Below are positions 1 through 64,000 of a stretch of DNA of 64,000 nucleotides, one piece after another. Origin of the DNA: Candidatus Aquicultor sp. (GTDB taxonomy: Bacteria > Actinomycetota > Aquicultoria > Aquicultorales > Aquicultoraceae); NCBI GenBank assembly GCA_036504445.1, contig DASXVE010000034.1, forward strand, positions 1 to 64,000. The letters are read 5' to 3'. A program made the translations under genes and the position numbers. The notes beneath the pieces were generated by a model. The model worked only from the letters and a program-made list of their open reading frames with translations. It was not told the origin of the DNA and ran no database searches. How positions within the stretch are numbered: position 1 is the stretch's first letter; every line of letters begins with the position of its first letter.

Positions 1-1
1 G

Positions 2-142
2 TTGCAAGATAACAAGCAAGTCGTTATCCAGTTCTTGGATAAGAACGGCGAAGTTATCAAGCAGATACCACCCAAAGAAGTCGTTGCGGCGTACGAACGC
101 ATGAAAGAAATGCAAAAAAGCGGATTTGAGAACGAGGCGTAG
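2..142 (+). CDS. flaG: FlaG family protein, C-terminal part (5' end outside window)
   Basis: The reading frame is open from the first base of the window and ends at TAG 140-142, giving the last 46 residues. They contain VVIQFLDKNGEVIKQIPPKE, which matches the FlaG family ending, where an 'EVIRQIP' turn is followed by a helix and a final acidic-Ala tail. FlaG proteins are small cytoplasmic proteins encoded next to fliD and are linked to flagellar filament length control. The gene sits 5 bp before fliD, so the two are probably co-transcribed from a promoter outside the window. The start and N-terminus cannot be seen. Confidence 0.85.
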   Translation: MQDNKQVVIQFLDKNGEVIKQIPPKEVVAAYERMKEMQKSGFENEA

Positions 143-147
143 ATATC

Positions 148-1560
148 ATGAGCAGTGTAACGACGTCCGGTATATTTTCCAACATAAACACCGATGACAT
201 TGTCAGCAAGTTGATGCAGGTTGAGCGCCAGCCGCTTGTGAACCTTCAGAAAAAAGAGGCCGATTACCAGGCAAAGATAACCGGGCTTGGTTCACTTCTT
301 TCGTCAATTTCGACCTTGAAAGGGTCGATGACAGCGCTGAAGGATAGCAATATCGTGGGCATGAAAGCGGTATCGAGCAATACCAACATCTTGGCTGGAG
401 TCGCAACGACCGGCGCTTCTGCTGCTCACCACACCATTAAAGTTACTAACACGGCAACCGTGCAAAGCATCTATTCAGCTGCATTCACCAATACAACCGA
501 TCAGGTTGCCGATCTCTCACTGAACAACACACAAAAAATGCAGATACAGGTGGGCAGCGGGGCCGTCTTTACTATTACCGTTGATGCGACCAACAACTCA
601 CTGAAAGGCTTGCGGGATGCGATCAATGGCGCCAAAGCCGGAGTTGGCGCATCTATAGTAAATGATGGGACAGGCAATAGACTTTTCATTACATCAAATA
701 CAACCGGTGCTTCAAACAAAATCACGATAAAAGTTGACGAGAATAACAATGGGATATATGAAGAGGCGCCAACTGAGACCGATGCGACGGGGCTCTCGAG
801 ACTTGCGTTTAACGCGACGTATGATGTGAACGGTGCCGTAATCGGCGGTATCACCAATATGACACAATCTCTGGCCGCTAAGGATGCCTTGCTTATAGTT
901 GATGGTCTTACGATTACGAAATCATCAAATTCGTTTACCGACGTTATTGAAGGTGTCACAATTGCCCTAAAAGATGATTCCGCTGGAGGCACAGTTAACC
1001 TTGATATAGTAAAAGATACCGATGCGATAAAATCCAAGATAAATGCTTTCGTCACAGCGTATAATGCTGCGATGAGCACCTTAAAAAGCCTAGAAGGCAC
1101 AAAAGATGCGAAGGGCTCTATTGGAACCGATAGCACCCTAAGGTCCTTAAAGAACACGCTTCGAGATATGGTGACTAATAACTATAGTAATAGCTCACTG
1201 GCAGTGCTCGGCGTCACACACGATAAAACCGGCGTCTTATCTTTTGATTCGGCGACCTTTGATAAAGCACTGGTTGGTAACGAGCAAAATGTTGTGGCTA
1301 CGATAAACGCAGCGGCGACAGCGCTTGAGAGCACGCTGAGTACTTATGAAAAGCAAGTCGTACCTGACAAGCAGAAAGCCTATGATGCTACGGCAAAACT
1401 TCTCGCCAAGAAAGAAGAGTCGCTAACGCTCAGGCTTGATAAAATGGAAGCAGATCTAAAGAAGAAATATAATAATCTCGATAAAGTGATGCAACAGCTT
1501 CAAGGGCAGAGCACCTATCTGACTCAGCAGGCTGCGGCCAATTACAATAGTAGCAAATAG
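148..1560 (+). CDS. fliD: Flagellar filament cap / hook-associated protein 2 FliD
   Basis: FliD forms the cap at the tip of the growing filament, where it folds exported flagellin into place. The 470-residue product has the usual FliD layout: an N-terminal segment beginning near SGIFSNINTDDIVSKLMQVE, a variable middle, and a C-terminal coiled coil (about 380-465) ending in a run of KMEADLKKKYNNLDKVMQQL type. The start ATG lies just after the flaG stop with GAGGCG as a weak ribosome site. Residues around 205-215 (DENNNGIYEE) look like a calcium-binding DxNxNG loop. fliS, its export chaperone partner, follows after 14 bp. Confidence 0.96.
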   Translation: MSSVTTSGIFSNINTDDIVSKLMQVERQPLVNLQKKEADYQAKITGLGSLLSSISTLKGSMTALKDSNIVGMKAVSSNTNILAGVATTGASAAHHTIKVTNTATVQSIYSAAFTNTTDQVADLSLNNTQKMQIQVGSGAVFTITVDATNNSLKGLRDAINGAKAGVGASIVNDGTGNRLFITSNTTGASNKITIKVDENNNGIYEEAPTETDATGLSRLAFNATYDVNGAVIGGITNMTQSLAAKDALLIVDGLTITKSSNSFTDVIEGVTIALKDDSAGGTVNLDIVKDTDAIKSKINAFVTAYNAAMSTLKSLEGTKDAKGSIGTDSTLRSLKNTLRDMVTNNYSNSSLAVLGVTHDKTGVLSFDSATFDKALVGNEQNVVATINAAATALESTLSTYEKQVVPDKQKAYDATAKLLAKKEESLTLRLDKMEADLKKKYNNLDKVMQQLQGQSTYLTQQAAANYNSSK

Positions 1561-1574
1561 GAAGGGTTAAGACA

Positions 1575-1946
1575 ATGGCAACCACAGCTTACGCACATAA
1601 TGCGTATACAAATACAATGGTCACTACCACGACCAATCCGCTCGACCTCATAATCCAGCTTTATGATGGTGCCATAAGTCGGCTAAATAAAACCGCATTT
1701 TACATGAACAAAGGCGATTTAGGTAAAAAGGTTCATTATTTAGTCCGTGCAATAGCGATTATCGAGGAGCTCCTTGCCTCCCTAAATACCGAAGAGGGTG
1801 GCGAGGTTGCGCAGAACCTTCAAGAGCTCTATGTCTACATGCTTAAAGAACTTACTTTAGCCAACGCAAACAACGATGTTGCGAAGGTTAAACATGTGGA
1901 AGCACTATTAAGAGATCTCCTAACAGCGTGGAAGCAGATCAGATAA
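1575..1946 (+). CDS. fliS: Flagellar export chaperone FliS
   Basis: FliS is the cytoplasmic chaperone that binds the C-terminus of flagellin before export through the flagellar type III apparatus. The 123-residue helical protein has the family signature: an N-terminal 'A..Y....V.T..P..LI..LYDGAI..L..A' segment, here from residue 6 to 45, and a helical C-terminal half with NLQELYVYMLKELTLAN. The ATG has GAAGGG upstream. It is the last gene of the flaG-fliD-fliS unit and is followed by a strong hairpin terminator. Confidence 0.95.
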   Translation: MATTAYAHNAYTNTMVTTTTNPLDLIIQLYDGAISRLNKTAFYMNKGDLGKKVHYLVRAIAIIEELLASLNTEEGGEVAQNLQELYVYMLKELTLANANNDVAKVKHVEALLRDLLTAWKQIR

Positions 1947-1999
1947 TAATACAAACGTGAACTAGTCGAAAGGTTCACTTCATATGGAAAAGCTTATAT

Positions 2000-2058
2000 A
2001 GAACTCAAGAATACCAAGGCCGCGACCGGCAAATATATTCTTGAGTTCTTTGCTTTCT
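2000..2058 (+). terminator. Strong bipartite hairpin terminator after fliS
   Basis: The 14-bp perfect stem AGAACTCAAGAATA (2000-2013) pairs with TATTCTTGAGTTCT (2036-2049). The loop carries a second hairpin, GCCG-cgac-CGGC. A T-rich stretch (TTTGCTTTCT) follows. It separates the filament-cap genes from the glycan-type genes. The rest of the 1947-2204 gap shows no convincing ORF. Confidence 0.8.
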
Positions 2059-2204
2059 AGCGGTTTTTGCCACTTTACGCTTGCTTTACAACAGAGCGGG
2101 CGTCAGATAGACTTTTAATTAGCTATGCCCGTCGAGAAGGCGGCTCTTAAGACATAATATAAGCCACAGAAATACTTTTAGTTGCAGCGGTAAAAGGGGA
2201 TGCG

Positions 2205-4049
2205 GTGAAGGTCTTATTCGTAAACTCAGGCCCATATCCAGCGTATGAGCCGGTCGATAGGTATATCGATCTCTCGCTTCAGAGCATGGATATCGATTAT
2301 CGCCTCTTTGATCTTTCGGCCCACATCGCATTTTTCAACCATGCATTTGGTTTATCGAAGGAACACGCGGGCATTAATTACTCCCCGGACGCGCTCCATT
2401 TCTACTCTGCCGCACCGTTGCTGCAGGTGGTAAGCGAATTTGAGCCCGACCTTGTATTGACTATTAACAGTTGCAGCCTTCCAAAACCCCTGGTCGTATC
2501 GATACAGAAGATGGGGGCAAGCGTCGTACTCTGGGCTGTCAACGATCCATATAATATAGAGCGCACTATTAACTGTGCCGGTGTGTACGATTACATCTTC
2601 ACCGTTGAAACCGCTGCGGTTAACTTGTACCGGGAATGCGGCTGCGATGTTGTCCACCAGCTGCCGCTGGCGGCACATCCCAAGATATTTAAACGCCTGG
2701 TAGAGCCGCAGTTTAAATCGGATATCTGTATCGTGGCGCCTTCGCTTTCCGATAACGCGCTACTTATAAATGATGTCGTCGAGTATGCGGCCGAATGCGG
2801 GCTTTTACTTAAGATATTGAGTCCAGGCGTTGCTCATGACGACAAGCTGCCTGTTGCCGACAACGGCAACTTTCTGCACTTCGATACAGTGGCTGCTCAT
2901 CCGGCGGATGCGGCGCGCTATTATGCCAATGCTGCTATCGTTGTGAATGTTCACCGGGCGCCCGATGTATCGGCTATGGTCAACGGAAGCCAGTACGACC
3001 TCGAGGCGCTTTCGCCGCACGGTGCGATATTTGAAGTTGCCGCAAGCGGTGGGTTCCAGCTCATCGATAACTCGCGTCCCGAACTGTACCGGCATTTTGA
3101 TATCGGCAGTGAGGTCGACACGTTTGCCTCCACCGACGAGCTCATTAAAAAGATCGATCTCTACCTTGGAAACGAGCAGCGCCGTGCTGAGATGGCGCGA
3201 AACGCAAAAGAGCGCGTCTTGCGGGAGCACACGTTTAACCACCGGCTCGAGTTTATCCTGGATAAGACGGTAAAAAGAAACCAAAACACTATTCTGACGC
3301 ATGTGATCTCAACGCCCGAGCGCGAGCACCCGTACATCGGGGTGCGTGACGGCGCTTTAAAGCAGAAGATGAGCCAGCTGCTTGTGCAGGCTGTTTCGCC
3401 CGAGGCGAAACGCGTGCTCGATATCGGGTGCGGCGAGGGCATGCTCGGGGAAATGCTTAAATCGGTCAATATGCGCGAAGTTGTCGGCGTCGAGGTTAAC
3501 GATAACCTTGCCACACAGGCGCGTGACCGGCTTGACCGGGTCATCGTCGGCGATATCGAGGAGGTCGAGCTTCCGTTCAAGAACGGCTATTTCGACTGCA
3601 TCATCTACGATAACGTGCTCGAGTGCTTAAAAGACCCGCGCCGGCTGATCTCGCGGCAGCGCAGGTTTCTCACGGCTGACGGACAGCTCATAGCCTCTGT
3701 ATCCAACAACCTGTATTTCCCGGTTATCAAAGAACTGCTTGGCGGTCGTGCGCGCTACCGGGCGACGCGGGCGTCGGAGAGGGCGGGCTCCGTTCGTTTC
3801 TTTACGCTGCGCGAGGTAGCCCACATGTTTAAGTGGGCGGGCTACGAAATCTTAGCGGTGGAAGGTATCGAGGGCGAGCGGATCGACGAAGACGAGGCGC
3901 ACGCGTTTATGAAGAAGTTAAAGACGCTCAATATCGTACCGGAAAGCCTCGAAGTAGAGTGCCGGTATGCCCAGTACCTTGTGGTGGCGAGAAAAGCGTT
4001 AACCGATGCAAAACAAGGCGTAAGTTTATCGTTGGTAAAGGCCACATAA
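2205..4049 (+). CDS. CgeB-like glycosyltransferase fused to a SAM methyltransferase
   Basis: The 614-residue protein has two parts. Residues 1-360 resemble CgeB/DUF3880-type GT-B glycosyltransferases: the region around 80-145 has PDLVLTIN, a W..NDPY element (110-116) and YDYIFTVE, and a typical C-terminal half runs to a final helix near HTFNHRLEFIL. Residues about 385-600 are a class I SAM methyltransferase with motif I VLDIGCGEGMLGEML near 402 and a later FDCIIYDNVLE. The GTG start has AAAAGGGG upstream. It lies beside the filament genes, so flagellin or surface-glycan modification is inferred from context, not shown. The substrate is unknown. Confidence 0.75.
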   Translation: MKVLFVNSGPYPAYEPVDRYIDLSLQSMDIDYRLFDLSAHIAFFNHAFGLSKEHAGINYSPDALHFYSAAPLLQVVSEFEPDLVLTINSCSLPKPLVVSIQKMGASVVLWAVNDPYNIERTINCAGVYDYIFTVETAAVNLYRECGCDVVHQLPLAAHPKIFKRLVEPQFKSDICIVAPSLSDNALLINDVVEYAAECGLLLKILSPGVAHDDKLPVADNGNFLHFDTVAAHPADAARYYANAAIVVNVHRAPDVSAMVNGSQYDLEALSPHGAIFEVAASGGFQLIDNSRPELYRHFDIGSEVDTFASTDELIKKIDLYLGNEQRRAEMARNAKERVLREHTFNHRLEFILDKTVKRNQNTILTHVISTPEREHPYIGVRDGALKQKMSQLLVQAVSPEAKRVLDIGCGEGMLGEMLKSVNMREVVGVEVNDNLATQARDRLDRVIVGDIEEVELPFKNGYFDCIIYDNVLECLKDPRRLISRQRRFLTADGQLIASVSNNLYFPVIKELLGGRARYRATRASERAGSVRFFTLREVAHMFKWAGYEILAVEGIEGERIDEDEAHAFMKKLKTLNIVPESLEVECRYAQYLVVARKALTDAKQGVSLSLVKAT

Positions 4050-4194
4050 CGTAACCGGGCTGTAAGGCGATCGGTAATGATACATAATAATAGTAATAGT
4101 AGCGCTAGTAAATAGAGACGATAGGCCGGGGCTTGCGTTAGGGAATAGGTGAGCAGACGGTGAATACCGGCATTATTGAGCAGCAGGTGGGTAA

Positions 4195-6294
4195 ATGGAG
4201 CAAGGGTTTCAGCCGTTCATAGTCAATTCACACGTAGATACCGATGATAATATCTCGCTTGGCACCGATCCGGTGGTGCTCTATGCGGAGCAATACCTTG
4301 ATAGCCCATGGCGGGCTCCCGATATGTATGTCTCGAATCCCATGCTCAGCGTTGTGGTGATCGCTCATGACGGTGCCTGGGGGTTGTCGAGCACTCTTGA
4401 GAACGTGCGAAGTGTTGCCGATGAACTCGTCGTTATTACGATGGATGATACCGCGGATGTGGTTGCGGGGCATATCGACGCGACAATCGTACCGGTTGAA
4501 TGTGTCGACGCCGCTTCGGTACGCTCCGTTATTTCACAATACGCGACCGGCGGCTGGATTTTGGTTATAAATGCCGGTGAAGAGCTCGGCTTTATCGACC
4601 GGTCGCAGGTTCGAAACCTCCTTGAAACCACCGAGTTTGACGGCCTTTTCTTGAGCGAATTTTCAGCCAGCGGCGCCGGGGCCGGTATGGCTCTTTACAA
4701 CCTGTCGTTTCGTTTGTGGCGGAACCAGACGGATGGCGTGCTGGCTGGTGACAAAAACACGCAGGGAGGCGGCTGCAAGGCCGGAATCGCCGACCTTAAA
4801 ATTTTATGCCCCTCGGTAGGTGACAATATCGTTACCGGGTGCGCCGGTCTTAATCTTAATGCGTCCGCTTTGCTAGCCGAAGAGGACCTAGGTGAAATAG
4901 CCGCCCTCTATAATTTGGGAGCTGAGCGCATCGGATGGGGCGACCTCGAGGGCGCCTTAGATGCATACAAGCAGGCATTTGCCAGTCTGCCGGCTTCGAT
5001 GCACCGGCACGCGCCGTCGCTCGTCCGCAATATCACACTGTGCTTACGGGAGCTTGGCAGAACCGATGAGGCTCGTAGTGTAATCGCCGATGCCATAGAG
5101 GCTTACTCTGACTTTTCCGACCTCTACCACCTGGATGGGGCGGTGCTCTTCGATGCGGGAGAATTTGCCGATGCGGCTGAGTGCTTTGCCACCTGCGTGA
5201 ACATGGGCCCGGCTTCCCAGCCATACATCGGCCAAGCGGGCGTTGGCGGGTATTTATCCGCCTGCATGCTCGGCGATTCGCTAGCGGCCATTGGTAGAAA
5301 CGAAGATGCCGTTAACGCATACCGGCACGCGCTGTCGCTAAACCCCCGTTTTGAGCCCGCGCTCGTTGCCCTTGGTGAGAGCCTCGGGCGCACCATGAAA
5401 CCAGAAGAACTCAAAGAGACACTCGAGCAGCTCATCGATGCGACTTCCGACACGGCGCTCCTGGCGGTCGCCCGTGTTTTGGTGGGGTTGGGCCACTATG
5501 CCTACGCTCTTGACTACCTCGATCGCCTGCAGAGCATCACGTCTATACCCGAGGTTACCGTGCTTAAAGGGCAGTGCCTGGTCAACGTGCGGCGCTACGG
5601 CGAGGCGCTCGGAATGTTGGGTTCGGTGAATTGGGTAGAGCAGCCCAACATCGATGCGCTCACCGACACGGCGCTTTGCTATGCCCTCGTCGGTGACTAC
5701 GAGAATGCGCGCCAAACCATCGATACATTTAAAGACCATCAAGAGTACCGCGTCCAATATGAACTGTATCGCGCGCTTTTGTGCGCGCTTAGCTGCGAGC
5801 CGATTACACATGAGCTATCCAGGGACGAGCTTTATGAAGCGCTCGATAGCGCAACTAATGTGCTGCGAAAGTTGTTGGATTTAAAGGAGCTCGGCGCGTT
5901 TGAGCGTGCAACGGCAGTACTCTCGCATCTCGGGTGCGCCGACGGCGAAACCGATCTTTTGCTTGGAAAAATCTATTACGATGCCGGCCATAATGACCTT
6001 GCCGTCGAGCGGCTGATAGGCGCGTATGAGTGTGACGCTGCCGACGGAGAGGCTTTTTTCATCCTCGGCCGCACTGCTCTTAGCAGCGAATGCTATGAGG
6101 AAGCAAAAATATTCTTCTATGAGGCGTTGGAAAGGGGGATCGAAGAATACGCGCTCTACATTTCGCTTGCCCGGGCTCTTACTAAGCTCGGGCAGATAAG
6201 GGAGGCGCTCGATGTGATAGACGTGGGCGCCGAGAAGTATCCCGATGCACAGTTAATAAAAGAGATCAAGCAGAGCATCGCGGAGCTAATATAG
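4195..6294 (+). CDS. TPR protein with degenerate GT2-like N-terminal domain
   Basis: The 699-residue protein begins with about 200 residues that follow the GT2 fold of TPR-glycosyltransferases: LSVVVIAHDG at 51-60, DELVVITMDD near 76-85, WILVINAGEE at 121-130. In active relatives the last element normally reads like W.L.lDADE, so the acidic metal-binding motif is missing here (NAGEE). From about 225 to the end there are repeated TPR helix pairs (for example ALYNLGAERIGWGDLEGALD and AVNAYRHALSLNPRFEPALV). The ATG has CAGGTGGG upstream. It may be a scaffold or an inactive glycosyltransferase serving the preceding enzyme. The gap before it holds only an AT-rich TAATAG-like stretch. Confidence 0.65.
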   Translation: MEQGFQPFIVNSHVDTDDNISLGTDPVVLYAEQYLDSPWRAPDMYVSNPMLSVVVIAHDGAWGLSSTLENVRSVADELVVITMDDTADVVAGHIDATIVPVECVDAASVRSVISQYATGGWILVINAGEELGFIDRSQVRNLLETTEFDGLFLSEFSASGAGAGMALYNLSFRLWRNQTDGVLAGDKNTQGGGCKAGIADLKILCPSVGDNIVTGCAGLNLNASALLAEEDLGEIAALYNLGAERIGWGDLEGALDAYKQAFASLPASMHRHAPSLVRNITLCLRELGRTDEARSVIADAIEAYSDFSDLYHLDGAVLFDAGEFADAAECFATCVNMGPASQPYIGQAGVGGYLSACMLGDSLAAIGRNEDAVNAYRHALSLNPRFEPALVALGESLGRTMKPEELKETLEQLIDATSDTALLAVARVLVGLGHYAYALDYLDRLQSITSIPEVTVLKGQCLVNVRRYGEALGMLGSVNWVEQPNIDALTDTALCYALVGDYENARQTIDTFKDHQEYRVQYELYRALLCALSCEPITHELSRDELYEALDSATNVLRKLLDLKELGAFERATAVLSHLGCADGETDLLLGKIYYDAGHNDLAVERLIGAYECDAADGEAFFILGRTALSSECYEEAKIFFYEALERGIEEYALYISLARALTKLGQIREALDVIDVGAEKYPDAQLIKEIKQSIAELI

Positions 6295-6379
6295 CGTGAT
6301 TGTCGGGCGGGCTGTGAAACCGGCAGCAGGACCGGCGAATGTTTCGTAGTTTTTCGTAAGAGATTTTGAAGTTGGCTCT

Positions 6380-6406
6380 TAAGTTGCTACTTGCCTGGAC
6401 CGATAT
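6380..6406 (+). promoter_or_regulatory. Candidate sigma-28 (FliA/SigD) promoter
   Basis: TAAG (6380-6383), a 15-bp spacer and ACCGATAT (6399-6406) match the flagellar sigma consensus TAAA-N15-GCCGATAA/T at 10 of 12 positions. The predicted start would give a leader of about 70 nt before the 63-residue ORF at 6481. Confidence 0.55.
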
Positions 6407-6480
6407 ATCAAATATAAGTTCTTTAAACAAACGCCAAATGTCGAACCAGGATTCAGGATTGTTACTTAGGAGTGTTAGCA

Positions 6481-6672
6481 ATGTCAGAGGCAGCAAAGGA
6501 ATTACGTTCAGAAGATTCAAGGGTAAAGTTGATTCAAGTGGCTGGACTGGAAACAGAGGCCAAGGAAAACCGACCGACTGAGGTTTTTCGCTCAAACTAC
6601 ATTACAGTCAACCTCCCAGAAGACCCTTCTGAGCAGCGCTCAAGCATCGTATTCCATGCTGCACGCAACTAA
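6481..6672 (+). CDS. Unknown 63-residue protein behind a sigma-28-like promoter
   Basis: I do not recognise this protein. The ATG is preceded by a good ribosome site (TTAGGAGTGTTAGCA). The product is polar, charged and without a membrane segment. It has a Lys/Glu-rich N-terminal half and a C-terminal stretch around residues 38-60 that includes SNYITVNLPEDPSEQRSS. Its position between glycan-type genes and the flagellar regulator, plus the sigma-28-like promoter, suggests a late flagellar or motility role. It does not look like FlgM, CsrA or FliW. It could also be a spurious ORF, but the ribosome site and promoter argue for a real gene. Confidence 0.5.
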   Translation: MSEAAKELRSEDSRVKLIQVAGLETEAKENRPTEVFRSNYITVNLPEDPSEQRSSIVFHAARN

Positions 6673-6745
6673 CAGAAACTACTAAATCTCCCTAAGTACG
6701 GCTCAGTATCGTGTGCTATTAATACTATCTAGAAGTTTGCTATCT

Positions 6746-6808
6746 GATATTAAACGATAGTAAGGAATCTAACAGCGCACATAGAATAGTATTCGATAAT
6801 AAACGATA
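6746..6808. repeat. Pair of AT-rich direct repeats upstream of the HTH gene
   Basis: GATATTAAACGATA (6746-6759) and GATAATAAACGATA (6795-6808) differ at one of 14 positions and are 49 bp apart. They lie in an AT-rich island (6673-6933) with no ORF. A partial third copy (ACAATAAAC, about 6860) overlaps the predicted -10 box. They are candidate binding sites for the small HTH protein encoded next to them. Confidence 0.5.
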
Positions 6809-6834
6809 AAATAGCCCAATATGTAATTAATCAG

Positions 6835-6864
6835 TTGCTATAGAAACGAAAATTATTCTACAAT
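6835..6864 (+). promoter_or_regulatory. Candidate vegetative promoter for the HTH gene and flagellar operon
   Basis: TTGCTA (6835-6840), an 18-bp spacer and TACAAT (6859-6864) form a reasonable sigma-70 type promoter. The leader of about 60 nt that follows contains TTGCTT-N8-AAGCAA and a small GNRA hairpin CGGT-GCGA-ACCG (6911-6922), immediately before the ribosome site GGGGGAG. Confidence 0.45.
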
Positions 6865-6933
6865 AAACAAAGCCGTTGCTTATTCTTCTAAGCAAGAAAC
6901 CGCAAACGCAGCGGTGCGAACCGGGGGAGAGTA

Positions 6934-7119
6934 ATGAATAGCAGCACAATCGAAATTATGACTGCAAAACAATTGGCCGAGTACCTGCAGATGAGCCAGA
7001 TCACGATATGCAGACTGGCCAGGGAAAGGAAGCTCCCCGGTACGAAAATCGGCAAAGAATGGCGTTTTCCAAAAGAACTAGTAGATAAACTAATCGCTTC
7101 AGGTGGCGGTTTCGAATAA
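6934..7119 (+). CDS. Small excisionase/BldC-like helix-turn-helix DNA-binding protein
   Basis: The 61-residue protein is almost entirely a MerR-like winged helix (HTH_17/excisionase family). MTAKQLAEYLQMSQITICRL forms the helix-turn-helix at residues 9-28, and GTKIGKEWRFPKELVDKLI forms the wing and last helix. Single-domain proteins of this type include actinobacterial BldC, which binds AT-rich direct repeats. AT-rich direct repeats lie just upstream here, so autoregulation and control of the flagellar operon that follows are a reasonable inference. ATG is preceded by GGGGGAGAG. A phage excisionase role is unlikely because no integrase or phage gene is near. Confidence 0.8.
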   Translation: MNSSTIEIMTAKQLAEYLQMSQITICRLARERKLPGTKIGKEWRFPKELVDKLIASGGGFE

Positions 7120-7142
7120 ATCGAAACCGCAACGGCATGCAT

Positions 7143-7196
7143 CACGAAAGTCGTGCGTGTCGGGCAGGGTCACAGCATACCGCTGTGTAGCTTGCC
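7143..7196 (+). promoter_or_regulatory. Structured leader before flgB
   Basis: Between the HTH gene and flgB are two hairpins: CACGA-aag-TCGTG (7143-7155) and a composite stem GGCAGG/CTTGCC (7163-7168 with 7191-7196) enclosing CACAGC-N5-GCTGTG (7071+100 to 7187). No T-run follows, so this is not a simple terminator. It does not match the c-di-GMP riboswitch consensus as I know it. The role is unknown. Confidence 0.35.
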
Positions 7197-7241
7197 GCAT
7201 GAGACATCGGAGCACGTTGAAGCACATGGGAGTGACAGACA

Positions 7242-7655
7242 TTGATAGGGGACCTATTCTCAAACGACGCCTTCACTGCGTTGCGCACAGGTATAAGCGC
7301 ATCTTCCCTCAGACAGCAGGTAATCGCCGGCAACATAGCGAATATAAACACGCCCGGGTACAAGAAGCAGGCTGTGAGCTTCGAGGACGAGTTTAAGCTC
7401 GCTGTTCGTAACAAAATGACGCCAACACTCACAACGACCGACCCAGAGCACATGCCGGGCGGGCGAGACGTAAGCTCTGTCCAGGCAAAAGTTACGACGA
7501 TCAATTCATCGTCAATGCGTGAAGATGGCAATAATGTCGATATCGACGAAGAGATGTCGAACCTTGCTGAAAACGGGCTTCGCTATAACGCAATGGCCCA
7601 GCTTATGGGCTCTCATTTCAGCACGCTTCGAACTGTCATCAACGGAGGTAGATAA
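7242..7655 (+). CDS. flgB: Flagellar proximal rod protein FlgB
   Basis: FlgB is exported by the flagellar type III system and forms part of the rod that crosses the cell wall. The 137-residue product has the N-terminal rod signature ALRTGISASSLRQQVIAGNI followed by ANINTPGYK and the C-terminal helix with NVDIDEEMSNLAENGLRYNA, both diagnostic of FlgB. The start is TTG at 7242 with GGGAG about 10 nt upstream; no in-frame ATG is available. It opens the structural part of the operon and is 2 bp from flgC. Confidence 0.95.
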   Translation: MIGDLFSNDAFTALRTGISASSLRQQVIAGNIANINTPGYKKQAVSFEDEFKLAVRNKMTPTLTTTDPEHMPGGRDVSSVQAKVTTINSSSMREDGNNVDIDEEMSNLAENGLRYNAMAQLMGSHFSTLRTVINGGR

Positions 7656-7657
7656 GG

Positions 7658-8083
7658 ATGAGCCTTTTTTCTACGCTGCGTATTAGTTCATCGGGTCTTA
7701 CGGCAAATCGTCTGTGGCTCGATACGATATCAAGCAATATTGCCAACGCTAATACGACGCACACCGCTGAGGGCGGCCCGTATCGCCGCCTGGATGTGAT
7801 TATGGCGCCGCAAGGCCAGAGCTTTGCACAGGCCTTCGGGAATGCCACTTCATCCGCTAAACAAGGGGTTGAAGTAGTTGGAATAGCAAAAGATTCGAGC
7901 ACACCGAGGATGGTCTACAACCCGAATCATCCCGACGCGGATGCAAACGGTTACGTAGCAATGCCGAACATCAATATCGTAACCGAAATGGTAAACATGG
8001 TTTCAGCTCAACGCGCATACGAAGCAAACGTGACAGTCATGAGTACGGCTAAGAGCATGGCCGTTAAATCACTAGAGATATAG
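7658..8083 (+). CDS. flgC: Flagellar basal-body rod protein FlgC
   Basis: FlgC is a second proximal rod subunit. The 141-residue sequence has the N-terminal ISSSGLTANRLWLDTISSNI-ANANT element and the C-terminal helix IVTEMVNMVSAQRAYEANVT shared by rod and hook proteins. ATG follows GGAGGTAGATAAGG, a strong ribosome site that overlaps the flgB stop. Order flgB-flgC-fliE is the classical start of the flagellar basal-body operon. Confidence 0.96.
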   Translation: MSLFSTLRISSSGLTANRLWLDTISSNIANANTTHTAEGGPYRRLDVIMAPQGQSFAQAFGNATSSAKQGVEVVGIAKDSSTPRMVYNPNHPDADANGYVAMPNINIVTEMVNMVSAQRAYEANVTVMSTAKSMAVKSLEI

Positions 8084-8102
8084 TTGAGAAGGGCTGGGCA
8101 TT

Positions 8103-8399
8103 ATGCAAATCACACCGTCTTTGATTAAGCCGATCAGTATCGGCACAAAAGAGCAGCCGGAAAGCCAATCCGCCAAGGCTATTGGATCGTTCGCAGATAT
8201 GTTTAACGATACCATCAAGCAAACAGATGAGATGCAGAAGAACGCTGACAATGCGGTACAGAAATTTGTCGCAGGTGAGATCGATATCAGCGACGTCATG
8301 ATAGAGACGGAAAAAGCCAGCACCGCGCTGCAACTCACAATACAACTCAGAAATAAAGTCGTTGAAGCGTATCAAGAAGTAATGAGAATGCAGATCTAG
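8103..8399 (+). CDS. fliE: Flagellar hook-basal body junction protein FliE
   Basis: FliE links the MS ring to the rod and is among the first exported substrates. The 98-residue protein has the family pattern: a variable N-terminus, SFADMFNDTIKQTDEMQKNA in the middle and DISDVMIETEKASTALQLTI near the end with RNKVVEAYQEVMRMQI closing the protein. It lies between flgC and fliF as in most bacteria. Confidence 0.95.
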   Translation: MQITPSLIKPISIGTKEQPESQSAKAIGSFADMFNDTIKQTDEMQKNADNAVQKFVAGEIDISDVMIETEKASTALQLTIQLRNKVVEAYQEVMRMQI

Positions 8400-8414
8400 C
8401 GATCGAGGTAGCCG

Positions 8415-10055
8415 ATGGCAACACCCGCTGCAACACTAGAAAAAGCCCAGGTAGGGTGGAGTAAGCTTGAGATAAACCAGAAAATGATTATCGTAATCAC
8501 GGTAGTCCTGTTTGTGGTTGCTCTGGTTTCACTGGTTTATTGGGTATCCCGCCCATCGTACGGCGTCTTGTTCTCTAATCTGAGCCCGGAAGATGCGAGC
8601 TCCATCGTAACTAAGCTTCAAGAGCAGAAGATAGCATATCGCCTGAACGGGTCTTCAATTATCGAGGTGCCGCAGGACAAAGTATACGAAACCAGGATAT
8701 CCCTAGCAGGGCAAGGGCTTCCACAGGGGGGAACGGTCGGCTTTGAGATATTCGACAATGCAAGTTTCGGCATGTCGGATTTCCAACAGAAGGTAAACTA
8801 CCGCCGGGCGCTCGAAGGCGAACTCGCCCGCACGATCTCTCAAATTAATGAGGTAGAAGGTACACGGGTGCATATTGTAATACCGGAATCGTCTCTCTAT
8901 ACCGATCAACAAAACCCGGCAACCGCTTCGGTTATCATTAAACCGAAGGCAGGCATAAAACTCCAGGGCGGCCAGGTCCAGGGTATTGTGAACCTTGTTG
9001 CGCGAAGCGTTGAGGGGCTAAAACCCGAGAACGTGACACTGGTGGATACCGACGGTAATGTGCTCAGCGACGGCCAAGGTGATTCGGCCGAGGCTATCGC
9101 GAGCGGCTATACTAAGACGCAGCTGCAGGCAAAGCAGCTCTACGAAAGCAGCCTCGAAAAATCGATCGGCTCCATGCTTGGCAAAGTGCTGGGGAGCGAG
9201 AGCAATGCCGTTGTGCGCGTATCGGCGAGCCTCGATTTCACATCGAAAGAAACCAGTACCAAACGGGTCGAGCAAGGGGATAACCCTGTTATTATGAGCC
9301 AGCAATCATCAACCGAAAAATTTACCGGACCGGGGTCGCCGCCCGGTGGCGTAGCCGGTGTTACCGGGCAAACCTCAGGCTCAACATCCACAAATACCCA
9401 GGCAAGTACCACATATCCTGCGACGACGCAGAGCACGCAATCGAATAATTATTCTCGCAAGGAAACAACCACAAACTATAAACCGACCGAGGTCGAAGAA
9501 CATGAAGTTAAACCTCCGGGTGAGGTTAAGAAGCTTTCGGTGGCAGTTGTCGTCAACAACGACGGCACGAAACCGATCCAGAACAAGACGATAGAAGGCC
9601 TGGTCTCAGCAGCGGCAGGTCTCGATAAGACACGAGGTGACGTGCTTACGGTAAGCAGCGTGCCGTTCGACACCGCGTGGGTTAAGAAAGAAGAAAAAGC
9701 GATGGCCGATGCGCAGAAGCAGGACTTGTACGCCAATATCGCAAAGTACGCGCTGGTGGCCGTTTTATTGATAGTTGCACTCTTTGTTGTCAGGAAGGTG
9801 CTATCCGGCATGCAGTCGAGCGGGCACCGCCAGGAAAATTTTATCGGGCAACCTATCTCGCAGCTTAGCGTGTCGGGTCTCACGGCAGCAGAGTTTGACG
9901 ATATAACCATTGATAGCGACCTAACGCCTGAGAAGAAGAAAGAAATGGCAATCCAGCAACGGAAACGCCAGCTTGCAAGGGAAGAGCTGCAAAACCTTGC
10001 CAAAGAGCGGCCGCAAGACGTCGCTCAGCTGCTAAAATTGTGGCTTAATACGTAG
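8415..10055 (+). CDS. fliF: Flagellar MS-ring protein FliF
   Basis: FliF builds the MS ring in the cytoplasmic membrane that seats the export gate and rotor. The 546-residue protein has an N-terminal membrane helix (about 25-45: MIIVITVVLFVVALVSLVYW), ring-building domains with LFSNLSPEDASSIVTKLQ and EGELARTISQINEVEGTRVH, a disordered Ser/Thr/Pro-rich linker (about 300-360), a second membrane helix near 440-460 (YALVAVLLIVALFVV), and a C-terminal FliG-binding tail ending in RPQDVAQLLKLWLNT. Length and layout are normal. Confidence 0.97.
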   Translation: MATPAATLEKAQVGWSKLEINQKMIIVITVVLFVVALVSLVYWVSRPSYGVLFSNLSPEDASSIVTKLQEQKIAYRLNGSSIIEVPQDKVYETRISLAGQGLPQGGTVGFEIFDNASFGMSDFQQKVNYRRALEGELARTISQINEVEGTRVHIVIPESSLYTDQQNPATASVIIKPKAGIKLQGGQVQGIVNLVARSVEGLKPENVTLVDTDGNVLSDGQGDSAEAIASGYTKTQLQAKQLYESSLEKSIGSMLGKVLGSESNAVVRVSASLDFTSKETSTKRVEQGDNPVIMSQQSSTEKFTGPGSPPGGVAGVTGQTSGSTSTNTQASTTYPATTQSTQSNNYSRKETTTNYKPTEVEEHEVKPPGEVKKLSVAVVVNNDGTKPIQNKTIEGLVSAAAGLDKTRGDVLTVSSVPFDTAWVKKEEKAMADAQKQDLYANIAKYALVAVLLIVALFVVRKVLSGMQSSGHRQENFIGQPISQLSVSGLTAAEFDDITIDSDLTPEKKKEMAIQQRKRQLAREELQNLAKERPQDVAQLLKLWLNT

Positions 10056-10072
10056 CATAGAGGTAGATAATT

Positions 10073-11110
10073 ATGGCAGGGAATAAACTGCGGGCGAGAA
10101 ACACGCGAACCAGCATACCCGATAGACAAAAGGCAGCAGTGCTACTTCTTGCGCTTGGACCGGATATTTCGGCTCAGATTATTAAGCGACTCAGCGAATT
10201 CGAGGTCGAAATTCTGGTCGCCGAGATTGCGCACGTCGAGAAGATGCCGCAGGATGTCACCGATACGGTGATGAAGGAGTTCGGCGACATTTACCAAGCC
10301 CAGGGCTTCATTACGTCAGGTGGCTTGCAGTATGCAACCGATATGCTCGAGCGAGCCGTCGGTAAATCGAAAGCCCGCGAGATTATCGAGCGCTTGACGG
10401 CAACGATGGAGATCGCACCGTTTCACTTCTTACGCAACGCCGACCCTAACGAAATCTATAGTTTTTTGGAAGACGAGCACCCACAGACAATAGCGCTCGT
10501 TTTATCGCACCTGAAGCCGGAGCAGGCTTCCGTAATCGTAAAGCAACTCAGCACGAACTTACGGGCTGAGGTTATTCGACGCATTGCGCTTATGGACCGC
10601 ACGACCCCTGATATTATCTCCGAGGTTGAGAGTGTCCTTGAATCGAAAATATCGTCTCTGGCACGAGGGCAAGAATACTCGACAGTTGGCGGTATCGATG
10701 CAACGGTAAAAATTCTTAACTCGGTCGATCGTGGTACCGAGCGAGCTATCTTAGAGGTCATGGAGGACGAAAACCCGACGCTTGCCGATGAGATTCGCCG
10801 CAAGCTCTTCACTTTCGAGGATGTTATCACCCTCGAGGATCGAGCGGTACAGCGCGTGCTCCGCGAAGTCGACTCCAAACAGCTCGCGCTTGCACTCAAA
10901 ACTGCGAACGAAGACCTCCGAGAGAAAGTATTTGCAAATATGTCGCAGCGCGCAGGCGAGATGCTGCGTGAGGATATGGAGTTCCTCGGCCCGGTACGCC
11001 TGAGAGACGTCGAGCAAGCACAGCAAGAAATCGTCAACACCGTACGACGCCTCGAGGAAGACGGCGAGATTATCGTCGCTCGCGGCGGAGAGGAAGAGAT
11101 TGTTGTCTAA
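10073..11110 (+). CDS. fliG: Flagellar motor switch protein FliG
   Basis: FliG is the rotor protein that touches the stator and generates torque. The 345-residue sequence has an N-terminal domain binding FliF (KAAVLLLALGPDISAQIIKR), the EHPQTIALVLSHLKPEQAS middle domain, and a C-terminal torque helix DDRAVQ-type region (EDVITLEDRAVQRVLREVDS) with charged residues typical of stator contact. The gene is 17 bp after fliF and overlaps fliH by 11 bp, indicating translational coupling. Confidence 0.97.
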   Translation: MAGNKLRARNTRTSIPDRQKAAVLLLALGPDISAQIIKRLSEFEVEILVAEIAHVEKMPQDVTDTVMKEFGDIYQAQGFITSGGLQYATDMLERAVGKSKAREIIERLTATMEIAPFHFLRNADPNEIYSFLEDEHPQTIALVLSHLKPEQASVIVKQLSTNLRAEVIRRIALMDRTTPDIISEVESVLESKISSLARGQEYSTVGGIDATVKILNSVDRGTERAILEVMEDENPTLADEIRRKLFTFEDVITLEDRAVQRVLREVDSKQLALALKTANEDLREKVFANMSQRAGEMLREDMEFLGPVRLRDVEQAQQEIVNTVRRLEEDGEIIVARGGEEEIVV

Positions 11111-11777
11111 AGTTATTCGCAGCGACAGTCACATCAAAGCGGCCCATTTTGGGGAGCTTGAGGCTGGTCCTGTTTTAGGACAGGGGATGCTGCCCGAGAG
11201 TCATCCTGGCTATGCTGCGCTTATCGACGACGCGAAACAAAAGGCAGAGCAGATAATAAACGACGCCATGATCAGAGCCCAACAAATCGAGCAAGAGGCG
11301 TATCAGAAGGGGCTCCAGGTAGGCGTTGATATGGTACACGCCGAGATGGCGCAGGCAGCAAGTCTGATCGGCTCTATAGCCGAACAGGCGCTTGAAGAGA
11401 AATGGCGGATCATCCGCAGTTACGAAGAAAATGTCGTCGAGTTGGCGGTACAAATCGCTGAGAAAGTCGTCGACGAGCATATAGAACTTAAACCAGAGGC
11501 TGTCGTCGGCATTGCCAAGCGAGCATGTACTCTGACCGCAGAGCGCGAGCATGTGCGCATTCGCGTCAACCCGGGCGATGTGGAGATAATGAAAGCGCAC
11601 AAAGAAGACCTTATGGCCGCTATCGATGGCATGCAAAAGATCGAGGTCGTTATGGATCGCCGGATACGAAGCGGTGGCTGTATTCTTGAAACGGCCTCGG
11701 GGAACGTCGACGCACGCATTCAATCGCAGTTCGGGCAGCTGGAGCAAGCGCTGAAAGAAGTCACGAACGATGAGTAA
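11100..11777 (+). CDS. fliH: Flagellar assembly protein FliH (ATPase stator)
   Basis: FliH binds and regulates the export ATPase FliI at the base of the export gate. The 225-residue product is mainly helical with a coiled N-terminal half (KQKAEQIINDAMIRAQQIEQ) and a C-terminal domain like V/A-type ATPase subunit E (VELAVQIAEKVVDEHIELKP, then a 'GGCILETASGNVDARI' segment typical of FliH). The start is TTG at 11100 (or TTG 11103), inside the end of fliG. It overlaps fliI by 8 bp. Confidence 0.92.
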   Translation: MLSKVIRSDSHIKAAHFGELEAGPVLGQGMLPESHPGYAALIDDAKQKAEQIINDAMIRAQQIEQEAYQKGLQVGVDMVHAEMAQAASLIGSIAEQALEEKWRIIRSYEENVVELAVQIAEKVVDEHIELKPEAVVGIAKRACTLTAEREHVRIRVNPGDVEIMKAHKEDLMAAIDGMQKIEVVMDRRIRSGGCILETASGNVDARIQSQFGQLEQALKEVTNDE

Positions 11778-13110
11778 GCTTGAGGTTAAAGAGCCTGATT
11801 TTGCAAAGTTCAGTAACGTCGTACGGATGACCACACCGATTAAGCAAAACGGCAAGGTAACCCAGGTCGTTGGCTTGGTTATAGAATCACAAGGGCCGGC
11901 TGCGCAAGTCGGCGAGCTGTGCCATATCCAGATTGCACGTAACGTACCGCCGGTTGCAGCTGAAGTCGTGGGCTTTAAGGAAAACCGGGTATTGCTGATG
12001 CCGCTCGGTGAGATGAGCGGGATAAAACCCGGAAGCGAGATTATTGCGAGCGGCAAGTCGCTTTCAATCGGGGTTGGCGAGACGCTTCTTGGACGAGTGC
12101 TCGATGGTCTCGGGCACCCGATGGATGACGGTGGTCCGGTGCTTACTATGAAGGACTACCCGCTTTACAGCAAACCACCGGACCCGCTTAGAAGAGCGCG
12201 CATTCGCGATCACTTAGCGGTCGGCGTAAAAGCGATGGACGGCACCCTGACCTGTGGTAAAGGCCAGAGGATTGGTATATTTTCCGGTAGCGGTGTCGGT
12301 AAAAGTACGCTGTTGGGCATGATTGCCCGCAACACAACAGCTGACGTAAACGTAATTGGTCTGATTGGTGAGCGCGGTCGCGAGGTTCGCGACTTTATTG
12401 AGAAAGACTTGGGGGAAGCGGGCCTTGCCCGCTCAGTGGTTATTGTCGCCACATCCGATCAGCCGGCGCTGATTCGCCTGAAAGGGGCTTTTACGGCAAC
12501 GGCTATCGCCGAGTACTTTCGCGACCAGGGCAAAGACGTCATGTTCATGATGGATTCGGTGACTCGTTTTGCGATGGCCCAGCGCGAAGTGGGCCTCGCC
12601 ATCGGTGAGCCGCCTGCAACCAGGGGATACACGCCATCGGTATTTGCTTTGCTGCCGAAATTGCTTGAACGTTCCGGGACCGGGCAGCAGGGCAGCATTA
12701 CCGGCCTCTATACCGTCCTGGTAGAGGCTGATGACATGAATGAACCGATAGCCGATGCGGTCCGCGGTATCTTGGACGGCCATATTGTCCTGTCAAGAAG
12801 ACTCGCATCGCAGAACCACTATCCGGCCATTGATGTCTTGCAAAGCGTGAGCAGGGTTATGCCTGACGTCGTCAGCCGCGGGCATATAACGGCAGCCGGG
12901 CAGCTGCGCGACGTACTGGCAACTTACCGTGAAGCCGAAGACCTGATTAACATCGGGGCGTATGTAAACGGGAGCAACCCGCGAATCGATTACGCGATCG
13001 AACTGATAGACGAGGTTAATTTCTTTTTACGGCAGGCGGTAGATGAACGACAAGATTTTACGGCAACGGTAAATGATCTATTAAATATATTCTCGGCGAC
13101 CGCGCATTAA
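11770..13110 (+). CDS. fliI: Flagellum-specific export ATPase FliI
   Basis: FliI is the hexameric ATPase that unfolds and feeds export substrates. The 446-residue protein has Walker A FSGSGVGKSTL near residue 172, Walker B with DVMFMMDSVTRFAMAQREVG, and the family segment GEPPATRGYTPSVFALLPKL. Its fold parallels F1-ATPase beta, but the flagellar neighbours and these motifs identify it as FliI. Confidence 0.97.
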   Translation: MSKLEVKEPDFAKFSNVVRMTTPIKQNGKVTQVVGLVIESQGPAAQVGELCHIQIARNVPPVAAEVVGFKENRVLLMPLGEMSGIKPGSEIIASGKSLSIGVGETLLGRVLDGLGHPMDDGGPVLTMKDYPLYSKPPDPLRRARIRDHLAVGVKAMDGTLTCGKGQRIGIFSGSGVGKSTLLGMIARNTTADVNVIGLIGERGREVRDFIEKDLGEAGLARSVVIVATSDQPALIRLKGAFTATAIAEYFRDQGKDVMFMMDSVTRFAMAQREVGLAIGEPPATRGYTPSVFALLPKLLERSGTGQQGSITGLYTVLVEADDMNEPIADAVRGILDGHIVLSRRLASQNHYPAIDVLQSVSRVMPDVVSRGHITAAGQLRDVLATYREAEDLINIGAYVNGSNPRIDYAIELIDEVNFFLRQAVDERQDFTATVNDLLNIFSATAH

Positions 13111-13195
13111 CGGCGGCCGGCTAGCGAACAAAAAAAACAGCAGATAAATGGAATAAGACACGCACTATTATGACGCAGCAATAAACGAGGCATAG

Positions 13196-13645
13196 GTGGA
13201 AAAGTTTAAGTTCAAATTACAGCCGGTCCTTCATCATCGCCAGAAGAAGGAAGATATCGCAAAGAAGGAGCTTGCAGATATCAAGCAGCTGTTTGAAGCG
13301 GAAAACCGGCTGCTTGAAAAACTACAAGGACGGCTCGCTGATCTGCAGGAAGAGATCAGACAAAAACAGCAGGTAGCCGTCGATGCCGCCGAAGCAACAG
13401 TATATACCAACTACATCGAACGGCTCAAAAAAATCATCGGGGAGCAAATACTTAAGCTGGAGCAGCTCGCACAAGAAGTAAGGGGAGCCCAAGAGCGCCT
13501 ACTCGATACAACGAAAGATAAGAAAGTACTCGAGAAGCTCCACGATAAGCAATACGAGGAATACCGGCACGAGTCGGAAAAGGTAGAGCAAAATTCGATA
13601 GATGAGCTCGCGACCGTACGCTATAGGCGCGACATAACGTTTTAA
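13196..13645 (+). CDS. fliJ: Flagellar export protein FliJ
   Basis: FliJ is a small coiled-coil protein that sits in the FliI hexamer and couples it to the export gate. The 149-residue product is an antiparallel coiled coil rich in Lys, Glu and Gln with the common N-terminal signature KFKFKLQPVLHHRQKKEDIA. The start is GTG 13196 with CGAGG upstream. Position directly after fliI is standard. Confidence 0.9.
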   Translation: MEKFKFKLQPVLHHRQKKEDIAKKELADIKQLFEAENRLLEKLQGRLADLQEEIRQKQQVAVDAAEATVYTNYIERLKKIIGEQILKLEQLAQEVRGAQERLLDTTKDKKVLEKLHDKQYEEYRHESEKVEQNSIDELATVRYRRDITF

Positions 13646-13655
13646 GGGTGCTGCT

Positions 13656-14318
13656 ATGTTAAGTGACATTACGAACGTAATGAACCGTATACAGGAGATA
13701 CAAAGTCGTTTCGGCGCTTCTTCAATGCAGCAGACCACTCCGGCATCGGCAACCGGAATCACGACTGATCCGCTATTAACACCGACCGATGCTACGTCGG
13801 GTGAATCGACGGATTTTGCTTCGATTCTCGGTCAAGTTGCTACAAGTCAAGCAGCCGGCATATCGAACAACGCACCTACCGCTGCCCAGGCTTCGCAGAA
13901 GAGCGCGAGTGCTGCGGCAGAACTAAATATGCCGGGGAAGGCTTCAGCATATGCGGGACTCATTCAAAACGCTGCGGCCAAGTACGGTCTCGATCCGAGC
14001 CTTATTACGGCTGTTATTGAGGCGGAATCGGGTTTTAACTCACGCGCTCGGTCGCAGGTAGGCGCCGCCGGTCTCATGCAGCTCATGCCGGCAACAGCCC
14101 GGTCGATGGGCGTTAGCAATGCGTATGACGCGGCGCAGAATATCGACGGTGGTTGTAAATATCTAAAGATGATGCTCAATAGGTTTGGATCAACAGAGCT
14201 TGCGCTCGCAGCATACAATGCCGGGCCGGGTAACGTGAAGCGTTACGGCGGGGTACCGCCGTTTAGAGAAACCCAAGCATATGTAGCGAAAATCATGCAT
14301 CGCGCCTCGGAGCTTTAA
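13656..14318 (+). CDS. Rod-associated lytic transglycosylase (SLT domain)
   Basis: The 220-residue protein has a low-complexity N-terminal half and a C-terminal SLT transglycosylase domain (about 103-218). The catalytic Glu lies in ITAVIEAESGFN, followed by GAAGLMQLMPATARSMGV and LALAAYNAGPGNVKRYGGVP, all hallmarks of the family. It would cut peptidoglycan so that the rod can pass through, replacing the muramidase part of FlgJ found in other bacteria. No signal peptide is seen; export through the flagellar system is inferred, as for FlgJ. Confidence 0.88.
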   Translation: MLSDITNVMNRIQEIQSRFGASSMQQTTPASATGITTDPLLTPTDATSGESTDFASILGQVATSQAAGISNNAPTAAQASQKSASAAAELNMPGKASAYAGLIQNAAAKYGLDPSLITAVIEAESGFNSRARSQVGAAGLMQLMPATARSMGVSNAYDAAQNIDGGCKYLKMMLNRFGSTELALAAYNAGPGNVKRYGGVPPFRETQAYVAKIMHRASEL

Positions 14319-14348
14319 AGGGTAATTGAACTATAAGGGGTTACCGAT

Positions 14349-14903
14349 TTGGCAGCAAATACGGATAAGAAGCAAAAAAACGGAATAGTCTTGGCAGCGA
14401 TTATGGTCGTTATATATGCGATTGTCCTGGCGGGAACGCTCCGCTATACAGGCGTCATCGGAGGGACAAAGACTAAGACCACGGCCAAACAAACAGCGAC
14501 AAAGACGCAAGAGAATAATAAACAAGATGCGGAAAAAGACACGAATACTTCTTCGACAACGGAAAAAAAGACACAAGTTGCCGATAATAAGAAAGGTACG
14601 CCGACAACGACGACGACTTTGGCGCCAACGACTACAACGACAACGGCGCCAATAGTAACAACAACCTTGCCGGCGACTACCACGACATCGCTAAGCTCCC
14701 AAGGGAGGCTCAAGAAGCTCGTGAGAATATATGAAAGCATGGACGCCGAGCAAGCGGCGGCTATCCTCGCAAAGCTAAATGACAATGAAGCTGTTGCCAT
14801 CTTGAGCTTAATGAAGACAGACTCCGCGGCGCAAGTGCTCGCCGCTATGGACGCCAAACGAGCGGCTAACTTAAGTAAAATGCTGGGGTTACATGACCAG
14901 TAA
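14349..14903 (+). CDS. MotE-like flagellar protein with Thr-rich linker
   Basis: The 184-residue protein has one N-terminal membrane helix (about 12-32, IVLAAIMVVIYAIVLAGTL), a long hydrophilic linker that includes a Thr-dominated tract at about 78-118, and a C-terminal MgtE-N/MotE-like helical domain with YESMDAEQAAAILAKLNDNE and a second copy ending in AANLSKMLG. MotE/YlxF-type proteins in this operon position act as chaperones for the stator MotC or as FliG-like membrane partners. Start is TTG 14349 with AAGGGG upstream. No motA or motB gene is in the window. Confidence 0.75.
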   Translation: MAANTDKKQKNGIVLAAIMVVIYAIVLAGTLRYTGVIGGTKTKTTAKQTATKTQENNKQDAEKDTNTSSTTEKKTQVADNKKGTPTTTTTLAPTTTTTTAPIVTTTLPATTTTSLSSQGRLKKLVRIYESMDAEQAAAILAKLNDNEAVAILSLMKTDSAAQVLAAMDAKRAANLSKMLGLHDQ

Positions 14904-14934
14904 CGATAGAGAACAAACGAAAGGAGGTGACACG

Positions 14935-16569
14935 ATGAACATTCTAGATATTCAGATGACGCAAACCCTCATAGCGCAAACTCAGGGCTCAGGCGGTACA
15001 GGGTCAACGCAGACCGGTGAAGGCGATGTGTTTAGCGCTCTCTTTGGGGACATCGTAGCCCAGCTGCAAGGCGGCTTACCGGGCAGCGGTCAGAATGCGT
15101 CCCTCATGAGTATCTTGGCCGGCTTGTCCAACCAGGGCAATCTTACTCAGCAAACGCAGCTGTTATCGGCGGGGGCCGGTCAACTTGCAGGGCTTACTTC
15201 GACAGAGCTTAATGGCCTCAATAGTATGTCGGGGCTTCTGGCGATGCTCGGCCAGAAACTTGCAGGTATGATGTCGCAACTTCTTGCAGGCAATCAGCAG
15301 ACCGGCACAACGGCCGCTACGATATCCGATATGGCGCCGCTTCTCGATACCATTATTTCGAGTTTGAGTACACCGCAAAGCTCGCAAGCCGATACAATGC
15401 TGGCCAAGCTGTTCGTAGAGGTTAAAGAACTACTTAAAGATGGCGGTTTGCAGGATGGCCTTAAAGGCCTAGCCGAAAATCTGCCTGAAGAGCTCAAGCT
15501 CAAGATAAGCCTGCAGTCAAGCGACACCAACGCGCTCTCAAAAGACGACCTCAACCTACTCTACAGTAAGCTTATTGCAGACCTTCTTGCCGTGGCCCAA
15601 TCGCAAAGCGTAAACGCCGATAGCGGCCCTACGACCGCGTTAGGCACCAATCAGGAAACACTCACCGGGCTCATTATGGCGAAACTAGGGGCGCTACAGG
15701 GCGTGATAACGCCTACAACTGGCGGTGATATGGCTAATACCGCACAGCCAAAAGCCTCGCAAGCGGTCACTTCGGATGTCATTACGGGCGGAGAGCCAGG
15801 GGGTATCGTTCTCCAGCAACCGGTGGCCACCGATGCCGGTATGAATGACGCGCAAGCAGGTACATCCGATGCCAAACCTAGCAGCGAGCAAACCGCTCCT
15901 GCGGCACAGCATGCCGGTGCCAAGCGTACGCTCAGCGATTTCGGAATGCAGGCGCAAGCTGCACGGGACAAAGCGCATGCCGACGCGCCTCAGGGTTCGG
16001 CCGCAGGCGACACCGATAAGGTTGCCGAGACGACGGTAAAACAGCCCCTGTATAGCGTAACGACCACCGATGTATCGAGCGCAGCGGGATTAGCGGATTC
16101 GAGCACAAGCGCCGTATCAAACACCCAAAAGCCGGCATTCGTACAAATGGTCAATCCCGACCAAATACTCAAACAAATCATTGAAAAATTCGATGTACTG
16201 GTGGCTGATGGCAGGAGCGAAGCAAGGATCGAGCTTAAGCCGAAATACTTGGGTGAGCTTAAGATCCACCTGATCATGGAAGGTGGCGCGATGAAGGCGT
16301 ATCTTGAAGCACCATCGCACCAGATAAAGCAGATTCTCGAGGCCAACCTTTCCAGTCTGAAGCAAACGCTTGAGAACCAGGGGTTGCAGGTACAGGACTT
16401 CGATGTATCTGTCGGGCAGGAGCGCAGTGGTAACAACCAACCGTTCGGCCAGTTTAACCGTCGTAGCGGTAACGGCATGGTCGAGCAAGTATCTACCGTA
16501 CGAGAAGCCCAAAGCGTACAGGCTGCCTATAATCTCGATGGTTTGAGGGCGGTTAATTATCTCGCGTAA
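14935..16569 (+). CDS. fliK: Flagellar hook-length control protein FliK
   Basis: FliK acts as a secreted ruler that ends hook growth and switches export to filament substrates. The product (544 residues from ATG 14935) has a long, poorly conserved N-terminal region rich in Gly, Gln, Thr and Ser and a C-terminal Flg_hook domain (about 425-500) with RIELKPKYLGELKIHLIMEG and LENQGLQVQDFDVSVG. I chose ATG 14935 because it follows the near-ideal ribosome site AAAGGAGGTGACACG. An in-frame ATG at 14893 inside the preceding gene is less likely. Confidence 0.9.
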   Translation: MNILDIQMTQTLIAQTQGSGGTGSTQTGEGDVFSALFGDIVAQLQGGLPGSGQNASLMSILAGLSNQGNLTQQTQLLSAGAGQLAGLTSTELNGLNSMSGLLAMLGQKLAGMMSQLLAGNQQTGTTAATISDMAPLLDTIISSLSTPQSSQADTMLAKLFVEVKELLKDGGLQDGLKGLAENLPEELKLKISLQSSDTNALSKDDLNLLYSKLIADLLAVAQSQSVNADSGPTTALGTNQETLTGLIMAKLGALQGVITPTTGGDMANTAQPKASQAVTSDVITGGEPGGIVLQQPVATDAGMNDAQAGTSDAKPSSEQTAPAAQHAGAKRTLSDFGMQAQAARDKAHADAPQGSAAGDTDKVAETTVKQPLYSVTTTDVSSAAGLADSSTSAVSNTQKPAFVQMVNPDQILKQIIEKFDVLVADGRSEARIELKPKYLGELKIHLIMEGGAMKAYLEAPSHQIKQILEANLSSLKQTLENQGLQVQDFDVSVGQERSGNNQPFGQFNRRSGNGMVEQVSTVREAQSVQAAYNLDGLRAVNYLA

Positions 16570-16584
16570 GGAGGTGACAAAAGT

Positions 16585-17112
16585 ATGGCAACAGACGCTG
16601 TAACAGGAACAACGAATACGAGCTCAACACAAAAGACCAGGACGACGACGAACGAAGGCCAGGTAAAGCTCGGCGACAATACGGGCAAAGACAGCTTTTT
16701 AGAGCTGCTCGTTACCCAGATGCGCTATCAAGATCCGCTGTCGCCGGCAAAAGATACCGAGTACATCGCCCAGCTTGCGCAGTTCAACACGCTCGAGCAG
16801 ATGCAAAACCTGAACACCACAATGGAGACGGTGTTTAAGCGCATGCAGATGAGCGAGGCTAGCAACTTGATCGGTTGGCATGTTGAGGCTAATATCCCCA
16901 CAGGGGAAGATACCAATAATGATGGTACAATCGATACCGCTACGGTAAACGGCCTGGCCACTGAGGTTAAATTCGTCGATGGCGAGCCAAAGCTTATAGT
17001 TGATGGCAAGGAGATTAGTCTCTCTGATATTACCCGTGTTTATGCGGCAACCGCAGCGGCAAATAGCAATAAGCCGGACACAAGCACAGCAACCGATAAC
17101 ACAACTAGTTAA
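16585..17112 (+). CDS. flgD: Flagellar hook-capping protein FlgD, short form
   Basis: FlgD caps the growing hook and is removed when the hook is complete. The 175-residue product has the conserved N-terminal motif KDSFLELLVTQMRYQDPLSP followed by EYIAQLAQFNTLEQMQNLN. The C-terminal Ig-like/tudor part of enterobacterial FlgD is mostly missing, as in Bacillus. Residues around 106-118 (DTNNDGTIDTAT) resemble an EF-hand or dockerin calcium loop. ATG has GGAGGTGAC upstream. Confidence 0.93.
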   Translation: MATDAVTGTTNTSSTQKTRTTTNEGQVKLGDNTGKDSFLELLVTQMRYQDPLSPAKDTEYIAQLAQFNTLEQMQNLNTTMETVFKRMQMSEASNLIGWHVEANIPTGEDTNNDGTIDTATVNGLATEVKFVDGEPKLIVDGKEISLSDITRVYAATAAANSNKPDTSTATDNTTS

Positions 17113-17136
17113 ATAGCGTATAATAATGGCCGATAA
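17110..17136 (+). promoter_or_regulatory. Consensus sigma-28 (FliA/SigD) promoter
   Basis: TAAA (17110-17113), exactly 15 bp, then GCCGATAA (17129-17136) is a perfect match to the enterobacterial FliA consensus core. Transcription would start near 17143, just before the ribosome site AAAGGAGGG of the next gene. It would give a separate transcript for the flagellar operon protein and flgE. Confidence 0.75.
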
Positions 17137-17158
17137 CTAGTACGAAAGGAGGGAAACA

Positions 17159-17545
17159 ATGGTAGATAAGATATTCGTGCCGCCGACGCCTGTGCAGCCG
17201 GTTGAGAAAGTAAGACCCGGAAAAACTGCGCAACCTACAACTAAAAAGCCGGACGGCCCATTATTTAAGGATGTCCTGGTGGGGCAAATCGAGGGCGTCA
17301 CGTTCTCAGCCCATGCAAAGGCGCGTCTGGATGCACGAAATATCAAGCTAACCGAATCGCAGCTCGACCGGATTAACTCCGGCGTAGAGAAAGCGGCGAA
17401 GAAGGGTGCCAAAGAATCGCTCGTTCTCGTCGACAATGTGGCTCTTGTGGTGAGCGTAAAGAATAAAACCGTCATTACGGCTGTCGATGATAAAAGCATC
17501 AAAGAGAATGTTTTTACCAACATCGATAGCGCAGTAGTAATGTAA
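17159..17545 (+). CDS. Flagellar operon protein (TIGR02530-type)
   Basis: The 128-residue protein matches the small 'flagellar operon protein' family found between flgD and flgE in Firmicutes: FSAHAKARLDARNIKLTESQ, then a helix with INSGVEKAAKKGAKESLVLV and a C-terminal strand pair VALVVSVKNKTVITAVDD. Its molecular role is not established; a chaperone or hook-assembly function is often assumed from position. It has a strong ribosome site (AAAGGAGGGAAACA) and sits right behind the consensus sigma-28 promoter. Confidence 0.85.
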   Translation: MVDKIFVPPTPVQPVEKVRPGKTAQPTTKKPDGPLFKDVLVGQIEGVTFSAHAKARLDARNIKLTESQLDRINSGVEKAAKKGAKESLVLVDNVALVVSVKNKTVITAVDDKSIKENVFTNIDSAVVM

Positions 17546-17554
17546 GACGCTTTT

Positions 17555-17620
17555 GAACTGGACCTCTCTGAGGAAGTTCATGAGTTGCCGATCGACTGAA
17601 GCAACTTGGGCGACCAGTTC
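17555..17620 (+). promoter_or_regulatory. Predicted three-way-junction RNA in the flgE leader
   Basis: A closing stem GAACTGG (17555-17561) with CCAGTTC (17614-17620) encloses two hairpins: CCTC-tct-GAGG (17563-17573) and AGTTGC-N12-GCAACT (17583-17606). It lies in the gap between the flagellar operon protein and flgE, 50 nt before the flgE start. No T-run follows. The identity is unknown and it matches no riboswitch consensus that I recognise. Confidence 0.4.
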
Positions 17621-17667
17621 ACCACACGCCAAAAAACCATGTAAACATTTAGGGAGGTCGATGCGCT

Positions 17668-18966
17668 ATGATGCGCTCAATGTTTAGTGCCGTCTCGGGT
17701 CTTCGAAATCACCAGACCCGGATGGACGTAATCGGCAATAATATTGCCAACGTAAACACCGTCGGCTTTAAAGGAAGCCGCGTCACGTTTCAAGATCAGG
17801 TCTACGAGTTAATGCGCTCCGCCAGCGCCCCGTCAAACGGTCTTGGCGGTTCAAACCCGCAAGAAGCCGGTCTCGGTATGATGGTCCGCTCGGTTGACAC
17901 GCTTATGACCCAGGGGTCACTCGAGACTACCGGTAAATCGAGCGACGTCGCCATTCAGGGAGAGGGCTTTTTCGCCCTGGACACCGGGCAAGGCAAGGTA
18001 TATACTCGTGTCGGCGCGTTTGATGTCAACCTGCAGAAAGACCTGGTGGACCCGGCAACCGGCTACTATGTCATGGGTTGGTTGAACAATAACAATCCGG
18101 CGAAGCCGGATACCATCGATGCCAGCATGACCCCGACGCACATTAGTATCCCGATGGGTCAGTTAATGCTCGCAAAATCGACGACGAACGTTGCCTTTAC
18201 CGGCAACCTCGACGCAAGCTCGGCGGTTGGCACAACCGCAAGCGCAACCGCGCAGATTTTCGACTCGCAAGGTAAAGCATGCCCGCTTTCGTTTTTGTTC
18301 ACGAAAACAGCGGCGAATACATGGACGTACGCAATAACCCCGGTCGCGCCGGCAGCAGTCGTATCCGGCGGTGCCGGCACACTTCACTTTAACGTCGACG
18401 GCTCGTTTGACACAACCGCATTATCAACCGTACCGGCGCTCACCATCAACCCGGGAAGCGGCGCGAGCAACATTGTTGTACCGGCGCCTATATACACGCA
18501 GGCAAACCCGGGTGGTATGGATTTCACTAAAGCAATCCAATTCGCATCGGGGAGTACGTCGGGGGCAAAATCCGACATCAAAGCCCAGTACCAGGACGGT
18601 TTCCCGATGGGCGCGCTCGAGAACTTCTCGATCAGTGTCGACGGCACTGTTACCGGCACGTTTACCAACGGTATGAACAAGCAACTCGGCCGTATCGCCC
18701 TCGCCGTCTTCGCCAACCCGGCCGGTTTGATGCATACCGGTGGCACGATGTTCAGGCAATCGAACAACTCCGGTGAGATTCATTACAGCGCGCCTACAAC
18801 GGCTGCCACCGGATCGCTTGTATCCGGCGCGCTCGAGATGGCAAACGTCGATCTTTCGCGCGAATTTACCAGTATGATCATTACACAGCGCGGCTTCCAG
18901 GCGAATTCACGAATCATCACAACATCCGACGAAATGCTGCAGGAGCTTGTAAACCTTAAGCGATAA
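17668..18966 (+). CDS. flgE: Flagellar hook protein FlgE
   Basis: FlgE is the main subunit of the curved hook that joins basal body and filament. The 432-residue protein has the N-terminal helix and loop SAVSGLRNHQTRMDVIGNNI-ANVNTVGFK, a variable surface-exposed middle, and the C-terminal helix VDLSREFTSMIITQRGFQAN followed by ITTSDEMLQELVNLKR. ATG 17668 follows GGGAGG. A second ATG follows directly at 17671. A strong terminator closes the transcript. Confidence 0.96.
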   Translation: MMRSMFSAVSGLRNHQTRMDVIGNNIANVNTVGFKGSRVTFQDQVYELMRSASAPSNGLGGSNPQEAGLGMMVRSVDTLMTQGSLETTGKSSDVAIQGEGFFALDTGQGKVYTRVGAFDVNLQKDLVDPATGYYVMGWLNNNNPAKPDTIDASMTPTHISIPMGQLMLAKSTTNVAFTGNLDASSAVGTTASATAQIFDSQGKACPLSFLFTKTAANTWTYAITPVAPAAVVSGGAGTLHFNVDGSFDTTALSTVPALTINPGSGASNIVVPAPIYTQANPGGMDFTKAIQFASGSTSGAKSDIKAQYQDGFPMGALENFSISVDGTVTGTFTNGMNKQLGRIALAVFANPAGLMHTGGTMFRQSNNSGEIHYSAPTTAATGSLVSGALEMANVDLSREFTSMIITQRGFQANSRIITTSDEMLQELVNLKR

Positions 18967-19006
18967 GTCGCGTAAGTAAAGCATAATCAGCTTATACGAG
19001 AAGATG

Positions 19007-19043
19007 AGCTACGGGGCATGCAAGTGCCCCGTAGCTGCTTTTA
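19007..19043 (+). terminator. Strong terminator after flgE
   Basis: The perfect 11-bp GC-rich stem AGCTACGGGGC (19007-19017) pairs with GCCCCGTAGCT (19026-19036) around an 8-nt loop, followed by GCTTTTA. It ends the long flagellar operon that starts at flgB. Confidence 0.85.
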
Positions 19044-19054
19044 CCATTTATTAC

Positions 19055-19082
19055 TAAGGTCAGAGGGGGTTCCTGCCGATAA
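19055..19082 (+). promoter_or_regulatory. Candidate sigma-28 promoter before flbD
   Basis: TAAG (19055-19058), a 16-bp spacer and GCCGATAA (19075-19082) closely match the flagellar sigma consensus. It lies directly after the flgE terminator and would drive flbD-fliL-fliM-fliY. Confidence 0.6.
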
Positions 19083-19147
19083 AAATAACGTGGCATAAGT
19101 CACAGGTAGCAATTTTGTAGATATATCTATAGTTTTAGGAGCACATT

Positions 19148-19381
19148 GTGGTAAAGCTTACTCGGCTAGATGGTAGCGAATTCACAATTAACGCAAGTTT
19201 AATCGAAGTTGTTGAGGCAAAGCCCGATACAGTGGTAACCCTCATAAACAACAAGCGCTATATGGTTAAAGAAACGCCCGAAGAGATTGCCGAGTTGATT
19301 AGCGAATTCTACCGGACTTCCGGGGGATTGCGGCTCGTGGTCTACGAGGATCATTGCTACCATAATGAGGAAAGCGCATAG
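19148..19381 (+). CDS. flbD: FlbD/SwrD family flagellar protein
   Basis: The 77-residue protein matches the small FlbD family placed after flgE: it begins VKLTRLDGSEFTINASLIEV and contains DTVVTLINNKRYMVKETPEE. In Bacillus the homologue SwrD increases motor power by supporting stator function. The start is GTG 19148 with TAGGAG upstream. This family is distinct from the Caulobacter FlbD response regulator. Confidence 0.88.
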   Translation: MVKLTRLDGSEFTINASLIEVVEAKPDTVVTLINNKRYMVKETPEEIAELISEFYRTSGGLRLVVYEDHCYHNEESA

Positions 19382-19498
19382 CAATTAAATTATCCGCACT
19401 AAATATCCCGTACTTCAACGCAGCTTACGTTTTATCACCAATCGCATTATGCAAACAACCGTATGCTAGCAAGTCTATCGAGTGTTTAGGTGATGTGA

Positions 19499-20020
19499 AT
19501 GGCAGAATCAGAAAATACTAAGGTAAACGAAGAACAAGCTCCTCAACAGCCGCAAGAGGGCGTAGAGAAACAGAAACTCGGTTTCTTCAAATTCAAGATA
19601 CCGCTGCTTATTGTGCTCGTTGTTATACTTGCGATAAGCACGGCCCTCGTAATCACCAAGGTTACGCAGAGCAGTGCCGCAACAAAACAAGAGGAAACCA
19701 AAGCGGCAGAAAAGAAAGCCGGGACGTTTATTACGCTTGACTCCTTTACCGTTAATCTTACAGGCGGAGCCAACTACCTGCAGATTGCGATCGCTTTTGA
19801 GATCGAAGCCGGAAAGAAAGAACTCGAGACCGAAATCACGGATAGGAAACCTCAAATCAACGATACGATCATAACAATCATCGGTTCTAAGTCGATTGAG
19901 GACATATCCGGGCAGCAAGGACGAGAAAAGCTTAAGGTTGAGATTAAAAAGGCGGTAGATTCTCTACTTAGCTATGGTAAAATTGAACGTGTCTACTTTA
20001 CAACGTTCATTATGCAGTAA
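19499..20020 (+). CDS. fliL: Flagellar basal body-associated protein FliL
   Basis: FliL is a single-pass membrane protein around the stator that supports torque and swarming. The 173-residue product has a charged cytoplasmic N-terminus, one membrane helix at about 33-55 (IPLLIVLVVILAISTALVIT) and a periplasm-side domain with FITLDSFTVNLTGGANYLQI and a C-terminal VYFTTFIMQ, typical of FliL. ATG 19499 has TTAGGTGATG upstream. Confidence 0.93.
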   Translation: MAESENTKVNEEQAPQQPQEGVEKQKLGFFKFKIPLLIVLVVILAISTALVITKVTQSSAATKQEETKAAEKKAGTFITLDSFTVNLTGGANYLQIAIAFEIEAGKKELETEITDRKPQINDTIITIIGSKSIEDISGQQGREKLKVEIKKAVDSLLSYGKIERVYFTTFIMQ

Positions 20021-20052
20021 CAGATATACTATAGCTACAGTAGGAGATAACC

Positions 20053-21051
20053 ATGGCCGGGACGCTAACGCAAGACGAGATTAACGCCCTCTTGACGTCA
20101 GCCTCATCTGGGGTAAGTTTAGAGACCCTTGAGGATGAGCAGCCCTCCATGATTGTAGCCGGGGGGCCTAGGCACGTTCGTATCTACAATTTTAGGCACC
20201 CCGATAAATTCTCGAAAAGTCACTTGAGCACCATGGAGCTCATCTACGAAGGCTTTTCACGTCACCTTAAAACCGCCCTGTTTGTCTATGTTCGCCAGAG
20301 CATTAACTTTAGTTTAGCTTCGGTCGAGCAGCAATCATTTGGTGAATACGTGGAATCACTGCCGACTCCAAGCGCGCTTATTACCTTCAAAATGAAGAGC
20401 CTGCCCGGTAGTGCCGTGCTCGAGATAAGCCCCGAACTTACGTTTCTCATACTCGATAGATTGCTTGGTGGCATGGGCGATCAGCCCACAAAAGTTCGCG
20501 ATCTTACCGAAATCGAAACGGTAATTATTCGTAAGGTTGCCGACAGGATACTGTTTGCATTTCGTCAGGCGTGGTCTGAGATTTTCGATATTGAACCGGA
20601 AATTGAGTCTTTGGAGACAAACCCACAGTTGTTGCAGGTTGTGCCGCCAAATGAAATTGTGGCGATCGCAACGCTTGAGGTTAGGATCGGTGAGTCGACC
20701 GGTGCTATGAGCGTCTGCCTGCCATATCTTACGCTTGAAAGCATCATGCCGAAACTCTCAAGGCAGGTCTGGTTTTCAGCGAAATTTGAACAAAGAGAAT
20801 CCGACGGCAAGGGAAATCGCAATATTAGAGAGAATATCAGCTGTGTAAACTTACCCGTATCGGTTCAGCTCGGCCAGACAAAAATCAGTATTAACGATTT
20901 GCTCGGCCTTAAACCGGGGGATTCCGTGCAAATCGATACGTCGGCAAATCACGATGTACAGGTGTTAGTAAACGGAAAGCTTAAGTTCTACGCACAACCG
21001 GGGGTTATCGGAAAAAGATTGGCAGTTAGGGCCACAAGGGTAGTCAGTTAA
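20053..21051 (+). CDS. fliM: Flagellar motor switch protein FliM
   Basis: FliM is the C-ring protein that binds phosphorylated CheY. The 332-residue protein starts with the CheY-binding peptide GTLTQDEINALLTSASSG, followed by the CheC-like middle domain (YNFRHPDKFSKSHLSTMELI, then LGGMGDQPTKVRDLTEIETV) and a C-terminal SpoA domain (VQLGQTKISINDLLGLKPGD). The intact N-terminal peptide suggests normal chemotactic switching. Confidence 0.96.
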   Translation: MAGTLTQDEINALLTSASSGVSLETLEDEQPSMIVAGGPRHVRIYNFRHPDKFSKSHLSTMELIYEGFSRHLKTALFVYVRQSINFSLASVEQQSFGEYVESLPTPSALITFKMKSLPGSAVLEISPELTFLILDRLLGGMGDQPTKVRDLTEIETVIIRKVADRILFAFRQAWSEIFDIEPEIESLETNPQLLQVVPPNEIVAIATLEVRIGESTGAMSVCLPYLTLESIMPKLSRQVWFSAKFEQRESDGKGNRNIRENISCVNLPVSVQLGQTKISINDLLGLKPGDSVQIDTSANHDVQVLVNGKLKFYAQPGVIGKRLAVRATRVVS

Positions 21052-21062
21052 GGAGTCGTACT

Positions 21063-22157
21063 ATGCCACGAAAAAAAGCAGAACCAGCTGTTGAAGATGT
21101 ACCGCAAGCAGGGTTAGAACTCACGGATATAGAAAAGAGCGCTATCGGTGAGATCTGTGATCTTATCACGTCGTCGGTCTTGCAAATGTTTAGCGAAAAA
21201 CTGGACGCTCCTGTTAGTATGGGTGTTTCAGAGGTGGAAGTGGTCGGCCTCGGATCGCTTCCAACCAAAATTGAAACACCGGCTCTACTAGTACAACTTA
21301 ACTGTGCATCGGCGCTACAGGGTCAATTCTTTCTTTTTATTAGCGGTAATGGGTTGCCCGTGATATTCGACCTTGCTGTGCCGGAAGAAGCCAAAGCAGT
21401 CGGTGCGGATGATGAGGTAATTCTCGAAAACCTTCGGAATATGATTAATGGCGCGGTTGCCCAGGCAATGACAGCGTTTGCTGAGAGCATGGGGCATCAA
21501 ATTGACTGTTCCACGGTCGATACAATCGTGTTACAAGATGAATCCGGGTTCTCCAGCGTAGGGTTTTTGTATCCTGAGGGTAATTTGCTTAGCGTTGCGA
21601 CGACTCTCACGCTGCCGGAAAGCACAGTAAACACAGGTTACCTGTTGCCGGTTAGCCTCAGCAGCCAGATCATAGAGCTTCTCCTTAACGAACAGACACC
21701 GGCCGTAAGTGAAGTTGCTGAGAGCATGCCGCTTGAAGAGGCTATGTCGTTAGCCATGGCAGACAATGAACCGGCTGCACCTCTTGATATACCTCAGGAT
21801 ATGTATGTGCCTCCAATCTCAGCCCCAGCCCCGGATATGCAGATGGCAACATTTGGCGCCATACTGGAATCACCAGGGACCAGAACAATCGGCGGCACAA
21901 ACAACAATATCTCGTTGCTGCTCGATGTCATGCTCGACGCATCTATCGAACTTGGCAAGACCACGATGACAATTGAAGAGATTTTGCGGCTTGGCAAGGG
22001 ATCGGTTATAGAGCTCGACAAGCTTGCATCCGAGCCGGTTGAATTTTTGGTAAATGGGAAGGTCATCGCACGCGGCGAGGTTGTCGTTATCGACGACAAC
22101 TTCGGTATTAGAATTACAGAAATTCTGAGTCCACGGGAACGACTCGAGAATTTATAG
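21063..22157 (+). CDS. fliY: Flagellar switch protein FliY/FliN with CheC-like domain
   Basis: The 364-residue protein combines a CheC/FliY-like domain (about 18-210) with a C-terminal FliN/SpoA domain (about 278-360: ISLLLDVMLDASIELGKTTM and VIARGEVVVIDDNFGIRITE). In FliY the CheC domain dephosphorylates CheY-P using paired ExxN motifs. Here the first site reads EICD and the second NLRN at the corresponding helices, so both appear degenerate and phosphatase activity is doubtful. Structural C-ring function should be kept. fliO-fliP-fliQ-fliR-flhB-flhA, which often follow, are absent from the window. Confidence 0.9.
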   Translation: MPRKKAEPAVEDVPQAGLELTDIEKSAIGEICDLITSSVLQMFSEKLDAPVSMGVSEVEVVGLGSLPTKIETPALLVQLNCASALQGQFFLFISGNGLPVIFDLAVPEEAKAVGADDEVILENLRNMINGAVAQAMTAFAESMGHQIDCSTVDTIVLQDESGFSSVGFLYPEGNLLSVATTLTLPESTVNTGYLLPVSLSSQIIELLLNEQTPAVSEVAESMPLEEAMSLAMADNEPAAPLDIPQDMYVPPISAPAPDMQMATFGAILESPGTRTIGGTNNNISLLLDVMLDASIELGKTTMTIEEILRLGKGSVIELDKLASEPVEFLVNGKVIARGEVVVIDDNFGIRITEILSPRERLENL

Positions 22158-22196
22158 GGGCCTGAGGGCTTCGTCCACATAAAGTGCGCTCTTCAG

Positions 22197-22224
22197 CTTT
22201 CAATGCAGATGCCGATATTGAAAG
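22197..22224. repeat. Inverted repeat after fliY
   Basis: CTTTCAAT (22197-22204) and ATTGAAAG (22217-22224) form an 8-bp stem with a 12-nt loop. No T-run follows on either strand, so it may be a weak terminator or an operator. The rest of 22158-22458 holds a pyrimidine-rich tract (about 22250-22325) and no supported gene. Confidence 0.4.
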
Positions 22225-22458
22225 TGAGGAAGGGCTCCATCTCTCATCTCTAAGCTCTCCTTCAGGGTTTCCGGTTTGTTCTGCTGCCGAGCTCTTCCTC
22301 CCCCCTTTTTAGTCTCTCGCACTCTCTTAAGGATAATTTCTTCATTGACTAAGGGCATGACATTAATTAAAATTAGGATTAAGGTAATTAGTAACAATAA
22401 TTTCAAACTATGGTAGTGTGCAGTCGCTACTCAGGTTTTTAGGTTGATAAGGGATAGC

Positions 22459-22569
22459 ATGAGTAGTAGGATAAAAAACTTGATGATTATATTGAGTATC
22501 ATAGTGTTAATCGTTCTCGTGTCGGTCGCTGCGGTCTTAGTAGAACATAGCGTAAATCTTAGCCTCTAG
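22459..22569 (+). CDS. 36-residue single-pass membrane microprotein
   Basis: ATG 22459 is preceded by AAGGGATAGC. The frame encodes a short basic N-terminus (MSSRIKN), a hydrophobic stretch from about residue 8 to 28 (LMIILSIIVLIVLVSVAAVL) and a short polar tail before TAG. It lies where fliO, also a single-pass protein, usually sits after the FliN-type gene, but it is far shorter than FliO. It could be a fliO remnant, a true microprotein, or a chance ORF. No function can be given. Confidence 0.4.
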   Translation: MSSRIKNLMIILSIIVLIVLVSVAAVLVEHSVNLSL

Positions 22570-22746
22570 CCGTTTAATAGCCACCCCATACTAATTTGTA
22601 GCTGCCTCATTAAATGCGAACAACAACTGCAATAAACACTAGACCTCAACAGTGTACACTTCCCTTAGCATTATGTGCGCGCTTGCTTATATAACGGCTG
22701 TTCGACCTATAGATTCGGCGCACTTTGTGTCACTGCCCAGATATCA

Positions 22747-22805
22747 ATAATATGGATAATAATGGTAAGTAATGCTGGCAATAACTCCCATAATATGGTA
22801 AAGTA
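22747..22805. repeat. AT-rich direct repeats upstream of the Cys-rich gene
   Basis: Two copies of ATAATATGG (about 22748 and 22792) lie in an AT-rich stretch ahead of the TTG start at 22856. TATACA-like sequence after the second copy could be a -10 box. Between 22570 and 22855 I see no other gene or structure. Confidence 0.3.
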
Positions 22806-22855
22806 TACATAGCGAGATACTTTTCGTTTACATATCTTGCGGTAGGAGGCGCGAG

Positions 22856-23092
22856 TTGAACGTATATTATCTGAGCGAGAAAAGAAGAAGCAAATGCTCG
22901 GATCTCAAGAAGTGCCCGGCAAGCCACTATCACAGCTGCAGTGCATATAAATGCGGCTTGAACTGCTGGGAAGTAAACAACGTGCCATGCTGCAGGAGAA
23001 ACGATAAGAGCCGCTGTACAGAATGTACGCTATTTGCCGCAAGCACTCAAAAAACCGCATCGCAGGTTTATCCCAATCCTTTGCGGCATTAA
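22856..23092 (+). CDS. Small cysteine-rich protein (CWE...CC.RNDKSRC..C type)
   Basis: The 78-residue product contains nine Cys residues between positions 14 and 60, in an arrangement KKCPASHYHSCSAYKCGLNC-WEVNNVPCCRRNDKSRC-TEC. The CWE...C...K...C..C pattern recurs as a Cys-rich metal-binding or Fe-S-like tail in many anaerobe signalling proteins; this is a family resemblance from memory, with no function established. The start is TTG with a good ribosome site (GTAGGAGG). A hairpin terminator follows at 23170. It stands alone between motility and transport genes. Confidence 0.7.
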   Translation: MNVYYLSEKRRSKCSDLKKCPASHYHSCSAYKCGLNCWEVNNVPCCRRNDKSRCTECTLFAASTQKTASQVYPNPLRH

Positions 23093-23169
23093 CGCTAGAG
23101 AAACGATGGCCGTGAATCTGCCACGACGAAAGGTCATCATAAGCTATACGAAAACATGTGTAGAATTGA

Positions 23170-23212
23170 GGAAGCGCTTTGCGTTATGTGAGAGTGCTTC
23201 CGCTGTTTTTTT
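23170..23212 (+). terminator. Terminator after the Cys-rich gene
   Basis: GGAAGC (23170-23175) pairs with GCTTCC (23195-23200), extended inward by CT/AG after a mismatch. TTTTTTT follows shortly (23206-23212). It lies about 75 bp after the Cys-rich ORF; the rest of 23093-23350 has no supported gene. Confidence 0.65.
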
Positions 23213-23350
23213 GTCATCACGCACCTGCTCCAGTTGCTAAGATAATTGCGTGCGACACGCAAGGCCGCCATCAACAAGTAAGCATGCCGCAATATTTGCG
23301 AAACGCCTGTTGTTCTGCTAGCTTTTTATTAGATACTTTGGGAGGTGTAA

Positions 23351-23992
23351 TTGGAACTTCTGACCATATTTACATCCGCGTTATTCGTTGCTTTTTCAGG
23401 CGCTATGATGCCGGGCCCGCTTCTTACGGTAACCATCAGTGAATCAGTCAAGAAGGGGCAACGCGCGGCGCTATTTTTGATGGTCGGACACTCAATTCTC
23501 GAGCTAGTTCTGGTCATAGGTTTTACCCTGGGTCTCTACACGATCCTCAAGAATCCCACAATTATCAGGGCTATCGGTGTTTTTGGCGGCGGGTTTCTGT
23601 TATGGATGGGATATGGTTTGGTCACCGACAGCTATCGTGGCCGGGTATCTCTTAACCTGCATGATGAGGGTGCGCAGCTTCGACTGGGCCCGCTCGGGCC
23701 AATTTTGCAGGGAATTACCACCAGCGTATCAAACCCCTACTGGATTCTCTGGTGGGCAACCATCGGCGCAGCATATGTACTGGCATCGCTCAAGTATGGA
23801 GCGCTGGGTTTGGGTGGATTCTATGTCGGCCATATCCTCGGTGATTTTATATGGTACGGTCTCATCGCGTACGCTATCGGAACGGGGGCGCGGTTCCTAA
23901 ACGACAAAATCTATCGCGGAATTCTATTCGTCTGCGGCCTTTTCCTCATAGTTATCGCGGTTACCTTTATCATTAACCGGCCGCTATTCTAA
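23351..23992 (+). CDS. LysE/RhtB family amino-acid exporter
   Basis: The 213-residue membrane protein has six hydrophobic segments and LysE-family features: FVAFSGAMMPGPLLTVTISE near the N-terminus (the MMPGP motif) and SVSNPYWILWWATIGAAYVL in the middle. Family members export amino acids or their derivatives with the proton gradient. The start is TTG 23351 directly after GGAGGTGTAA. The substrate cannot be deduced. It stands alone, with no LysG-type regulator beside it. Confidence 0.85.
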   Translation: MELLTIFTSALFVAFSGAMMPGPLLTVTISESVKKGQRAALFLMVGHSILELVLVIGFTLGLYTILKNPTIIRAIGVFGGGFLLWMGYGLVTDSYRGRVSLNLHDEGAQLRLGPLGPILQGITTSVSNPYWILWWATIGAAYVLASLKYGALGLGGFYVGHILGDFIWYGLIAYAIGTGARFLNDKIYRGILFVCGLFLIVIAVTFIINRPLF

Positions 23993-24021
23993 TTAACAGC
24001 GTCATAATTGCCGGTCAATCT

Positions 24022-24050
24022 TTGACTTATAAATTTACTCAGCGTATTAT
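24022..24050 (+). promoter_or_regulatory. Vegetative promoter for the binding-protein gene
   Basis: TTGACT (24022-24027), a 17-bp spacer and TATTAT (24045-24050) form a good sigma-70 type promoter about 90 bp ahead of the GTG start at 24141. Confidence 0.65.
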
Positions 24051-24140
24051 AAATGCGAGTCTGGTAATTCTATCAAGTGTGTAGTAAACCAGATTGTGCA
24101 AACAGGAACATACAGCTTGTGAGCAGGTTTAGGAGGCATT

Positions 24141-25298
24141 GTGTCAAAACGTTTTCTTCCCGTAATTATCGTTATTGCCGCATTGGTAATCGCTGTAACC
24201 GGTTGTTCTGCGCCGCTACCTCGGCAAAATACAGTAGAGCTAAAAACAGTTAAAATCGGGGTAATTCTGCCAATGGCGGGCGAGTTCGGGCAATACGGCC
24301 CGCTGTGTAAGAATGCTATCGATCTAGCGGCCGATCAGATTAATATGAAGGGCGGTGTCCTCGGGGGACGCAGGATAGAGGTGCTTCCCGGCGACGATAC
24401 ATCGAACGGCAATGTGGCGCAGTCTGCAGCCGCTAACTATGCCGTGCAGAAAGTTACCGCAATCGTTGGTCCGTACACGAACGAGTCGGCCATTATGGCG
24501 GGCCCCGTCGCAAATATCAATAAGATACCGATGATGACCATCAGGGCATCGGAACCAAATATTACGCAACTTGGTAATTTCATCTTCAGGGCATGTTTTG
24601 TCGACACATACCAGGGAACGATTCTGGCACGATTTGCCGCACAAGACCTCAAAGCCAAGACAGCGGCGATTATATACGACAAGGCCGACCTAGACGGGAA
24701 AACCTTATCCGAGAACTTTAAGAAAGAGTTTGCAAAGTACGGCGGCAAAGTTTCTTCGATGCAGACGCACGATCATAAGGACACCAAGTTTGATCCGTAC
24801 CTTGAACAAGTCGCTAAGGAAAAACCGGATGTATTGTTTATCCAGGAATTAGAGGACAATGCCGGGGTAATCATGAAAAAAGCCCGCGCGATGGGCATTA
24901 AGAGTATATTCCTCGGTACTAATACGTGGGACAGTCAGAAACTCGAGGAAATTGCCGGAAATGCCGCGGTCGGCACCTTCATGTCGGATCACTTTACTCC
25001 TGAGGATCCTAACAAGCTCGTGCAGGAGTTCTCGAAAGCCTATGAAGGCGATTACGGCGGCAAGCCGGGCCCATCGGCTGCGCTTGCGTACGATGCCGTA
25101 AACCTGATTGTTCAGGCGATTAAGAACGCGAACTCCGACGATCCGATAGCGGTGCGGGATGCGCTTGCAAAAATCAAGAACTACAAGGGCGTAACCGGCA
25201 CATTCACCATCGACACGGACCGGAATCCAATCAAAGGCGGCGTTATCGCTAAAATGGTGGAAGGCGGTCAGGAGTTCTACAAGAGAGTTGAGCCGTAA
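24141..25298 (+). CDS. Branched-chain amino-acid ABC transporter substrate-binding lipoprotein
   Basis: The 385-residue protein starts with a lipoprotein signal (FLPVIIVIAALVIAVTGC, lipobox VTGC with Cys 22) and continues with a type I periplasmic-binding fold of the LivK class: KIGVILPMAGEFGQYGPLCK, a GDDTSNGNVAQSAAANY segment, IVGPYTNESAI, and the C-terminal YDAVNLIVQAIKNANSDDP. No permease or ATPase gene lies next to it, so it is an orphan binding protein that would use a system encoded elsewhere or act as a sensor. The start is GTG with AGGAGG upstream. Confidence 0.9.
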   Translation: MSKRFLPVIIVIAALVIAVTGCSAPLPRQNTVELKTVKIGVILPMAGEFGQYGPLCKNAIDLAADQINMKGGVLGGRRIEVLPGDDTSNGNVAQSAAANYAVQKVTAIVGPYTNESAIMAGPVANINKIPMMTIRASEPNITQLGNFIFRACFVDTYQGTILARFAAQDLKAKTAAIIYDKADLDGKTLSENFKKEFAKYGGKVSSMQTHDHKDTKFDPYLEQVAKEKPDVLFIQELEDNAGVIMKKARAMGIKSIFLGTNTWDSQKLEEIAGNAAVGTFMSDHFTPEDPNKLVQEFSKAYEGDYGGKPGPSAALAYDAVNLIVQAIKNANSDDPIAVRDALAKIKNYKGVTGTFTIDTDRNPIKGGVIAKMVEGGQEFYKRVEP

Positions 25299-25407
25299 GG
25301 CTTATAATAGCTCACATGCCAGAATGCCATGTGGCTGACAAGAAGCGCTGATGTTTTGTTCGCGCTAAGCAGCCTCCCCGTGGGTATATTAGTTGGATAG
25401 AATCAAC

Positions 25408-25450
25408 GCCAGTAGTCGATTTCATAAATATCGGCTACTGGCTTCTATGT
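25408..25450 (+). terminator. Hairpin between the binding protein and tilS
   Basis: GCCAGTAG (25408-25415) pairs with CTACTGGC (25435-25442), and CGAT/ATCG extends the stem after one mismatch. TTCTATGTT follows. It is probably the terminator of the upstream gene or a leader hairpin of tilS. A weaker hairpin CACATG...CATGTG lies at 25313-25333. Confidence 0.55.
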
Positions 25451-25469
25451 TCCATGTTGAGGAGTTAGG

Positions 25470-26867
25470 TTGGCTCAAACCCGGTTGTATGACCGCGCGC
25501 TCGCGACCATCCAGAAATATCAGATGCTCGACAAAGGCGATCACGTGCTTGTGGCTGTCTCAGGCGGCCCGGACTCGGTTGCACTGCTGTATTTTCTTGC
25601 CCACATTGCGGAAGTATACGATCTTACCTTAATTGCGTTTCATCTTGACCACGAGATTCGCGGTGCGGCAGCTCAAGAAGACGCTCGGTTTGTCGAGGAA
25701 CTTGCGTACAAGCTCCAAGTCCCGGTGATAATACGCGCGGTTGACGTGCCCGCGCTCGCGCAACAGGAAAAGCGCTCGCTCGAAGAGGCGGCCCGAGAAG
25801 CACGTTACCGGTTGATGGACGAGCTTGCCGCCGAGCAACAATGTAACAGGGTCGCACTCGGGCACCATGCGGACGATCAGGTTGAGACGTTTCTCATGCG
25901 TCTCGTGCGCGGTGCCGGTCTTGATGGCTTGCGGGCAATGTTGCCGGTACGCGGTCGTTACATCCGGCCGTTCATCGAACTCACCAAAGATGAAATTCTT
26001 GCGTTTCTTGAAGAAAACAACCTCCCGTATCGAACCGATGCGTCAAACGAAGACACGTCGATTCTGCGCAATAAACTGCGCCACGAGTTAATACCGCTTC
26101 TAGAGAGCTATAATCCGCGGTTTAAGGGATCGATTCTTACAACGATCGAGGTCGTGCGCGCAGACCACACGCACCTCGATGAACTCACCGAGCGCATTTT
26201 TGGGGAGCTCGGTGAGTTCGAAGACAATACGGTGCGCGTTCCGGTTCAGGGGGTGCTGGCCCAAGCGGTATCGATTCGGCGTCGTTTGATACGCCGGTGT
26301 ATTCGCCAGGTAAAGGGTGATTTATACGGTATCGAGTTTAAGCATATCGAAGCGATTATAAATGGGCTCGAAAGCGCACCGGCGCGCATCGAAGTAGAAC
26401 TTCCGGGCAACATTATCATTTTCTCGGAATACGAATGGCTGGTGTGCGCGCCGCGAGACATGTACGCACCACCGCGAGTAGTGCCGATACTGTTAGAGGT
26501 GCCGGGCACTAACAAGATCGATGAGCTCGATATTGTAATCGATGCCAGGTATGAAACACCGGCTGAGCTAGTGTTCGGGCAAAACGGCGGCATTGCACAC
26601 CTTGACGCAGATACCCTGCCGGGTACACTCAGAGTACGGACACGCAAACCCGGCGACACGTTTCGGCCGCTCGGCATGACGGGCGAGAAAAAACTGCAAG
26701 ACTTTTTCGTCGACGAGAAAGTACCTCGCAGAAAGCGAGATAATGTGCCGATAGTAGCAGCCGATGATACGATTGTATGGGTCGCGGGGTTCCGCATCGA
26801 TGAGCGATTCAAGGTGACCGCGGACACGCGGCGCGTGCTCACGTTAAAACTTCGACCAAAAGATTAA
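25470..26867 (+). CDS. tilS: tRNA(Ile)-lysidine synthetase TilS
   Basis: TilS attaches lysine to C34 of the CAU-anticodon tRNA-Ile so that it reads AUA codons. The 465-residue protein has the PP-loop VLVAVSGGPDSVALLYFLAH near residue 25, the LGHHADDQVETFLMRLVRGA segment typical of TilS, and a C-terminal domain with TRKPGDTFRPLGMTGEKKLQ and DFFVDEKVPRRKRDNVPIV. The start is TTG 25470 with GAGGAG upstream. Order tilS-hpt-ftsH is conserved in Gram-positive bacteria. Confidence 0.96.
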   Translation: MAQTRLYDRALATIQKYQMLDKGDHVLVAVSGGPDSVALLYFLAHIAEVYDLTLIAFHLDHEIRGAAAQEDARFVEELAYKLQVPVIIRAVDVPALAQQEKRSLEEAAREARYRLMDELAAEQQCNRVALGHHADDQVETFLMRLVRGAGLDGLRAMLPVRGRYIRPFIELTKDEILAFLEENNLPYRTDASNEDTSILRNKLRHELIPLLESYNPRFKGSILTTIEVVRADHTHLDELTERIFGELGEFEDNTVRVPVQGVLAQAVSIRRRLIRRCIRQVKGDLYGIEFKHIEAIINGLESAPARIEVELPGNIIIFSEYEWLVCAPRDMYAPPRVVPILLEVPGTNKIDELDIVIDARYETPAELVFGQNGGIAHLDADTLPGTLRVRTRKPGDTFRPLGMTGEKKLQDFFVDEKVPRRKRDNVPIVAADDTIVWVAGFRIDERFKVTADTRRVLTLKLRPKD

Positions 26868-26935
26868 GGCTTATTGGTTTTACCTGGGCCTAATTGGTGA
26901 TATAGGATAGTGGTAGCGTCTACGATGGAGGAATA

Positions 26936-27514
26936 ATGAACACTCACGTAAGCGAGCAGACCCTCATGGGCGATATCGAAGGAGTTTTGTTATCGAAAGA
27001 CCAGATCCAGAAGAGGGTTGAAGAACTCGGCAGGCAAATCAGCGGTGATTACCGCGATAAAGAGTTGCTTATGGTCGGTATTCTGCGTGGAGCCTTTGTG
27101 TTCTTAGCAGATCTAATGCGCGCTATGAGCATTCACGTTGAAACGGACTTTATCGCGATTTCAAGTTACGGTTCAGCATCGACGACCTCGGGCGTTGTTC
27201 GAATTCTCAAAGATCTCGATGACGGTATCGAGGGCAAAGACATACTTATCGTTGAGGATATCCTGGATACCGGTTTGACGCTCAATTACCTTCTTAAGAA
27301 TCTGAATTCTCGTCGGCCGGCGAGCCTTGAAGTATGTTCATTTATTGTGAAAGAGGGCAAGCAAAGGGTGCCGATAGACGTCAAGTACCCCGGGTTTGTT
27401 GTACCGGATACATTTGTGGTAGGTTACGGTCTTGATTATGCTCAAAAATACCGTAACCTGCCGTTTATCGGTACACTGCGGCGCTCAGCTTACGAAACCG
27501 ACGACACGCCGTAA
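26936..27514 (+). CDS. hpt: Hypoxanthine (guanine) phosphoribosyltransferase
   Basis: This enzyme salvages hypoxanthine and guanine by transfer to PRPP. The 192-residue protein has the PRPP-binding motif ILIVEDILDTGLTL near 103-116, the GILRGAFVFLADLMR segment, the flexible loop ISSYGSASTTSG and the C-terminal FVVGYGLDYAQKYRNLPFIG. ATG follows ATGGAGGAATA. It lies between tilS and ftsH as in most actinobacteria and Firmicutes. Confidence 0.96.
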   Translation: MNTHVSEQTLMGDIEGVLLSKDQIQKRVEELGRQISGDYRDKELLMVGILRGAFVFLADLMRAMSIHVETDFIAISSYGSASTTSGVVRILKDLDDGIEGKDILIVEDILDTGLTLNYLLKNLNSRRPASLEVCSFIVKEGKQRVPIDVKYPGFVVPDTFVVGYGLDYAQKYRNLPFIGTLRRSAYETDDTP

Positions 27515-27517
27515 TAA

Positions 27518-27546
27518 TTGTCCAGCTGCATCAATTGTGATAGCAT
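27518..27546 (+). promoter_or_regulatory. Candidate ftsH promoter
   Basis: TTGTCC (27518-27523), a 17-bp spacer and TAGCAT (27541-27546) lie just after the hpt stop and about 30 bp before the ftsH start. The match is moderate. Confidence 0.4.
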
Positions 27547-27578
27547 TTGATGTATGAAAATTATGAGGAGGAGCTTGT

Positions 27579-29507
27579 TTGAAAAGGTTATTTAGGAGCG
27601 CCGGCTTCTGGTTTCTGATTCTCCTACTAGTAGTTCTTTTTGCAACCCAGGCGCTTAAACCTGCTGCAAAACCGGACCAGCTTGAGTATAGCCAGTTCAT
27701 GAAGCAGGTGAATCAAGGTCACGTGGCAAGCGTCACACTTTTTGACAAAGATCACCGGATCGACGGTCAATATAAAACCAATTTCGAAAAGGGCGGAAAA
27801 TTTACGCTCTTCTATTCGTCACAAGACGATCAGTTGATCAACAACTTGACGAAACATAACGTTGCGGTTACCGTCGATCCTCAAAAAGAAACAGTCTGGC
27901 TGTCGGTTGCGCTGAACTTCTTGCCGTTTGTCCTAATCCTTGCGATCTGGATGTTTATGCTGCAGCAGATGCAGGGTGGCGGCAATAAGGTTATGTCGTT
28001 CGGCAAGAGCAAGGCCAAGCGCCTTAGCAAAGACCAGCCGCGGGTGACGTTTAAGGATGTCGCCGGCGTTGATGAAGCTGTCGAAGAATTAGAGGAAATC
28101 AAAGAGTTTTTGGCGAATCCGAGTAAGTTCCAGGCGCTCGGTGCAAAGATTCCAAAAGGCGTTTTGTTGTACGGGCCTCCAGGCTCGGGTAAAACGCTCT
28201 TGGCGCGAGCCGTTGCGGGCGAGGCGGGCGTACCGTTCTTCTCGATCAGCGGTTCCGATTTTGTAGAGATGTTTGTCGGTGTTGGGGCATCGCGCGTACG
28301 CGATTTGTTCGAGCAGGCCAAAGCAAACTCACCGTGTATCATCTTTATGGATGAGATCGATGCTGTCGGGCGGCACAGGGGTGCCGGCCTTGGCGGCGGT
28401 CACGACGAGCGCGAGCAGACGCTCAACCAGCTTCTGGTTGAGATGGACGGCTTCGATATCAAAGATAACGTTATTTTGATTGCAGCCACGAACCGGCCGG
28501 ATATTCTCGACCCGGCGCTGTTGCGCCCGGGCAGGTTCGACCGTCAGATCGTCGTCGATAGACCCGATCTTATCGGTCGGCTCGGCATCTTGAAGGTTCA
28601 CACCAGAGGCAAACCGCTCTCGAAAGATATCGATCTCGATGTTTTGGCGCGCAGGACGCCCGGGTTTACCGGAGCAGACCTTGCCAACCTGGTAAACGAG
28701 GCGGCCCTGCTTGCAGCACGGCACGGTAAAAAAGAGATCGACATGTATGAGCTCGAGGAGTCAATCGATCGCGTCATGGCCGGCCCGGAGCGCAAGACTC
28801 GCTTGATCAGTGAGAAAGAGAAGGCGATCATCGCGTATCACGAAGGCGGTCATGCATTGGTTGCGCACTCACTCGAGCACACCGATCCGGTGCATAAGAT
28901 ATCGATCATCCCGAGAGGAAGGGCGCTCGGTTACACGCTGCAGCTCCCGACTGAGGATAAATTCCTCGTTTCAAAATCGGAGCTTATCGCGAACCTCGCC
29001 GTCTTTCTTGGCGGCCATGCCGCGGAAGAGATGATCTTTAGCGATGTAACGACCGGTTCGCATAATGATCTCGACCGTGCGACGAAACTTGCCAGGCAGA
29101 TGGTATGCGAGTACGGTATGAGCGAGAAGCTCGGCCCGATGACCTTGGGGGCAAAGGAAGACCAGGTCTTTCTGGGTCGCGACTTTGCATCGCACCCGGA
29201 TTACAGCCAGGAGGTTGCGTTCGAGATCGACAAAGAAGTCAGACGCCTTATTGATGAAGCGTTTAAGAAAGCGCAGGGCATCCTGACCGAGAAACAGGAA
29301 ATTCTCGATTATATCGCCAAAGCATTAATTGAAAAAGAAACGCTCGAGAAAGACCAGCTGCAGCTTATTCTCGAAGGTAAGCAGCTGCCCGATAACGAGC
29401 CTGACGGGACCGGTACCACCGGCGGTGAACTGGTCGTAGAGGATCGCCCGGCAAAGGGAAAAGAGAGAATCGATATACCCGGAAAATTGCGGCCGGCTGA
29501 AGGCTAG
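27579..29507 (+). CDS. ftsH: ATP-dependent zinc metalloprotease FtsH
   Basis: FtsH is a membrane-anchored AAA+ protease that degrades misfolded membrane and short-lived cytosolic proteins. The 642-residue product has two membrane helices (about 8-25 and 108-128), the AAA module with Walker [21 protein letters not shown] near 200, [10 protein letters not shown]-type Walker B, the SRH segment [20 protein letters not shown], and the zinc site [12 protein letters not shown] near 420. The start is TTG 27579 after GAGGAGGAGC. A terminator follows. Confidence 0.97.
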
Positions 29508-29550
29508 CCGCATCCCACGCAACTCATCGTACGAATATCGATAAGTATTG

Positions 29551-29586
29551 AAAGGCCACTTACATCAAGTGGCCTTTTATTCTTTC
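29551..29586 (+). terminator. Terminator after ftsH
   Basis: AAAGGCCACT (29551-29560) pairs perfectly with AGTGGCCTTT (29568-29577) around a 7-nt loop, followed by TATTCTTTCC. It separates ftsH from the folate genes. Confidence 0.85.
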
Positions 29587-29711
29587 CCTGGGTTTCATCT
29601 TTTCACATATTCGCAAATAGTGCGTTTTGTGCCATAATATTGTAAATTGTATCAGTTGGCTTGCCCTTCAGGTGCCTGGGTACCGTGGGTAGGCCGGAAG
29701 GGGTACGCAAG

Positions 29712-30278
29712 GTGGATAGGGAGAAGATCGAACAGGGAGTTCGCCTGATACTTGAAGGTATCGGAGAGAACCCGGAGCGTGAAGGATTACAAGATACACC
29801 GCGACGGGTAGCGTCAATGTACGAGGAGATCTTATGCGGTATGACCCAAGATGCCCTCGAGGTGTTAAACGTGACCTTCGGGGAGGATCACGACGAGATG
29901 GTTATGGTCAAAGATATCCCGCTCTATTCTATGTGCGAACATCACATGATGCCGTTCATCGGCAAAGCGCATGTCGCCTATGTTCCAAGTGAGGATGGCA
30001 GAATCACCGGCATCAGCAAGCTTGCCCGGGTAGTTGATGTCTTTACCAAACGCCTGCAAGTACAAGAGCGGCTTACCACACAGATTGCCGATGCTCTCGT
30101 AGATGCTCTTAATCCGCAAGGAGTCATGGTCGTAGTCGAGGCGGAGCACCTCTGCATGAGCATGCGCGGTGTGAAGAAACCGGGCTCGATTACCGTTACG
30201 TCGGCCGTACGCGGCATCTTCCGCAGTAGACCGGCAGCCCGCGCCGAAGCGCTCTCGCTTCTCAAAGGGCGGCTGTAA
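29712..30278 (+). CDS. folE: GTP cyclohydrolase I FolE
   Basis: FolE converts GTP to dihydroneopterin triphosphate, the first step of folate synthesis. From GTG 29712 the product is 188 residues, the usual size. It has the zinc-site segment [20 protein letters not shown], the [20 protein letters not shown] motif and the second zinc Cys in [18 protein letters not shown] prefer GTG 29712 (GAAGGGG upstream) to the longer TTG start at 29661, which adds 17 residues not expected in the family. folP follows without a gap. Confidence 0.95.
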
Positions 30279-31487
30279 ATGGTACCGCGGATTCTGTGTA
30301 TCGGCACAGGGGAAGAGGCGAGGGCGGCGCTCACGCGCCTGCACTCATCGGCGCCCGGCATCGATATTATGGCGCCAAAAGCGGTGCACCGGGTTATATA
30401 CGCGTCCGGCATCGACCCACGCGCCGCGAACATCATCAAACAAGAGATGCTCTCGCGAGGCGGTGAAGCGGCCACCCCGTGGGAAGCTTTAAAGATGGAA
30501 GCCTGCACGGTAGATGTCATCTTAATGGGAACCCTTCGCCAGTACGATGAACTCTGCAACAAACTAGAGCGCCAACCATTCGGCTTAAAAGCTCTTGCTA
30601 AACAGGTACGATTAACTCTTGTGAATTACGAGATGAAGCCGCCGGTGCTTCATGCAGGCCGTTTTACCCTCGACTTATCCGCCAAAACGCATGTGATGGG
30701 TATTCTTAATATAACGCCCGATTCGTTCTCGGATGGCGGCAAGTTTTTTGATTTCGGGCACGCGCTTGAGCAAGCCCGCCGGATGGTAGAGGATGGCGCC
30801 GATATCATCGACATCGGCGGGGAATCGACACGGCCCGGTGCCGACCCCGTCGCCCTCGATGAGGAAATCAGGCGTACCATTCCGCTAATCCAACAGCTGG
30901 TGCAGGAAATTAACATACCGATTTCAATCGATACCTACAAAGCCGAAGTGGCGGAGGCCGCGCTCAACGCCGGTGCGGTGATTATCAACGATATCAACGG
31001 TTTGCGCGATGAGAAAATGCTCGCGCTTGCAGCAGAGCGAAACGTGCCGGCGATAATCATGCATATGCAGGGAACACCGCGTGATATGCAGCAGAACCCA
31101 ACCTACGGCGATGTTGCAGCCGAGATCATTGATTGGCTCGGGAACCGGGCGGAAAAGGCCATAGAGGCCGGTTTAGCGCCGGAAAACGTGCTTGTCGACC
31201 CCGGCCTCGGGTTCGGTAAGACCGTCGAGCATAACTTAGAGATATTGAGGCGATTATCAGAGTTCAAAAGCCTCGGGCACCCGATTGTGCTCGGCACATC
31301 GCGAAAGGCTTTTATAGGGACGATTCTCGACGCTCAACCGGATGAGCGTGCCGAGGGCACGCTTGCAACCGTTGTCTATGGGGTTGATCGCGGGGCCAAC
31401 ATCGTGCGGGTGCATGATGTCAAGCAAGCGGCCCGTGCCTGTGCTGTCGTTGATGCGATAAAGCGGGAGACCGCGCGTGACGCTTGA
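30279..31487 (+). CDS. folP: Dihydropteroate synthase FolP with N-terminal extension
   Basis: FolP joins pterin pyrophosphate with p-aminobenzoate; it is the sulfonamide target. The 402-residue product is longer than the usual 270-280 because about 125 residues of unknown function precede the TIM barrel. The barrel has MGILNITPDSFSDGGKFFDF, GADIIDIGGESTRPGADPV, ISIDTYKAEVAEAAL and VDPGLGFGKTVEHNLEILRR, then GTSRKAFIG. The ATG follows the folE stop directly, so translation is probably coupled. Confidence 0.95.
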   Translation: MVPRILCIGTGEEARAALTRLHSSAPGIDIMAPKAVHRVIYASGIDPRAANIIKQEMLSRGGEAATPWEALKMEACTVDVILMGTLRQYDELCNKLERQPFGLKALAKQVRLTLVNYEMKPPVLHAGRFTLDLSAKTHVMGILNITPDSFSDGGKFFDFGHALEQARRMVEDGADIIDIGGESTRPGADPVALDEEIRRTIPLIQQLVQEINIPISIDTYKAEVAEAALNAGAVIINDINGLRDEKMLALAAERNVPAIIMHMQGTPRDMQQNPTYGDVAAEIIDWLGNRAEKAIEAGLAPENVLVDPGLGFGKTVEHNLEILRRLSEFKSLGHPIVLGTSRKAFIGTILDAQPDERAEGTLATVVYGVDRGANIVRVHDVKQAARACAVVDAIKRETARDA

Positions 31488-31995
31488 AATAGCATACTTA
31501 GGCCTCGGTTCCAATCTGGGGGATCGGCTTGATTATTTAAGAGAAGCGCTTGGACTGATTAGTGCTCGTGAGGGCGTAAAGATCGAGCGCATCTCATCCG
31601 TATACGAAACGGCACCTGTTGGCGGAATCGAGCAGAGGAATTTCTACAACATTGTGGTGGGGATTAAAACCGCATGCACGCCGAGAGAACTCTTAGCACT
31701 CGCTCATGATGTCGAGAAAAGGCTTGAGCGCGTGCATACGACTTGTTGGGGCCCACGCACGATCGATGTTGATATCCTGCTGTATGGCGATATAAACATA
31801 TCAGACGCGGACCTTACAATCCCGCATCCGGAAATGCTACAGCGGGCATTTGTCCTGGTGCCGCTGGCCGAGACTGAACCGGAGCTTGTTGTGGGCGGAA
31901 AGCCCATAGCGGCCTATATTAATGCCGTTAGCAGCCAGGCTGTTGAGAAAATCGGTATGCTAGATATGAGGTGTAATTCCGTTGAAAAACGATGA
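31477..31995 (+). CDS. folK: HPPK, 6-hydroxymethyl-dihydropterin pyrophosphokinase FolK
   Basis: FolK activates hydroxymethyl-dihydropterin for FolP. The 172-residue protein has YLGLGSNLGDRLDYLREAL near the N-terminus, SSVYETAPVGGIEQRNFYNI, and the catalytic WGPRTIDVDILLYGD with IPHPEMLQRAFVLVPLAE. The start is GTG 31477, overlapping folP by 11 bp. FolB, usually encoded between folP and folK, is absent here. Confidence 0.96.
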   Translation: MTLEIAYLGLGSNLGDRLDYLREALGLISAREGVKIERISSVYETAPVGGIEQRNFYNIVVGIKTACTPRELLALAHDVEKRLERVHTTCWGPRTIDVDILLYGDINISDADLTIPHPEMLQRAFVLVPLAETEPELVVGGKPIAAYINAVSSQAVEKIGMLDMRCNSVEKR

Positions 31996-32893
31996 TAGAT
32001 TGGCGCAAGACATTTTAGAACTCAAGCGGGAGCGAAACGCCGTGATTCTTGCACACAACTACCAGGTAGATGAAGTGCAGGATATCGCCGATTTCGTCGG
32101 AGACTCATTGGGCTTAAGCCGGCAAGCGGCGCAGACCGATGCCGGCGTGATCGTCTTTTGCGGCGTCCACTTTATGGCGGAGACCGCCGCTATGCTCTCG
32201 CCCCAGAAGACCGTGCTCCTTCCCGATATCCACGCGGGTTGCCCGATGGCGGATATGGTTACCGTCGATAAGCTTCGCGAACTAAAAGCCAAACACCCCG
32301 GCGTACCGGTGGTTACTTATATCAACTCGAGTGCCGAAGTTAAGGCCGAAAGCGATTACTGCTGCACGTCCGCCAACGCGATAGAGGTTGTTAGCGCCGT
32401 GCCGTCCGAAACGATTATCTTTACGCCGGATCAACACCTGGGAAGTTTTGTCGAACATCATACCTCAAAAAACGTGATTCTCTGGAGCGGCTTTTGCCCG
32501 ACCCATCGCAAGATTACCGCAGATGATATTATTAAGCAGAAAAGCGTACACGCGGACGCAAAAGTCGTCGCTCACCCGGAATGCCGCGATGAAGTGGTGG
32601 CGCTTGCCGATCATGTGGCGAGCACGACCGGCATCCTGCAGTATTGCCACGAGAGCAGCGCAACGGCGTTCATTATCGGGACGGAAAACGGCGTCTTATA
32701 TAAGCTGCGCAGGGATAATCCGGGCAAGCAATTCTACCCGGCCTCGGAGCGCGCGGTATGTCCCAATATGAAAAAGATCACCCTGGAGAAAGTACTCTGG
32801 GCGCTGGAGGACATGAATGACGTTGTAACCGTGCCCGATGAGATCGCTCGGCAAGCCCGTCATGCAATCGACCGGATGCTTGCTATAACGTAA
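31982..32893 (+). CDS. nadA: Quinolinate synthase NadA
   Basis: NadA condenses iminoaspartate with dihydroxyacetone phosphate to quinolinate, using an oxygen-sensitive [4Fe-4S] cluster. The 303-residue protein has three cluster Cys in conserved contexts (DIHAGCPMADMV, KVVAHPECRDEVV and ERAVCPNMKKITL), the N-terminal VILAHNYQVDEVQDIADFVG, and TPDQHLGSFV. The start is TTG 31982, overlapping folK by 14 bp. It begins the NAD synthesis set nadA-nadB-nadC. Confidence 0.96.
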   Translation: MKNDDRLAQDILELKRERNAVILAHNYQVDEVQDIADFVGDSLGLSRQAAQTDAGVIVFCGVHFMAETAAMLSPQKTVLLPDIHAGCPMADMVTVDKLRELKAKHPGVPVVTYINSSAEVKAESDYCCTSANAIEVVSAVPSETIIFTPDQHLGSFVEHHTSKNVILWSGFCPTHRKITADDIIKQKSVHADAKVVAHPECRDEVVALADHVASTTGILQYCHESSATAFIIGTENGVLYKLRRDNPGKQFYPASERAVCPNMKKITLEKVLWALEDMNDVVTVPDEIARQARHAIDRMLAIT

Positions 32894-32901
32894 TACAGAC
32901 A

Positions 32902-32951
32902 TGGTCAACCGGTCGATTATGACAATGATTTTCGACCGATCGGTCAAAAAT
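32902..32951. promoter_or_regulatory. Palindromic operator pair before nadB
   Basis: The perfect 12-bp palindrome GACCGATCGGTC (32934-32945) is flanked by ATTTTC and AAAAAT to give a 24-bp near-palindrome (32928-32951) that ends 11 bp before the nadB start. An imperfect second site, TCAACCGGTCGA, lies at 32904-32915. The 24-bp site matches one between radA and disA (49928-49951) at 22 positions. The pattern is typical of TetR-family operators; the regulator is not in the window. Confidence 0.6.
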
Positions 32952-32962
32952 GAAAGAGGACA

Positions 32963-34570
32963 ATGGTTCCACGGTACCTGGTAAATTTTGATACCGATTC
33001 AATCGGTCATATTGTCACTGACGTCATCGTAATCGGCAGTGGCGTCGCCGGGCTTTCTGCTGCGCTCGAGCTTTCTAAAGAGTACGACGTGGCGCTCATT
33101 GCAAAAGACGAGCTCAAAGAAAGTGCAACGTGGTACGCACAGGGGGGGGTCGCAACCGCGATAAGCTCGGACGACTCACCGAAACTCCACCTGAAAGATA
33201 CGCTCGAAGCAGGCGCCGGGCTGTGCGACCGTGAAGCGGTAGATATTCTTGTGACCGAAGCGGCGGACCGCATCGGCGAGCTTATCAGGCTTGGAACGAA
33301 GTTCGATTGGAAGGGAAACCGAATCAGGCTTTCGCGTGAGGGTGGACATCGCCTGGCGCGGGTTCTGCACTCCGGTGATGCGACGGGCAGCGAAATCGAA
33401 TCGAGCTTGATTCACGTGGTAGAGGCATGGAAGAGCATACAGATATTTGATCACCGGTTCGCTCTCGATCTTTTTGTCGAAGAAGGTCGCTGCACAGGGG
33501 TTTTGTGCATGGATGAACGTACCGGCGAGCTCGTTGTTCACGAGGCCAAAGCCATTATCATTGCATCGGGCGGCGCCGGTCAGCTCTATTCGGTGACAAC
33601 CAGTCCGCATGTTTTAACGGGTGATGGCATTGCCATGGCGTACCGGGCAGGTGCGACGCTGGTTGATATGGAGTTTATGCAGTTTCACCCGACTGCGCTT
33701 GCTCACGATATCATGCCGCGCTTCCTCATTACCGAAGCGCTACGCGGCGAAGGAGCATACCTTCGTGACTGTAATGGCGAACGATTTATGCTTGGGAAAC
33801 ACCCGCTCGCAGAGCTCGCTCCACGCTATATTGTTACCGGGGAGATATTTCGCGTAATGCAGCGCTGCGGCCGCGACCATGTGGATCTTGACGCCACACA
33901 TATTCCTGAAGAAACGCTGCGCGAGCATTTCCACACGATTTATACAACCTGCGCCGAATACGGAATCGATATCACTAAAGAATATATTCCAGTGTGTCCG
34001 GTCGCTCACTATACTATCGGCGGCATCAGGACCGACCTCAACGGGTGTACGAGCATACCCGGCTTGTACGCAACCGGGGAGGCAGCTTGTACCGGTGTAC
34101 ACGGGGCCAACCGCCTGGCAAGCAACTCGCTCCTTGAAGGTCTGGTATTTAGCAAACGGATCGCCGATGAGCTTCACCGGTGGCTCGATTTGATGAAAGA
34201 CAAGGCGATCGCGTTGACGCCGGTTCACTATAACATAGATCGGTCAGAGATCGCTGTTGATATAGAGGGCGAGCGAACCTGGTTACAAAAGCTGATGATG
34301 GATCAGGTCGGCATTGTGCGCTCGGCTTCAAGCCTGCAGCACGCGCTTAACGAGCTCGGCACCAAGGGCGACGTAGTAGCCGCGGCATTCTCGACGCGAA
34401 AGGGCTTTGAGCTACAGAATCTGCTCTCTATCGCCCCGCTCATTGCCGGACCGGCGCTTGTCCGGGAAGAAACGCGAGGGGTTCACTACCGCGAGGATTT
34501 TCCAGAGGCGCGCAAAGAGTGGCAAAAACATATCGAACAACGGATTACGGAGGACATTGTTGCAGTCTAA
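32963..34570 (+). CDS. nadB: L-aspartate oxidase NadB
   Basis: NadB oxidises aspartate to iminoaspartate for NadA, using FAD and oxygen or fumarate. The 535-residue flavoprotein has the dinucleotide motif VIVIGSGVAGLSAALELSKE, the TWYAQGGVATAISSDDSPKL segment, SREGGHRLARVLHSGDATG, and CPVAHYTIGGIRTDLNGCTS with GEAACTGVHGANRLASNSLL, all typical of NadB and the related succinate dehydrogenase A. ATG 32963 follows GAAAGAGGACA. In an anaerobe fumarate would be the likely acceptor. Confidence 0.95.
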   Translation: MVPRYLVNFDTDSIGHIVTDVIVIGSGVAGLSAALELSKEYDVALIAKDELKESATWYAQGGVATAISSDDSPKLHLKDTLEAGAGLCDREAVDILVTEAADRIGELIRLGTKFDWKGNRIRLSREGGHRLARVLHSGDATGSEIESSLIHVVEAWKSIQIFDHRFALDLFVEEGRCTGVLCMDERTGELVVHEAKAIIIASGGAGQLYSVTTSPHVLTGDGIAMAYRAGATLVDMEFMQFHPTALAHDIMPRFLITEALRGEGAYLRDCNGERFMLGKHPLAELAPRYIVTGEIFRVMQRCGRDHVDLDATHIPEETLREHFHTIYTTCAEYGIDITKEYIPVCPVAHYTIGGIRTDLNGCTSIPGLYATGEAACTGVHGANRLASNSLLEGLVFSKRIADELHRWLDLMKDKAIALTPVHYNIDRSEIAVDIEGERTWLQKLMMDQVGIVRSASSLQHALNELGTKGDVVAAAFSTRKGFELQNLLSIAPLIAGPALVREETRGVHYREDFPEARKEWQKHIEQRITEDIVAV

Positions 34571-35420
34571 TCTATCATTTGCAGAACGACTTGATATACA
34601 GATAGAGCGCGTTGTGCGCGAGGCGCTCGAAGAGGACCTTAACCAGGCGGGCGACGTTACATCGAAAGCGGTTATCGATCCGGGAACCTCAGTTCACGTC
34701 GAACTTTTGGCAAAAAGCCCCGGAGTAATAGCCGGACTGCCGGTTGCCGCGCGTGTTTTTGGATACCTTGATGCGGAGGTCGAATTCATGCCGCTTGTAT
34801 ATGATGGCGAGCGCGTTGATGCGGGTACGCGTATTGCCGAAGCAACCGGAAGCGCTGTCGCAATCCTTGCAGCCGAACGGACCGCACTTAACTTTTTACA
34901 ACACCTCTCGGGCATTGCTACGGAGACAGCCCGGTACATAGCGGAAATCTCTCAATATGAGGTCGAGCTTTTAGATACCCGAAAAACAACCCCCGGCTTA
35001 CGGTATCTCGAGAAGTATGCGGCAATGGTCGGTGGAGCCGTTAACCATCGCTTTGGGCTATTTGACCAGATACTTATCAAAGACAACCATATCAACATCG
35101 CGGGCGATATCGGTAAGGCGGTATGCCGTGCGCGCGATGCTTATCCTAATCTTAAGGTTGAGGTAGAGACAGAATCGCTTGCCCAAGTTGCGGCCGCTGC
35201 CGAAGCGGATGCCGATATCATATTACTCGATAATATGGATACCGCGATGCTTGCCGAAGCGGTGCGGATCATCAACGGCAGAGCGATCACCGAGGCGTCC
35301 GGCGGTATTACGCTTGCAACAATAAAAGCCGTGGCGGCCACCGGTGTCGATCGCATTTCATCCGGTGCGATAACGCAAGCCGCAAAACCACTCGACATTT
35401 CGCTCGAGGTTATCAGGTAA
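34560..35420 (+). CDS. nadC: Nicotinate-nucleotide pyrophosphorylase (carboxylating) NadC
   Basis: NadC converts quinolinate and PRPP to nicotinate mononucleotide. From TTG 34560 the product is 286 residues, the usual length. It has EDLNQAGDVTSKAVIDPGTS, AERTALNFLQHLSGIATETA, LLDTRKTTPGLRYLEKYAAM and GGAVNHRFGLFDQILIKDNH. I chose TTG 34560 because GGAGG is 6 nt upstream and it overlaps the nadB stop by 11 bp. The longer upstream frame reads through nadB and is not expected. Confidence 0.95.
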   Translation: MQSNLSFAERLDIQIERVVREALEEDLNQAGDVTSKAVIDPGTSVHVELLAKSPGVIAGLPVAARVFGYLDAEVEFMPLVYDGERVDAGTRIAEATGSAVAILAAERTALNFLQHLSGIATETARYIAEISQYEVELLDTRKTTPGLRYLEKYAAMVGGAVNHRFGLFDQILIKDNHINIAGDIGKAVCRARDAYPNLKVEVETESLAQVAAAAEADADIILLDNMDTAMLAEAVRIINGRAITEASGGITLATIKAVAATGVDRISSGAITQAAKPLDISLEVIR

Positions 35421-35447
35421 ATCTCAAACCTTTCCAACCAAATCCGG

Positions 35448-35461
35448 TATAATATCAGGAC
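35448..35461 (+). promoter_or_regulatory. -10 box just before the DedA gene, possibly leaderless mRNA
   Basis: TATAAT (35448-35453) ends only 8 nt before the ATG at 35462, and no ribosome site at proper distance is visible. Transcription would begin at or next to the ATG. No clear -35 box is present, so the promoter call is uncertain. Confidence 0.4.
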
Positions 35462-36100
35462 ATGGAACAGCGAATTATAGACGTGCTAATTACATATTTA
35501 AGCGCATACGGCTACTATATCGTGTTTGCCGCGTTGCTTTTGGAGAACTTCTTCATAACCGGTTTAGTGATACCGGGAGAGACCGTACTCTTAATTGCTG
35601 CGGGGTTTGCAGGTCAGGGCTCGCTCAACATCGTGTATGTTATGCTGACCGCTATGATGGCGGCTATCCTTGGCAATATTGCTGGGTATTTCATAGGCGA
35701 GCGCGGCGGACGGCCGCTTATAGAAAAGTTCGGCGGACAGTTCATTTCGCCCGAGCGCATAACCGCAGCCGAAGAGTATTTTGACGTACACGGGCCCAAG
35801 ACCGTCTTTATCGGCAGGTTTGCCGCCGGCGTTCGCGTATTTGTGCCGCTCCTGGCCGGAGCTTCACGCATGAATTTCGCGAAATTCATAGCATATACAA
35901 CTGCGGCGGTTATCACATGGACTATTGGTCTCGGGCTTATCGGGTTTTTCTTCGGCGAGAACTGGCAATTAGTTAAAGAGCTGCTTGGTAGGTTTGGCGT
36001 CGCTATCCTTGCCATCGTAGTTGCCTTCATAGCTTTCTATGTTGTGAGGAGGCGACGTGAAAGAGCGCTCAACCGAAGCGATGATAGTGCAGGCGCTTAA
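35462..36100 (+). CDS. DedA (VTT domain) membrane protein
   Basis: DedA proteins are multi-pass membrane proteins; some family members flip phospholipids such as phosphatidylethanolamine or undecaprenyl phosphate. The 212-residue product has the family motifs ENFFITGLVIPGETVLLIAA and FIGRFAAGVRVFVPLLAGAS with a following RMNFAKFIAYT. It has about five hydrophobic segments and a basic C-terminus. The exact lipid substrate is unknown. Its 3' end overlaps birA by 44 bp. Confidence 0.9.
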   Translation: MEQRIIDVLITYLSAYGYYIVFAALLLENFFITGLVIPGETVLLIAAGFAGQGSLNIVYVMLTAMMAAILGNIAGYFIGERGGRPLIEKFGGQFISPERITAAEEYFDVHGPKTVFIGRFAAGVRVFVPLLAGASRMNFAKFIAYTTAAVITWTIGLGLIGFFFGENWQLVKELLGRFGVAILAIVVAFIAFYVVRRRRERALNRSDDSAGA

Positions 36101-37046
36101 AGACGCGCAGGCGGCGGGAGTGGGTGAGTACGTTTCCGGGGAAGAGCTGGCGCGGCGTACAGCGATTACGCGTGCCGCCATATGGAAGCATATCAAAAAT
36201 CTTAAAAGCCGCGGTTATGACATCGAAGCCGTTCGGCACCAGGGATACCGTTTGGTCGCGACTCCTGACTCGCTCAGCCCCGAACAAATTACTCCGTTAC
36301 TCATGGGATCACCTATCGGTGCAAACATTGTATATCGCAAGACGGTAGACTCAACGAACGATCTAGCCAAGGAGCTTGCTGAAAAAGGCGCACCTGAAGG
36401 CACGGTAGTTATCGCAGAGGAGCAAACAAGCGGAAAAGGGCGGCTTGACCGCGGGTGGGTATCGCCACCCGGCGGCATCTGGCTCTCGGTGATCCTCAGG
36501 CCGGAGACACCGCTTATGGAAGCCGCAAGGTTTACACTCCTTGCCGCGGTCGCCGCTGCTAAAACAATCGAGGCACTCGGCCTTATGCCGGAAATCAAAT
36601 GGCCGAACGATATCCTGCTCGACGGTAGAAAGGTAAGCGGCATACTTCTTGAGCTGAACGGCCAGCTTGGGAAGGTCAACTATCTCGTTATCGGCTTCGG
36701 AATTAACGCGAATATCGATGAAGATCTGCTGCCGCCTGAAATCAGAGCCGGTGCGACGACGTTGCGGGCATGCACGAGCCGGATTGTCGATCGCCGGGCA
36801 ATCGCGGTTACATTACTTACACAACTTGAAGATGGCTACCGGCAGCTCACTAGCGGCGGCTGGGATGCTGTCCTGGCAGAGTGGACCAAGCGGTGTCGGA
36901 TGATCGGAAGGACCGTTCGGCTCGCTACCTTCCATGGAAATATCGACGGCGAGTTTACCGGTATCGACGAATTCGGAGCGCTCGTCCTACGATTGCCGGG
37001 TGGGCAGCTGAAAACCTTTTCCGCCGGCGACGTTACTCTCCTATGA
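36057..37046 (+). CDS. birA: Bifunctional biotin ligase / biotin operon repressor BirA
   Basis: BirA joins biotin to carboxylase carrier proteins and, with biotinyl-AMP, represses biotin genes. The 329-residue protein has an N-terminal winged helix (SGEELARRTAITRAAIWKHI, residues 28-47), the catalytic domain with VDSTNDLAKELAEKGAPEG, the biotinyl-AMP loop TSGKGRLDRGWVSPPGGIW, and KWPNDILLDGRKVSGILLEL. The start is GTG 36057 after GGAGGCGAC. A BirA-type operator lies 42 bp beyond its stop in front of bioY, so it most likely controls its neighbour. Confidence 0.95.
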   Translation: MKERSTEAMIVQALKDAQAAGVGEYVSGEELARRTAITRAAIWKHIKNLKSRGYDIEAVRHQGYRLVATPDSLSPEQITPLLMGSPIGANIVYRKTVDSTNDLAKELAEKGAPEGTVVIAEEQTSGKGRLDRGWVSPPGGIWLSVILRPETPLMEAARFTLLAAVAAAKTIEALGLMPEIKWPNDILLDGRKVSGILLELNGQLGKVNYLVIGFGINANIDEDLLPPEIRAGATTLRACTSRIVDRRAIAVTLLTQLEDGYRQLTSGGWDAVLAEWTKRCRMIGRTVRLATFHGNIDGEFTGIDEFGALVLRLPGGQLKTFSAGDVTLL

Positions 37047-37059
37047 GGATGCTGGATAC

Positions 37060-37116
37060 TTGACTTGCAGGGGCTCTTGTATGACAATGTAAACCTATAG
37101 TAATATGCGGTTTACA
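37060..37116 (+). promoter_or_regulatory. bioY promoter with BirA operator
   Basis: TGTAAACC (37088-37095) and GGTTTACA (37109-37116) form a perfect inverted repeat with a 13-bp spacer, closely matching the BirA operator pattern TTGTAAACC-N14/15-GGTTTACAA. It starts at the end of a promoter TTGACT (37060-37065), 17 bp, GACAAT (37083-37088). Repression of bioY by biotin-loaded BirA is expected. Confidence 0.8.
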
Positions 37117-37133
37117 ATTATGAGGAGCTTCCG

Positions 37134-37670
37134 GTGAACAGACCTCTTGCAACATCCGGCATGGTAAAAGCGGCTCTTTTGGCTGCGCTTATTGCCGCTA
37201 CATCACAGCTGAGCATCCCGCAACCGTTCAGTGCTGTTCCGATTACGTTACAAGTATTTTTCGTGTTGCTTGCCGGGGCGGTCCTCGGCCCCCTGTACGG
37301 TTCGCTCAGCATGGTAGTCTATGTTTTATTGGGGCTTGCCGGGCTGCCCGTATTTGCGAACGGCGGCTCCGGCATCGGCACTCTTGTCGGTCCCACCGGT
37401 GGTTATCTTATCGGTTTTATTCTCGCAACCGGTGTTATCGGTTGGATAGTATCCGCCGGTAAAGCCTCGATGGCGCAGATATTGCTGGCGATGGGAGCGG
37501 GAATTATCGTAATTTATACGTGCGGTGTGATGCAGCTCTCGTTTGTTGCTAAGATGGCAATCGGGCAGGCGATTATCGCCGGCGCGGGGCCGTTTATCGT
37601 GCTTGATTTTGCAAAGGCCATCGTAGCGGCACTCGTCGCAAAAAGGGTTATACGTTCGCAAGCTACCTGA
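37134..37670 (+). CDS. bioY: Biotin transporter BioY (ECF substrate-binding subunit)
   Basis: BioY captures biotin at the membrane, alone or with the energy-coupling-factor module. The 178-residue protein has six hydrophobic segments, the family signature GPLYGSLSMVVYVLLGLAGL followed by PVFANGGSGIG and GPTGGYLIGFILA. The start is GTG 37134 with GAGGAG upstream. No ECF module genes lie beside it. Its BirA-type operator and the neighbouring birA support the call. Confidence 0.94.
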   Translation: MNRPLATSGMVKAALLAALIAATSQLSIPQPFSAVPITLQVFFVLLAGAVLGPLYGSLSMVVYVLLGLAGLPVFANGGSGIGTLVGPTGGYLIGFILATGVIGWIVSAGKASMAQILLAMGAGIIVIYTCGVMQLSFVAKMAIGQAIIAGAGPFIVLDFAKAIVAALVAKRVIRSQAT

Positions 37671-37709
37671 TTGGTGCCTTGTAATCAGCGTTTAATACTT
37701 CAGATAATA

Positions 37710-37738
37710 TTGTAAGCACTGGTAGGACGGTATATTAT
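37710..37738 (+). promoter_or_regulatory. Candidate promoter for the nitroreductase gene
   Basis: TTGTAA (37710-37715), a 17-bp spacer and TATTAT (37733-37738) precede the nitroreductase gene by about 40 bp. A short hairpin CTGATT/AATCAG at the bioY stop (37667-37688) may end the upstream transcript. Confidence 0.45.
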
Positions 37739-37778
37739 AATAGTATTAAGAGCTGGCCGCGATGGGCGGTGAGAGACT

Positions 37779-38414
37779 ATGGCTATAGGAAAAACGGACT
37801 CCACACACCGAACAAACCAAACGGATATGCCGCTTGAAGAGGCAATATTCTCACGACGCAGCGTGCGCACGTTTCTAGCCGATCCGGTGCCGAAAGAAGT
37901 GGTTGAGCGCGTATTACAAGCCGGTATAGCCGCACCATCGGCGCTGAATAGCCAACCGTGGCGTTTCATAGTCGCAACCGGGTCAACACGTGATGAATTC
38001 GTAAAGATTATTCGAAAATTCCCGGCATATCTCGCCGATATCGTAGCTCTGGTTCGGGGAGAATCGAGTTTCGACGTCGATGATGAGAAGGTCACGAGCT
38101 TTGCAGATGACCTTGGCGGGGCACCGGTTATTATCTTTGCAACCATACCTAAGAAAACCAACCAGTATGCAAAGCGGCTCGATCTTATCGGTTGTGCTTC
38201 CGCTATCCAGAACATGCAGCTCATTGCCTGGTCGTTGGGATTAGGCAGCGTGTGCTTAGCCACGGGGATATGGGTCGAATCTGAGATCGCCCAGGCGCTT
38301 GAGCTTAAAGACAGCGAGATAGCCAGTATTATGGTGCTCGGCTACAGAGAATCGGACCCGCAGGCTCCCGCAAAAACTCGCCAGGACACCGTGATTACCT
38401 GGTTAGATACCTAG
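37779..38414 (+). CDS. Nitroreductase family FMN oxidoreductase
   Basis: The 211-residue protein is a small nitroreductase-fold flavoenzyme: IFSRRSVRTFLADPVPKEVV, IAAPSALNSQPWRFIVATG and a C-terminal MQLIAWSLGLGSVCLATGIW with IMVLGYRESDPQA. These FMN-dependent enzymes reduce quinones, nitro groups or halogenated compounds with NAD(P)H; the native substrate cannot be told. ATG follows GGGCGGTGAGAGACT. It stands between biotin and CoA genes without an obvious link. Confidence 0.88.
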   Translation: MAIGKTDSTHRTNQTDMPLEEAIFSRRSVRTFLADPVPKEVVERVLQAGIAAPSALNSQPWRFIVATGSTRDEFVKIIRKFPAYLADIVALVRGESSFDVDDEKVTSFADDLGGAPVIIFATIPKKTNQYAKRLDLIGCASAIQNMQLIAWSLGLGSVCLATGIWVESEIAQALELKDSEIASIMVLGYRESDPQAPAKTRQDTVITWLDT

Positions 38415-38488
38415 CCGGATCGTTTCCACCTTCCATTTAAATGCTAACACGACTGCGGTATTGCCGTATTACGAATGACAGTTTTTGC

Positions 38489-38517
38489 TTGAGCTAAACC
38501 GAGTCAAGTCGTATCAT
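38489..38517 (+). promoter_or_regulatory. Candidate coaX promoter
   Basis: TTGAGC (38489-38494), a 17-bp spacer and TATCAT (38512-38517) lie about 55 bp before the coaX start. Confidence 0.5.
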
Positions 38518-38573
38518 GTACAGAGAAATTGAGATTCGGTTGCTTTAGATGATTAGTACAGGAGTGAAGAGAT

Positions 38574-39350
38574 ATGGCGGGTAACACCCTGCTTGCCATA
38601 GATGTGGGAAACACCCATACCGTTATCGGTTGTTTTGAGGACAGGCAACTCAAGGCACAATGGCGGATCGCCACGCGGCGTGAAGTTACCGCTGATGAGC
38701 TTGCCTTGATCATGGCCAACTTATTCCAACTTAACCGTTTCTTTCTTGGTGATATCACCGGCGTCGTCATTGCTTCGGTCGTGCCGCCGGTTACAACGTC
38801 GCTCATAGAGATGGCGACAAAGACGTTTACGGTTGATTGTCTTGTGGTCGGGCCGGACACTGATACCGGCGTGCCGATTCTCTACGACAATCCGCAGGAA
38901 GTCGGCGCAGATCGCATAGCTAATGTTGTCGCCGGCTATGAGATGTACGGCGGACCGCTTGTTGTGGTCGACTTTGGAACCGCTACAACGTTCGACGCGG
39001 TCTCAAGCCGCGGTGAATATCTGGGAGGCGCAATTGCCCCGGGCATCGAGGTTTCATCCGAGGCGCTCTTTCGCAGGGCGGCGCGTCTGTCAAAAGTCGA
39101 CCTCGTGCTCCCCGAGCATGCGATTGGTAAAACAACCAGAAGCAGCATTCAAGCAGGTATTATAATCGGTACCGGAGGCCTTGTAGATCGAATAGTCGAT
39201 CGCATCGAGGCAGAAATGGGCGAGCTCAAAGACGTCGTCGCGACGGGCGGGCTTGCCAAGCTTATTGCCCCGGAATGCAAAAGGATCACCCATGTTGACG
39301 TTGCACTTACCCTGACAGGATTGCAGCGTATTTACGAGCGAAACAGCTAG
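38574..39350 (+). CDS. coaX: Type III pantothenate kinase CoaX
   Basis: CoaX phosphorylates pantothenate, the first step of coenzyme A synthesis; the type III enzyme belongs to the ASKHA superfamily. The 258-residue protein has the P-loop-like TLLAIDVGNTHTVIGCFEDR, NPQEVGADRIANVVAGYEMY, VVVDFGTATTFDAVSSRGEY and GGAIAPGIEVSSEALFRRAA, which are the classical CoaX motifs. ATG follows GGAGTGAAGAGAT. Position after the birA region matches many Gram-positive genomes. Confidence 0.96.
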   Translation: MAGNTLLAIDVGNTHTVIGCFEDRQLKAQWRIATRREVTADELALIMANLFQLNRFFLGDITGVVIASVVPPVTTSLIEMATKTFTVDCLVVGPDTDTGVPILYDNPQEVGADRIANVVAGYEMYGGPLVVVDFGTATTFDAVSSRGEYLGGAIAPGIEVSSEALFRRAARLSKVDLVLPEHAIGKTTRSSIQAGIIIGTGGLVDRIVDRIEAEMGELKDVVATGGLAKLIAPECKRITHVDVALTLTGLQRIYERNS

Positions 39351-39397
39351 CACAGGCATAACGCTCTCCGGTAAGGCTATCAAGCTCTTACAAGATA

Positions 39398-39430
39398 TTC
39401 ACACGACGTTCACAACATCTTCACACAATG
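39398..39430 (+). promoter_or_regulatory. Three 11-nt direct repeats upstream of htrA (PHO-box-like)
   Basis: TTCACACGACG, TTCACAACATC and TTCACACAATG follow each other head-to-tail with an exact 11-nt period (39398-39430). OmpR/PhoB-class response regulators bind such repeats, and actinobacterial PhoP boxes are built of 11-nt units containing GTTCA. CATAAT (39435-39440) directly downstream could be the -10 box of an activated promoter. Confidence 0.6.
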
Positions 39431-39491
39431 TGCGCATAATTACTTGTAGCCTTATACATTCTTTATCTTGTTGAGGAAAGGAAGGAAGTTT

Positions 39492-40685
39492 ATGTGGAAA
39501 ACAGTAGCTATGAGCTTTGTTTCCGCTGTGTTGGGAGGCTTGCTGGTGTTTTTTGCGATGACCGGCATGTACCCGGCACAACAGAAAGTGCAGCAAACAA
39601 CAGAACCGGTATCGCTAACGAAGACGGCGGGCCTTAAGCAGGATACCGGCGGTTTTGCCCCAGACGAGATATATAAGCAGTTCGGGCCGGGCGTTGTTCA
39701 TATCAAGTCGATCTTTACGACGCAGCGCACGGATTTCTTTGGTTTCCAGCTACCACCGCAGCAGAATGAAGCCGACGGGTCAGGTTTTATCGTTGATAAG
39801 TCCGGTCTCATCGTGACAAACGCACACGTGGTGCAGGATTCTAATACCACGTCGAATAAGATCACGGTCTTATTGAGCAACAACGAAGAGGTGAGCGCCA
39901 AACTGCTTGGCACTGATCCGAGTACCGACCTTGCACTTTTAAAGATCGATCCGGCCGGTAAAAACCTCAAAGTTCTGGACCTCGGAAATAGCTCGAAACT
40001 CGAAGTAGGCAATACCGTGTATGCGATCGGCTCACCGTTCGAGCTTGACGGTACGATGACCCAGGGAATAATAAGCGCCCTCAATCGCACGATCGATTCT
40101 CCGAACGGCCAATTTAAAATTCGCGGCGCCATCCAAACCGACGCGGCGGTCAACCCGGGCAATAGCGGAGGGCCGCTCTTTAACGCGCAAGGCGAGGTTG
40201 TCGGTATTAACTCACAAATCGCATCGAACTCAGGGACATTCGCCGGTATCGCGTTTGCTATTCCGAGCAATACTGTGAAATCGATTATCAAAGAGATCGA
40301 GAAAAACGGTAAAGCAAGCCATCCGTGGCTTGGAATCTCAGGTATGGACATCACGGCCGCCATGGCGAAGCAACTTAAGCTTCCGGTTACAGGCGGGGTT
40401 ATGATCGTTCAGGTTATGCCGGGCGGCCCGGCCGACAAAGCAGGCATTAAGGGCGCGACACAGAGTCTCGTAAACAACCAAACCGGTCAGCAGATTCCTA
40501 TCGGCGGCGACGTTGTTACGAAAATCAACAACGAAAAAGTCACTACGATGGATAAGATCCTAAACTTCGTCGAAAGCCACAAAGTGGACGACTCGATTAC
40601 TCTGGAAATATACCGTGGTAATGAGAAAAAAGACATCACGTTTAAGCTTGGCGAACGCCCGCAAAATTTTACGATTCAGAATTAG
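39492..40685 (+). CDS. htrA: HtrA/DegP-type membrane-anchored serine protease (first copy)
   Basis: The 397-residue protein (ATG 39492 after AAGGAAGGAAGTTT) has an N-terminal membrane anchor (about 4-27), a trypsin-like domain with the triad in IVTNAHVVQDS, STDLALLKID and NPGNSGGPLFNAQGEVVGIN, and one C-terminal PDZ domain with VMPGGPADKAGIKG. It would remove misfolded exported proteins at the cell surface. The in-frame TTG at 39468 is less likely because it lies within the ribosome-site region. Direct repeats upstream suggest two-component control. Confidence 0.94.
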   Translation: MWKTVAMSFVSAVLGGLLVFFAMTGMYPAQQKVQQTTEPVSLTKTAGLKQDTGGFAPDEIYKQFGPGVVHIKSIFTTQRTDFFGFQLPPQQNEADGSGFIVDKSGLIVTNAHVVQDSNTTSNKITVLLSNNEEVSAKLLGTDPSTDLALLKIDPAGKNLKVLDLGNSSKLEVGNTVYAIGSPFELDGTMTQGIISALNRTIDSPNGQFKIRGAIQTDAAVNPGNSGGPLFNAQGEVVGINSQIASNSGTFAGIAFAIPSNTVKSIIKEIEKNGKASHPWLGISGMDITAAMAKQLKLPVTGGVMIVQVMPGGPADKAGIKGATQSLVNNQTGQQIPIGGDVVTKINNEKVTTMDKILNFVESHKVDDSITLEIYRGNEKKDITFKLGERPQNFTIQN

Positions 40686-40712
40686 AAATAAATAATAATC
40701 GATGAATAAATT

Positions 40713-40763
40713 AAAAGTCCCTGGTCAGTATGCCCTTTAGCGGCAAGCGGAGCAGGGCCTTTT
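40713..40763 (+). terminator. Terminator after the first htrA
   Basis: AAAAGTCCCTG (40713-40723) pairs with CAGGGCCTTTT (40753-40763) with a single mismatch. The arm ends in a T-run. The loop is 29 nt. Confidence 0.7.
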
Positions 40764-40766
40764 GTA

Positions 40767-40814
40767 TTGAACTATCGTCGCGGTTGGTTTAGAATGTACA
40801 CATAATTGTGCACA
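40767..40814 (+). promoter_or_regulatory. Promoter and palindromic operator of the reductase cassette
   Basis: TTGAAC (40767-40772), a 17-bp spacer and TAGAAT (40790-40795) form a promoter. Overlapping its end is the inverted repeat TGTACAC-N6-GTGCACA (40795-40814) with one mismatch, placed over the expected transcription start. This is the layout of a repressor operator; the first gene of the cassette encodes an HTH regulator. Confidence 0.65.
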
Positions 40815-40874
40815 AACTAAAGGCTAGCATCGTGCGTGTAAGCTGTTCGAGCTTGGTATGTGAGGTAACAATAC

Positions 40875-41495
40875 ATGCGCCAGAAAATGCAGAAAATGAG
40901 ACTGTTACGCATCGGCGAAAAGATTATTGACCGCGACCGGTTGACTGATGTTGTCGGCGAGATTTTGCATCGTCGCGCCATCGGCGCGACACAACAGGAA
41001 GTAGCGGTCGCGATGGGCCTCGAGCGGGCGTTTGTTTCACACCTGGAAGGCCTCGGAGAAGTGCGAAGGGGCAACCGGATTGCGGTTATAGGGTTTCCCA
41101 TCGCGAACAAAGAAGAGCTCGAGCACGTCGCTCACGAGCACGCCGTCGATTTCGTATATCTTTTGAGCGAAACAGAACGTAATGAGTACGTACACAAAAA
41201 TAGCGGGGCCGAGCTCTTTAATGAGATACTCGAGCTCCTGGCACGTCTTAGGGACTTCGATGTTGTTGTTTTTCTAGCATCTGACAAGCGCATCGAGAAT
41301 CTTGTAAAAATCCTCGATCGGGAAGTTATCGGCGTCCCCATTGGTGATTCACCTATCAAGCGTGACCGCAAGGTTAAGGCCGAGGTCCTCAGTGAGATCC
41401 TGTCCAAGGTATCTGAAGATAAGGGGTTAGATATTGAAACGGGTAGTAAGCGCAAGTTTAGGATCTTCAAAAAGAAATCATCAGGTCATAACTAA
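40875..41495 (+). CDS. HTH regulator of the acyl-ACP-reductase-like cassette
   Basis: The 206-residue protein has an N-terminal helix-turn-helix (about 28-58: GEILHRRAIGATQQEVAVAM then GLERAFVSHLEGLGEV) of the XRE type and a C-terminal domain (about 65-180) with RIAVIGFPIANKEELEHVAH and FDVVVFLASDKRIENLVKIL. The C-terminal part may bind a small ligand, but it is not a domain I can name. It begins a three-gene unit and overlaps the next gene by 62 bp. The palindrome in its promoter suggests autoregulation. ATG has GTGAGGTAACAATAC upstream. Confidence 0.7.
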   Translation: MRQKMQKMRLLRIGEKIIDRDRLTDVVGEILHRRAIGATQQEVAVAMGLERAFVSHLEGLGEVRRGNRIAVIGFPIANKEELEHVAHEHAVDFVYLLSETERNEYVHKNSGAELFNEILELLARLRDFDVVVFLASDKRIENLVKILDREVIGVPIGDSPIKRDRKVKAEVLSEILSKVSEDKGLDIETGSKRKFRIFKKKSSGHN

Positions 41496-42339
41496 CTTGC
41501 TCGATGAAGAATTTACAATCGAGCGCATTGGGACCGACGGCGATTTCGATAAAGCGAAGGCCATGCTCAGAAGTCTCGATGGCAATGTCGATGCGATCGG
41601 CCTCGGCGGCATCGATCTCTACCTGTATGCCGACGGCAAACGGTACGCGATTCGCGATGCAAAAAAACTCTACGATGTTGTTCTCAAGACGCCGGTGGTC
41701 GATGGAAGCGGTCTAAAGAATACGCTTGAGCGCGAAGTCGTCCGCTACCTGGCCCATGACGCAGGCTTATCCCTATCTGATAAAAAAGTGTTGATGGTAA
41801 GCGCAGTCGACCGGTTTGGGATGGCCGAATCGCTGCATGAGCTCGGTTGCGACATCCTCTTCGGAGACCTAATTTTTGCGCTAAATTTGCCGATCCCGAT
41901 ACACACGATGAGGTCGTTCCGAGTCCTCGCCAAGGCGCTCCTTCCCATTGTAACCAAGCTGCCGTTTAAAATACTGTATCCAACCGGCAGCAAGCAGGAA
42001 AAAGAGCCGTCCGAGAGCTATACTCGCTATTACAGGGACGCCGACGTTATTGCCGGTGATTACCTGTTCGTTCGCAAATATATGCCGCGGGATATGAAGG
42101 GCAAATGGATTCTAACCAACACGACCACAGCGGCGGATGTTGCCGACTTAAAAGAGCGCGGCGTCGAGTATTTGATTACTACGACACCTGTATTTAACGG
42201 GCGCTCGTTCGGCACGAACGTTCTTGAGGCCGCGCTGCTCGCCCTCCTTGGTAAGAGCTGGGAAGAAGTAACGCCTCAGGATTACCTTGACGTTCTGAAG
42301 AAGCTCGATTACAAGCCGCGAATTGAGAAGCTGAACTAA
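41434..42339 (+). CDS. 'Quinate 5-dehydrogenase-like' protein of unknown function
   Basis: The 301-residue protein begins KRVVSASLGSSKRNHQVITN and contains IGLGGIDLYLYADGKRYAIR, VDGSGLKNTLEREVVRYLAH, KVLMVSAVDRFGMAESLHEL and YLITTTPVFNGRSFGTNVLE. Similar proteins in anaerobic Firmicutes carry the automatic label quinate 5-dehydrogenase, but I see no classical Rossmann glycine motif or catalytic site supporting that. The TTG start (AAGGGG upstream) lies inside the regulator gene; the conserved N-terminus shows that the 62-bp overlap is real. Function is unknown; partnership with the next gene is likely. Confidence 0.7.
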   Translation: MKRVVSASLGSSKRNHQVITNLLDEEFTIERIGTDGDFDKAKAMLRSLDGNVDAIGLGGIDLYLYADGKRYAIRDAKKLYDVVLKTPVVDGSGLKNTLEREVVRYLAHDAGLSLSDKKVLMVSAVDRFGMAESLHELGCDILFGDLIFALNLPIPIHTMRSFRVLAKALLPIVTKLPFKILYPTGSKQEKEPSESYTRYYRDADVIAGDYLFVRKYMPRDMKGKWILTNTTTAADVADLKERGVEYLITTTPVFNGRSFGTNVLEAALLALLGKSWEEVTPQDYLDVLKKLDYKPRIEKLN

Positions 42340-42354
42340 TAAACAGGAGATTTG

Positions 42355-43440
42355 ATGGAGACTTTTGGTTTTCTAGTCCATCCTATGGACATCGAAGACG
42401 TGGTAAAAAAATATAAGATTGCAAAAAAAATCTCACCCAAAGTCGTGGGGAGCATTTTGAAACGCCGCCGGCCGTTTGTTATATCCGAAGTCTCCGGAAT
42501 TAAATCGAAAACCGGTGCCGAGGCGATCGGCTGGTTCATTGTCGTGCCGTTTTTACCGCACCAATTCACCGATCTCGATGAAGATTACGTGATCGAGAAA
42601 ATCGTAAAAGCATGTGACGTCGGACGAAAAGAAGGCGCAAAAATTATCGGGTTGGGTGCGTTTACCGCGATTCCCGGCGGCGGCGGCAAACTGGTTGCCC
42701 AGGCAAGCAGGGTACCGGTAACCACGGGCAATACCTATACGGCGGTTCTTGCCAACGAGGGAGCAAAAGCTGCCGCACGCAAGATGGGTATCGAACCGGC
42801 AGCCTCAACGCTTGCCGTTGTCGGCGCAACAGGCTCAATCGGCAGCATCAGCGCCGAGGTGCTTGCAAAGGATTTCGAGCAAGTGATTCTTATCGGGCGC
42901 GATAAAAACAGGTTGGAGACCCTCAAAGAGCGCATTGCTAAAGACAACGAAAATGTTGCCGTAATGATTTCAACCGATCTTTCCGCCATTCGTCCTGCCG
43001 ATGTTATCGTGACGGTTACCGGTGCGGCAAAGGCGGTAATCAGCCCGGATGATGTGAAGGCGGGCGCTGTCGTCTGTGACGTTGCTCGACCGCGCGACGT
43101 TTCCGAGATACTCGCACGACGCCGCAACGACGTTCTTGTCATTGACGGCGGTATTGCGCGGGTCCCGGGCAACCCCGATCTCGGCCACTATGTCGGGCTG
43201 CCGAAGGGGATGGCTCTCGGGTGCATGGCCGAGACTATTATGCTCGCACTTGACCAACGCTACGAAAACTATACAATTGGCAAAGACATAAGTCGCAAAA
43301 AACTTGAGGAAATGTCGCAGATTGCCGCCAAGCACGGTTTTAGACTTGCCGGTTTGCGGGGTTTCGAGAAGAAGCTATCAGATGCGGCCATCGAAAAGAT
43401 CCGTCAAAACGCACACCACGAGGCAGTTGCAAATATTTAG
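42355..43440 (+). CDS. Acyl-ACP-reductase-like (COG5322-type) NAD(P)-dependent oxidoreductase
   Basis: The protein of about 361 residues has a Rossmann fold with VVGATGSIGSISAEVLAKDF (near 155-175) and resembles cyanobacterial long-chain acyl-ACP reductase along its length: an N-terminal FGFLVHPMDIEDV, LGAFTAIPGG, TTGNTYTAVLANEGAKAAAR, and a C-terminal LGCMAETIMLALDQRYENYT followed by GKDISRKKLEEMSQIAAKHG. The Cys near residue 290 in LGCMAE aligns with the acyl-thioester Cys of that enzyme. Such genes are often labelled shikimate dehydrogenase. An acyl or aminoacyl thioester substrate is inferred. The start is ATG 42355 after CAGGAGATTTG (the ORF can be read from TTG 42352). Confidence 0.75.
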   Translation: METFGFLVHPMDIEDVVKKYKIAKKISPKVVGSILKRRRPFVISEVSGIKSKTGAEAIGWFIVVPFLPHQFTDLDEDYVIEKIVKACDVGRKEGAKIIGLGAFTAIPGGGGKLVAQASRVPVTTGNTYTAVLANEGAKAAARKMGIEPAASTLAVVGATGSIGSISAEVLAKDFEQVILIGRDKNRLETLKERIAKDNENVAVMISTDLSAIRPADVIVTVTGAAKAVISPDDVKAGAVVCDVARPRDVSEILARRRNDVLVIDGGIARVPGNPDLGHYVGLPKGMALGCMAETIMLALDQRYENYTIGKDISRKKLEEMSQIAAKHGFRLAGLRGFEKKLSDAAIEKIRQNAHHEAVANI

Positions 43441-43468
43441 CGGCATGCCTATGCTGTGGTGTTTCTGC

Positions 43469-43496
43469 TAAAATTAGCGGAGTATTCTGCCGATAA
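43469..43496 (+). promoter_or_regulatory. Sigma-28-like sequence before a terminator
   Basis: TAAA (43469-43472), a 16-bp spacer and GCCGATAA (43489-43496) match the flagellar sigma consensus. The next element downstream is a terminator at 43517, so a transcript from here would be only about 50 nt long, or would need read-through to reach greA. It could be chance. Confidence 0.35.
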
Positions 43497-43516
43497 TATG
43501 TAAATAATATGTGTCG

Positions 43517-43553
43517 CGCCACCGCAACCAAAGACGGTGGCGGCATGTTTTTT
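43517..43553 (+). terminator. Terminator of the reductase cassette
   Basis: CGCCACCG (43517-43524) pairs with CGGTGGCG (43535-43542), followed by GCATGTTTTTT. It ends the regulator-quinate-like-reductase unit. Confidence 0.8.
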
Positions 43554-43604
43554 AAGACGATTTGCGGAAACTATATATTATTTTGACGGAAATTATAGTT
43601 TCTT

Positions 43605-43633
43605 TTGACAAGTCTGAAGCATTTTTCTATAAT
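43605..43633 (+). promoter_or_regulatory. Consensus vegetative promoter of greA
   Basis: TTGACA (43605-43610), exactly 17 bp, then TATAAT (43628-43633): both hexamers are perfect sigma-70/SigA consensus. It drives greA and probably lysS. Confidence 0.9.
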
Positions 43634-43638
43634 ACTTA

Positions 43639-43676
43639 GCTAGCTTCCAGTGAAGCTAGCACTTTTTAAAAAGTGC
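43639..43676 (+). terminator. Attenuator-like hairpins in the greA leader
   Basis: Immediately after the expected transcription start, GCTAGCTTC (43639-43647) pairs with GAAGCTAGC (43652-43660), and TTTTT follows two bases later (43663-43667), as in an intrinsic terminator. The T-run is itself part of an 18-bp perfect palindrome GCACTTTTTAAAAAGTGC (43659-43676) that shares bases with the first stem, so the two structures exclude each other. An attenuation switch is inferred. Confidence 0.6.
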
Positions 43677-43702
43677 TTCTTACAGTAAAGGAGCGGGAAG
43701 TT

Positions 43703-44203
43703 TTGCCGGAGAAAGAGATCATCCTTACAAAAGATGGCTACAACAAATTAATAGAAGAATTACGCTATCTTGAAACAACTCGTCGTAAGCAGGTCGCGGC
43801 GCGCATCAAAGAATCCATCGAGTTCGGAGACTTAAGCGAAAACTCCGAGTATGATGATGCCAAGAACGAGCAGGCATTCGTCGAGGGTAGGATTATACAG
43901 ATTAACGACATGCTCTCGATGGCTAAGATCATCGAGGACAACGGGGTCAAGTCGAGCAAAGTTGCGATTGGCTGCCATGTTACACTGCTCGATGTCGAGT
44001 CTGGTGACGAGGAAGAGTACCACATCGTAGGCTCATTTGAAGCCGATCCAACGAATCACAAGATTTCCAACGAATCACCGGTCGGTCAGGCCATTATGGG
44101 TAAAAAGGCAGGAGAGGTCGTTCAAGTCCGCGTACCCGATGGTTTCCTGGAGTACAAGATTTTAAAGATTAAGTGCAATAACAACGGTAACCATAAGAAA
44201 TAA
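43703..44203 (+). CDS. greA: Transcript cleavage factor GreA
   Basis: GreA rescues backtracked RNA polymerase by stimulating cleavage of the RNA 3' end. From TTG 43703 (GGAG 9 nt upstream) the product is 166 residues, close to the usual 158. The N-terminal coiled coil has LTKDGYNKLIEELRYLETTR and the tip motif GDLSENSEYDDAKNEQAFVE with the acidic pair; the C-terminal FKBP-like domain has ISNESPVGQAIMGKKAGEVV. The longer frame from 43673 runs into the leader palindrome and is unlikely. The stop overlaps the lysS start (TAATG). Confidence 0.95.
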   Translation: MPEKEIILTKDGYNKLIEELRYLETTRRKQVAARIKESIEFGDLSENSEYDDAKNEQAFVEGRIIQINDMLSMAKIIEDNGVKSSKVAIGCHVTLLDVESGDEEEYHIVGSFEADPTNHKISNESPVGQAIMGKKAGEVVQVRVPDGFLEYKILKIKCNNNGNHKK

Positions 44204-45732
44204 TGGAAAAAGAATCGCAGACAAGTGGGCCCGAATTGGAAAAAGAAACTCAGGCCGAAGACATTAGCGAAGTAATGAGATTACGACGCCAGAAGCTTGA
44301 TCGAATCATAGCTTCTGGCGATGTTCCTTTTAAATCGAAATTTACCCGCACAAACCTCATTGCCGATATCATCAGCGAGCATCAAGACATTGCGCCCGGA
44401 GAGCACGTGGACGGCGAAGTCACGGTTGCCGGGCGTATAATGGCAATACGCCGTCACGGTAAAGCAAGTTTTATCGTGCTCAAAGACCGCAGTGCAAGCA
44501 TGCAGCTCTTTTTGTCACTGGGCACACTCGGCGAAGATCGCTATAAAACCTTTCTCGAATATGACATCGGCGATATCGTAGGTGTGTCCGGTATCGTCTT
44601 TAAGACGCGGCGCGGTGAATTATCCGTCGATGTCAGGGATTACACGCTGCTGACCAAATCATTGCGACCGCTGCCGGAAAAATGGCACGGTCTCAAAGAC
44701 GTCGAGGCGAGATACCGCCAGCGCTACGTAGACCTCATTATCAACCAGCAAGCGCGCGATACCTTACTGACCAGGACGAAGATCATCAAAGCGATCCGTC
44801 ACTGGCTCGACGAGCGAGATTTTATCGAAGTCGAAACGCCGATGCTGCAGGTTGTACCGGGCGGTGCAACCGCGCGGCCGTTTATCACGCATCACAATGC
44901 GCTCGACATCGATCTCTATATGCGAATCGCCCCCGAGCTCTACCTAAAGCGCCTGATTGTCGGCGACATGGAGCGCGTGTACGAACTCAACCGCAATTTT
45001 AGAAACGAAGGCCTGTCGGTGCGTCACAATCCCGAGTTTACAATGCTTGAGGTATACCAGGCGTACGCGGACTACCACGATATGATGAACCTGACCGAGG
45101 AACTCATCAAATACGCGGCGGATCAGGCGACGGGTACGCTCAAGCTTACATATCAAGGCCAGCCGGTCGACCTCTCAGGAAACTGGCAGCGCCTTACGAT
45201 GATAGAATCGATCGAAAAGTACGGCGGCGAAGCCGTGTCATTCGACCAAGATTCGGACGAGCTTCGCGCTATTGCGAAAAAGCACGGCATCGAACCGGAC
45301 AAACGCTGGGGCAAGGGTAAGATTATAAACGAGCTGTTCGAAAAACTTGTCGAAGGCAAGCTCTGGCAGCCGACATTTATCACCGATTATCCGGTCGAGA
45401 TCAGCCCGCTCGCCAAGAAAAAGCCGGACGATCCGAACGTGACCGAACGGTGGGAGTTAATCGTTATCGGTATCGAAGTAGGTACGGCGTTCTCCGAGTT
45501 AACCGACCCGATAGACCAACTGAATCGCTTCGAAGCGCAGGTTAAGACGAGCGTGTATGATGAAGAGGCACCAAAACAGGTCGATGAAGATTACGTGCGC
45601 GCGCTCGAATACGGAATGCCGCCGACCGGTGGTATGGGTTTGGGCATCGACCGTCTTGTTATGCTTTTGACTGATAACTACTCAATCCGAGAAGTCATCG
45701 GGTTCCCACACATGCGCCCAGAAAAAGCGTAA
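44203..45732 (+). CDS. lysS: Class II lysyl-tRNA synthetase LysS
   Basis: LysS charges tRNA-Lys. The 509-residue protein has an N-terminal OB-fold (AIRRHGKASFIVLKDRSASM), motif 1 near DFIEVETPMLQVVPGGATAR, motif 2 with NRNFRNEGLSVRHNPEFTML, and motif 3 PPTGGMGLGIDRLVMLLTDN. ATG 44203 overlaps the greA stop, indicating translational coupling. No T-box leader is present before it. Confidence 0.97.
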   Translation: MEKESQTSGPELEKETQAEDISEVMRLRRQKLDRIIASGDVPFKSKFTRTNLIADIISEHQDIAPGEHVDGEVTVAGRIMAIRRHGKASFIVLKDRSASMQLFLSLGTLGEDRYKTFLEYDIGDIVGVSGIVFKTRRGELSVDVRDYTLLTKSLRPLPEKWHGLKDVEARYRQRYVDLIINQQARDTLLTRTKIIKAIRHWLDERDFIEVETPMLQVVPGGATARPFITHHNALDIDLYMRIAPELYLKRLIVGDMERVYELNRNFRNEGLSVRHNPEFTMLEVYQAYADYHDMMNLTEELIKYAADQATGTLKLTYQGQPVDLSGNWQRLTMIESIEKYGGEAVSFDQDSDELRAIAKKHGIEPDKRWGKGKIINELFEKLVEGKLWQPTFITDYPVEISPLAKKKPDDPNVTERWELIVIGIEVGTAFSELTDPIDQLNRFEAQVKTSVYDEEAPKQVDEDYVRALEYGMPPTGGMGLGIDRLVMLLTDNYSIREVIGFPHMRPEKA

Positions 45733-46059
45733 GCAGCAAAGTTTTCCCTCGAAGTTTCAACCGGCGTACGGTTTATTTAAGGCATACCGGCGCGCGCAAA
45801 ATCCGGCCGAGAAATTAATACAAATAATTGTCGATATTACGGTTGTCTTTTTAAGGATTTTGGGTAAGGATACCGATAACACGTTGTATAGCCGATCACA
45901 AGGTTGCTTTCGCCGTGTCGCAGTAGACGTGGTAAAATGGTCTTAACTGTTTGTCGCAAAATATTTGTGGGCATATTACAGTTAGTAGCTGCGCAAATAA
46001 ATCAAGTGAAGGTGCATTTGCATATGGCTCTACTAGGAATTATGGAAGGGAGATAAGCC
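45733..46059. other. Intergenic region between lysS and clpC
   Basis: No gene is supported in this 327-bp gap. ctsR, mcsA and mcsB, which precede clpC in many Firmicutes, are absent, and I see no CtsR heptad repeat, CIRCE or HAIR-like operator. The one notable element is the sigma-28-like sequence at 45852-45879, listed separately. A TAAAAT (about 45934) could be a vegetative -10 box without a clear -35. Confidence 0.6.
45852..45879 (+). promoter_or_regulatory. Sigma-28-like promoter candidate upstream of clpC
   Basis: TAAG (45852-45855), 16 bp, ACCGATAA (45872-45879): the same form as the element before flbD apart from one base in the -10. It would give clpC a leader of about 170 nt. The functional link between clpC and motility is speculative. 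Confidence 0.35.
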
Positions 46060-48522
46060 ATGTTTGAGCGGTTTACCGAGCGAGCGCGTCGCGTCGTTGT
46101 CTTCGCACAAGAAGAGGCGCGCATGCTCAATCAGAATTACATAGGAACAGAGCACCTTCTCCTAGGCTTAATCAGGGAAGAGGAAGGCGTAGCAGCTCGG
46201 GCGCTTCAAAGCTTGGGCATCAGCTTGTATGATGTCCGCGCGCAGGTCGAAGAAATTATCGGCCGTGGCACAAGCGCTCCTGTTGGCCATATTCCGTTTA
46301 CACCGCGGGCTAAGAAAGTCCTCGAACTCTCATTGCGAGAGGCGTTACAGCTCGGGCACAACTATATCGGTACCGAGCATATCCTTTTAGGCCTCATCAG
46401 AGAAGGTGAGGGTGTTGCTGCTAGAGTCTTGTACAACCTTGGTGCGGACCTTGATCGGGTTAGAAACCAGGTTATCCAGCTATTGAGCGGTTACTATGGC
46501 AAGACAAGCAGCGAGCCGAGCACGTACGGTCGTACCTACGGCGGTTCATTATTAGATGAATTCGGGCGCAATCTCACACGCCTTGCGCACGAAGGCAAAC
46601 TCGACCCGGTGATCGGGCGCGAGACCGAGATTGAGCGCGTCATGCAGATTCTCTCTCGCCGCACGAAAAACAATCCGGTGCTCATTGGCGAGCCTGGCGT
46701 TGGTAAAACTGCGGTTGTCGAGGGGCTGGCGCAAAAGATCTCAGACAACGATGTGCCCGACATTCTCAAGAACAAAGAGATTTATACACTCGACCTTGGG
46801 GCTCTGGTCGCCGGTTCGAAGTATCGTGGCGAGTTTGAGGAGCGCTTAAAAAAGGTCATGAAGGAGATCCGCGAGCGGGGTGACATTATCCTATTCGTCG
46901 ATGAGATGCATAACTTGGTCGGCGCTGGCGCCGCCGAGGGTGCGATCGATGCGGCGAGCATTTTGAAACCGGCTCTGGCTCGAGGCGAACTACAAACAAT
47001 CGGTGCCACGACGCTTGATGAGTACCGCAAGCATGTCGAGAAAGACGCTGCGCTTGAGCGTAGGTTCCAGCCGATAACCGTTGGCGAACCGTCGATTCAA
47101 GAAACGGTTGATATCTTAAAAGGCTTGCGCGAGCGTTACGAAGAGCACCACCACGTGACGATTACCGATGATGCACTAACGGCTGCAGCACAGCTTGCCG
47201 ACCGTTACATCGCGGACAGGTTCTTGCCGGATAAGGCGATCGACCTGGTAGACGAGGCTGCTTCCAAAGTGCGCATGCAGCGCATGTCGGTTCCGGCCGA
47301 GTCGCTCACCGTTGAAGAAGATTTACGCAACCTGCGCCGCGAGAAAGAAGCGGCCGTTGCATTACAGGATTACGAGAAAGCAGCAGCTATTCGCGATAAA
47401 GAACGCAGCATCGAAATCGAGCTCTCCGCCAAGGATTCTACCTGGGAGGCGCTCGCGCAGATGCCGGTAGCAACCGTTACCGAAGAGCAGATCGCCGAAG
47501 TCGTTGCGACATGGACCGGTATCCCGGTCTTTCGTCTCACCGAAGAAGAGACGGCGAAACTGCTTCGCATGGAGGATGAGCTACACAAGCGTGTCATTAG
47601 CCAGGAAGAGGCCATTAAGGCTATCTCAAAGGCCATCAGGCGCACGCGCGCCGGGTTGAAAGACCCGAAACGCCCGAGCGGGTCGTTTGTCTTCCTGGGA
47701 CCATCTGGCGTTGGTAAAACCGAGCTGGCAAAAGCGTTGGCCGAGTTCCTCTTTGGCGATGAGCAGGCACTGATTCAGCTCGACATGAGCGAGTACATGG
47801 AGAAACACACAGTGAGCCGTATGGTCGGTTCACCGCCTGGATACGTAGGCTATGACGAGGGCGGGCAGCTCACCGAGAAGGTGCGCAGGCGTCCGTACTC
47901 AGTCATCTTGCTCGATGAGATCGAGAAGGCGCACCCGGATGTCTTTAATATCCTCCTGCAAATTCTCGAGGACGGTCGTTTGACCGATTCCCAGGGTCGT
48001 CAGGTCGATTTCAAGAATACGATTCTCATCATGACGTCCAACTTGGGCGCGCGCTATATCCAAAAAGGTACGCCGCTCGGGTTCGGTAAGAGCCAGGAAG
48101 GCATGGATTACAACGATATGAAGAACAAGGTTATGGGCGAGATTAAGAAAACGTTCCGGCCGGAGTTCTTGAACCGTATCGACGATGTCATCGTCTTCCA
48201 CGAGCTCACGCGAGACGACATCAAGAAGATCGTCGATCTCATGTTTAAGCGGATCATCGACCAGCTCAGAGAGCAGGCGATCTACGTCGAGCTCACCGAA
48301 GAGGCGAAAGACTACCTCGTGAAGGAAGGATACGAACCCGCCATGGGTGCGCGGCCGTTGAGGCGCGCAATCCAGCGGTTTATCGAGGACCCGATTTCGG
48401 AGGGGCTGCTCTCTGCGCAATTCCGGTCCGGCGACACAATCGTCGTTACTGAAAAAGAAGGAAAGCTTGACTTCAGCAAGCTTGAGCCGGCAAGTATAGG
48501 CGCCGGCGGGCGTGAGGTATGA
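46060..48522 (+). CDS. clpC: ATP-dependent Clp protease ATPase subunit ClpC
   Basis: ClpC is a hexameric AAA+ unfoldase that feeds ClpP. The 820-residue product has two N-terminal Clp repeats ([20 protein letters not shown] and [20 protein letters not shown]), AAA-1 with [20 protein letters not shown] near 210, a UVR-like linker ([20 protein letters not shown]), and AAA-2 with [20 protein letters not shown] near 548. The ATG follows GGAAGGGAGATAAGCC. It overlaps radA by 4 bp (ATGA). Confidence 0.97.
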
Positions 48523-49877
48523 GCAAAATAAAATATATAGTGAGATGCCAGGTCTGTGGGTGCACCGCTCCTAAGTGGATGGGGCGATGTCCCGATTGTG
48601 GTGAATGGAACACCATGGTCGAGGAACCACTTGATCCTGGCATTTCGTCGTCATCAACCCGCGGTAGTTTCGCGCCCGGCGAAAAGGCGCAGCCGATAAC
48701 CGATGTTGTGGTTGAGCACGAGACTAGAATCCCGACAGGCCTCAACGAACTCGACCGGGTTCTGGGTGGCGGGGTGGTACCGGGCTCGCTGGTACTTATC
48801 GGCGGCGAGCCGGGGATAGGAAAATCGACGCTGCTTTTGCAGGCGGCGCATGAACTCTCCGGTAGGATCGGCAAAGTGCTCGTCGTCTCCGGCGAAGAGT
48901 CGGTGCGCCAGATTTCGCTCAGAGCAAACCGTTTAGGAACGCTCAAACCCGATCTCTTCCTGCTTTCCGAGGTCGATGTAACCTTGATCGATTCACAGGT
49001 GAAAGCGCTTCAGCCGGGTTTACTCATCATCGATTCAATTCAAACGATGTTTCATCCCGACGTCGCTTCGGCCCCGGGAAGCGTAAGCCAGGTGCGCGAG
49101 AGTACACATTATCTGATGCGCCTCGCGAAGGGCAGCGGTATCCCAACGTTTATCGTCGGGCACGTCACCAAGGACGGCTCGATTGCCGGGCCGCGCGTGC
49201 TCGAGCACATGGTCGACACCGTCCTCTACTTTGAAGGGGATAACTACCAGTCATTTCGTATCGTACGCGCGGTAAAGAACCGCTATGGATCAACCAACGA
49301 GATCGGCATCTTCGAAATGACTGATGCCGGCTTAATCGAAGTCGCCAACCCGTCCGCGCTCTTCTTAAGCCAGCGCCCCGAACACTCACCGGGCTCGGTT
49401 GTAATCGCCACGGTAGAGGGGACGCGCCCGCTTCTTGTCGAGTTGCAATCGCTTGTGTCGGAATCGCACTTGTCGATGCCCAGGCGTATGGCAACGGGTC
49501 TCGATTTCAACCGGATCGCTTTAATCGTTGCCGTTTTAGATAGGCGCTTCGGGATGCGTCTTGGCTCTGAGGATATTTACGTCAACGTGGTCGGCGGCGT
49601 CAAAGTCAACGAACCGGCTGCGGATTTGGGCATCGCGCTGGCGATTGCATCGGCACACCGCGACAACACGGTGCCCGCCGATTGTGTGGCCATCGGCGAG
49701 ATCGGTCTTGCCGGCGAGGTTCGCTTCGTCAATCAGCTCGAGCAGCGCCTCAAAGAGGCCGAGAAACTCGGCTTCAAGCGCGCTATCATTCCCGACCAGG
49801 AGTTACGCGGCGCGAAAATCGGCCTTGAGCTCTTCCGCGCGAAGAATTTGGGCCAAGCGCTCGATTATATTAGCTAG
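48519..49877 (+). CDS. radA: DNA repair protein RadA
   Basis: RadA is a RecA-like helicase that aids branch migration in recombination. The 452-residue protein has the N-terminal zinc finger with Cys 10, 13, 24 and 27 ([20 protein letters not shown]), Walker [21 protein letters not shown], the RadA-specific [15 protein letters not shown] (canonical KNRFG with Phe to Tyr) and a C-terminal Lon-like domain ([17 protein letters not shown]). It is coupled to clpC by the 4-bp overlap. Confidence 0.96.
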
Positions 49878-49925
49878 ATTATTTCTTTGCCTGTGCCACG
49901 CTTCCGCAGGTGCTGCCAGTGCCGT

Positions 49926-50115
49926 ATATTTTCGACCGATTGGTCGAAAATATCCCACATATTTGAACGCTCGGTTGAAATACTATGCGACCGAGACGTG
50001 TCCGACAAACCAACCGAAAAAACTTTAGATTATCCCGGTAGTACCCCTAAACCAGCGATCGTTTGCAGCCGATGGATTTAACAACGGAAATTGGTTATGA
50101 TATTCAAATAACCAA
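49926..50115. promoter_or_regulatory. Palindromic operators between radA and disA
   Basis: ATATTTTCGACC (49926-49937) and GGTCGAAAATAT (49942-49953) form a perfect 12-bp inverted repeat around GATT. Its 24-bp core equals the nadB site at 22 positions. A degenerate second copy, TTGAACGCTCGGTTGAAA, is at 49963-49980. A different inverted repeat TTGGTTAT-N9-ATAACCAA lies at 50091-50115. No T-run follows the first, so it is an operator rather than a terminator. The 315-bp gap has no supported gene. Confidence 0.6.
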
Positions 50116-50192
50116 GAAGGATATGAACCGGAAAGTATTATCTCACAGCATAGTACGGGGCTAATACATTACAACATCTCAGGTAGCTAGAT

Positions 50193-51269
50193 ATGGTGCA
50201 GCTTAGTCGTCGTGAGGAAAAAGAACTCGTAAAAGCGCTCGAAAAGGTCGCTCCCGGCACCGAGCTCAGGGAGGGCTTGGAAAACATTCTGAGCGCGCGC
50301 ACCGGTGCTCTCATAATTATTGGCGATACCGAGGAAGTCCAGGCGCTGTGCAACGGCGGCTTCCAGCTCTCGGTAGAGTTCTCGGCGCAACGGCTCTTCG
50401 AGCTTGCGAAAATGGACGGCGCGATTATCATGGACGGCCAGATAAGCCACATCCTACGTGCGAACGTTCACCTGGTTCCCGATCCGACCCTACCGACAAG
50501 CGAAACCGGCATGCGGCATCGTACTGCCGAGCGTGTCGCCCGCCAGACGCAATCCCTTGTTATTTCGATTTCTCAGCGACGCGACGTAGTTTCACTCTAT
50601 CTCGACGGTATCAAGTACGCCATGCAAGATATCAGGGTGCTTCTTGCCAAAGCCAATCAAGCACTGCAAACGCTTGAGAAGTATAAAGCGCGCCTTGATG
50701 AAGTTCTCGCGAACTTAAGTGCACTCGAGTTTGAAGACCTGGCGACGCTTCTCGATGTGGTCACGGTATTGCAGCGCTATGAGATGGTCGGGCGTGTTTC
50801 CAGGGAAGTAGAGCGCTACATCAGCGAACTCGGAACAGAGGGGCGCCTGATTCGTATGCAGCTCGATGAGCTTGTCGGCAACGCCGATGAGCAATCGATC
50901 ATGATTATTAAAGATTATGCGCTCGATCAGAGCCATGTCGATGATGCCGTTGAACGGCTCGCAGAGCTTACACAGGAAGAGTTGCTCGATCTTGCAGAGA
51001 TCGCGAAGATTCTTGGCTATTCCGAGGTCGTTGACCTGCTTGAGCAACCGGTGCATTCGAGAGGCTACAGGCTTTTAAGTAAAATCCCGAGGCTCTCACT
51101 CAACCTCATCGAGCGGATTGTGGTGAAATTCCACAACCTGCAATTGGTGATGAAAGCCACGATCGAAGAGCTCGATTCGGTGGAAGGTGTGGGCCCGATT
51201 CGTGCCAAGACAATCAAAGACGGGCTGCAACGGCTCAAAGAATACAACATTCTTGAAAGATACATCTAG
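50193..51269 (+). CDS. disA: DNA integrity scanning diadenylate cyclase DisA
   Basis: DisA makes the second messenger c-di-AMP from two ATP and stops when it meets branched DNA. The 358-residue protein has the DAC domain with MDGAIIMDGQISHILRANVH (DGA motif near residue 75) and TGMRHRTAERVARQTQSLVI (RHR near 108), a helical linker, and a C-terminal HhH domain with IEELDSVEGVGPIRAKTIKD. Gene order radA-disA is conserved in Gram-positives. No c-di-AMP riboswitch was recognised in the window. Confidence 0.97.
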   Translation: MVQLSRREEKELVKALEKVAPGTELREGLENILSARTGALIIIGDTEEVQALCNGGFQLSVEFSAQRLFELAKMDGAIIMDGQISHILRANVHLVPDPTLPTSETGMRHRTAERVARQTQSLVISISQRRDVVSLYLDGIKYAMQDIRVLLAKANQALQTLEKYKARLDEVLANLSALEFEDLATLLDVVTVLQRYEMVGRVSREVERYISELGTEGRLIRMQLDELVGNADEQSIMIIKDYALDQSHVDDAVERLAELTQEELLDLAEIAKILGYSEVVDLLEQPVHSRGYRLLSKIPRLSLNLIERIVVKFHNLQLVMKATIEELDSVEGVGPIRAKTIKDGLQRLKEYNILERYI

Positions 51270-51665
51270 CTAGGTTAAACTATAAACTCCCAGCGTATCA
51301 AGCTTTTCATTCTCTTTTGATATAATGCCGTCCAAATCAAGGCCGAGGATCGAGCAAATTCCAGCCAGGTAGAAAAGGGTGTGCCCGAGCTCTTCTTCTA
51401 AAGCTTCCAAGCAACCCGGGCACAAAGACCCGTCGATATGGGTTCGCATGTAATGGGCGAGCTCGACCAGGGTAATATTGTCGGGAATTGGTTGCTTAGA
51501 GGCGTCGATTTTTAAACAGCCGCAGGACGTAACCGAGTTTACGATAGCCCGGTTGACGTGGGCGCTCGATTCTTGAAGTTTCGACATTACGTCAAGAACG
51601 CTCCGATAGCGCACGAGGTGTTCCGATACCGTGCTCTGGAATTGGTTGCAGTGACTCATTGTCAT
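51270..51665 (-). CDS. Small helical protein labelled DUF1573-type, MazG-like C-terminus
   Basis: The 131-residue protein reads SHCNQFQSTVSEHLVRYRSV, SKLQESSAHVNRAIVNSVTS-CGCLKI and a C-terminal part LCPGCLEALEEELGHTLFYL-AGICSILGLDLD. Proteins of this type in anaerobic Firmicutes are labelled DUF1573; the E..EELGH..FYLAGIC helix recalls MazG-type all-alpha nucleotide pyrophosphohydrolases. Cys residues in CGC and CPGC may bind metal. I chose ATG 51665 because GGAG lies just upstream on the minus strand; the frame stays open further but without support. Function is unknown. Confidence 0.7.
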   Translation of the reverse strand: MTMSHCNQFQSTVSEHLVRYRSVLDVMSKLQESSAHVNRAIVNSVTSCGCLKIDASKQPIPDNITLVELAHYMRTHIDGSLCPGCLEALEEELGHTLFYLAGICSILGLDLDGIISKENEKLDTLGVYSLT

Positions 51666-51696
51666 AATTACTCCTTCGACGCATCCGGCACCACCA

Positions 51697-51746
51697 ATTT
51701 TATTGACTTTACTTGCGGTTGTCAAATTAACTAACGTCATTATACT
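51697..51746. promoter_or_regulatory. Overlapping divergent promoters
   Basis: On the minus strand TTGACA (51725-51720), 17 bp and TAAAAT (51702-51697) give a near-consensus promoter for the MazG-like gene. On the plus strand TTGTCA (51719-51724), 16 bp and TATACT (51741-51746) face the PIN/TRAM gene. The two -35 boxes overlap, so only one polymerase could bind at a time. The remaining gap to 52019 holds a palindrome CACACGTGTG (51906-51915) and no supported gene. Confidence 0.6.
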
Positions 51747-52019
51747 GCGGTTATAGTATAGTGTTACGGGAGGTAATAGCTTCATCCGAAAACCAATAAC
51801 TGGGCTATGAAGCGCCAAACTCGGCTTGTCTAGCTGTTTCACTGATTTAACTATCGGGCCTGAAGGGAATACGGAAGCGTTGGTATAGTGCATGGATTAT
51901 ATCGTCACACGTGTGTTATTCTAGAATTGCTATGTAAAACCGGGTTACTAAATGCGGGAGGTGGTGCCGCCGCAATATGTGAAGGTAAGGAAACCACGAG
52001 TTAAATAGAGGTGTTAGTA

Positions 52020-53093
52020 GTGTTACAGTTAATACGAGTCGTATTCATTGTAACTGGTGCCATAGGGGCGTTTGAGCTCGCTAACGCCGTACAGTTACCG
52101 GATCCGTTATCCCGATATAAGTTTTTCGCACTCATACTATTCATTATCCTGGGGATCGGTATCGGTTATGTACTTGGCGGTGTAATCGGGCGCCGGTTAC
52201 TCACAACGCTGAACTGGCTGGAGAACAAGATACAAAAACTACCGACAGCGGATCTCCTCCTAGCTCTTGCAGGTTTACTGGCCGGGCTAATCTTAGCGTG
52301 GCTTATCTCGATACCATTTGGTTATATTCAAATACCATTTCTACAGTTCTCGGTTGCGATGTTCGCATTCGTTTTGCTCGGTTATCTTGGCGTAAAGATA
52401 TCAATGCGCAAGCGGGACGACCTGCAGAATTTCTTGCGGTCGATTCCGGTGCCGGCGCCTCGCAGTCACGGTACCGAGGCCCGTCGTTTTGACTTCGGTA
52501 AATCGAAGCTGCTGGATACCAGCGTCGTCATCGACGGTCGTATCGCCGATGTGGCGAAGACCGGCTTTATCGAGGGAGTTCTAACGGTTCCGCGGTTTGT
52601 ATTACGCGAGCTGCAAACGGTTGCCGATTCCGAAGATTCACTTAAGCGCAATCGGGGAAGGCGAGGCCTCGATATCTTAAAGAGCTTGCAAAATGACCCT
52701 CGACTCCACCTTGAGATTTTGGAACGGGACTATCCTGACTTGGCAGATGTTGATGCTAAACTCGTTCGTCTGGGAAGCGAAACAAAGTCGCCCTTACTGA
52801 CGAATGATTACAACTTAAATAAAATCGCCGAGCTTCAAGGCGTACAGGTTCTTAACCTTAATGAGCTTGCAAATGCACTCAAACCGGTCGTATTGCCGGG
52901 TGAGGAGATGTTTATCGGTCTCATCCGTGAGGGCAAAGAAGCCGGCCAGGGAATCGGCTATCTTGATGATGGCACGATGGTAGTCGTTGACGGCGGCCGG
53001 GTGCACATCGGCGAGGAAGTCGAGATCATGGTTACGAGTGTCCTGCAGACGCCGGCCGGGCGCATGATTTTCGGCCGTATGAAAGATATATAA
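52020..53093 (+). CDS. PIN/TRAM-domain membrane-anchored protein (YacL family)
   Basis: The product of about 357 residues has four membrane helices in the first 130 residues, a PIN nuclease-like domain (about 160-285: KLLDTSVVIDGRIADVAKTG, RRGLDILKSLQNDPRLHLEI, LLTNDYNLNKIAELQGVQVL with conserved acidic residues) and a C-terminal TRAM domain (about 300-350: EAGQGIGYLDDGTMVVVDGG). The family probably cuts or binds RNA at the membrane; the exact role is not settled. I prefer GTG 52020 over GTG 52011 because AGAGG is then 6 nt upstream. Confidence 0.92.
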   Translation: MLQLIRVVFIVTGAIGAFELANAVQLPDPLSRYKFFALILFIILGIGIGYVLGGVIGRRLLTTLNWLENKIQKLPTADLLLALAGLLAGLILAWLISIPFGYIQIPFLQFSVAMFAFVLLGYLGVKISMRKRDDLQNFLRSIPVPAPRSHGTEARRFDFGKSKLLDTSVVIDGRIADVAKTGFIEGVLTVPRFVLRELQTVADSEDSLKRNRGRRGLDILKSLQNDPRLHLEILERDYPDLADVDAKLVRLGSETKSPLLTNDYNLNKIAELQGVQVLNLNELANALKPVVLPGEEMFIGLIREGKEAGQGIGYLDDGTMVVVDGGRVHIGEEVEIMVTSVLQTPAGRMIFGRMKDI

Positions 53094-53138
53094 TACGCAA
53101 AGTTTCAAGACAGAAAGATGTGTAGGTGATTACATAGG

Positions 53139-53882
53139 ATGAACCTCGCTCTCATAGTTGCGGGCGGGACAGGCACGCGTATGGGACGGCCCGGGGGCAA
53201 GCAGCTTATGCCGCTTGCCGGGAAACCGGTTCTTGCCCATACGCTTCGTGCATTCCAGGACTCCGCTTCAGTCAACGCGATTATTCTGGTAATCGCAGAA
53301 GAAAATATCGACCCATGCCGTGCACTCATCGCTGAGTTTGAAATATCTAAGGCAATAAGCGTGGTTGCGAGCGGTGCGGAGCGGCAGGATTCCGTATATA
53401 ACGGTCTAAAAGCAGCCGGTAAAGTTGGCGATGTGCGGGTAGTGACCGTGCATGACGGCGCCAGGCCGCTGGTTACCGTTGATATGATAGACCGGACCGT
53501 TGCGGAGGTAGTTACAGGGGGAGGCCGGGGCATTGACGGCGTCGTGGTCGGTATCCCCGCAAAAGATACGATAAAATTAGTGCGGGAAGGCGTTGTTGTG
53601 GATACGGTTGATAGGTCGCAAGCCTGGCAGGTACAAACCCCGCAGGCATTCGTATTCAATACGCTTATTAAAGCGCATGAATTCGCGCGGGCCGACGGGT
53701 TTTACGGCACCGATGACGCCGTGCTAATCGAGCGTATGGGCGGCACGGTTACGGTGATCGCCGGCGCGGATGAAAATATTAAGATAACCACGCCGACCGA
53801 TATTGTAATCGCCGAAGTATTTCTTGCGAAACGTGACGGCATAAAAAGCGGCGATGAGATTCAGGAGGAAATGGGCGAATGA
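53139..53882 (+). CDS. ispD: 2-C-methyl-D-erythritol 4-phosphate cytidylyltransferase IspD
   Basis: IspD couples MEP with CTP in the non-mevalonate isoprenoid pathway. The 247-residue protein has the nucleotidyltransferase start ALIVAGGTGTRMGRPGGKQL with Arg and Lys of the active site, SGAERQDSVYNGLKA, VTVHDGARPLVTVDMIDRTV, RSQAWQVQTPQAFVFNTLIK and the C-terminal NIKITTPTDIVIAE. It overlaps ispF by 4 bp (ATGA). Confidence 0.96.
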   Translation: MNLALIVAGGTGTRMGRPGGKQLMPLAGKPVLAHTLRAFQDSASVNAIILVIAEENIDPCRALIAEFEISKAISVVASGAERQDSVYNGLKAAGKVGDVRVVTVHDGARPLVTVDMIDRTVAEVVTGGGRGIDGVVVGIPAKDTIKLVREGVVVDTVDRSQAWQVQTPQAFVFNTLIKAHEFARADGFYGTDDAVLIERMGGTVTVIAGADENIKITTPTDIVIAEVFLAKRDGIKSGDEIQEEMGE

Positions 53883-54361
53883 GAGTTGGGACCGGATTTG
53901 ATGTTCACAGGTTTGTCCCTGGCCGATCGCTCATTCTCGGTGGCGTTGAAGTCCCGTATGAGCTGGGGCTGGAAGGCCACTCCGACGCGGACGTGCTCAC
54001 GCACGCAATCATCGATGCGATGTTCGGGGCGGTTGCCGCAGGTGATCTCGGTTACTTTTTCCCCGATACCGATATGAAATTCAAGGGTATATCGAGTCTG
54101 ATGCTGCTCAAAGAGGCCGTTCGTATTTTACGTGAGCGTGGCTTTCAGGTTGCAAACGTCGACGCGATAGCAATTCTAGAGCGCCCCAAGCTAGCGCCGT
54201 TTCGGGAGCAGATGCGGCAAACGCTGGCGGAGGCGATGGGGCTTGATGCGGGTAGAATCAGCATTAAGGCGACGACGACCGAAGGGTTGGGCTATACCGG
54301 CCGCGGTGAGGGTGTAGCCGCACAAGCCGTCGTGTTGGTTGAAGAGATATCGGAAATTTAA
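53879..54361 (+). CDS. ispF: 2-C-methyl-D-erythritol 2,4-cyclodiphosphate synthase IspF
   Basis: IspF cyclises the CDP-ME 2-phosphate to MEcPP. The 160-residue trimeric enzyme has the metal-binding motif GTGFDVHRFVPGRSLILGGV, GLEGHSDADVLTHAIIDAMF, GDLGYFFPDTDMKFKGISS and SIKATTTEGLGYTGRGEGVA. Overlap with ispD indicates coupled translation. Other MEP genes are not in the window. Confidence 0.96.
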   Translation: MRVGTGFDVHRFVPGRSLILGGVEVPYELGLEGHSDADVLTHAIIDAMFGAVAAGDLGYFFPDTDMKFKGISSLMLLKEAVRILRERGFQVANVDAIAILERPKLAPFREQMRQTLAEAMGLDAGRISIKATTTEGLGYTGRGEGVAAQAVVLVEEISEI

Positions 54362-54394
54362 AAATTATTCAGACAGGCAAAGGATAACAAGACA

Positions 54395-55876
54395 ATGGGA
54401 AATGTTCGCGTACGTTTTGCACCGAGCCCAACCGGGCACCTTCATATCGGCACCGCGCGTACCGCGCTCTTAAACTGGCTCTATGCCCGGAAAGAGCAGG
54501 GTTCGTTTATCGTGCGGATCGAGGATACAGACCGTAGCCGTTCCACGGTCGAATTCGAAGGGGCGATTCTAGAGGCGCTCGCATGGATGGGTCTTAATTG
54601 GGATGAGGGCCCCGATACCGGCGGCGATTTTGGCCCGTACCGGCAGAGCGAGCGGTATGAGATATACCAGCAGAAAGTCGACAAGCTGCTCGAGACCGGG
54701 CAAGCCTATCGTTGCTACTGCACACCGGAAGAGCTCGAGGATCGCAGAAAAGCGCGCCTCGCAACCGGCCTTATGCCAAAATACGAAGGAACGTGCCGAA
54801 ACTTAACCGTTGAGCAGCAGCAGGAATGCGAAGCCCAAGGTAAGGTTCCGGCCATACGATATCGCGTGCCGGAAGGCGAAATCCACATCTACGATGAAGT
54901 GCGCGGCGATATCGTGTTCTCAAGCGACGTTATCGGAGATTTCATTATCTTGCGCTCGGACGGGACGCCGTCGTATCACCTGGCGGTGGTTGTGGACGAC
55001 GGTGAGATGAAGGTTACGCACGTTATTCGCGGTGAAGACCATATCACCAACACCGCAAAGCATGTGCCGCTGTTTAAAGCGCTCGGCTATCAAATCCCCA
55101 AATTTGCGCATAACGCCATGATTTTAGGGCCGGACGGCGGCAAACTCAGCAAGCGCCACGGCGCAACGTCGATTAACGAATACCGCGACCGCGGCTATCT
55201 GCCGGAAGCGATTAATAACTACCTGGCGTTGCTAAGCTGGTCGCCGGAGGGGGAGCGCGAGGTGTTCAGCCTCGAAGAGCTGGCGCAGGCGTTTAAAATC
55301 GAGCGCATCTCAAAGAGCCCCGCGATCTTCGATATCGCAAAGCTCAACTGGCTTAACGGGCAGCATATCCGCGCCGCTGATATTATTCGGATTACGAATC
55401 TTTGCATTCAGTACTTGCAGGAAGCCGCGCTTATTCCGCAGGGTGAGGTGTCGCAAGAACTATTTAAATACCTGGTTAAGGTGGTTGATGCGGTGCGGGG
55501 CAACCTCACCGTGCTCTCCGAAATACCCGCGTATGCTAGAATATTTTTAGGCGAATATGCAATTGAGCCGGAAGCCGACGAGTGGCTTGCCAAATCGCAG
55601 ACGCCTGAATTGTTAAATGCGCTTCTTGAGCAGCTTGAAAAAGATGGCGAGTTCGACATCGAAAGCGGCAAAGAACTTATCGGCCAGTTGCGCCAGGAGT
55701 TTAAAGCCCAGGGTGTTACCGGCAAAGATCTGTTTATGCCGATTCGCGTCGGCTTGACCGGAGCGGTTAAAGGTCCCGAGTTGCCGTTTGTGCTAAATAT
55801 CCTCAGTAAAGCCGAAGCGGCGGAACGCGTTTCCCATGCGCTTGAGCGCTCGCGCGCGCTGCAAGCAACCGGCTAA
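54395..55876 (+). CDS. gltX: Glutamyl-tRNA synthetase GltX
   Basis: The 493-residue class I synthetase has RFAPSPTGHLHIGTARTALL (HIGH as HIGT region), IEDTDRSRSTVEFEGAILEA, YHLAVVVDDGEMKVTHVIRG and the KMSKS-like KLSKRHGATSINEYRDRGY. A zinc-type Cys set (YRCYCTPEELEDRR) is present at 107-115. No gatCAB gene is visible, so discriminating or non-discriminating charging cannot be decided. It follows ispF with a 33-bp gap. Confidence 0.96.
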   Translation: MGNVRVRFAPSPTGHLHIGTARTALLNWLYARKEQGSFIVRIEDTDRSRSTVEFEGAILEALAWMGLNWDEGPDTGGDFGPYRQSERYEIYQQKVDKLLETGQAYRCYCTPEELEDRRKARLATGLMPKYEGTCRNLTVEQQQECEAQGKVPAIRYRVPEGEIHIYDEVRGDIVFSSDVIGDFIILRSDGTPSYHLAVVVDDGEMKVTHVIRGEDHITNTAKHVPLFKALGYQIPKFAHNAMILGPDGGKLSKRHGATSINEYRDRGYLPEAINNYLALLSWSPEGEREVFSLEELAQAFKIERISKSPAIFDIAKLNWLNGQHIRAADIIRITNLCIQYLQEAALIPQGEVSQELFKYLVKVVDAVRGNLTVLSEIPAYARIFLGEYAIEPEADEWLAKSQTPELLNALLEQLEKDGEFDIESGKELIGQLRQEFKAQGVTGKDLFMPIRVGLTGAVKGPELPFVLNILSKAEAAERVSHALERSRALQATG

Positions 55877-55915
55877 TAGGGTAGATAGATATAGATAATA
55901 GGTGGTGTACGATTT

Positions 55916-57424
55916 ATGGCCCTTAAGGTCTACAATACGATGACCAGGGAAAAAGAAGAATTTATTCCGCGCGATGCGGGCAAAGTCGGGATGTATGTCT
56001 GCGGTCCGACGGTGTACAACTACATTCACATCGGCAACGGCCGCACGTACCTGTCTTTCGATGTCATCTACCGCTACCTGAAGTATCGCGGATATGCTGT
56101 TGCCTACGTGCGCAATCTGACCGACGTCGACGACAAGATCATCAACAAGGCGAACGCCGAGGGCGTAACGGCCGCTGAGGTCGCCGAGCGATATTCCGAG
56201 GCGTTTCGCGAAGATACCGAGAATTTAGGAATCGCCGTACCGACAATTGTGCCGAAAGCAACCGAACACATCAAAGAGATGATCGAGATCATCGAGGGGC
56301 TTATCGACAAAGGGGTCGCCTATGAAGTCGACGGCGACGTCTATTTTGAGATCGGCAAATTCCCCGAGTACGGTAAGCTCTCGCACCGCGACCTTGAGGA
56401 TATGCGTGCCGGTGAGCGCGTTGAGATCGATCCCAGGAAACATCACCCGATGGATTTTGCGCTCTGGAAAGCGGCAAAACCGGGCGAGCCGTCATGGGCG
56501 AGCCCGTGGGGCCGGGGAAGGCCAGGCTGGCATATTGAGTGCACCGCAATGTCGGTCAAATATTTAGGTACCGATTTTGATATTCACGGGGGCGGGCGCG
56601 ATTTGATCTTCCCACACCACGAGAACGAGCTCGCGCAAACCGAAGGCTATACCGGTAAAAATTTCGTGCGCTACTGGCTGCACGGTGGCATGGTCAATAT
56701 CGGTGATGAAAAAATGGCCAAGTCGCTCGGCAACATAATCCTCGTTCGGGATCTTCTTAAAGAACATAATCCAAATATGTTGCGGCTGCTCGCATTGGGC
56801 ACGCACTACCGGAGCCCGATAGATTTCGGCCCCGAGAAGCTCAAAGAAGCCACTGCCGCTTACGAGCGTTTCATCAACGCGCGCCGGAGCGTTACTCATT
56901 TTATGAATGCGCATACGGTAACGGTATTTCCGGAAAAGGTTGACACAGTCAGCCGCCTTGAGACCGCTACGACGGACGCAAAAGATAAGTTCATCGAATC
57001 GATGGACGATGATTTTAACAGCGCAGCCGCACTCGCTGCGTTATTCGATTTGGTTAAAGAGATAAATACGTTTATAGAGAGTTACGGTGGCCAGGTGACC
57101 TTGCACGCCAAAGACACGCTCGCCAAAGCCGATGAAATGCTTCTTGAACTGGCAATGGCCGTCGGGCTCGATCTAAAGCTGCCGGAAGCAGCCGATATCG
57201 CCGAGAAGCTTCCCGCTGCGATTTACGATCTTGCCGCCGATGTTCTCGGTACACCGATGGACAATAAGTCGAAGAGCGAACTTCTCGATGAGATTCTTAT
57301 CAAACGAAACCAGGCACGCAAAGATAAAGACTGGGCGACTTCGGATAAAATCCGAAACAGCTTTACTAGAATGGGGATTGAAATTGAAGACACTCCACTC
57401 GGATCGCGGTGGAAACTAAAATAA
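55916..57424 (+). CDS. cysS: Cysteinyl-tRNA synthetase CysS
   Basis: The 502-residue class I synthetase has the zinc Cys in MYVCGPTVYNYIHIGNGRTY, HIGN as the HIGH motif, GRGRPGWHIECTAMSVKYLG and the signature loop GDEKMAKSLGNIILVRDLLK. The canonical KMSKS is KMAKS here. cysE and the mini-ribonuclease III gene often found beside it in Firmicutes are missing. The stop overlaps the rlmB ATG. Confidence 0.96.
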   Translation: MALKVYNTMTREKEEFIPRDAGKVGMYVCGPTVYNYIHIGNGRTYLSFDVIYRYLKYRGYAVAYVRNLTDVDDKIINKANAEGVTAAEVAERYSEAFREDTENLGIAVPTIVPKATEHIKEMIEIIEGLIDKGVAYEVDGDVYFEIGKFPEYGKLSHRDLEDMRAGERVEIDPRKHHPMDFALWKAAKPGEPSWASPWGRGRPGWHIECTAMSVKYLGTDFDIHGGGRDLIFPHHENELAQTEGYTGKNFVRYWLHGGMVNIGDEKMAKSLGNIILVRDLLKEHNPNMLRLLALGTHYRSPIDFGPEKLKEATAAYERFINARRSVTHFMNAHTVTVFPEKVDTVSRLETATTDAKDKFIESMDDDFNSAAALAALFDLVKEINTFIESYGGQVTLHAKDTLAKADEMLLELAMAVGLDLKLPEAADIAEKLPAAIYDLAADVLGTPMDNKSKSELLDEILIKRNQARKDKDWATSDKIRNSFTRMGIEIEDTPLGSRWKLK

Positions 57425-58155
57425 TGGATACTGTTGAGGGACGGCGCCCTGTATACGAGCTTTTACGAAGCTCACGCCAAGTCACCAGAGTCCTTATTGC
57501 TAAGAACGTTAAACCATCCAGCGCTATTAAAGATATTGAAACCCTGGCAAATAAGAAGGGTATCCGCATAGACAGGGTTGATGGCGCCCGGCTCGACGAA
57601 ATCTCGCAGTCCCGGGTGCATCAAGGGGTAATCGCCCAGGTAGAAGGGTACCAGTATTACTCATTTGCCGATTTGGCGCACTCGCTTGATATCGGCCGGA
57701 ACCCCGTATTGCTTCTTCTTGACGGTGTGACCGATCCGCAAAACTTCGGTGCGTTAATCAGAACCGCAAATGCCGCCGGCGTTGCGGGTATTATCGTGAC
57801 CAAGAAGCGCGTCGCGCCGGTTACCGCAGCCGTTCATAAGGCATCCGCCGGTGCTACGGCATACACGAAAATCGCTCAGGTCAGTAACCTTGTATACACC
57901 ATCGAAGACCTTAAAGAGATGGGGTTTTGGATTGTCGGAACGAGCGACACGGCAAACGAATACTATTTTGATGCCGATTTTAAACGGCCTATCGCAATCG
58001 TTCTAGGCAGCGAAGGGAAAGGGATTTCGCGCCTCGTAGCCGAGAAATGCGATTATCTTGTCGCGATACCGATGAAGGGTGAGGTTGCCTCTCTTAACGT
58101 CAGCGTCGCCGGGGCGATTGTAATGTATGAGGCGCTCAGGCAGCGCATGGAATAA
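57424..58155 (+). CDS. rlmB: 23S rRNA (guanosine-2'-O-)-methyltransferase RlmB, TrmH family
   Basis: The protein of about 243 residues has the substrate-binding N-terminal domain (GRRPVYELLRSSRQVTRVLI) and a SPOUT knot with LLLDGVTDPQNFGALIRTAN, AAGVAGIIVTKKRVAPVTAA, VLGSEGKGISRLVAEKCDYL and IPMKGEVASLNVSVAGAIVM. It methylates the ribose of a conserved 23S rRNA guanosine. I chose ATG 57424, which overlaps the cysS stop (TAATG); GTG 57409 is an alternative. Confidence 0.94.
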   Translation: MDTVEGRRPVYELLRSSRQVTRVLIAKNVKPSSAIKDIETLANKKGIRIDRVDGARLDEISQSRVHQGVIAQVEGYQYYSFADLAHSLDIGRNPVLLLLDGVTDPQNFGALIRTANAAGVAGIIVTKKRVAPVTAAVHKASAGATAYTKIAQVSNLVYTIEDLKEMGFWIVGTSDTANEYYFDADFKRPIAIVLGSEGKGISRLVAEKCDYLVAIPMKGEVASLNVSVAGAIVMYEALRQRME

Positions 58156-58164
58156 GAGGGCACG

Positions 58165-58668
58165 ATGCCGAGGCTTTTAGTTGTTGACGGCTATAATCTC
58201 ATTTTTGCAACCGACCGGTATCGGAAATGGCGCGAAAGCGACCTCGAAACAGCCCGCGCTAAACTAATCGAAGACCTTGCTACGCTGAAAACCGCATCCG
58301 ACTACGAGATTATGCTGGTATTCGATGCTGCCAAGACCAACGCGTCGAGCCGTAACCATGCAGATATTCTAGGTGTCGACGTGTGGTTTACCAGAGCGGG
58401 CGAGACCGCAGACCAGATGATCGAGCGATTTGTGTTTCAGAGTAATTTCGAAGGCGATATCGTTGTTGCAACATCCGACTACATGCAGCAAAAGGTTGTT
58501 TTTCGACCGGGTGTACTCAGAAAAAGCGCTCGCGAGCTCACCAATGATTTTGAAACCACGGAAAAAGAACTCGCAGTCACATCGAAAAAGCCCGGTAGGT
58601 TCCGCCTCGAAGAGCGGCTCGATAACGCCATCAGAACCGCCCTTGAACGCATGATTGGCATGAAGTAA
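58165..58668 (+). CDS. yacP: NYN-domain ribonuclease-like protein YacP (Rae1 family)
   Basis: The 167-residue protein starts LLVVDGYNLIFATDRYRKWR, contains YEIMLVFDAAKTNASSRNHA and WFTRAGETADQMIERFVFQS and VVATSDYMQQKVVFRPGVLR. These acidic residues match NYN/PIN nucleases. In Bacillus the homologue (Rae1) cleaves mRNA on the ribosome. Order rlmB-yacP-sigH is the Firmicutes arrangement. Confidence 0.92.
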   Translation: MPRLLVVDGYNLIFATDRYRKWRESDLETARAKLIEDLATLKTASDYEIMLVFDAAKTNASSRNHADILGVDVWFTRAGETADQMIERFVFQSNFEGDIVVATSDYMQQKVVFRPGVLRKSARELTNDFETTEKELAVTSKKPGRFRLEERLDNAIRTALERMIGMK

Positions 58669-58728
58669 ACTGGCGAAGTGCGAACACGAAGCAAAATAGG
58701 CCAAGTATTGGTATAGAGTATCGCAAGC

Positions 58729-58769
58729 GCAATCTCAAGCTCTACTGTAGCTTAATAGTAGGAGATTGC
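58729..58769 (+). terminator. Inverted repeat after yacP, possible terminator
   Basis: GCAATCTC (58729-58736) pairs with GAGATTGC (58762-58769), with an inner CTACT/AGTAG stem. Only a weak T-rich stretch follows (CTTAAATTTAT), so the terminator call is tentative. Confidence 0.45.
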
Positions 58770-58803
58770 CTTAAATTTATGCCCTCAAATGGTGTTTTAG
58801 TCC

Positions 58804-58832
58804 TTGACGGCTCTTAGCGGTATGCCTATAAT
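58804..58832 (+). promoter_or_regulatory. Near-consensus vegetative promoter of sigH
   Basis: TTGACG (58804-58809), 17 bp and TATAAT (58827-58832). It lies 102 bp ahead of the sigH start. Confidence 0.85.
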
Positions 58833-58933
58833 TCGGTAAGTAGTCATCTATTGGCCTTTAGCGGCTCGCCCAATACAGCAGGAGGGCGGACGGTGTACGC
58901 CAACCTAGACTCTAAACCGGAGGAGCGTTACAG

Positions 58934-59596
58934 TTGTACGTCGAAGCACATCAAACGCGCTATTTCCCAGGCATCGCTCTCCATAGCTTAACAGATTCTG
59001 AACTTGTAATTGCCGCTAGGCAGGGTAACGACGTTGCGCTCGAATTCCTCCTCGATAAGTATAAAAACTTTGTGCGTCTGAAAGCGCGGGCATACTTCCT
59101 TATCGGCGCCGATTGGGACGATCTCGTCCAGGAGGGTATGATCGGCCTGTATAAAGCAATCCGCGATTATCAGGACGACAGGCAGGCGTCATTTAGAGCC
59201 TTTGCCGAGCTTTGCATCACGCGACAAATCATTACGGCGATAAAAACCGCAACCAGGCAAAAACACCTGCCGCTCAACTCATACGTCTCGCTCAACCGCC
59301 CGGTATATTTTGAAGACGAGTCGGACCGTATGCTCATGGATTTGCTCTCCGGTGTGGAGATTGCAGATCCGATTGACCTGGTTATCAGCGGGGAAGAGAT
59401 GCAAAGCATCACGACGAGTTTTGGTGAGATTTTGAGCGACCTCGAAGCGCAGGTTCTCAAACTCTATATCGACGGGCGCTCTTACCAAGAAATCGCAAAC
59501 GACCTTAATCGCCATGTTAAGTCAATAGATAACGCGCTGCAGAGAGTCAAACGCAAAATCGAGCTGCACCTGAAACGCAGAGAAGCAAAGGTATAG
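58934..59596 (+). CDS. sigH: RNA polymerase sigma factor of the SigH family
   Basis: The 220-residue sigma-70 family protein has region 2 with DSELVIAARQGNDVALEFLL, ADWDDLVQEGMIGLYKAIRD, and QASFRAFAELCITRQIITAI, and region 4 with SDLEAQVLKLYIDGRSYQEI followed by SIDNALQRVKRKIELHLK. Length and gene order point to the SigH (Spo0H) class, which controls early stationary-phase genes in Firmicutes. The start is TTG 58934 after GGAGGAGCGTTACAG. Confidence 0.92.
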   Translation: MYVEAHQTRYFPGIALHSLTDSELVIAARQGNDVALEFLLDKYKNFVRLKARAYFLIGADWDDLVQEGMIGLYKAIRDYQDDRQASFRAFAELCITRQIITAIKTATRQKHLPLNSYVSLNRPVYFEDESDRMLMDLLSGVEIADPIDLVISGEEMQSITTSFGEILSDLEAQVLKLYIDGRSYQEIANDLNRHVKSIDNALQRVKRKIELHLKRREAKV

Positions 59597-59668
59597 TAAG
59601 GGCATACCGTACTGCAATCGCAAAATTAACAGTGTGCAGCCACAAAAGTTCCCGCAACTGCCACTTTT

Positions 59669-59697
59669 TTGACCTCCTAGTGTTTGTTTTATAAGAT
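59669..59697 (+). promoter_or_regulatory. Promoter of the second htrA
   Basis: TTGACC (59669-59674), 17 bp and TAAGAT (59692-59697) precede the GTG start at 59784. Confidence 0.6.
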
Positions 59698-59783
59698 AGT
59701 TAGGAAAAATCTAGTATATGACACTCACGAAAACAGCTTTCTATCCATGTACCGGTTTGTACGTTTAACGAAAGGATTAGCAC

Positions 59784-60917
59784 GTGGAATATAGAACCAG
59801 GCGCGGGTACTCCCTTGGTGCAATGATCGCCACCGTCGCGCTCGCGAGCGCGATTCTCGGCGGTATTATTGCGACGATGCTCGTCCCGTTGATGTATGGC
59901 AGCTCACCGAGCAGCATATTTAGCGGTCAGCCGGCCATCAGCGCCAAAGAAATCATTAAAGTGAATAAAGATGCGGTCAGCCCGGTCACCGCTGTAGCTA
60001 AGAAGATGACACCGTCGGTGGTCAATATTCGTGTGGGACAGAACATGCATGATAAGTTCCATCCCGATGTGGTAAGCGGCGCCGGTACGGGCGTTATCTT
60101 TAGCAAAGACGGCTATATCATCACCAACAATCACGTCGTTTCCGATGCTAAGAATATCTACGTTACTATAGGAACAGAAGAAGTTAAAGGCAAGCTGGTC
60201 GCCGCGGATAAAGAAGTTGACCTTGCCGTTCTGAAGGTTGACAAGACCAACCTGCCGGCAGCTGAGTTCGGCTCGACAAAACACCTGCAGGTAGGCGAAA
60301 TTGCGGTTGCCATCGGCAGCCCGTTCGGCTTTGAAAAAACCGTGACGTCGGGTATTATCAGCGCGCTGAACCGTACGGTGACCGTGCCGGAAGAGACGTC
60401 AAACGATGTGACGACCTATACCAATCTGATACAAACAGACGCCCCGATTAATCCCGGCAACAGCGGCGGTGCTCTCGGCGACGCGCAAGGCCGCGTTATC
60501 GGCATCAATACGCTTATCGTGTCAAGCAGCGGTGTTACCGAAGGAGTCGGTTTCGCGATTCCGGTCGAAACCGCGGTGAGCGTGGCGCGCCAGCTTATCA
60601 AGCTGGGAAAAGCGAGCCATCCGTATATCGGCATAGTCGGGCAAAACGTCGACCAGGGCTATGTGCAGGATAAAAAGGTAGGCGTCCAGCAGGGTGCTTA
60701 CGTAATTGAGATTGTTAAAGGCGGGCCGGCGGCCAAGGCCGGCCTGAAAGCCAAGGATATCATCTTATCCGTCGACGCCTCTCCGATCGACAGCATGGAT
60801 GACCTCATAGCCGAGATCCGGCAGAAAAAAGTGGGCGACACTCTCACGCTTATATATATCCGAAACGGTAAGCGTGAGATGGCCAAGCTTGTTCTTGCCG
60901 AGAAACCGCCGCGTTAG
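59784..60917 (+). CDS. htrA: HtrA/DegP-type serine protease (second copy)
   Basis: The 377-residue protein has an N-terminal membrane anchor (about 9-33), the trypsin-like triad in YIITNNHVVSDAKNIYV, KEVDLAVLKVDKTN and APINPGNSGGALGDAQGRV, and a PDZ domain with IVKGGPAAKAGLKAKDIILS. Unlike the copy at 39492 it lacks direct repeats upstream and has a vegetative promoter, so the two copies probably differ in regulation. The GTG start has AAAGGATTAGCAC upstream. rlmH follows after 11 bp. Confidence 0.93.
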   Translation: MEYRTRRGYSLGAMIATVALASAILGGIIATMLVPLMYGSSPSSIFSGQPAISAKEIIKVNKDAVSPVTAVAKKMTPSVVNIRVGQNMHDKFHPDVVSGAGTGVIFSKDGYIITNNHVVSDAKNIYVTIGTEEVKGKLVAADKEVDLAVLKVDKTNLPAAEFGSTKHLQVGEIAVAIGSPFGFEKTVTSGIISALNRTVTVPEETSNDVTTYTNLIQTDAPINPGNSGGALGDAQGRVIGINTLIVSSSGVTEGVGFAIPVETAVSVARQLIKLGKASHPYIGIVGQNVDQGYVQDKKVGVQQGAYVIEIVKGGPAAKAGLKAKDIILSVDASPIDSMDDLIAEIRQKKVGDTLTLIYIRNGKREMAKLVLAEKPPR

Positions 60918-60928
60918 GTGACCGGCAT

Positions 60929-61402
60929 TTGAACATCGAGATTGTCGCTGTTGGAAAAATAAAAGAAGAGTATCTGCGAAAAGGTATCGACGACTACCTG
61001 AAACGTCTCTCACGCTATGCCAAGCTTAAGGTAATCGAGATTGCCGATGAAGACATCAGCCAGCGAATGCCGGCGGAGGTAAAAGCCCGCGAAGCGCGAA
61101 AGCTCGCAAAATACATAAGCCCCTCAGACTCGCGTTACGTTATTGCGCTCGATATACAGGGGCATGAAGCCACCTCCGAAGAACTCGCAGAAAAATTAGA
61201 GTCGTTGATGGTTGCAGGGAAGAGTACCGTTACATTTGTGATCGGGGGCGCGCTTGGGCTCGACGAATCGGTGCTCAATGCGGCCGATTTCCGCTTGTCG
61301 TTTTCAAGAATGACATTTACCCACCAGATCGCCCGCTTTATCCTCCTCGAGCAGGTGTATCGCTCGTTTAAGATTATTAAAGGCGAGCCCTATCATTATT
61401 AA
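60929..61402 (+). CDS. rlmH: 23S rRNA pseudouridine-1915 N3-methyltransferase RlmH
   Basis: RlmH is a small SPOUT enzyme that methylates pseudouridine 1915 of 23S rRNA. The 157-residue protein has IEIVAVGKIKEEYLRKGIDD, YVIALDIQGHEATSEELAEK, TVTFVIGGALGLDESVLNAA and SFSRMTFTHQIARFILLEQV ending in YRSFKIIKGEPYHY, all diagnostic. The start is TTG 60929. Its last codons are part of a terminator hairpin. Confidence 0.96.
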   Translation: MNIEIVAVGKIKEEYLRKGIDDYLKRLSRYAKLKVIEIADEDISQRMPAEVKAREARKLAKYISPSDSRYVIALDIQGHEATSEELAEKLESLMVAGKSTVTFVIGGALGLDESVLNAADFRLSFSRMTFTHQIARFILLEQVYRSFKIIKGEPYHY

Positions 61403-61421
61403 ATAATAAGGGCGCGCTTTT
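61383..61421 (+). terminator. Terminator overlapping the rlmH stop codon
   Basis: GCGAGCCCT (61383-61391) pairs with AGGGCGCGC (61409-61417) with one mismatch; TTTT follows. The rlmH TAA lies in the loop, so the hairpin is inside the coding end. Confidence 0.65.
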
Positions 61422-61430
61422 AGAAGAAAT

Positions 61431-61467
61431 AAAAAATGCTGCACCGTTAAAGCGCAGCATTTTTTTA
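61431..61467. terminator. Bidirectional terminator between rlmH and blaI
   Basis: AAAAAATGCTGC (61431-61442) pairs with GCAGCATTTTTT (61454-61465). A-run on one side and T-run on the other make it work for both strands, ending the rlmH and the blaI transcripts. Confidence 0.85.
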
Positions 61468-61510
61468 TTTAATTATGAATTGCAGAATATGTGTTTCTGA
61501 TCTTAGCTGA

Positions 61511-61936
61511 CTAGCTATTTACCAGCTCGCCATTTGTCTGCTCAAGCGATTCCAAAAATCTGTCAATTTCCACGTCGGTCAGGGTTGTTTTCTTAAGCAA
61601 GAACATCAGCGCGGGCACTGGATTGCCGCCAAGGACTTTGTCGACTACCTGGTTAATCATAACTTGGGCCATATCGTCCTGGCTAACATTAGGCGTGTAG
61701 AGATAAGCGGTCCCGCTCCGGTCTTGTTTGAGGACACCTTTGTTTGCGAGGCGACTCATAACCGTCATAATCGTTGTGTAGGCAAGCCTCTTATCCGGAT
61801 ACAGCTCTTCGAAAACGTCTTTTACCGATGCGCTTCCGATATTCCACACAACGCTCATGATATCGGCTTCAAGCTCACCAAGGCCAGAGCCGACGCCTAC
61901 TCTGTTTTTCCTGACCCGTGTTGTTTTCTTCGTCAT
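61511..61936 (-). CDS. BlaI/MecI/CopY family transcriptional repressor
   Basis: The 141-residue protein has a winged helix with GELEADIMSVVWNIGSASVK, DVFEELYPDKRLAYTTIMTV and MSRLANKGVLKQDRSGTAYL, then a helical dimer domain. BlaI-type repressors are inactivated by proteolysis through a BlaR1 or M56-type partner, but no such gene lies nearby. ATG 61936 follows AGGAGGTAACAA. A BlaI-like operator overlaps its own promoter (62055-62083), suggesting autorepression. The target genes are unknown. Confidence 0.9.
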   Translation of the reverse strand: MTKKTTRVRKNRVGVGSGLGELEADIMSVVWNIGSASVKDVFEELYPDKRLAYTTIMTVMSRLANKGVLKQDRSGTAYLYTPNVSQDDMAQVMINQVVDKVLGGNPVPALMFLLKKTTLTDVEIDRFLESLEQTNGELVNS

Positions 61937-62054
61937 TTGTTACCTCCTAGTATTGCCCGGCTGTCAGTATGTATATTGCTAAGGAAAAAATATGCATGAT
62001 TGGTTAGTCGAGATTGGGTACATATTCCGCTGTCAAGGAATTAAAACGCTTGCA

Positions 62055-62083
62055 GTTATACTATAATATAATGTAGTAAACAA
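62055..62083 (-). promoter_or_regulatory. blaI promoter with BlaI-like operator
   Basis: On the minus strand TTGTTT (62083-62078), 17 bp and TATAAC (62060-62055) form a promoter. The spacer holds the inverted half-sites TACTA (62059-62063 in plus coordinates) and TAGTA (62074-62078), including TGTAGTA as in BlaI/MecI operators (TACTACA-N2-TGTAGTA), but with a spacing 4 bp longer. Confidence 0.5.
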
Positions 62084-62188
62084 GCTGAGTATTATCTCAA
62101 CCTTACTTTATCTCCATAGAAAGTCAACTCACCCAAAAGGTGTATGCCGGGGAGGGGTGCCAGGGAGGGGTACCGTGCAACTGCCCTG

Positions 62189-63850
62189 CTACATTCTCTC
62201 TGGCGCGTCAACTCCGAGTATCGAAAGAACGCTCCTCAACACGGTTGTGGTGGCCTCGCACAACGCCATCCTGGCGGTTGAAAGCTCTTGATCTTCGCTG
62301 ACCACACGACACTTCGTATAGAAGTAATGAAACGTCGATGCGAGCTCTTGCGCGTATGCCGTCAACGGGTGCGGCGCACGTTGACGTGCTGCGCGCTCCA
62401 AAATTTCGGGCCACTCAGCCAGCTTGCGGATAAGATCAAGCTCCGGCTCGGTTGCGAGAACACCGCAATTTATTCTTCCCGAGAGATTGACCCCCTCGGC
62501 CTCCGCAAACCGTACGATACTTGAAATCCTGGCGTGCGCGTACTGGACGTAGTATACCGGGTTGTCGTTCGATTGCTGTTTTGCAAGATCGATATCGAAA
62601 TCGACCGCGCTATCCGTGCTTCTCATCAGGAAGAAGTAACGCACCGCATCGCGGCCGACTTCTTCGAGCAGCTCGTCTAGCGTAACCATCTCTCCGGTGC
62701 GTTTTGACATGCGCACAGGCTCACCACCCCTTAGCAAGTTTACAAGCTGTCCGATGATAATTTCAAGTGCATCCGACGGGTATCCAAGTGCCTGTATTGC
62801 AGCCTTCATACGACCGATATAGCCGTGATGGTCGGCGCCCCAGATGTTAATGAGCGTGTTAAAACCGCGCTCGAGCTTGTTGCGGTGATACGCTATGTCG
62901 GCGGCAAAATAAGTGGGCTCGCCGTTGGCCCGGATGAGAACACGGTCTTTTTCTTCGCCAAATTCCGTGGCCTTGAACCATACTGCGCCTTCATGATCGT
63001 AGACGTAGCCGCGCTCGCGAAGCTCGGCAATAGCTATTTCGACCGCATACGATTCGTGAAGCGTGCGCTCGCTGAACCAGGTGTCAAAGTGTACACCCAT
63101 GGCTTCGAGCGTAACCTTAAGGTGTTCGAGCACCTGCTTGTATGCGCGATCTTTAAAAATTGCTTCGCGTTCGGCTTCGGCCATCCCCAGGTATGAGTCG
63201 TCTTCGTCCACGATGATCTCGCGGGCGATGTCTTTAATATACTCGCCATGGTATCCGTCTTCGGGGAAGGGGATGTCTTGCCCTAGAAGCTCGGCGTATC
63301 GCACGGCAACCGATTTCGCAAAGATGTTCATCTGGTTGCCGTAATCATTGACGTAGAATTCGCGCTCGACCTCATAGCCGTTGGCGGCAAGCACGTTGGA
63401 GAGGGTGTCGCCGACCGCCGCCCACCGGCCGTGCCCGATATGCATCGGTCCGACGGGGTTGGCGCTGACGAATTCCACCTGGACGCGCTGCCCGGCGCCG
63501 CGGTCTGAGTAACCGAACTTTTCGCCCTCGTCAAAGATTTGCCGGAGCACGTCGTAGAGCCATTCGTTGCTTAGATAGAAGTTAATAAAACCGGGGCCCG
63601 CAATTTCGATTTTTTCAAAGTAGCGGCTGGTATCCCCAAGCGATTCAACGATGATGTCGGCGATAGCGCGCGGCGCCATTTTAGCAGGTTTGGCCAGCAT
63701 CATCGCCGCGTTGGTCGCCCAATCGCCGTGGGCTTTCTCCCGAGGGTGCTCGAGGACGACCGGAGGAAGCTCGTCTATCGGCAATCTTCCAGTTCGTTGC
63801 GCCCGTTCAAGGGCTTCGGTTACCAATTGTGTTAGTTTTTCCTTAATCAT
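62189..63850 (-). CDS. argS: Arginyl-tRNA synthetase ArgS
   Basis: ArgS charges tRNA-Arg and needs the tRNA for activation. From ATG 63850 (AAAGGG upstream) the product is 553 residues, the usual size. It has VEFVSANPVGPMHIGHGRWA (HIGH motif), YVNDYGNQMNIFAKSVAVRY, INIWGADHHGYIGRMKAAIQ, RMSKRTGEMVTLDELLEEVG (KMSKS position) and a C-terminal DALR anticodon domain with YVQYAHARISSIVRFAEAEG. The longer frame reaching 63949 adds 33 residues that are not expected. It ends at TGA or equivalent 62189. Confidence 0.96.
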   Translation of the reverse strand: MIKEKLTQLVTEALERAQRTGRLPIDELPPVVLEHPREKAHGDWATNAAMMLAKPAKMAPRAIADIIVESLGDTSRYFEKIEIAGPGFINFYLSNEWLYDVLRQIFDEGEKFGYSDRGAGQRVQVEFVSANPVGPMHIGHGRWAAVGDTLSNVLAANGYEVEREFYVNDYGNQMNIFAKSVAVRYAELLGQDIPFPEDGYHGEYIKDIAREIIVDEDDSYLGMAEAEREAIFKDRAYKQVLEHLKVTLEAMGVHFDTWFSERTLHESYAVEIAIAELRERGYVYDHEGAVWFKATEFGEEKDRVLIRANGEPTYFAADIAYHRNKLERGFNTLINIWGADHHGYIGRMKAAIQALGYPSDALEIIIGQLVNLLRGGEPVRMSKRTGEMVTLDELLEEVGRDAVRYFFLMRSTDSAVDFDIDLAKQQSNDNPVYYVQYAHARISSIVRFAEAEGVNLSGRINCGVLATEPELDLIRKLAEWPEILERAARQRAPHPLTAYAQELASTFHYFYTKCRVVSEDQELSTARMALCEATTTVLRSVLSILGVDAPERM

Positions 63851-63958
63851 GCTCGCACCCTTTGAAAATATATTGAATATTGAAAAATTGATATAGTCAT
63901 GACATGTTAATTGATTTTGCGGTGGCTTTGCCATGACGTTGAACTTCACAAATAATAT

Positions 63959-63964
63959 ATTATA
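63959..63964 (-). promoter_or_regulatory. -10 box of an argS promoter
   Basis: On the minus strand TATAAT (63964-63959) lies about 110 bp before the argS start. A -35 box with TTCACC about 16 bp upstream is weak. Confidence 0.45.
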
Positions 63965-64000
63965 CCAGTTTTTGGAGCATGGTGAATGGGAGGGGCGGGA

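Follow-up and report, generated by a model that had tools for sequence, protein, structure and literature searches.

The three-gene unit described here, from a Candidatus Aquicultor contig of which we analysed a 64,000-nucleotide stretch (the window), probably represents a regulated operon for the reductive release of an acyl thioester. Its third product (G3) is related along its full length to the thioester-reductase domain of PigE and to acyl-ACP reductase (AAR), its first (G1) is a helix-turn-helix (HTH) regulator, and its second (G2) belongs to a conserved protein family that accompanies G3 in two phyla. The open reading frames are present as the initial annotation had placed them (Table 1). 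All three are co-directional and stand behind one promoter of the sigma-A type, together with a 20-bp operator made of two tandem octamers. G2 begins with a TTG codon and overlaps G1 by 62 nt, while G1 has a possible alternative start at 40896, where its relatives and the profile match begin. The closest named relatives are found in Candidatus Aquicultor and other deep-branching Actinobacteriota, with G2 sharing 82% identity with its counterpart in Ca. Aquicultor secundus.

Table 1. Features of the three-gene unit (window coordinates).
Feature	Position	Strand	Length or remark
Sigma-A type promoter, TTGAAC-N17-TAGAAT	40767..40795	+	9/12 matches; arrangement recurs beside the operator in relatives
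Operator, TGTACACATAATTGTGCACA = TGTACACA-taat-TGTGCACA	40795..40814	+	Two TGTRYACA octamers, four-base spacer
G1, HTH regulator with Rossmann-like C-terminal domain	40875..41495	+	206 aa
G2, conserved protein with predicted dehydrogenase-like two-domain fold	41434..42339	+	301 aa
G3, predicted acyl-thioester reductase of the PigE N-domain/AAR kind	42355..43440	+	361 aa
Codon of Cys290, presumed acyl-thioester cysteine	43222..43224	+	In LGCMAE
Probable intrinsic terminator, hairpin (about 43516-43544) and T6	43516..43556	+	Fold compared with shuffles

Promoter, operator and regulator

The arrangement at the head of the unit, a promoter with a palindromic operator over the start site, was confirmed and recurs widely. 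Relatives keep identical promoter spacing and near-identical hexamers. The operator shares its first base with the end of the -10 box and overlaps the presumed start site. It is the sole match in the window at up to two mismatches (0.06 expected) and, by pattern search, the sole match in the 2.57-Mb genome at up to one. The same operator is found upstream of G1 in other phyla, adjoined in most loci by a sigma-A-like promoter. Among 36 genomes of other lineages, 26 carry the exact operator, 24 of them in exactly one copy; a reversed-pattern control gave a match in one genome of the same scan. A second exact operator in genome G064 (C11:86755-86774; loci L220 and L267) lies close to a contig end. 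The operator also occurs in other arrangements: genome G082 has G1-G2 at its greA-lysS locus and an unlinked aminotransferase-AAR fusion, with an exact operator at both, and where G1 lies directly upstream of such a fusion (L192 and L197) the operator is one mismatch off. Among the loci listed, no operator precedes an unlinked G2 gene except at L113 (one mismatch), and the unlinked G2 genes of Peptococcaceae-type genomes lack it.

G1 occurs in 23 of the 246 genomes sampled from the window's phylum, and all 23 carry G2 or G3. This restriction and the unique, conserved operator support the earlier suggestion that the regulator is dedicated to the unit. The HTH region of G1 resembles the Tfx family and EnfR (PDB 8HNO) at 1.3e-4, a match lying mainly over the HTH; the C-terminal part is not convincingly alike, and its Rossmann-like domain gave no significant PDB fold match. 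EnfR, a putative repressor, has an inverted repeat as its binding site (PMC10570040), but the operator sequences of this archaeal regulator and of G1 are unrelated and the two have no significant fold match. The position and conservation of the operator suggest that G1 is an autoregulator acting on the tandem octamer and controlling G1, G2 and G3 together. Because the operator sits over the start site, G1 is most likely a repressor, which would stay bound there and keep the operon off until a signal arrives, although it could instead be an activator.

The single terminator proposed after G3 is moderately supported, since the region folds better than shuffles of itself (-21 kcal/mol, z = -2.97). 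It is absent from the list produced by a consensus scan, which allows loops of up to 8 bases and T-runs within 2 bases of the stem. Further on, at 43605-43660, a sigma-70-type promoter with 12/12 matches (TTGACA-17-TATAAT) and, behind it, a 9-bp inverted repeat lie just before greA, and greA-lysS therefore probably has a strong promoter of its own.

G3 and the acyl-thioester reductases

G3 had been described as AAR-like along its length, and full-length profile matches bear this out. It matched the NCBIfam model PigE (NF053554) at 2e-57 (residues 4-356, N-domain residues 2-360) and AcACP_reductase (TIGR04058) at 1e-32. In the PDB, sequence searches retrieved PigE (4ppm, 6e-37) and AAR (6jzq, 4e-20), and profile searches retrieved the same two structures at 4e-58 and 8e-47, respectively. 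Both NCBIfam scores lie below the curated equivalog cut-offs (195 against 850 bits for PigE, 114 against 449.7 bits for AcACP_reductase). Judged by its sequence, G3 is thus a relative rather than an equivalog of these families, and because the scores fall so far under the cut-offs, its substrate may differ from theirs.

The cysteine that the initial annotation had put at the place of the acyl-thioester Cys is conserved. In the profile alignment Cys290 falls on the acyl-Cys of AAR (Cys294), and C290, E293, G157, G160 and G163 are invariant in 41 G3 locus sequences. Cys290 is kept in 51 of the 53 members of a wider set, the two exceptions being degenerate copies (L186:6086-7177 and L188:3044-4102) that have no catalytic Cys in the usual position; one has also lost the glycine loop. 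The genomes with these copies (G065 and G071) carry an aminotransferase-AAR fusion elsewhere, next to another G1, an apparent case of replacement and decay.

Compared with cyanobacterial long-chain AAR (TIGR04058, PDB 6JZU), G3 aligns over residues 40-330 and shares the GATGxIG-type NADPH-binding loop (GATGSIG, 157-163), the acyl-Cys and the final helix with E293, but the aldehyde-deformylating oxygenase partner of the cyanobacterial system is not expected in an anaerobe. The PigE N-terminal thioester-reductase domain of prodigiosin biosynthesis likewise aligns with the whole of G3 and keeps the acyl-Cys; in the window, however, the reductase is encoded on its own, with G2 and an HTH regulator as its companions, and no prodiginine genes were seen nearby. 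For PigE, reduction of a thioester to the aldehyde has been shown experimentally, and its Cys296 has been equated with the acyl-Cys of AAR, Cys294 (PMC8341465). The full-length homology, the invariant Cys290 and the demonstrated chemistry of PigE make it very likely that G3 reduces acyl thioesters to aldehydes. Homology strongly supports the course followed by AAR and the PigE N-domain: G3 would move an acyl group from acyl-ACP or acyl-CoA onto Cys290, and NADPH bound at the GATGSIG loop would then reduce the acyl-Cys to the aldehyde.

Public labels instead make G3 a shikimate dehydrogenase and G2 a quinate 5-dehydrogenase, the latter a label that the initial annotation had already found unsupported by motifs. 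That the two proteins are divergent members of these families is very improbable. Pfam Shikimate_DH does match G3 (residues 147-256, 5e-10), and comparison of the G3 and AroE profiles gives 95% probability, but both matches are confined to the general Rossmann half, whereas the PigE/AAR matches are full-length and far better. G3 also lacks the NVTxPxK motif with its catalytic Lys and the NTDG motif with its Asp, and a separate, bona fide aroE (3e-78) is present in the same genome. For G2, the D90-G-x-G stretch resembles the NTDGxG of AroE by eye, yet hhalign gives just 3-4% probability to AroE, and Pfam and NCBIfam lend the quinate label no support. We rejected both assignments; 'shikimate/quinate dehydrogenase' is not a justified label for proteins of the G2 and G3 types.

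G2 and its association with G3

None of the 75 G2 members searched has a credible Pfam or NCBIfam family, and sequence and profile searches of the PDB returned no relative of G2. The family is nonetheless strongly conserved, with R14, R31, D90, G91, E99, R127, D145, D209, R257 and N262 unchanged throughout 107 sequences. The AlphaFold model (pLDDT 89) is a two-domain alpha/beta protein whose highest TM-score among the 50 PDB matches listed is to AAR (0.46-0.50), the other matches including glutamate and leucine dehydrogenases, malic enzyme and sugar-binding proteins. G2 has SAVDRFG where GxGxxG would be expected, and it lacks the Cys. Although G2 and G3 align collinearly, G3 profiles with shuffled columns reach 24.8 against 23.5 for the real profile, and we do not claim sequence homology between them. 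As the profile does not rise above these controls, the dehydrogenase-like nature of G2 rests on the predicted fold with its modest TM-score (0.5), which makes such a fold plausible. Tentatively, G2 may be a partner enzyme of this fold, with a highly polar active site and no canonical GxGxxG loop.

The distribution of G2 follows that of G3. Among 246 genomes of the window's phylum, 25 have both genes, 4 G2 only, 4 G3 only and 213 neither; among 299 genomes of the Pelotomaculum phylum the corresponding counts are 185, 38, 4 and 72, and since the genomes within such samples are related, Fisher p-values for this co-occurrence overstate its independence. Of 29 pairs compared, drawn from the best-scoring matches, 22 have the two genes no more than 250 bp apart. 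The association holds in both phyla, also where the genes are unlinked or G3 has been replaced by a fusion. As a side observation, G2 is tandemly duplicated ahead of G3 at L056 (and L036).

The unit is set in a string of housekeeping genes (window 36057-48522) that comprises birA-like, bioY-like, nitroreductase-like, coaX and degP/htrA-like genes, G1-G2-G3, greA, lysS and a clpC-like gene. The order is mostly common to relatives, with dusB in Bacillota where the window has degP. To call the unit 'self-contained', as the initial annotation did, was therefore too strong, given its place inside this coaX-...-greA-lysS string, the 38 of 223 G2 genomes (17%, in the Pelotomaculum phylum sample) without G3, and the Desulfotomaculum/Pelotomaculum-type genomes that keep G1-G3 at the string with G2 elsewhere. 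The same conserved string, G2-only genomes and separated G2 genes of Peptococcaceae-type genomes would also fit an account in which ancestral gene order by greA-lysS mainly holds the trio together and the function of G2 is unrelated to that of G3. We consider this unlikely: 185 of the 189 G3 genomes of the Pelotomaculum phylum have G2, even when G2 sits at another locus or G3 has been replaced by a fusion, and G1, G2 and G3 share a promoter and operator. Functional partnership within an acyl-thioester-reducing operon is the reading we prefer, and in it G2 would work with G3, probably upstream. Since G3 is hardly ever without G2, whereas G2 can lack G3, G2 is more likely to make or present the substrate, or to have an independent core role, than merely to consume the aldehyde.

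Gene neighbourhoods and the likely pathway

A survey of G2 neighbourhoods, proposed with the initial annotation, found the three-gene unit conserved in deep Actinobacteriota and in Bacillota, in the order coaX - dusB or degP - G1 - G2 - G3 - greA - lysS. Oleimmundimicrobium-type and other lineages have G2 - class-III aminotransferase - SRPBCC (lipid-binding-type) - G3. For the aminotransferase of these operons the top-scoring matches are putrescine aminotransferase (8e-155) and the PigE C-domain (2e-124), and the operons, with a PigE-like class-III aminotransferase beside the reductase, consequently look, from their sequences, like what is in effect a split PigE. In such relatives the aldehyde would probably be converted to an amine. 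In Pelotomaculum/Desulfotomaculum-type genomes G1-G3 is at greA-lysS and G2 has a separate locus, where genes for an SCP2 protein and a permease accompany it; at L052:6952-8668 and similar Desulfotomaculum-type loci, the genes behind the unlinked G2 encode an SCP2-domain protein and an amino-acid permease. In two Atribacteria-type genomes (L105 and L111) a BioF/Kbl/serine-palmitoyltransferase-like PLP enzyme fills the G3 slot, directly behind a G1-G2 pair that has the operator. At L066:4611-5513 and L073:6925-7728 divergent proteins that match no Pfam family lie between G2 and greA; by eye they resemble decayed AAR-type proteins, and genome G073 has an intact G3 elsewhere.

Several G2 genomes carry aminotransferase-AAR fusions of about 880-900 aa, two of them directly behind G1 and an operator, whereas the reductase of the window stands alone. 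Two annotated clusters showed no FAS or PKS genes beside the fusions. Transaminase-AAR fusions are known, namely KecF, PP_2782 and the Thermaerobacter and Thermincola fusions (PMC10829540), and the accessible part of that report describes no link to a G1/G2 cassette.

The aminotransferase, SRPBCC and SCP2 neighbours suggest that the substrate is acyl or lipid-like and the product an aldehyde or an amine. The earlier proposal was of an undescribed pathway that reduces an acyl or aminoacyl thioester; the reductive step on an acyl thioester gains support from the homology of G3 and the conserved unit, the aminoacyl substrate found no evidence in its favour, and the pathway as a whole is one that we infer. 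Our literature search found no description of the G1-G2-G3 unit.

It seems quite improbable that G3 runs in the reverse, assimilatory direction (aldehyde + CoA -> acyl-CoA) in an operon for aldehyde detoxification or catabolism, with G1 sensing an aldehyde or acyl-CoA. Strict anaerobes often handle aldehydes, a dedicated regulator fits an inducible catabolic or stress system, and G2 adjoins an amino-acid permease in some Peptococcaceae-type genomes. AAR and PigE, however, act reductively, known examples of PigE-like pairing with an aminotransferase serve biosynthesis, and the neighbourhoods, whose genes are partly annotated, hold no recurring aldehyde or alcohol dehydrogenase, CoA-ligase or microcompartment genes.

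AAR/PigE-type acyl-thioester reductases have a known place in cyanobacterial alkane synthesis and in a small number of natural-product clusters. In the present samples a G3-type reductase belongs to the near-core gene set of a large clade of anaerobes (189 of 299 genomes of one phylum) and is also present in deep Actinobacteriota, accompanied by its own regulator and by a partner family outside every Pfam and NCBIfam model, which suggests a common, unnamed aldehyde-forming step in anaerobes. More speculatively, and with real doubt, G2 may found a new enzyme family, and G1-G2-G3 may be the core of an undescribed, near-universal pathway to aldehyde (or long-chain amine or alcohol) lipids in strict anaerobes of deep-branching lineages; the natural-product enzymes of the PigE and transaminase-AAR types might derive from it. 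With usually a single operator per genome, the regulon is directly testable, and the unit offers candidate thermostable enzymes.
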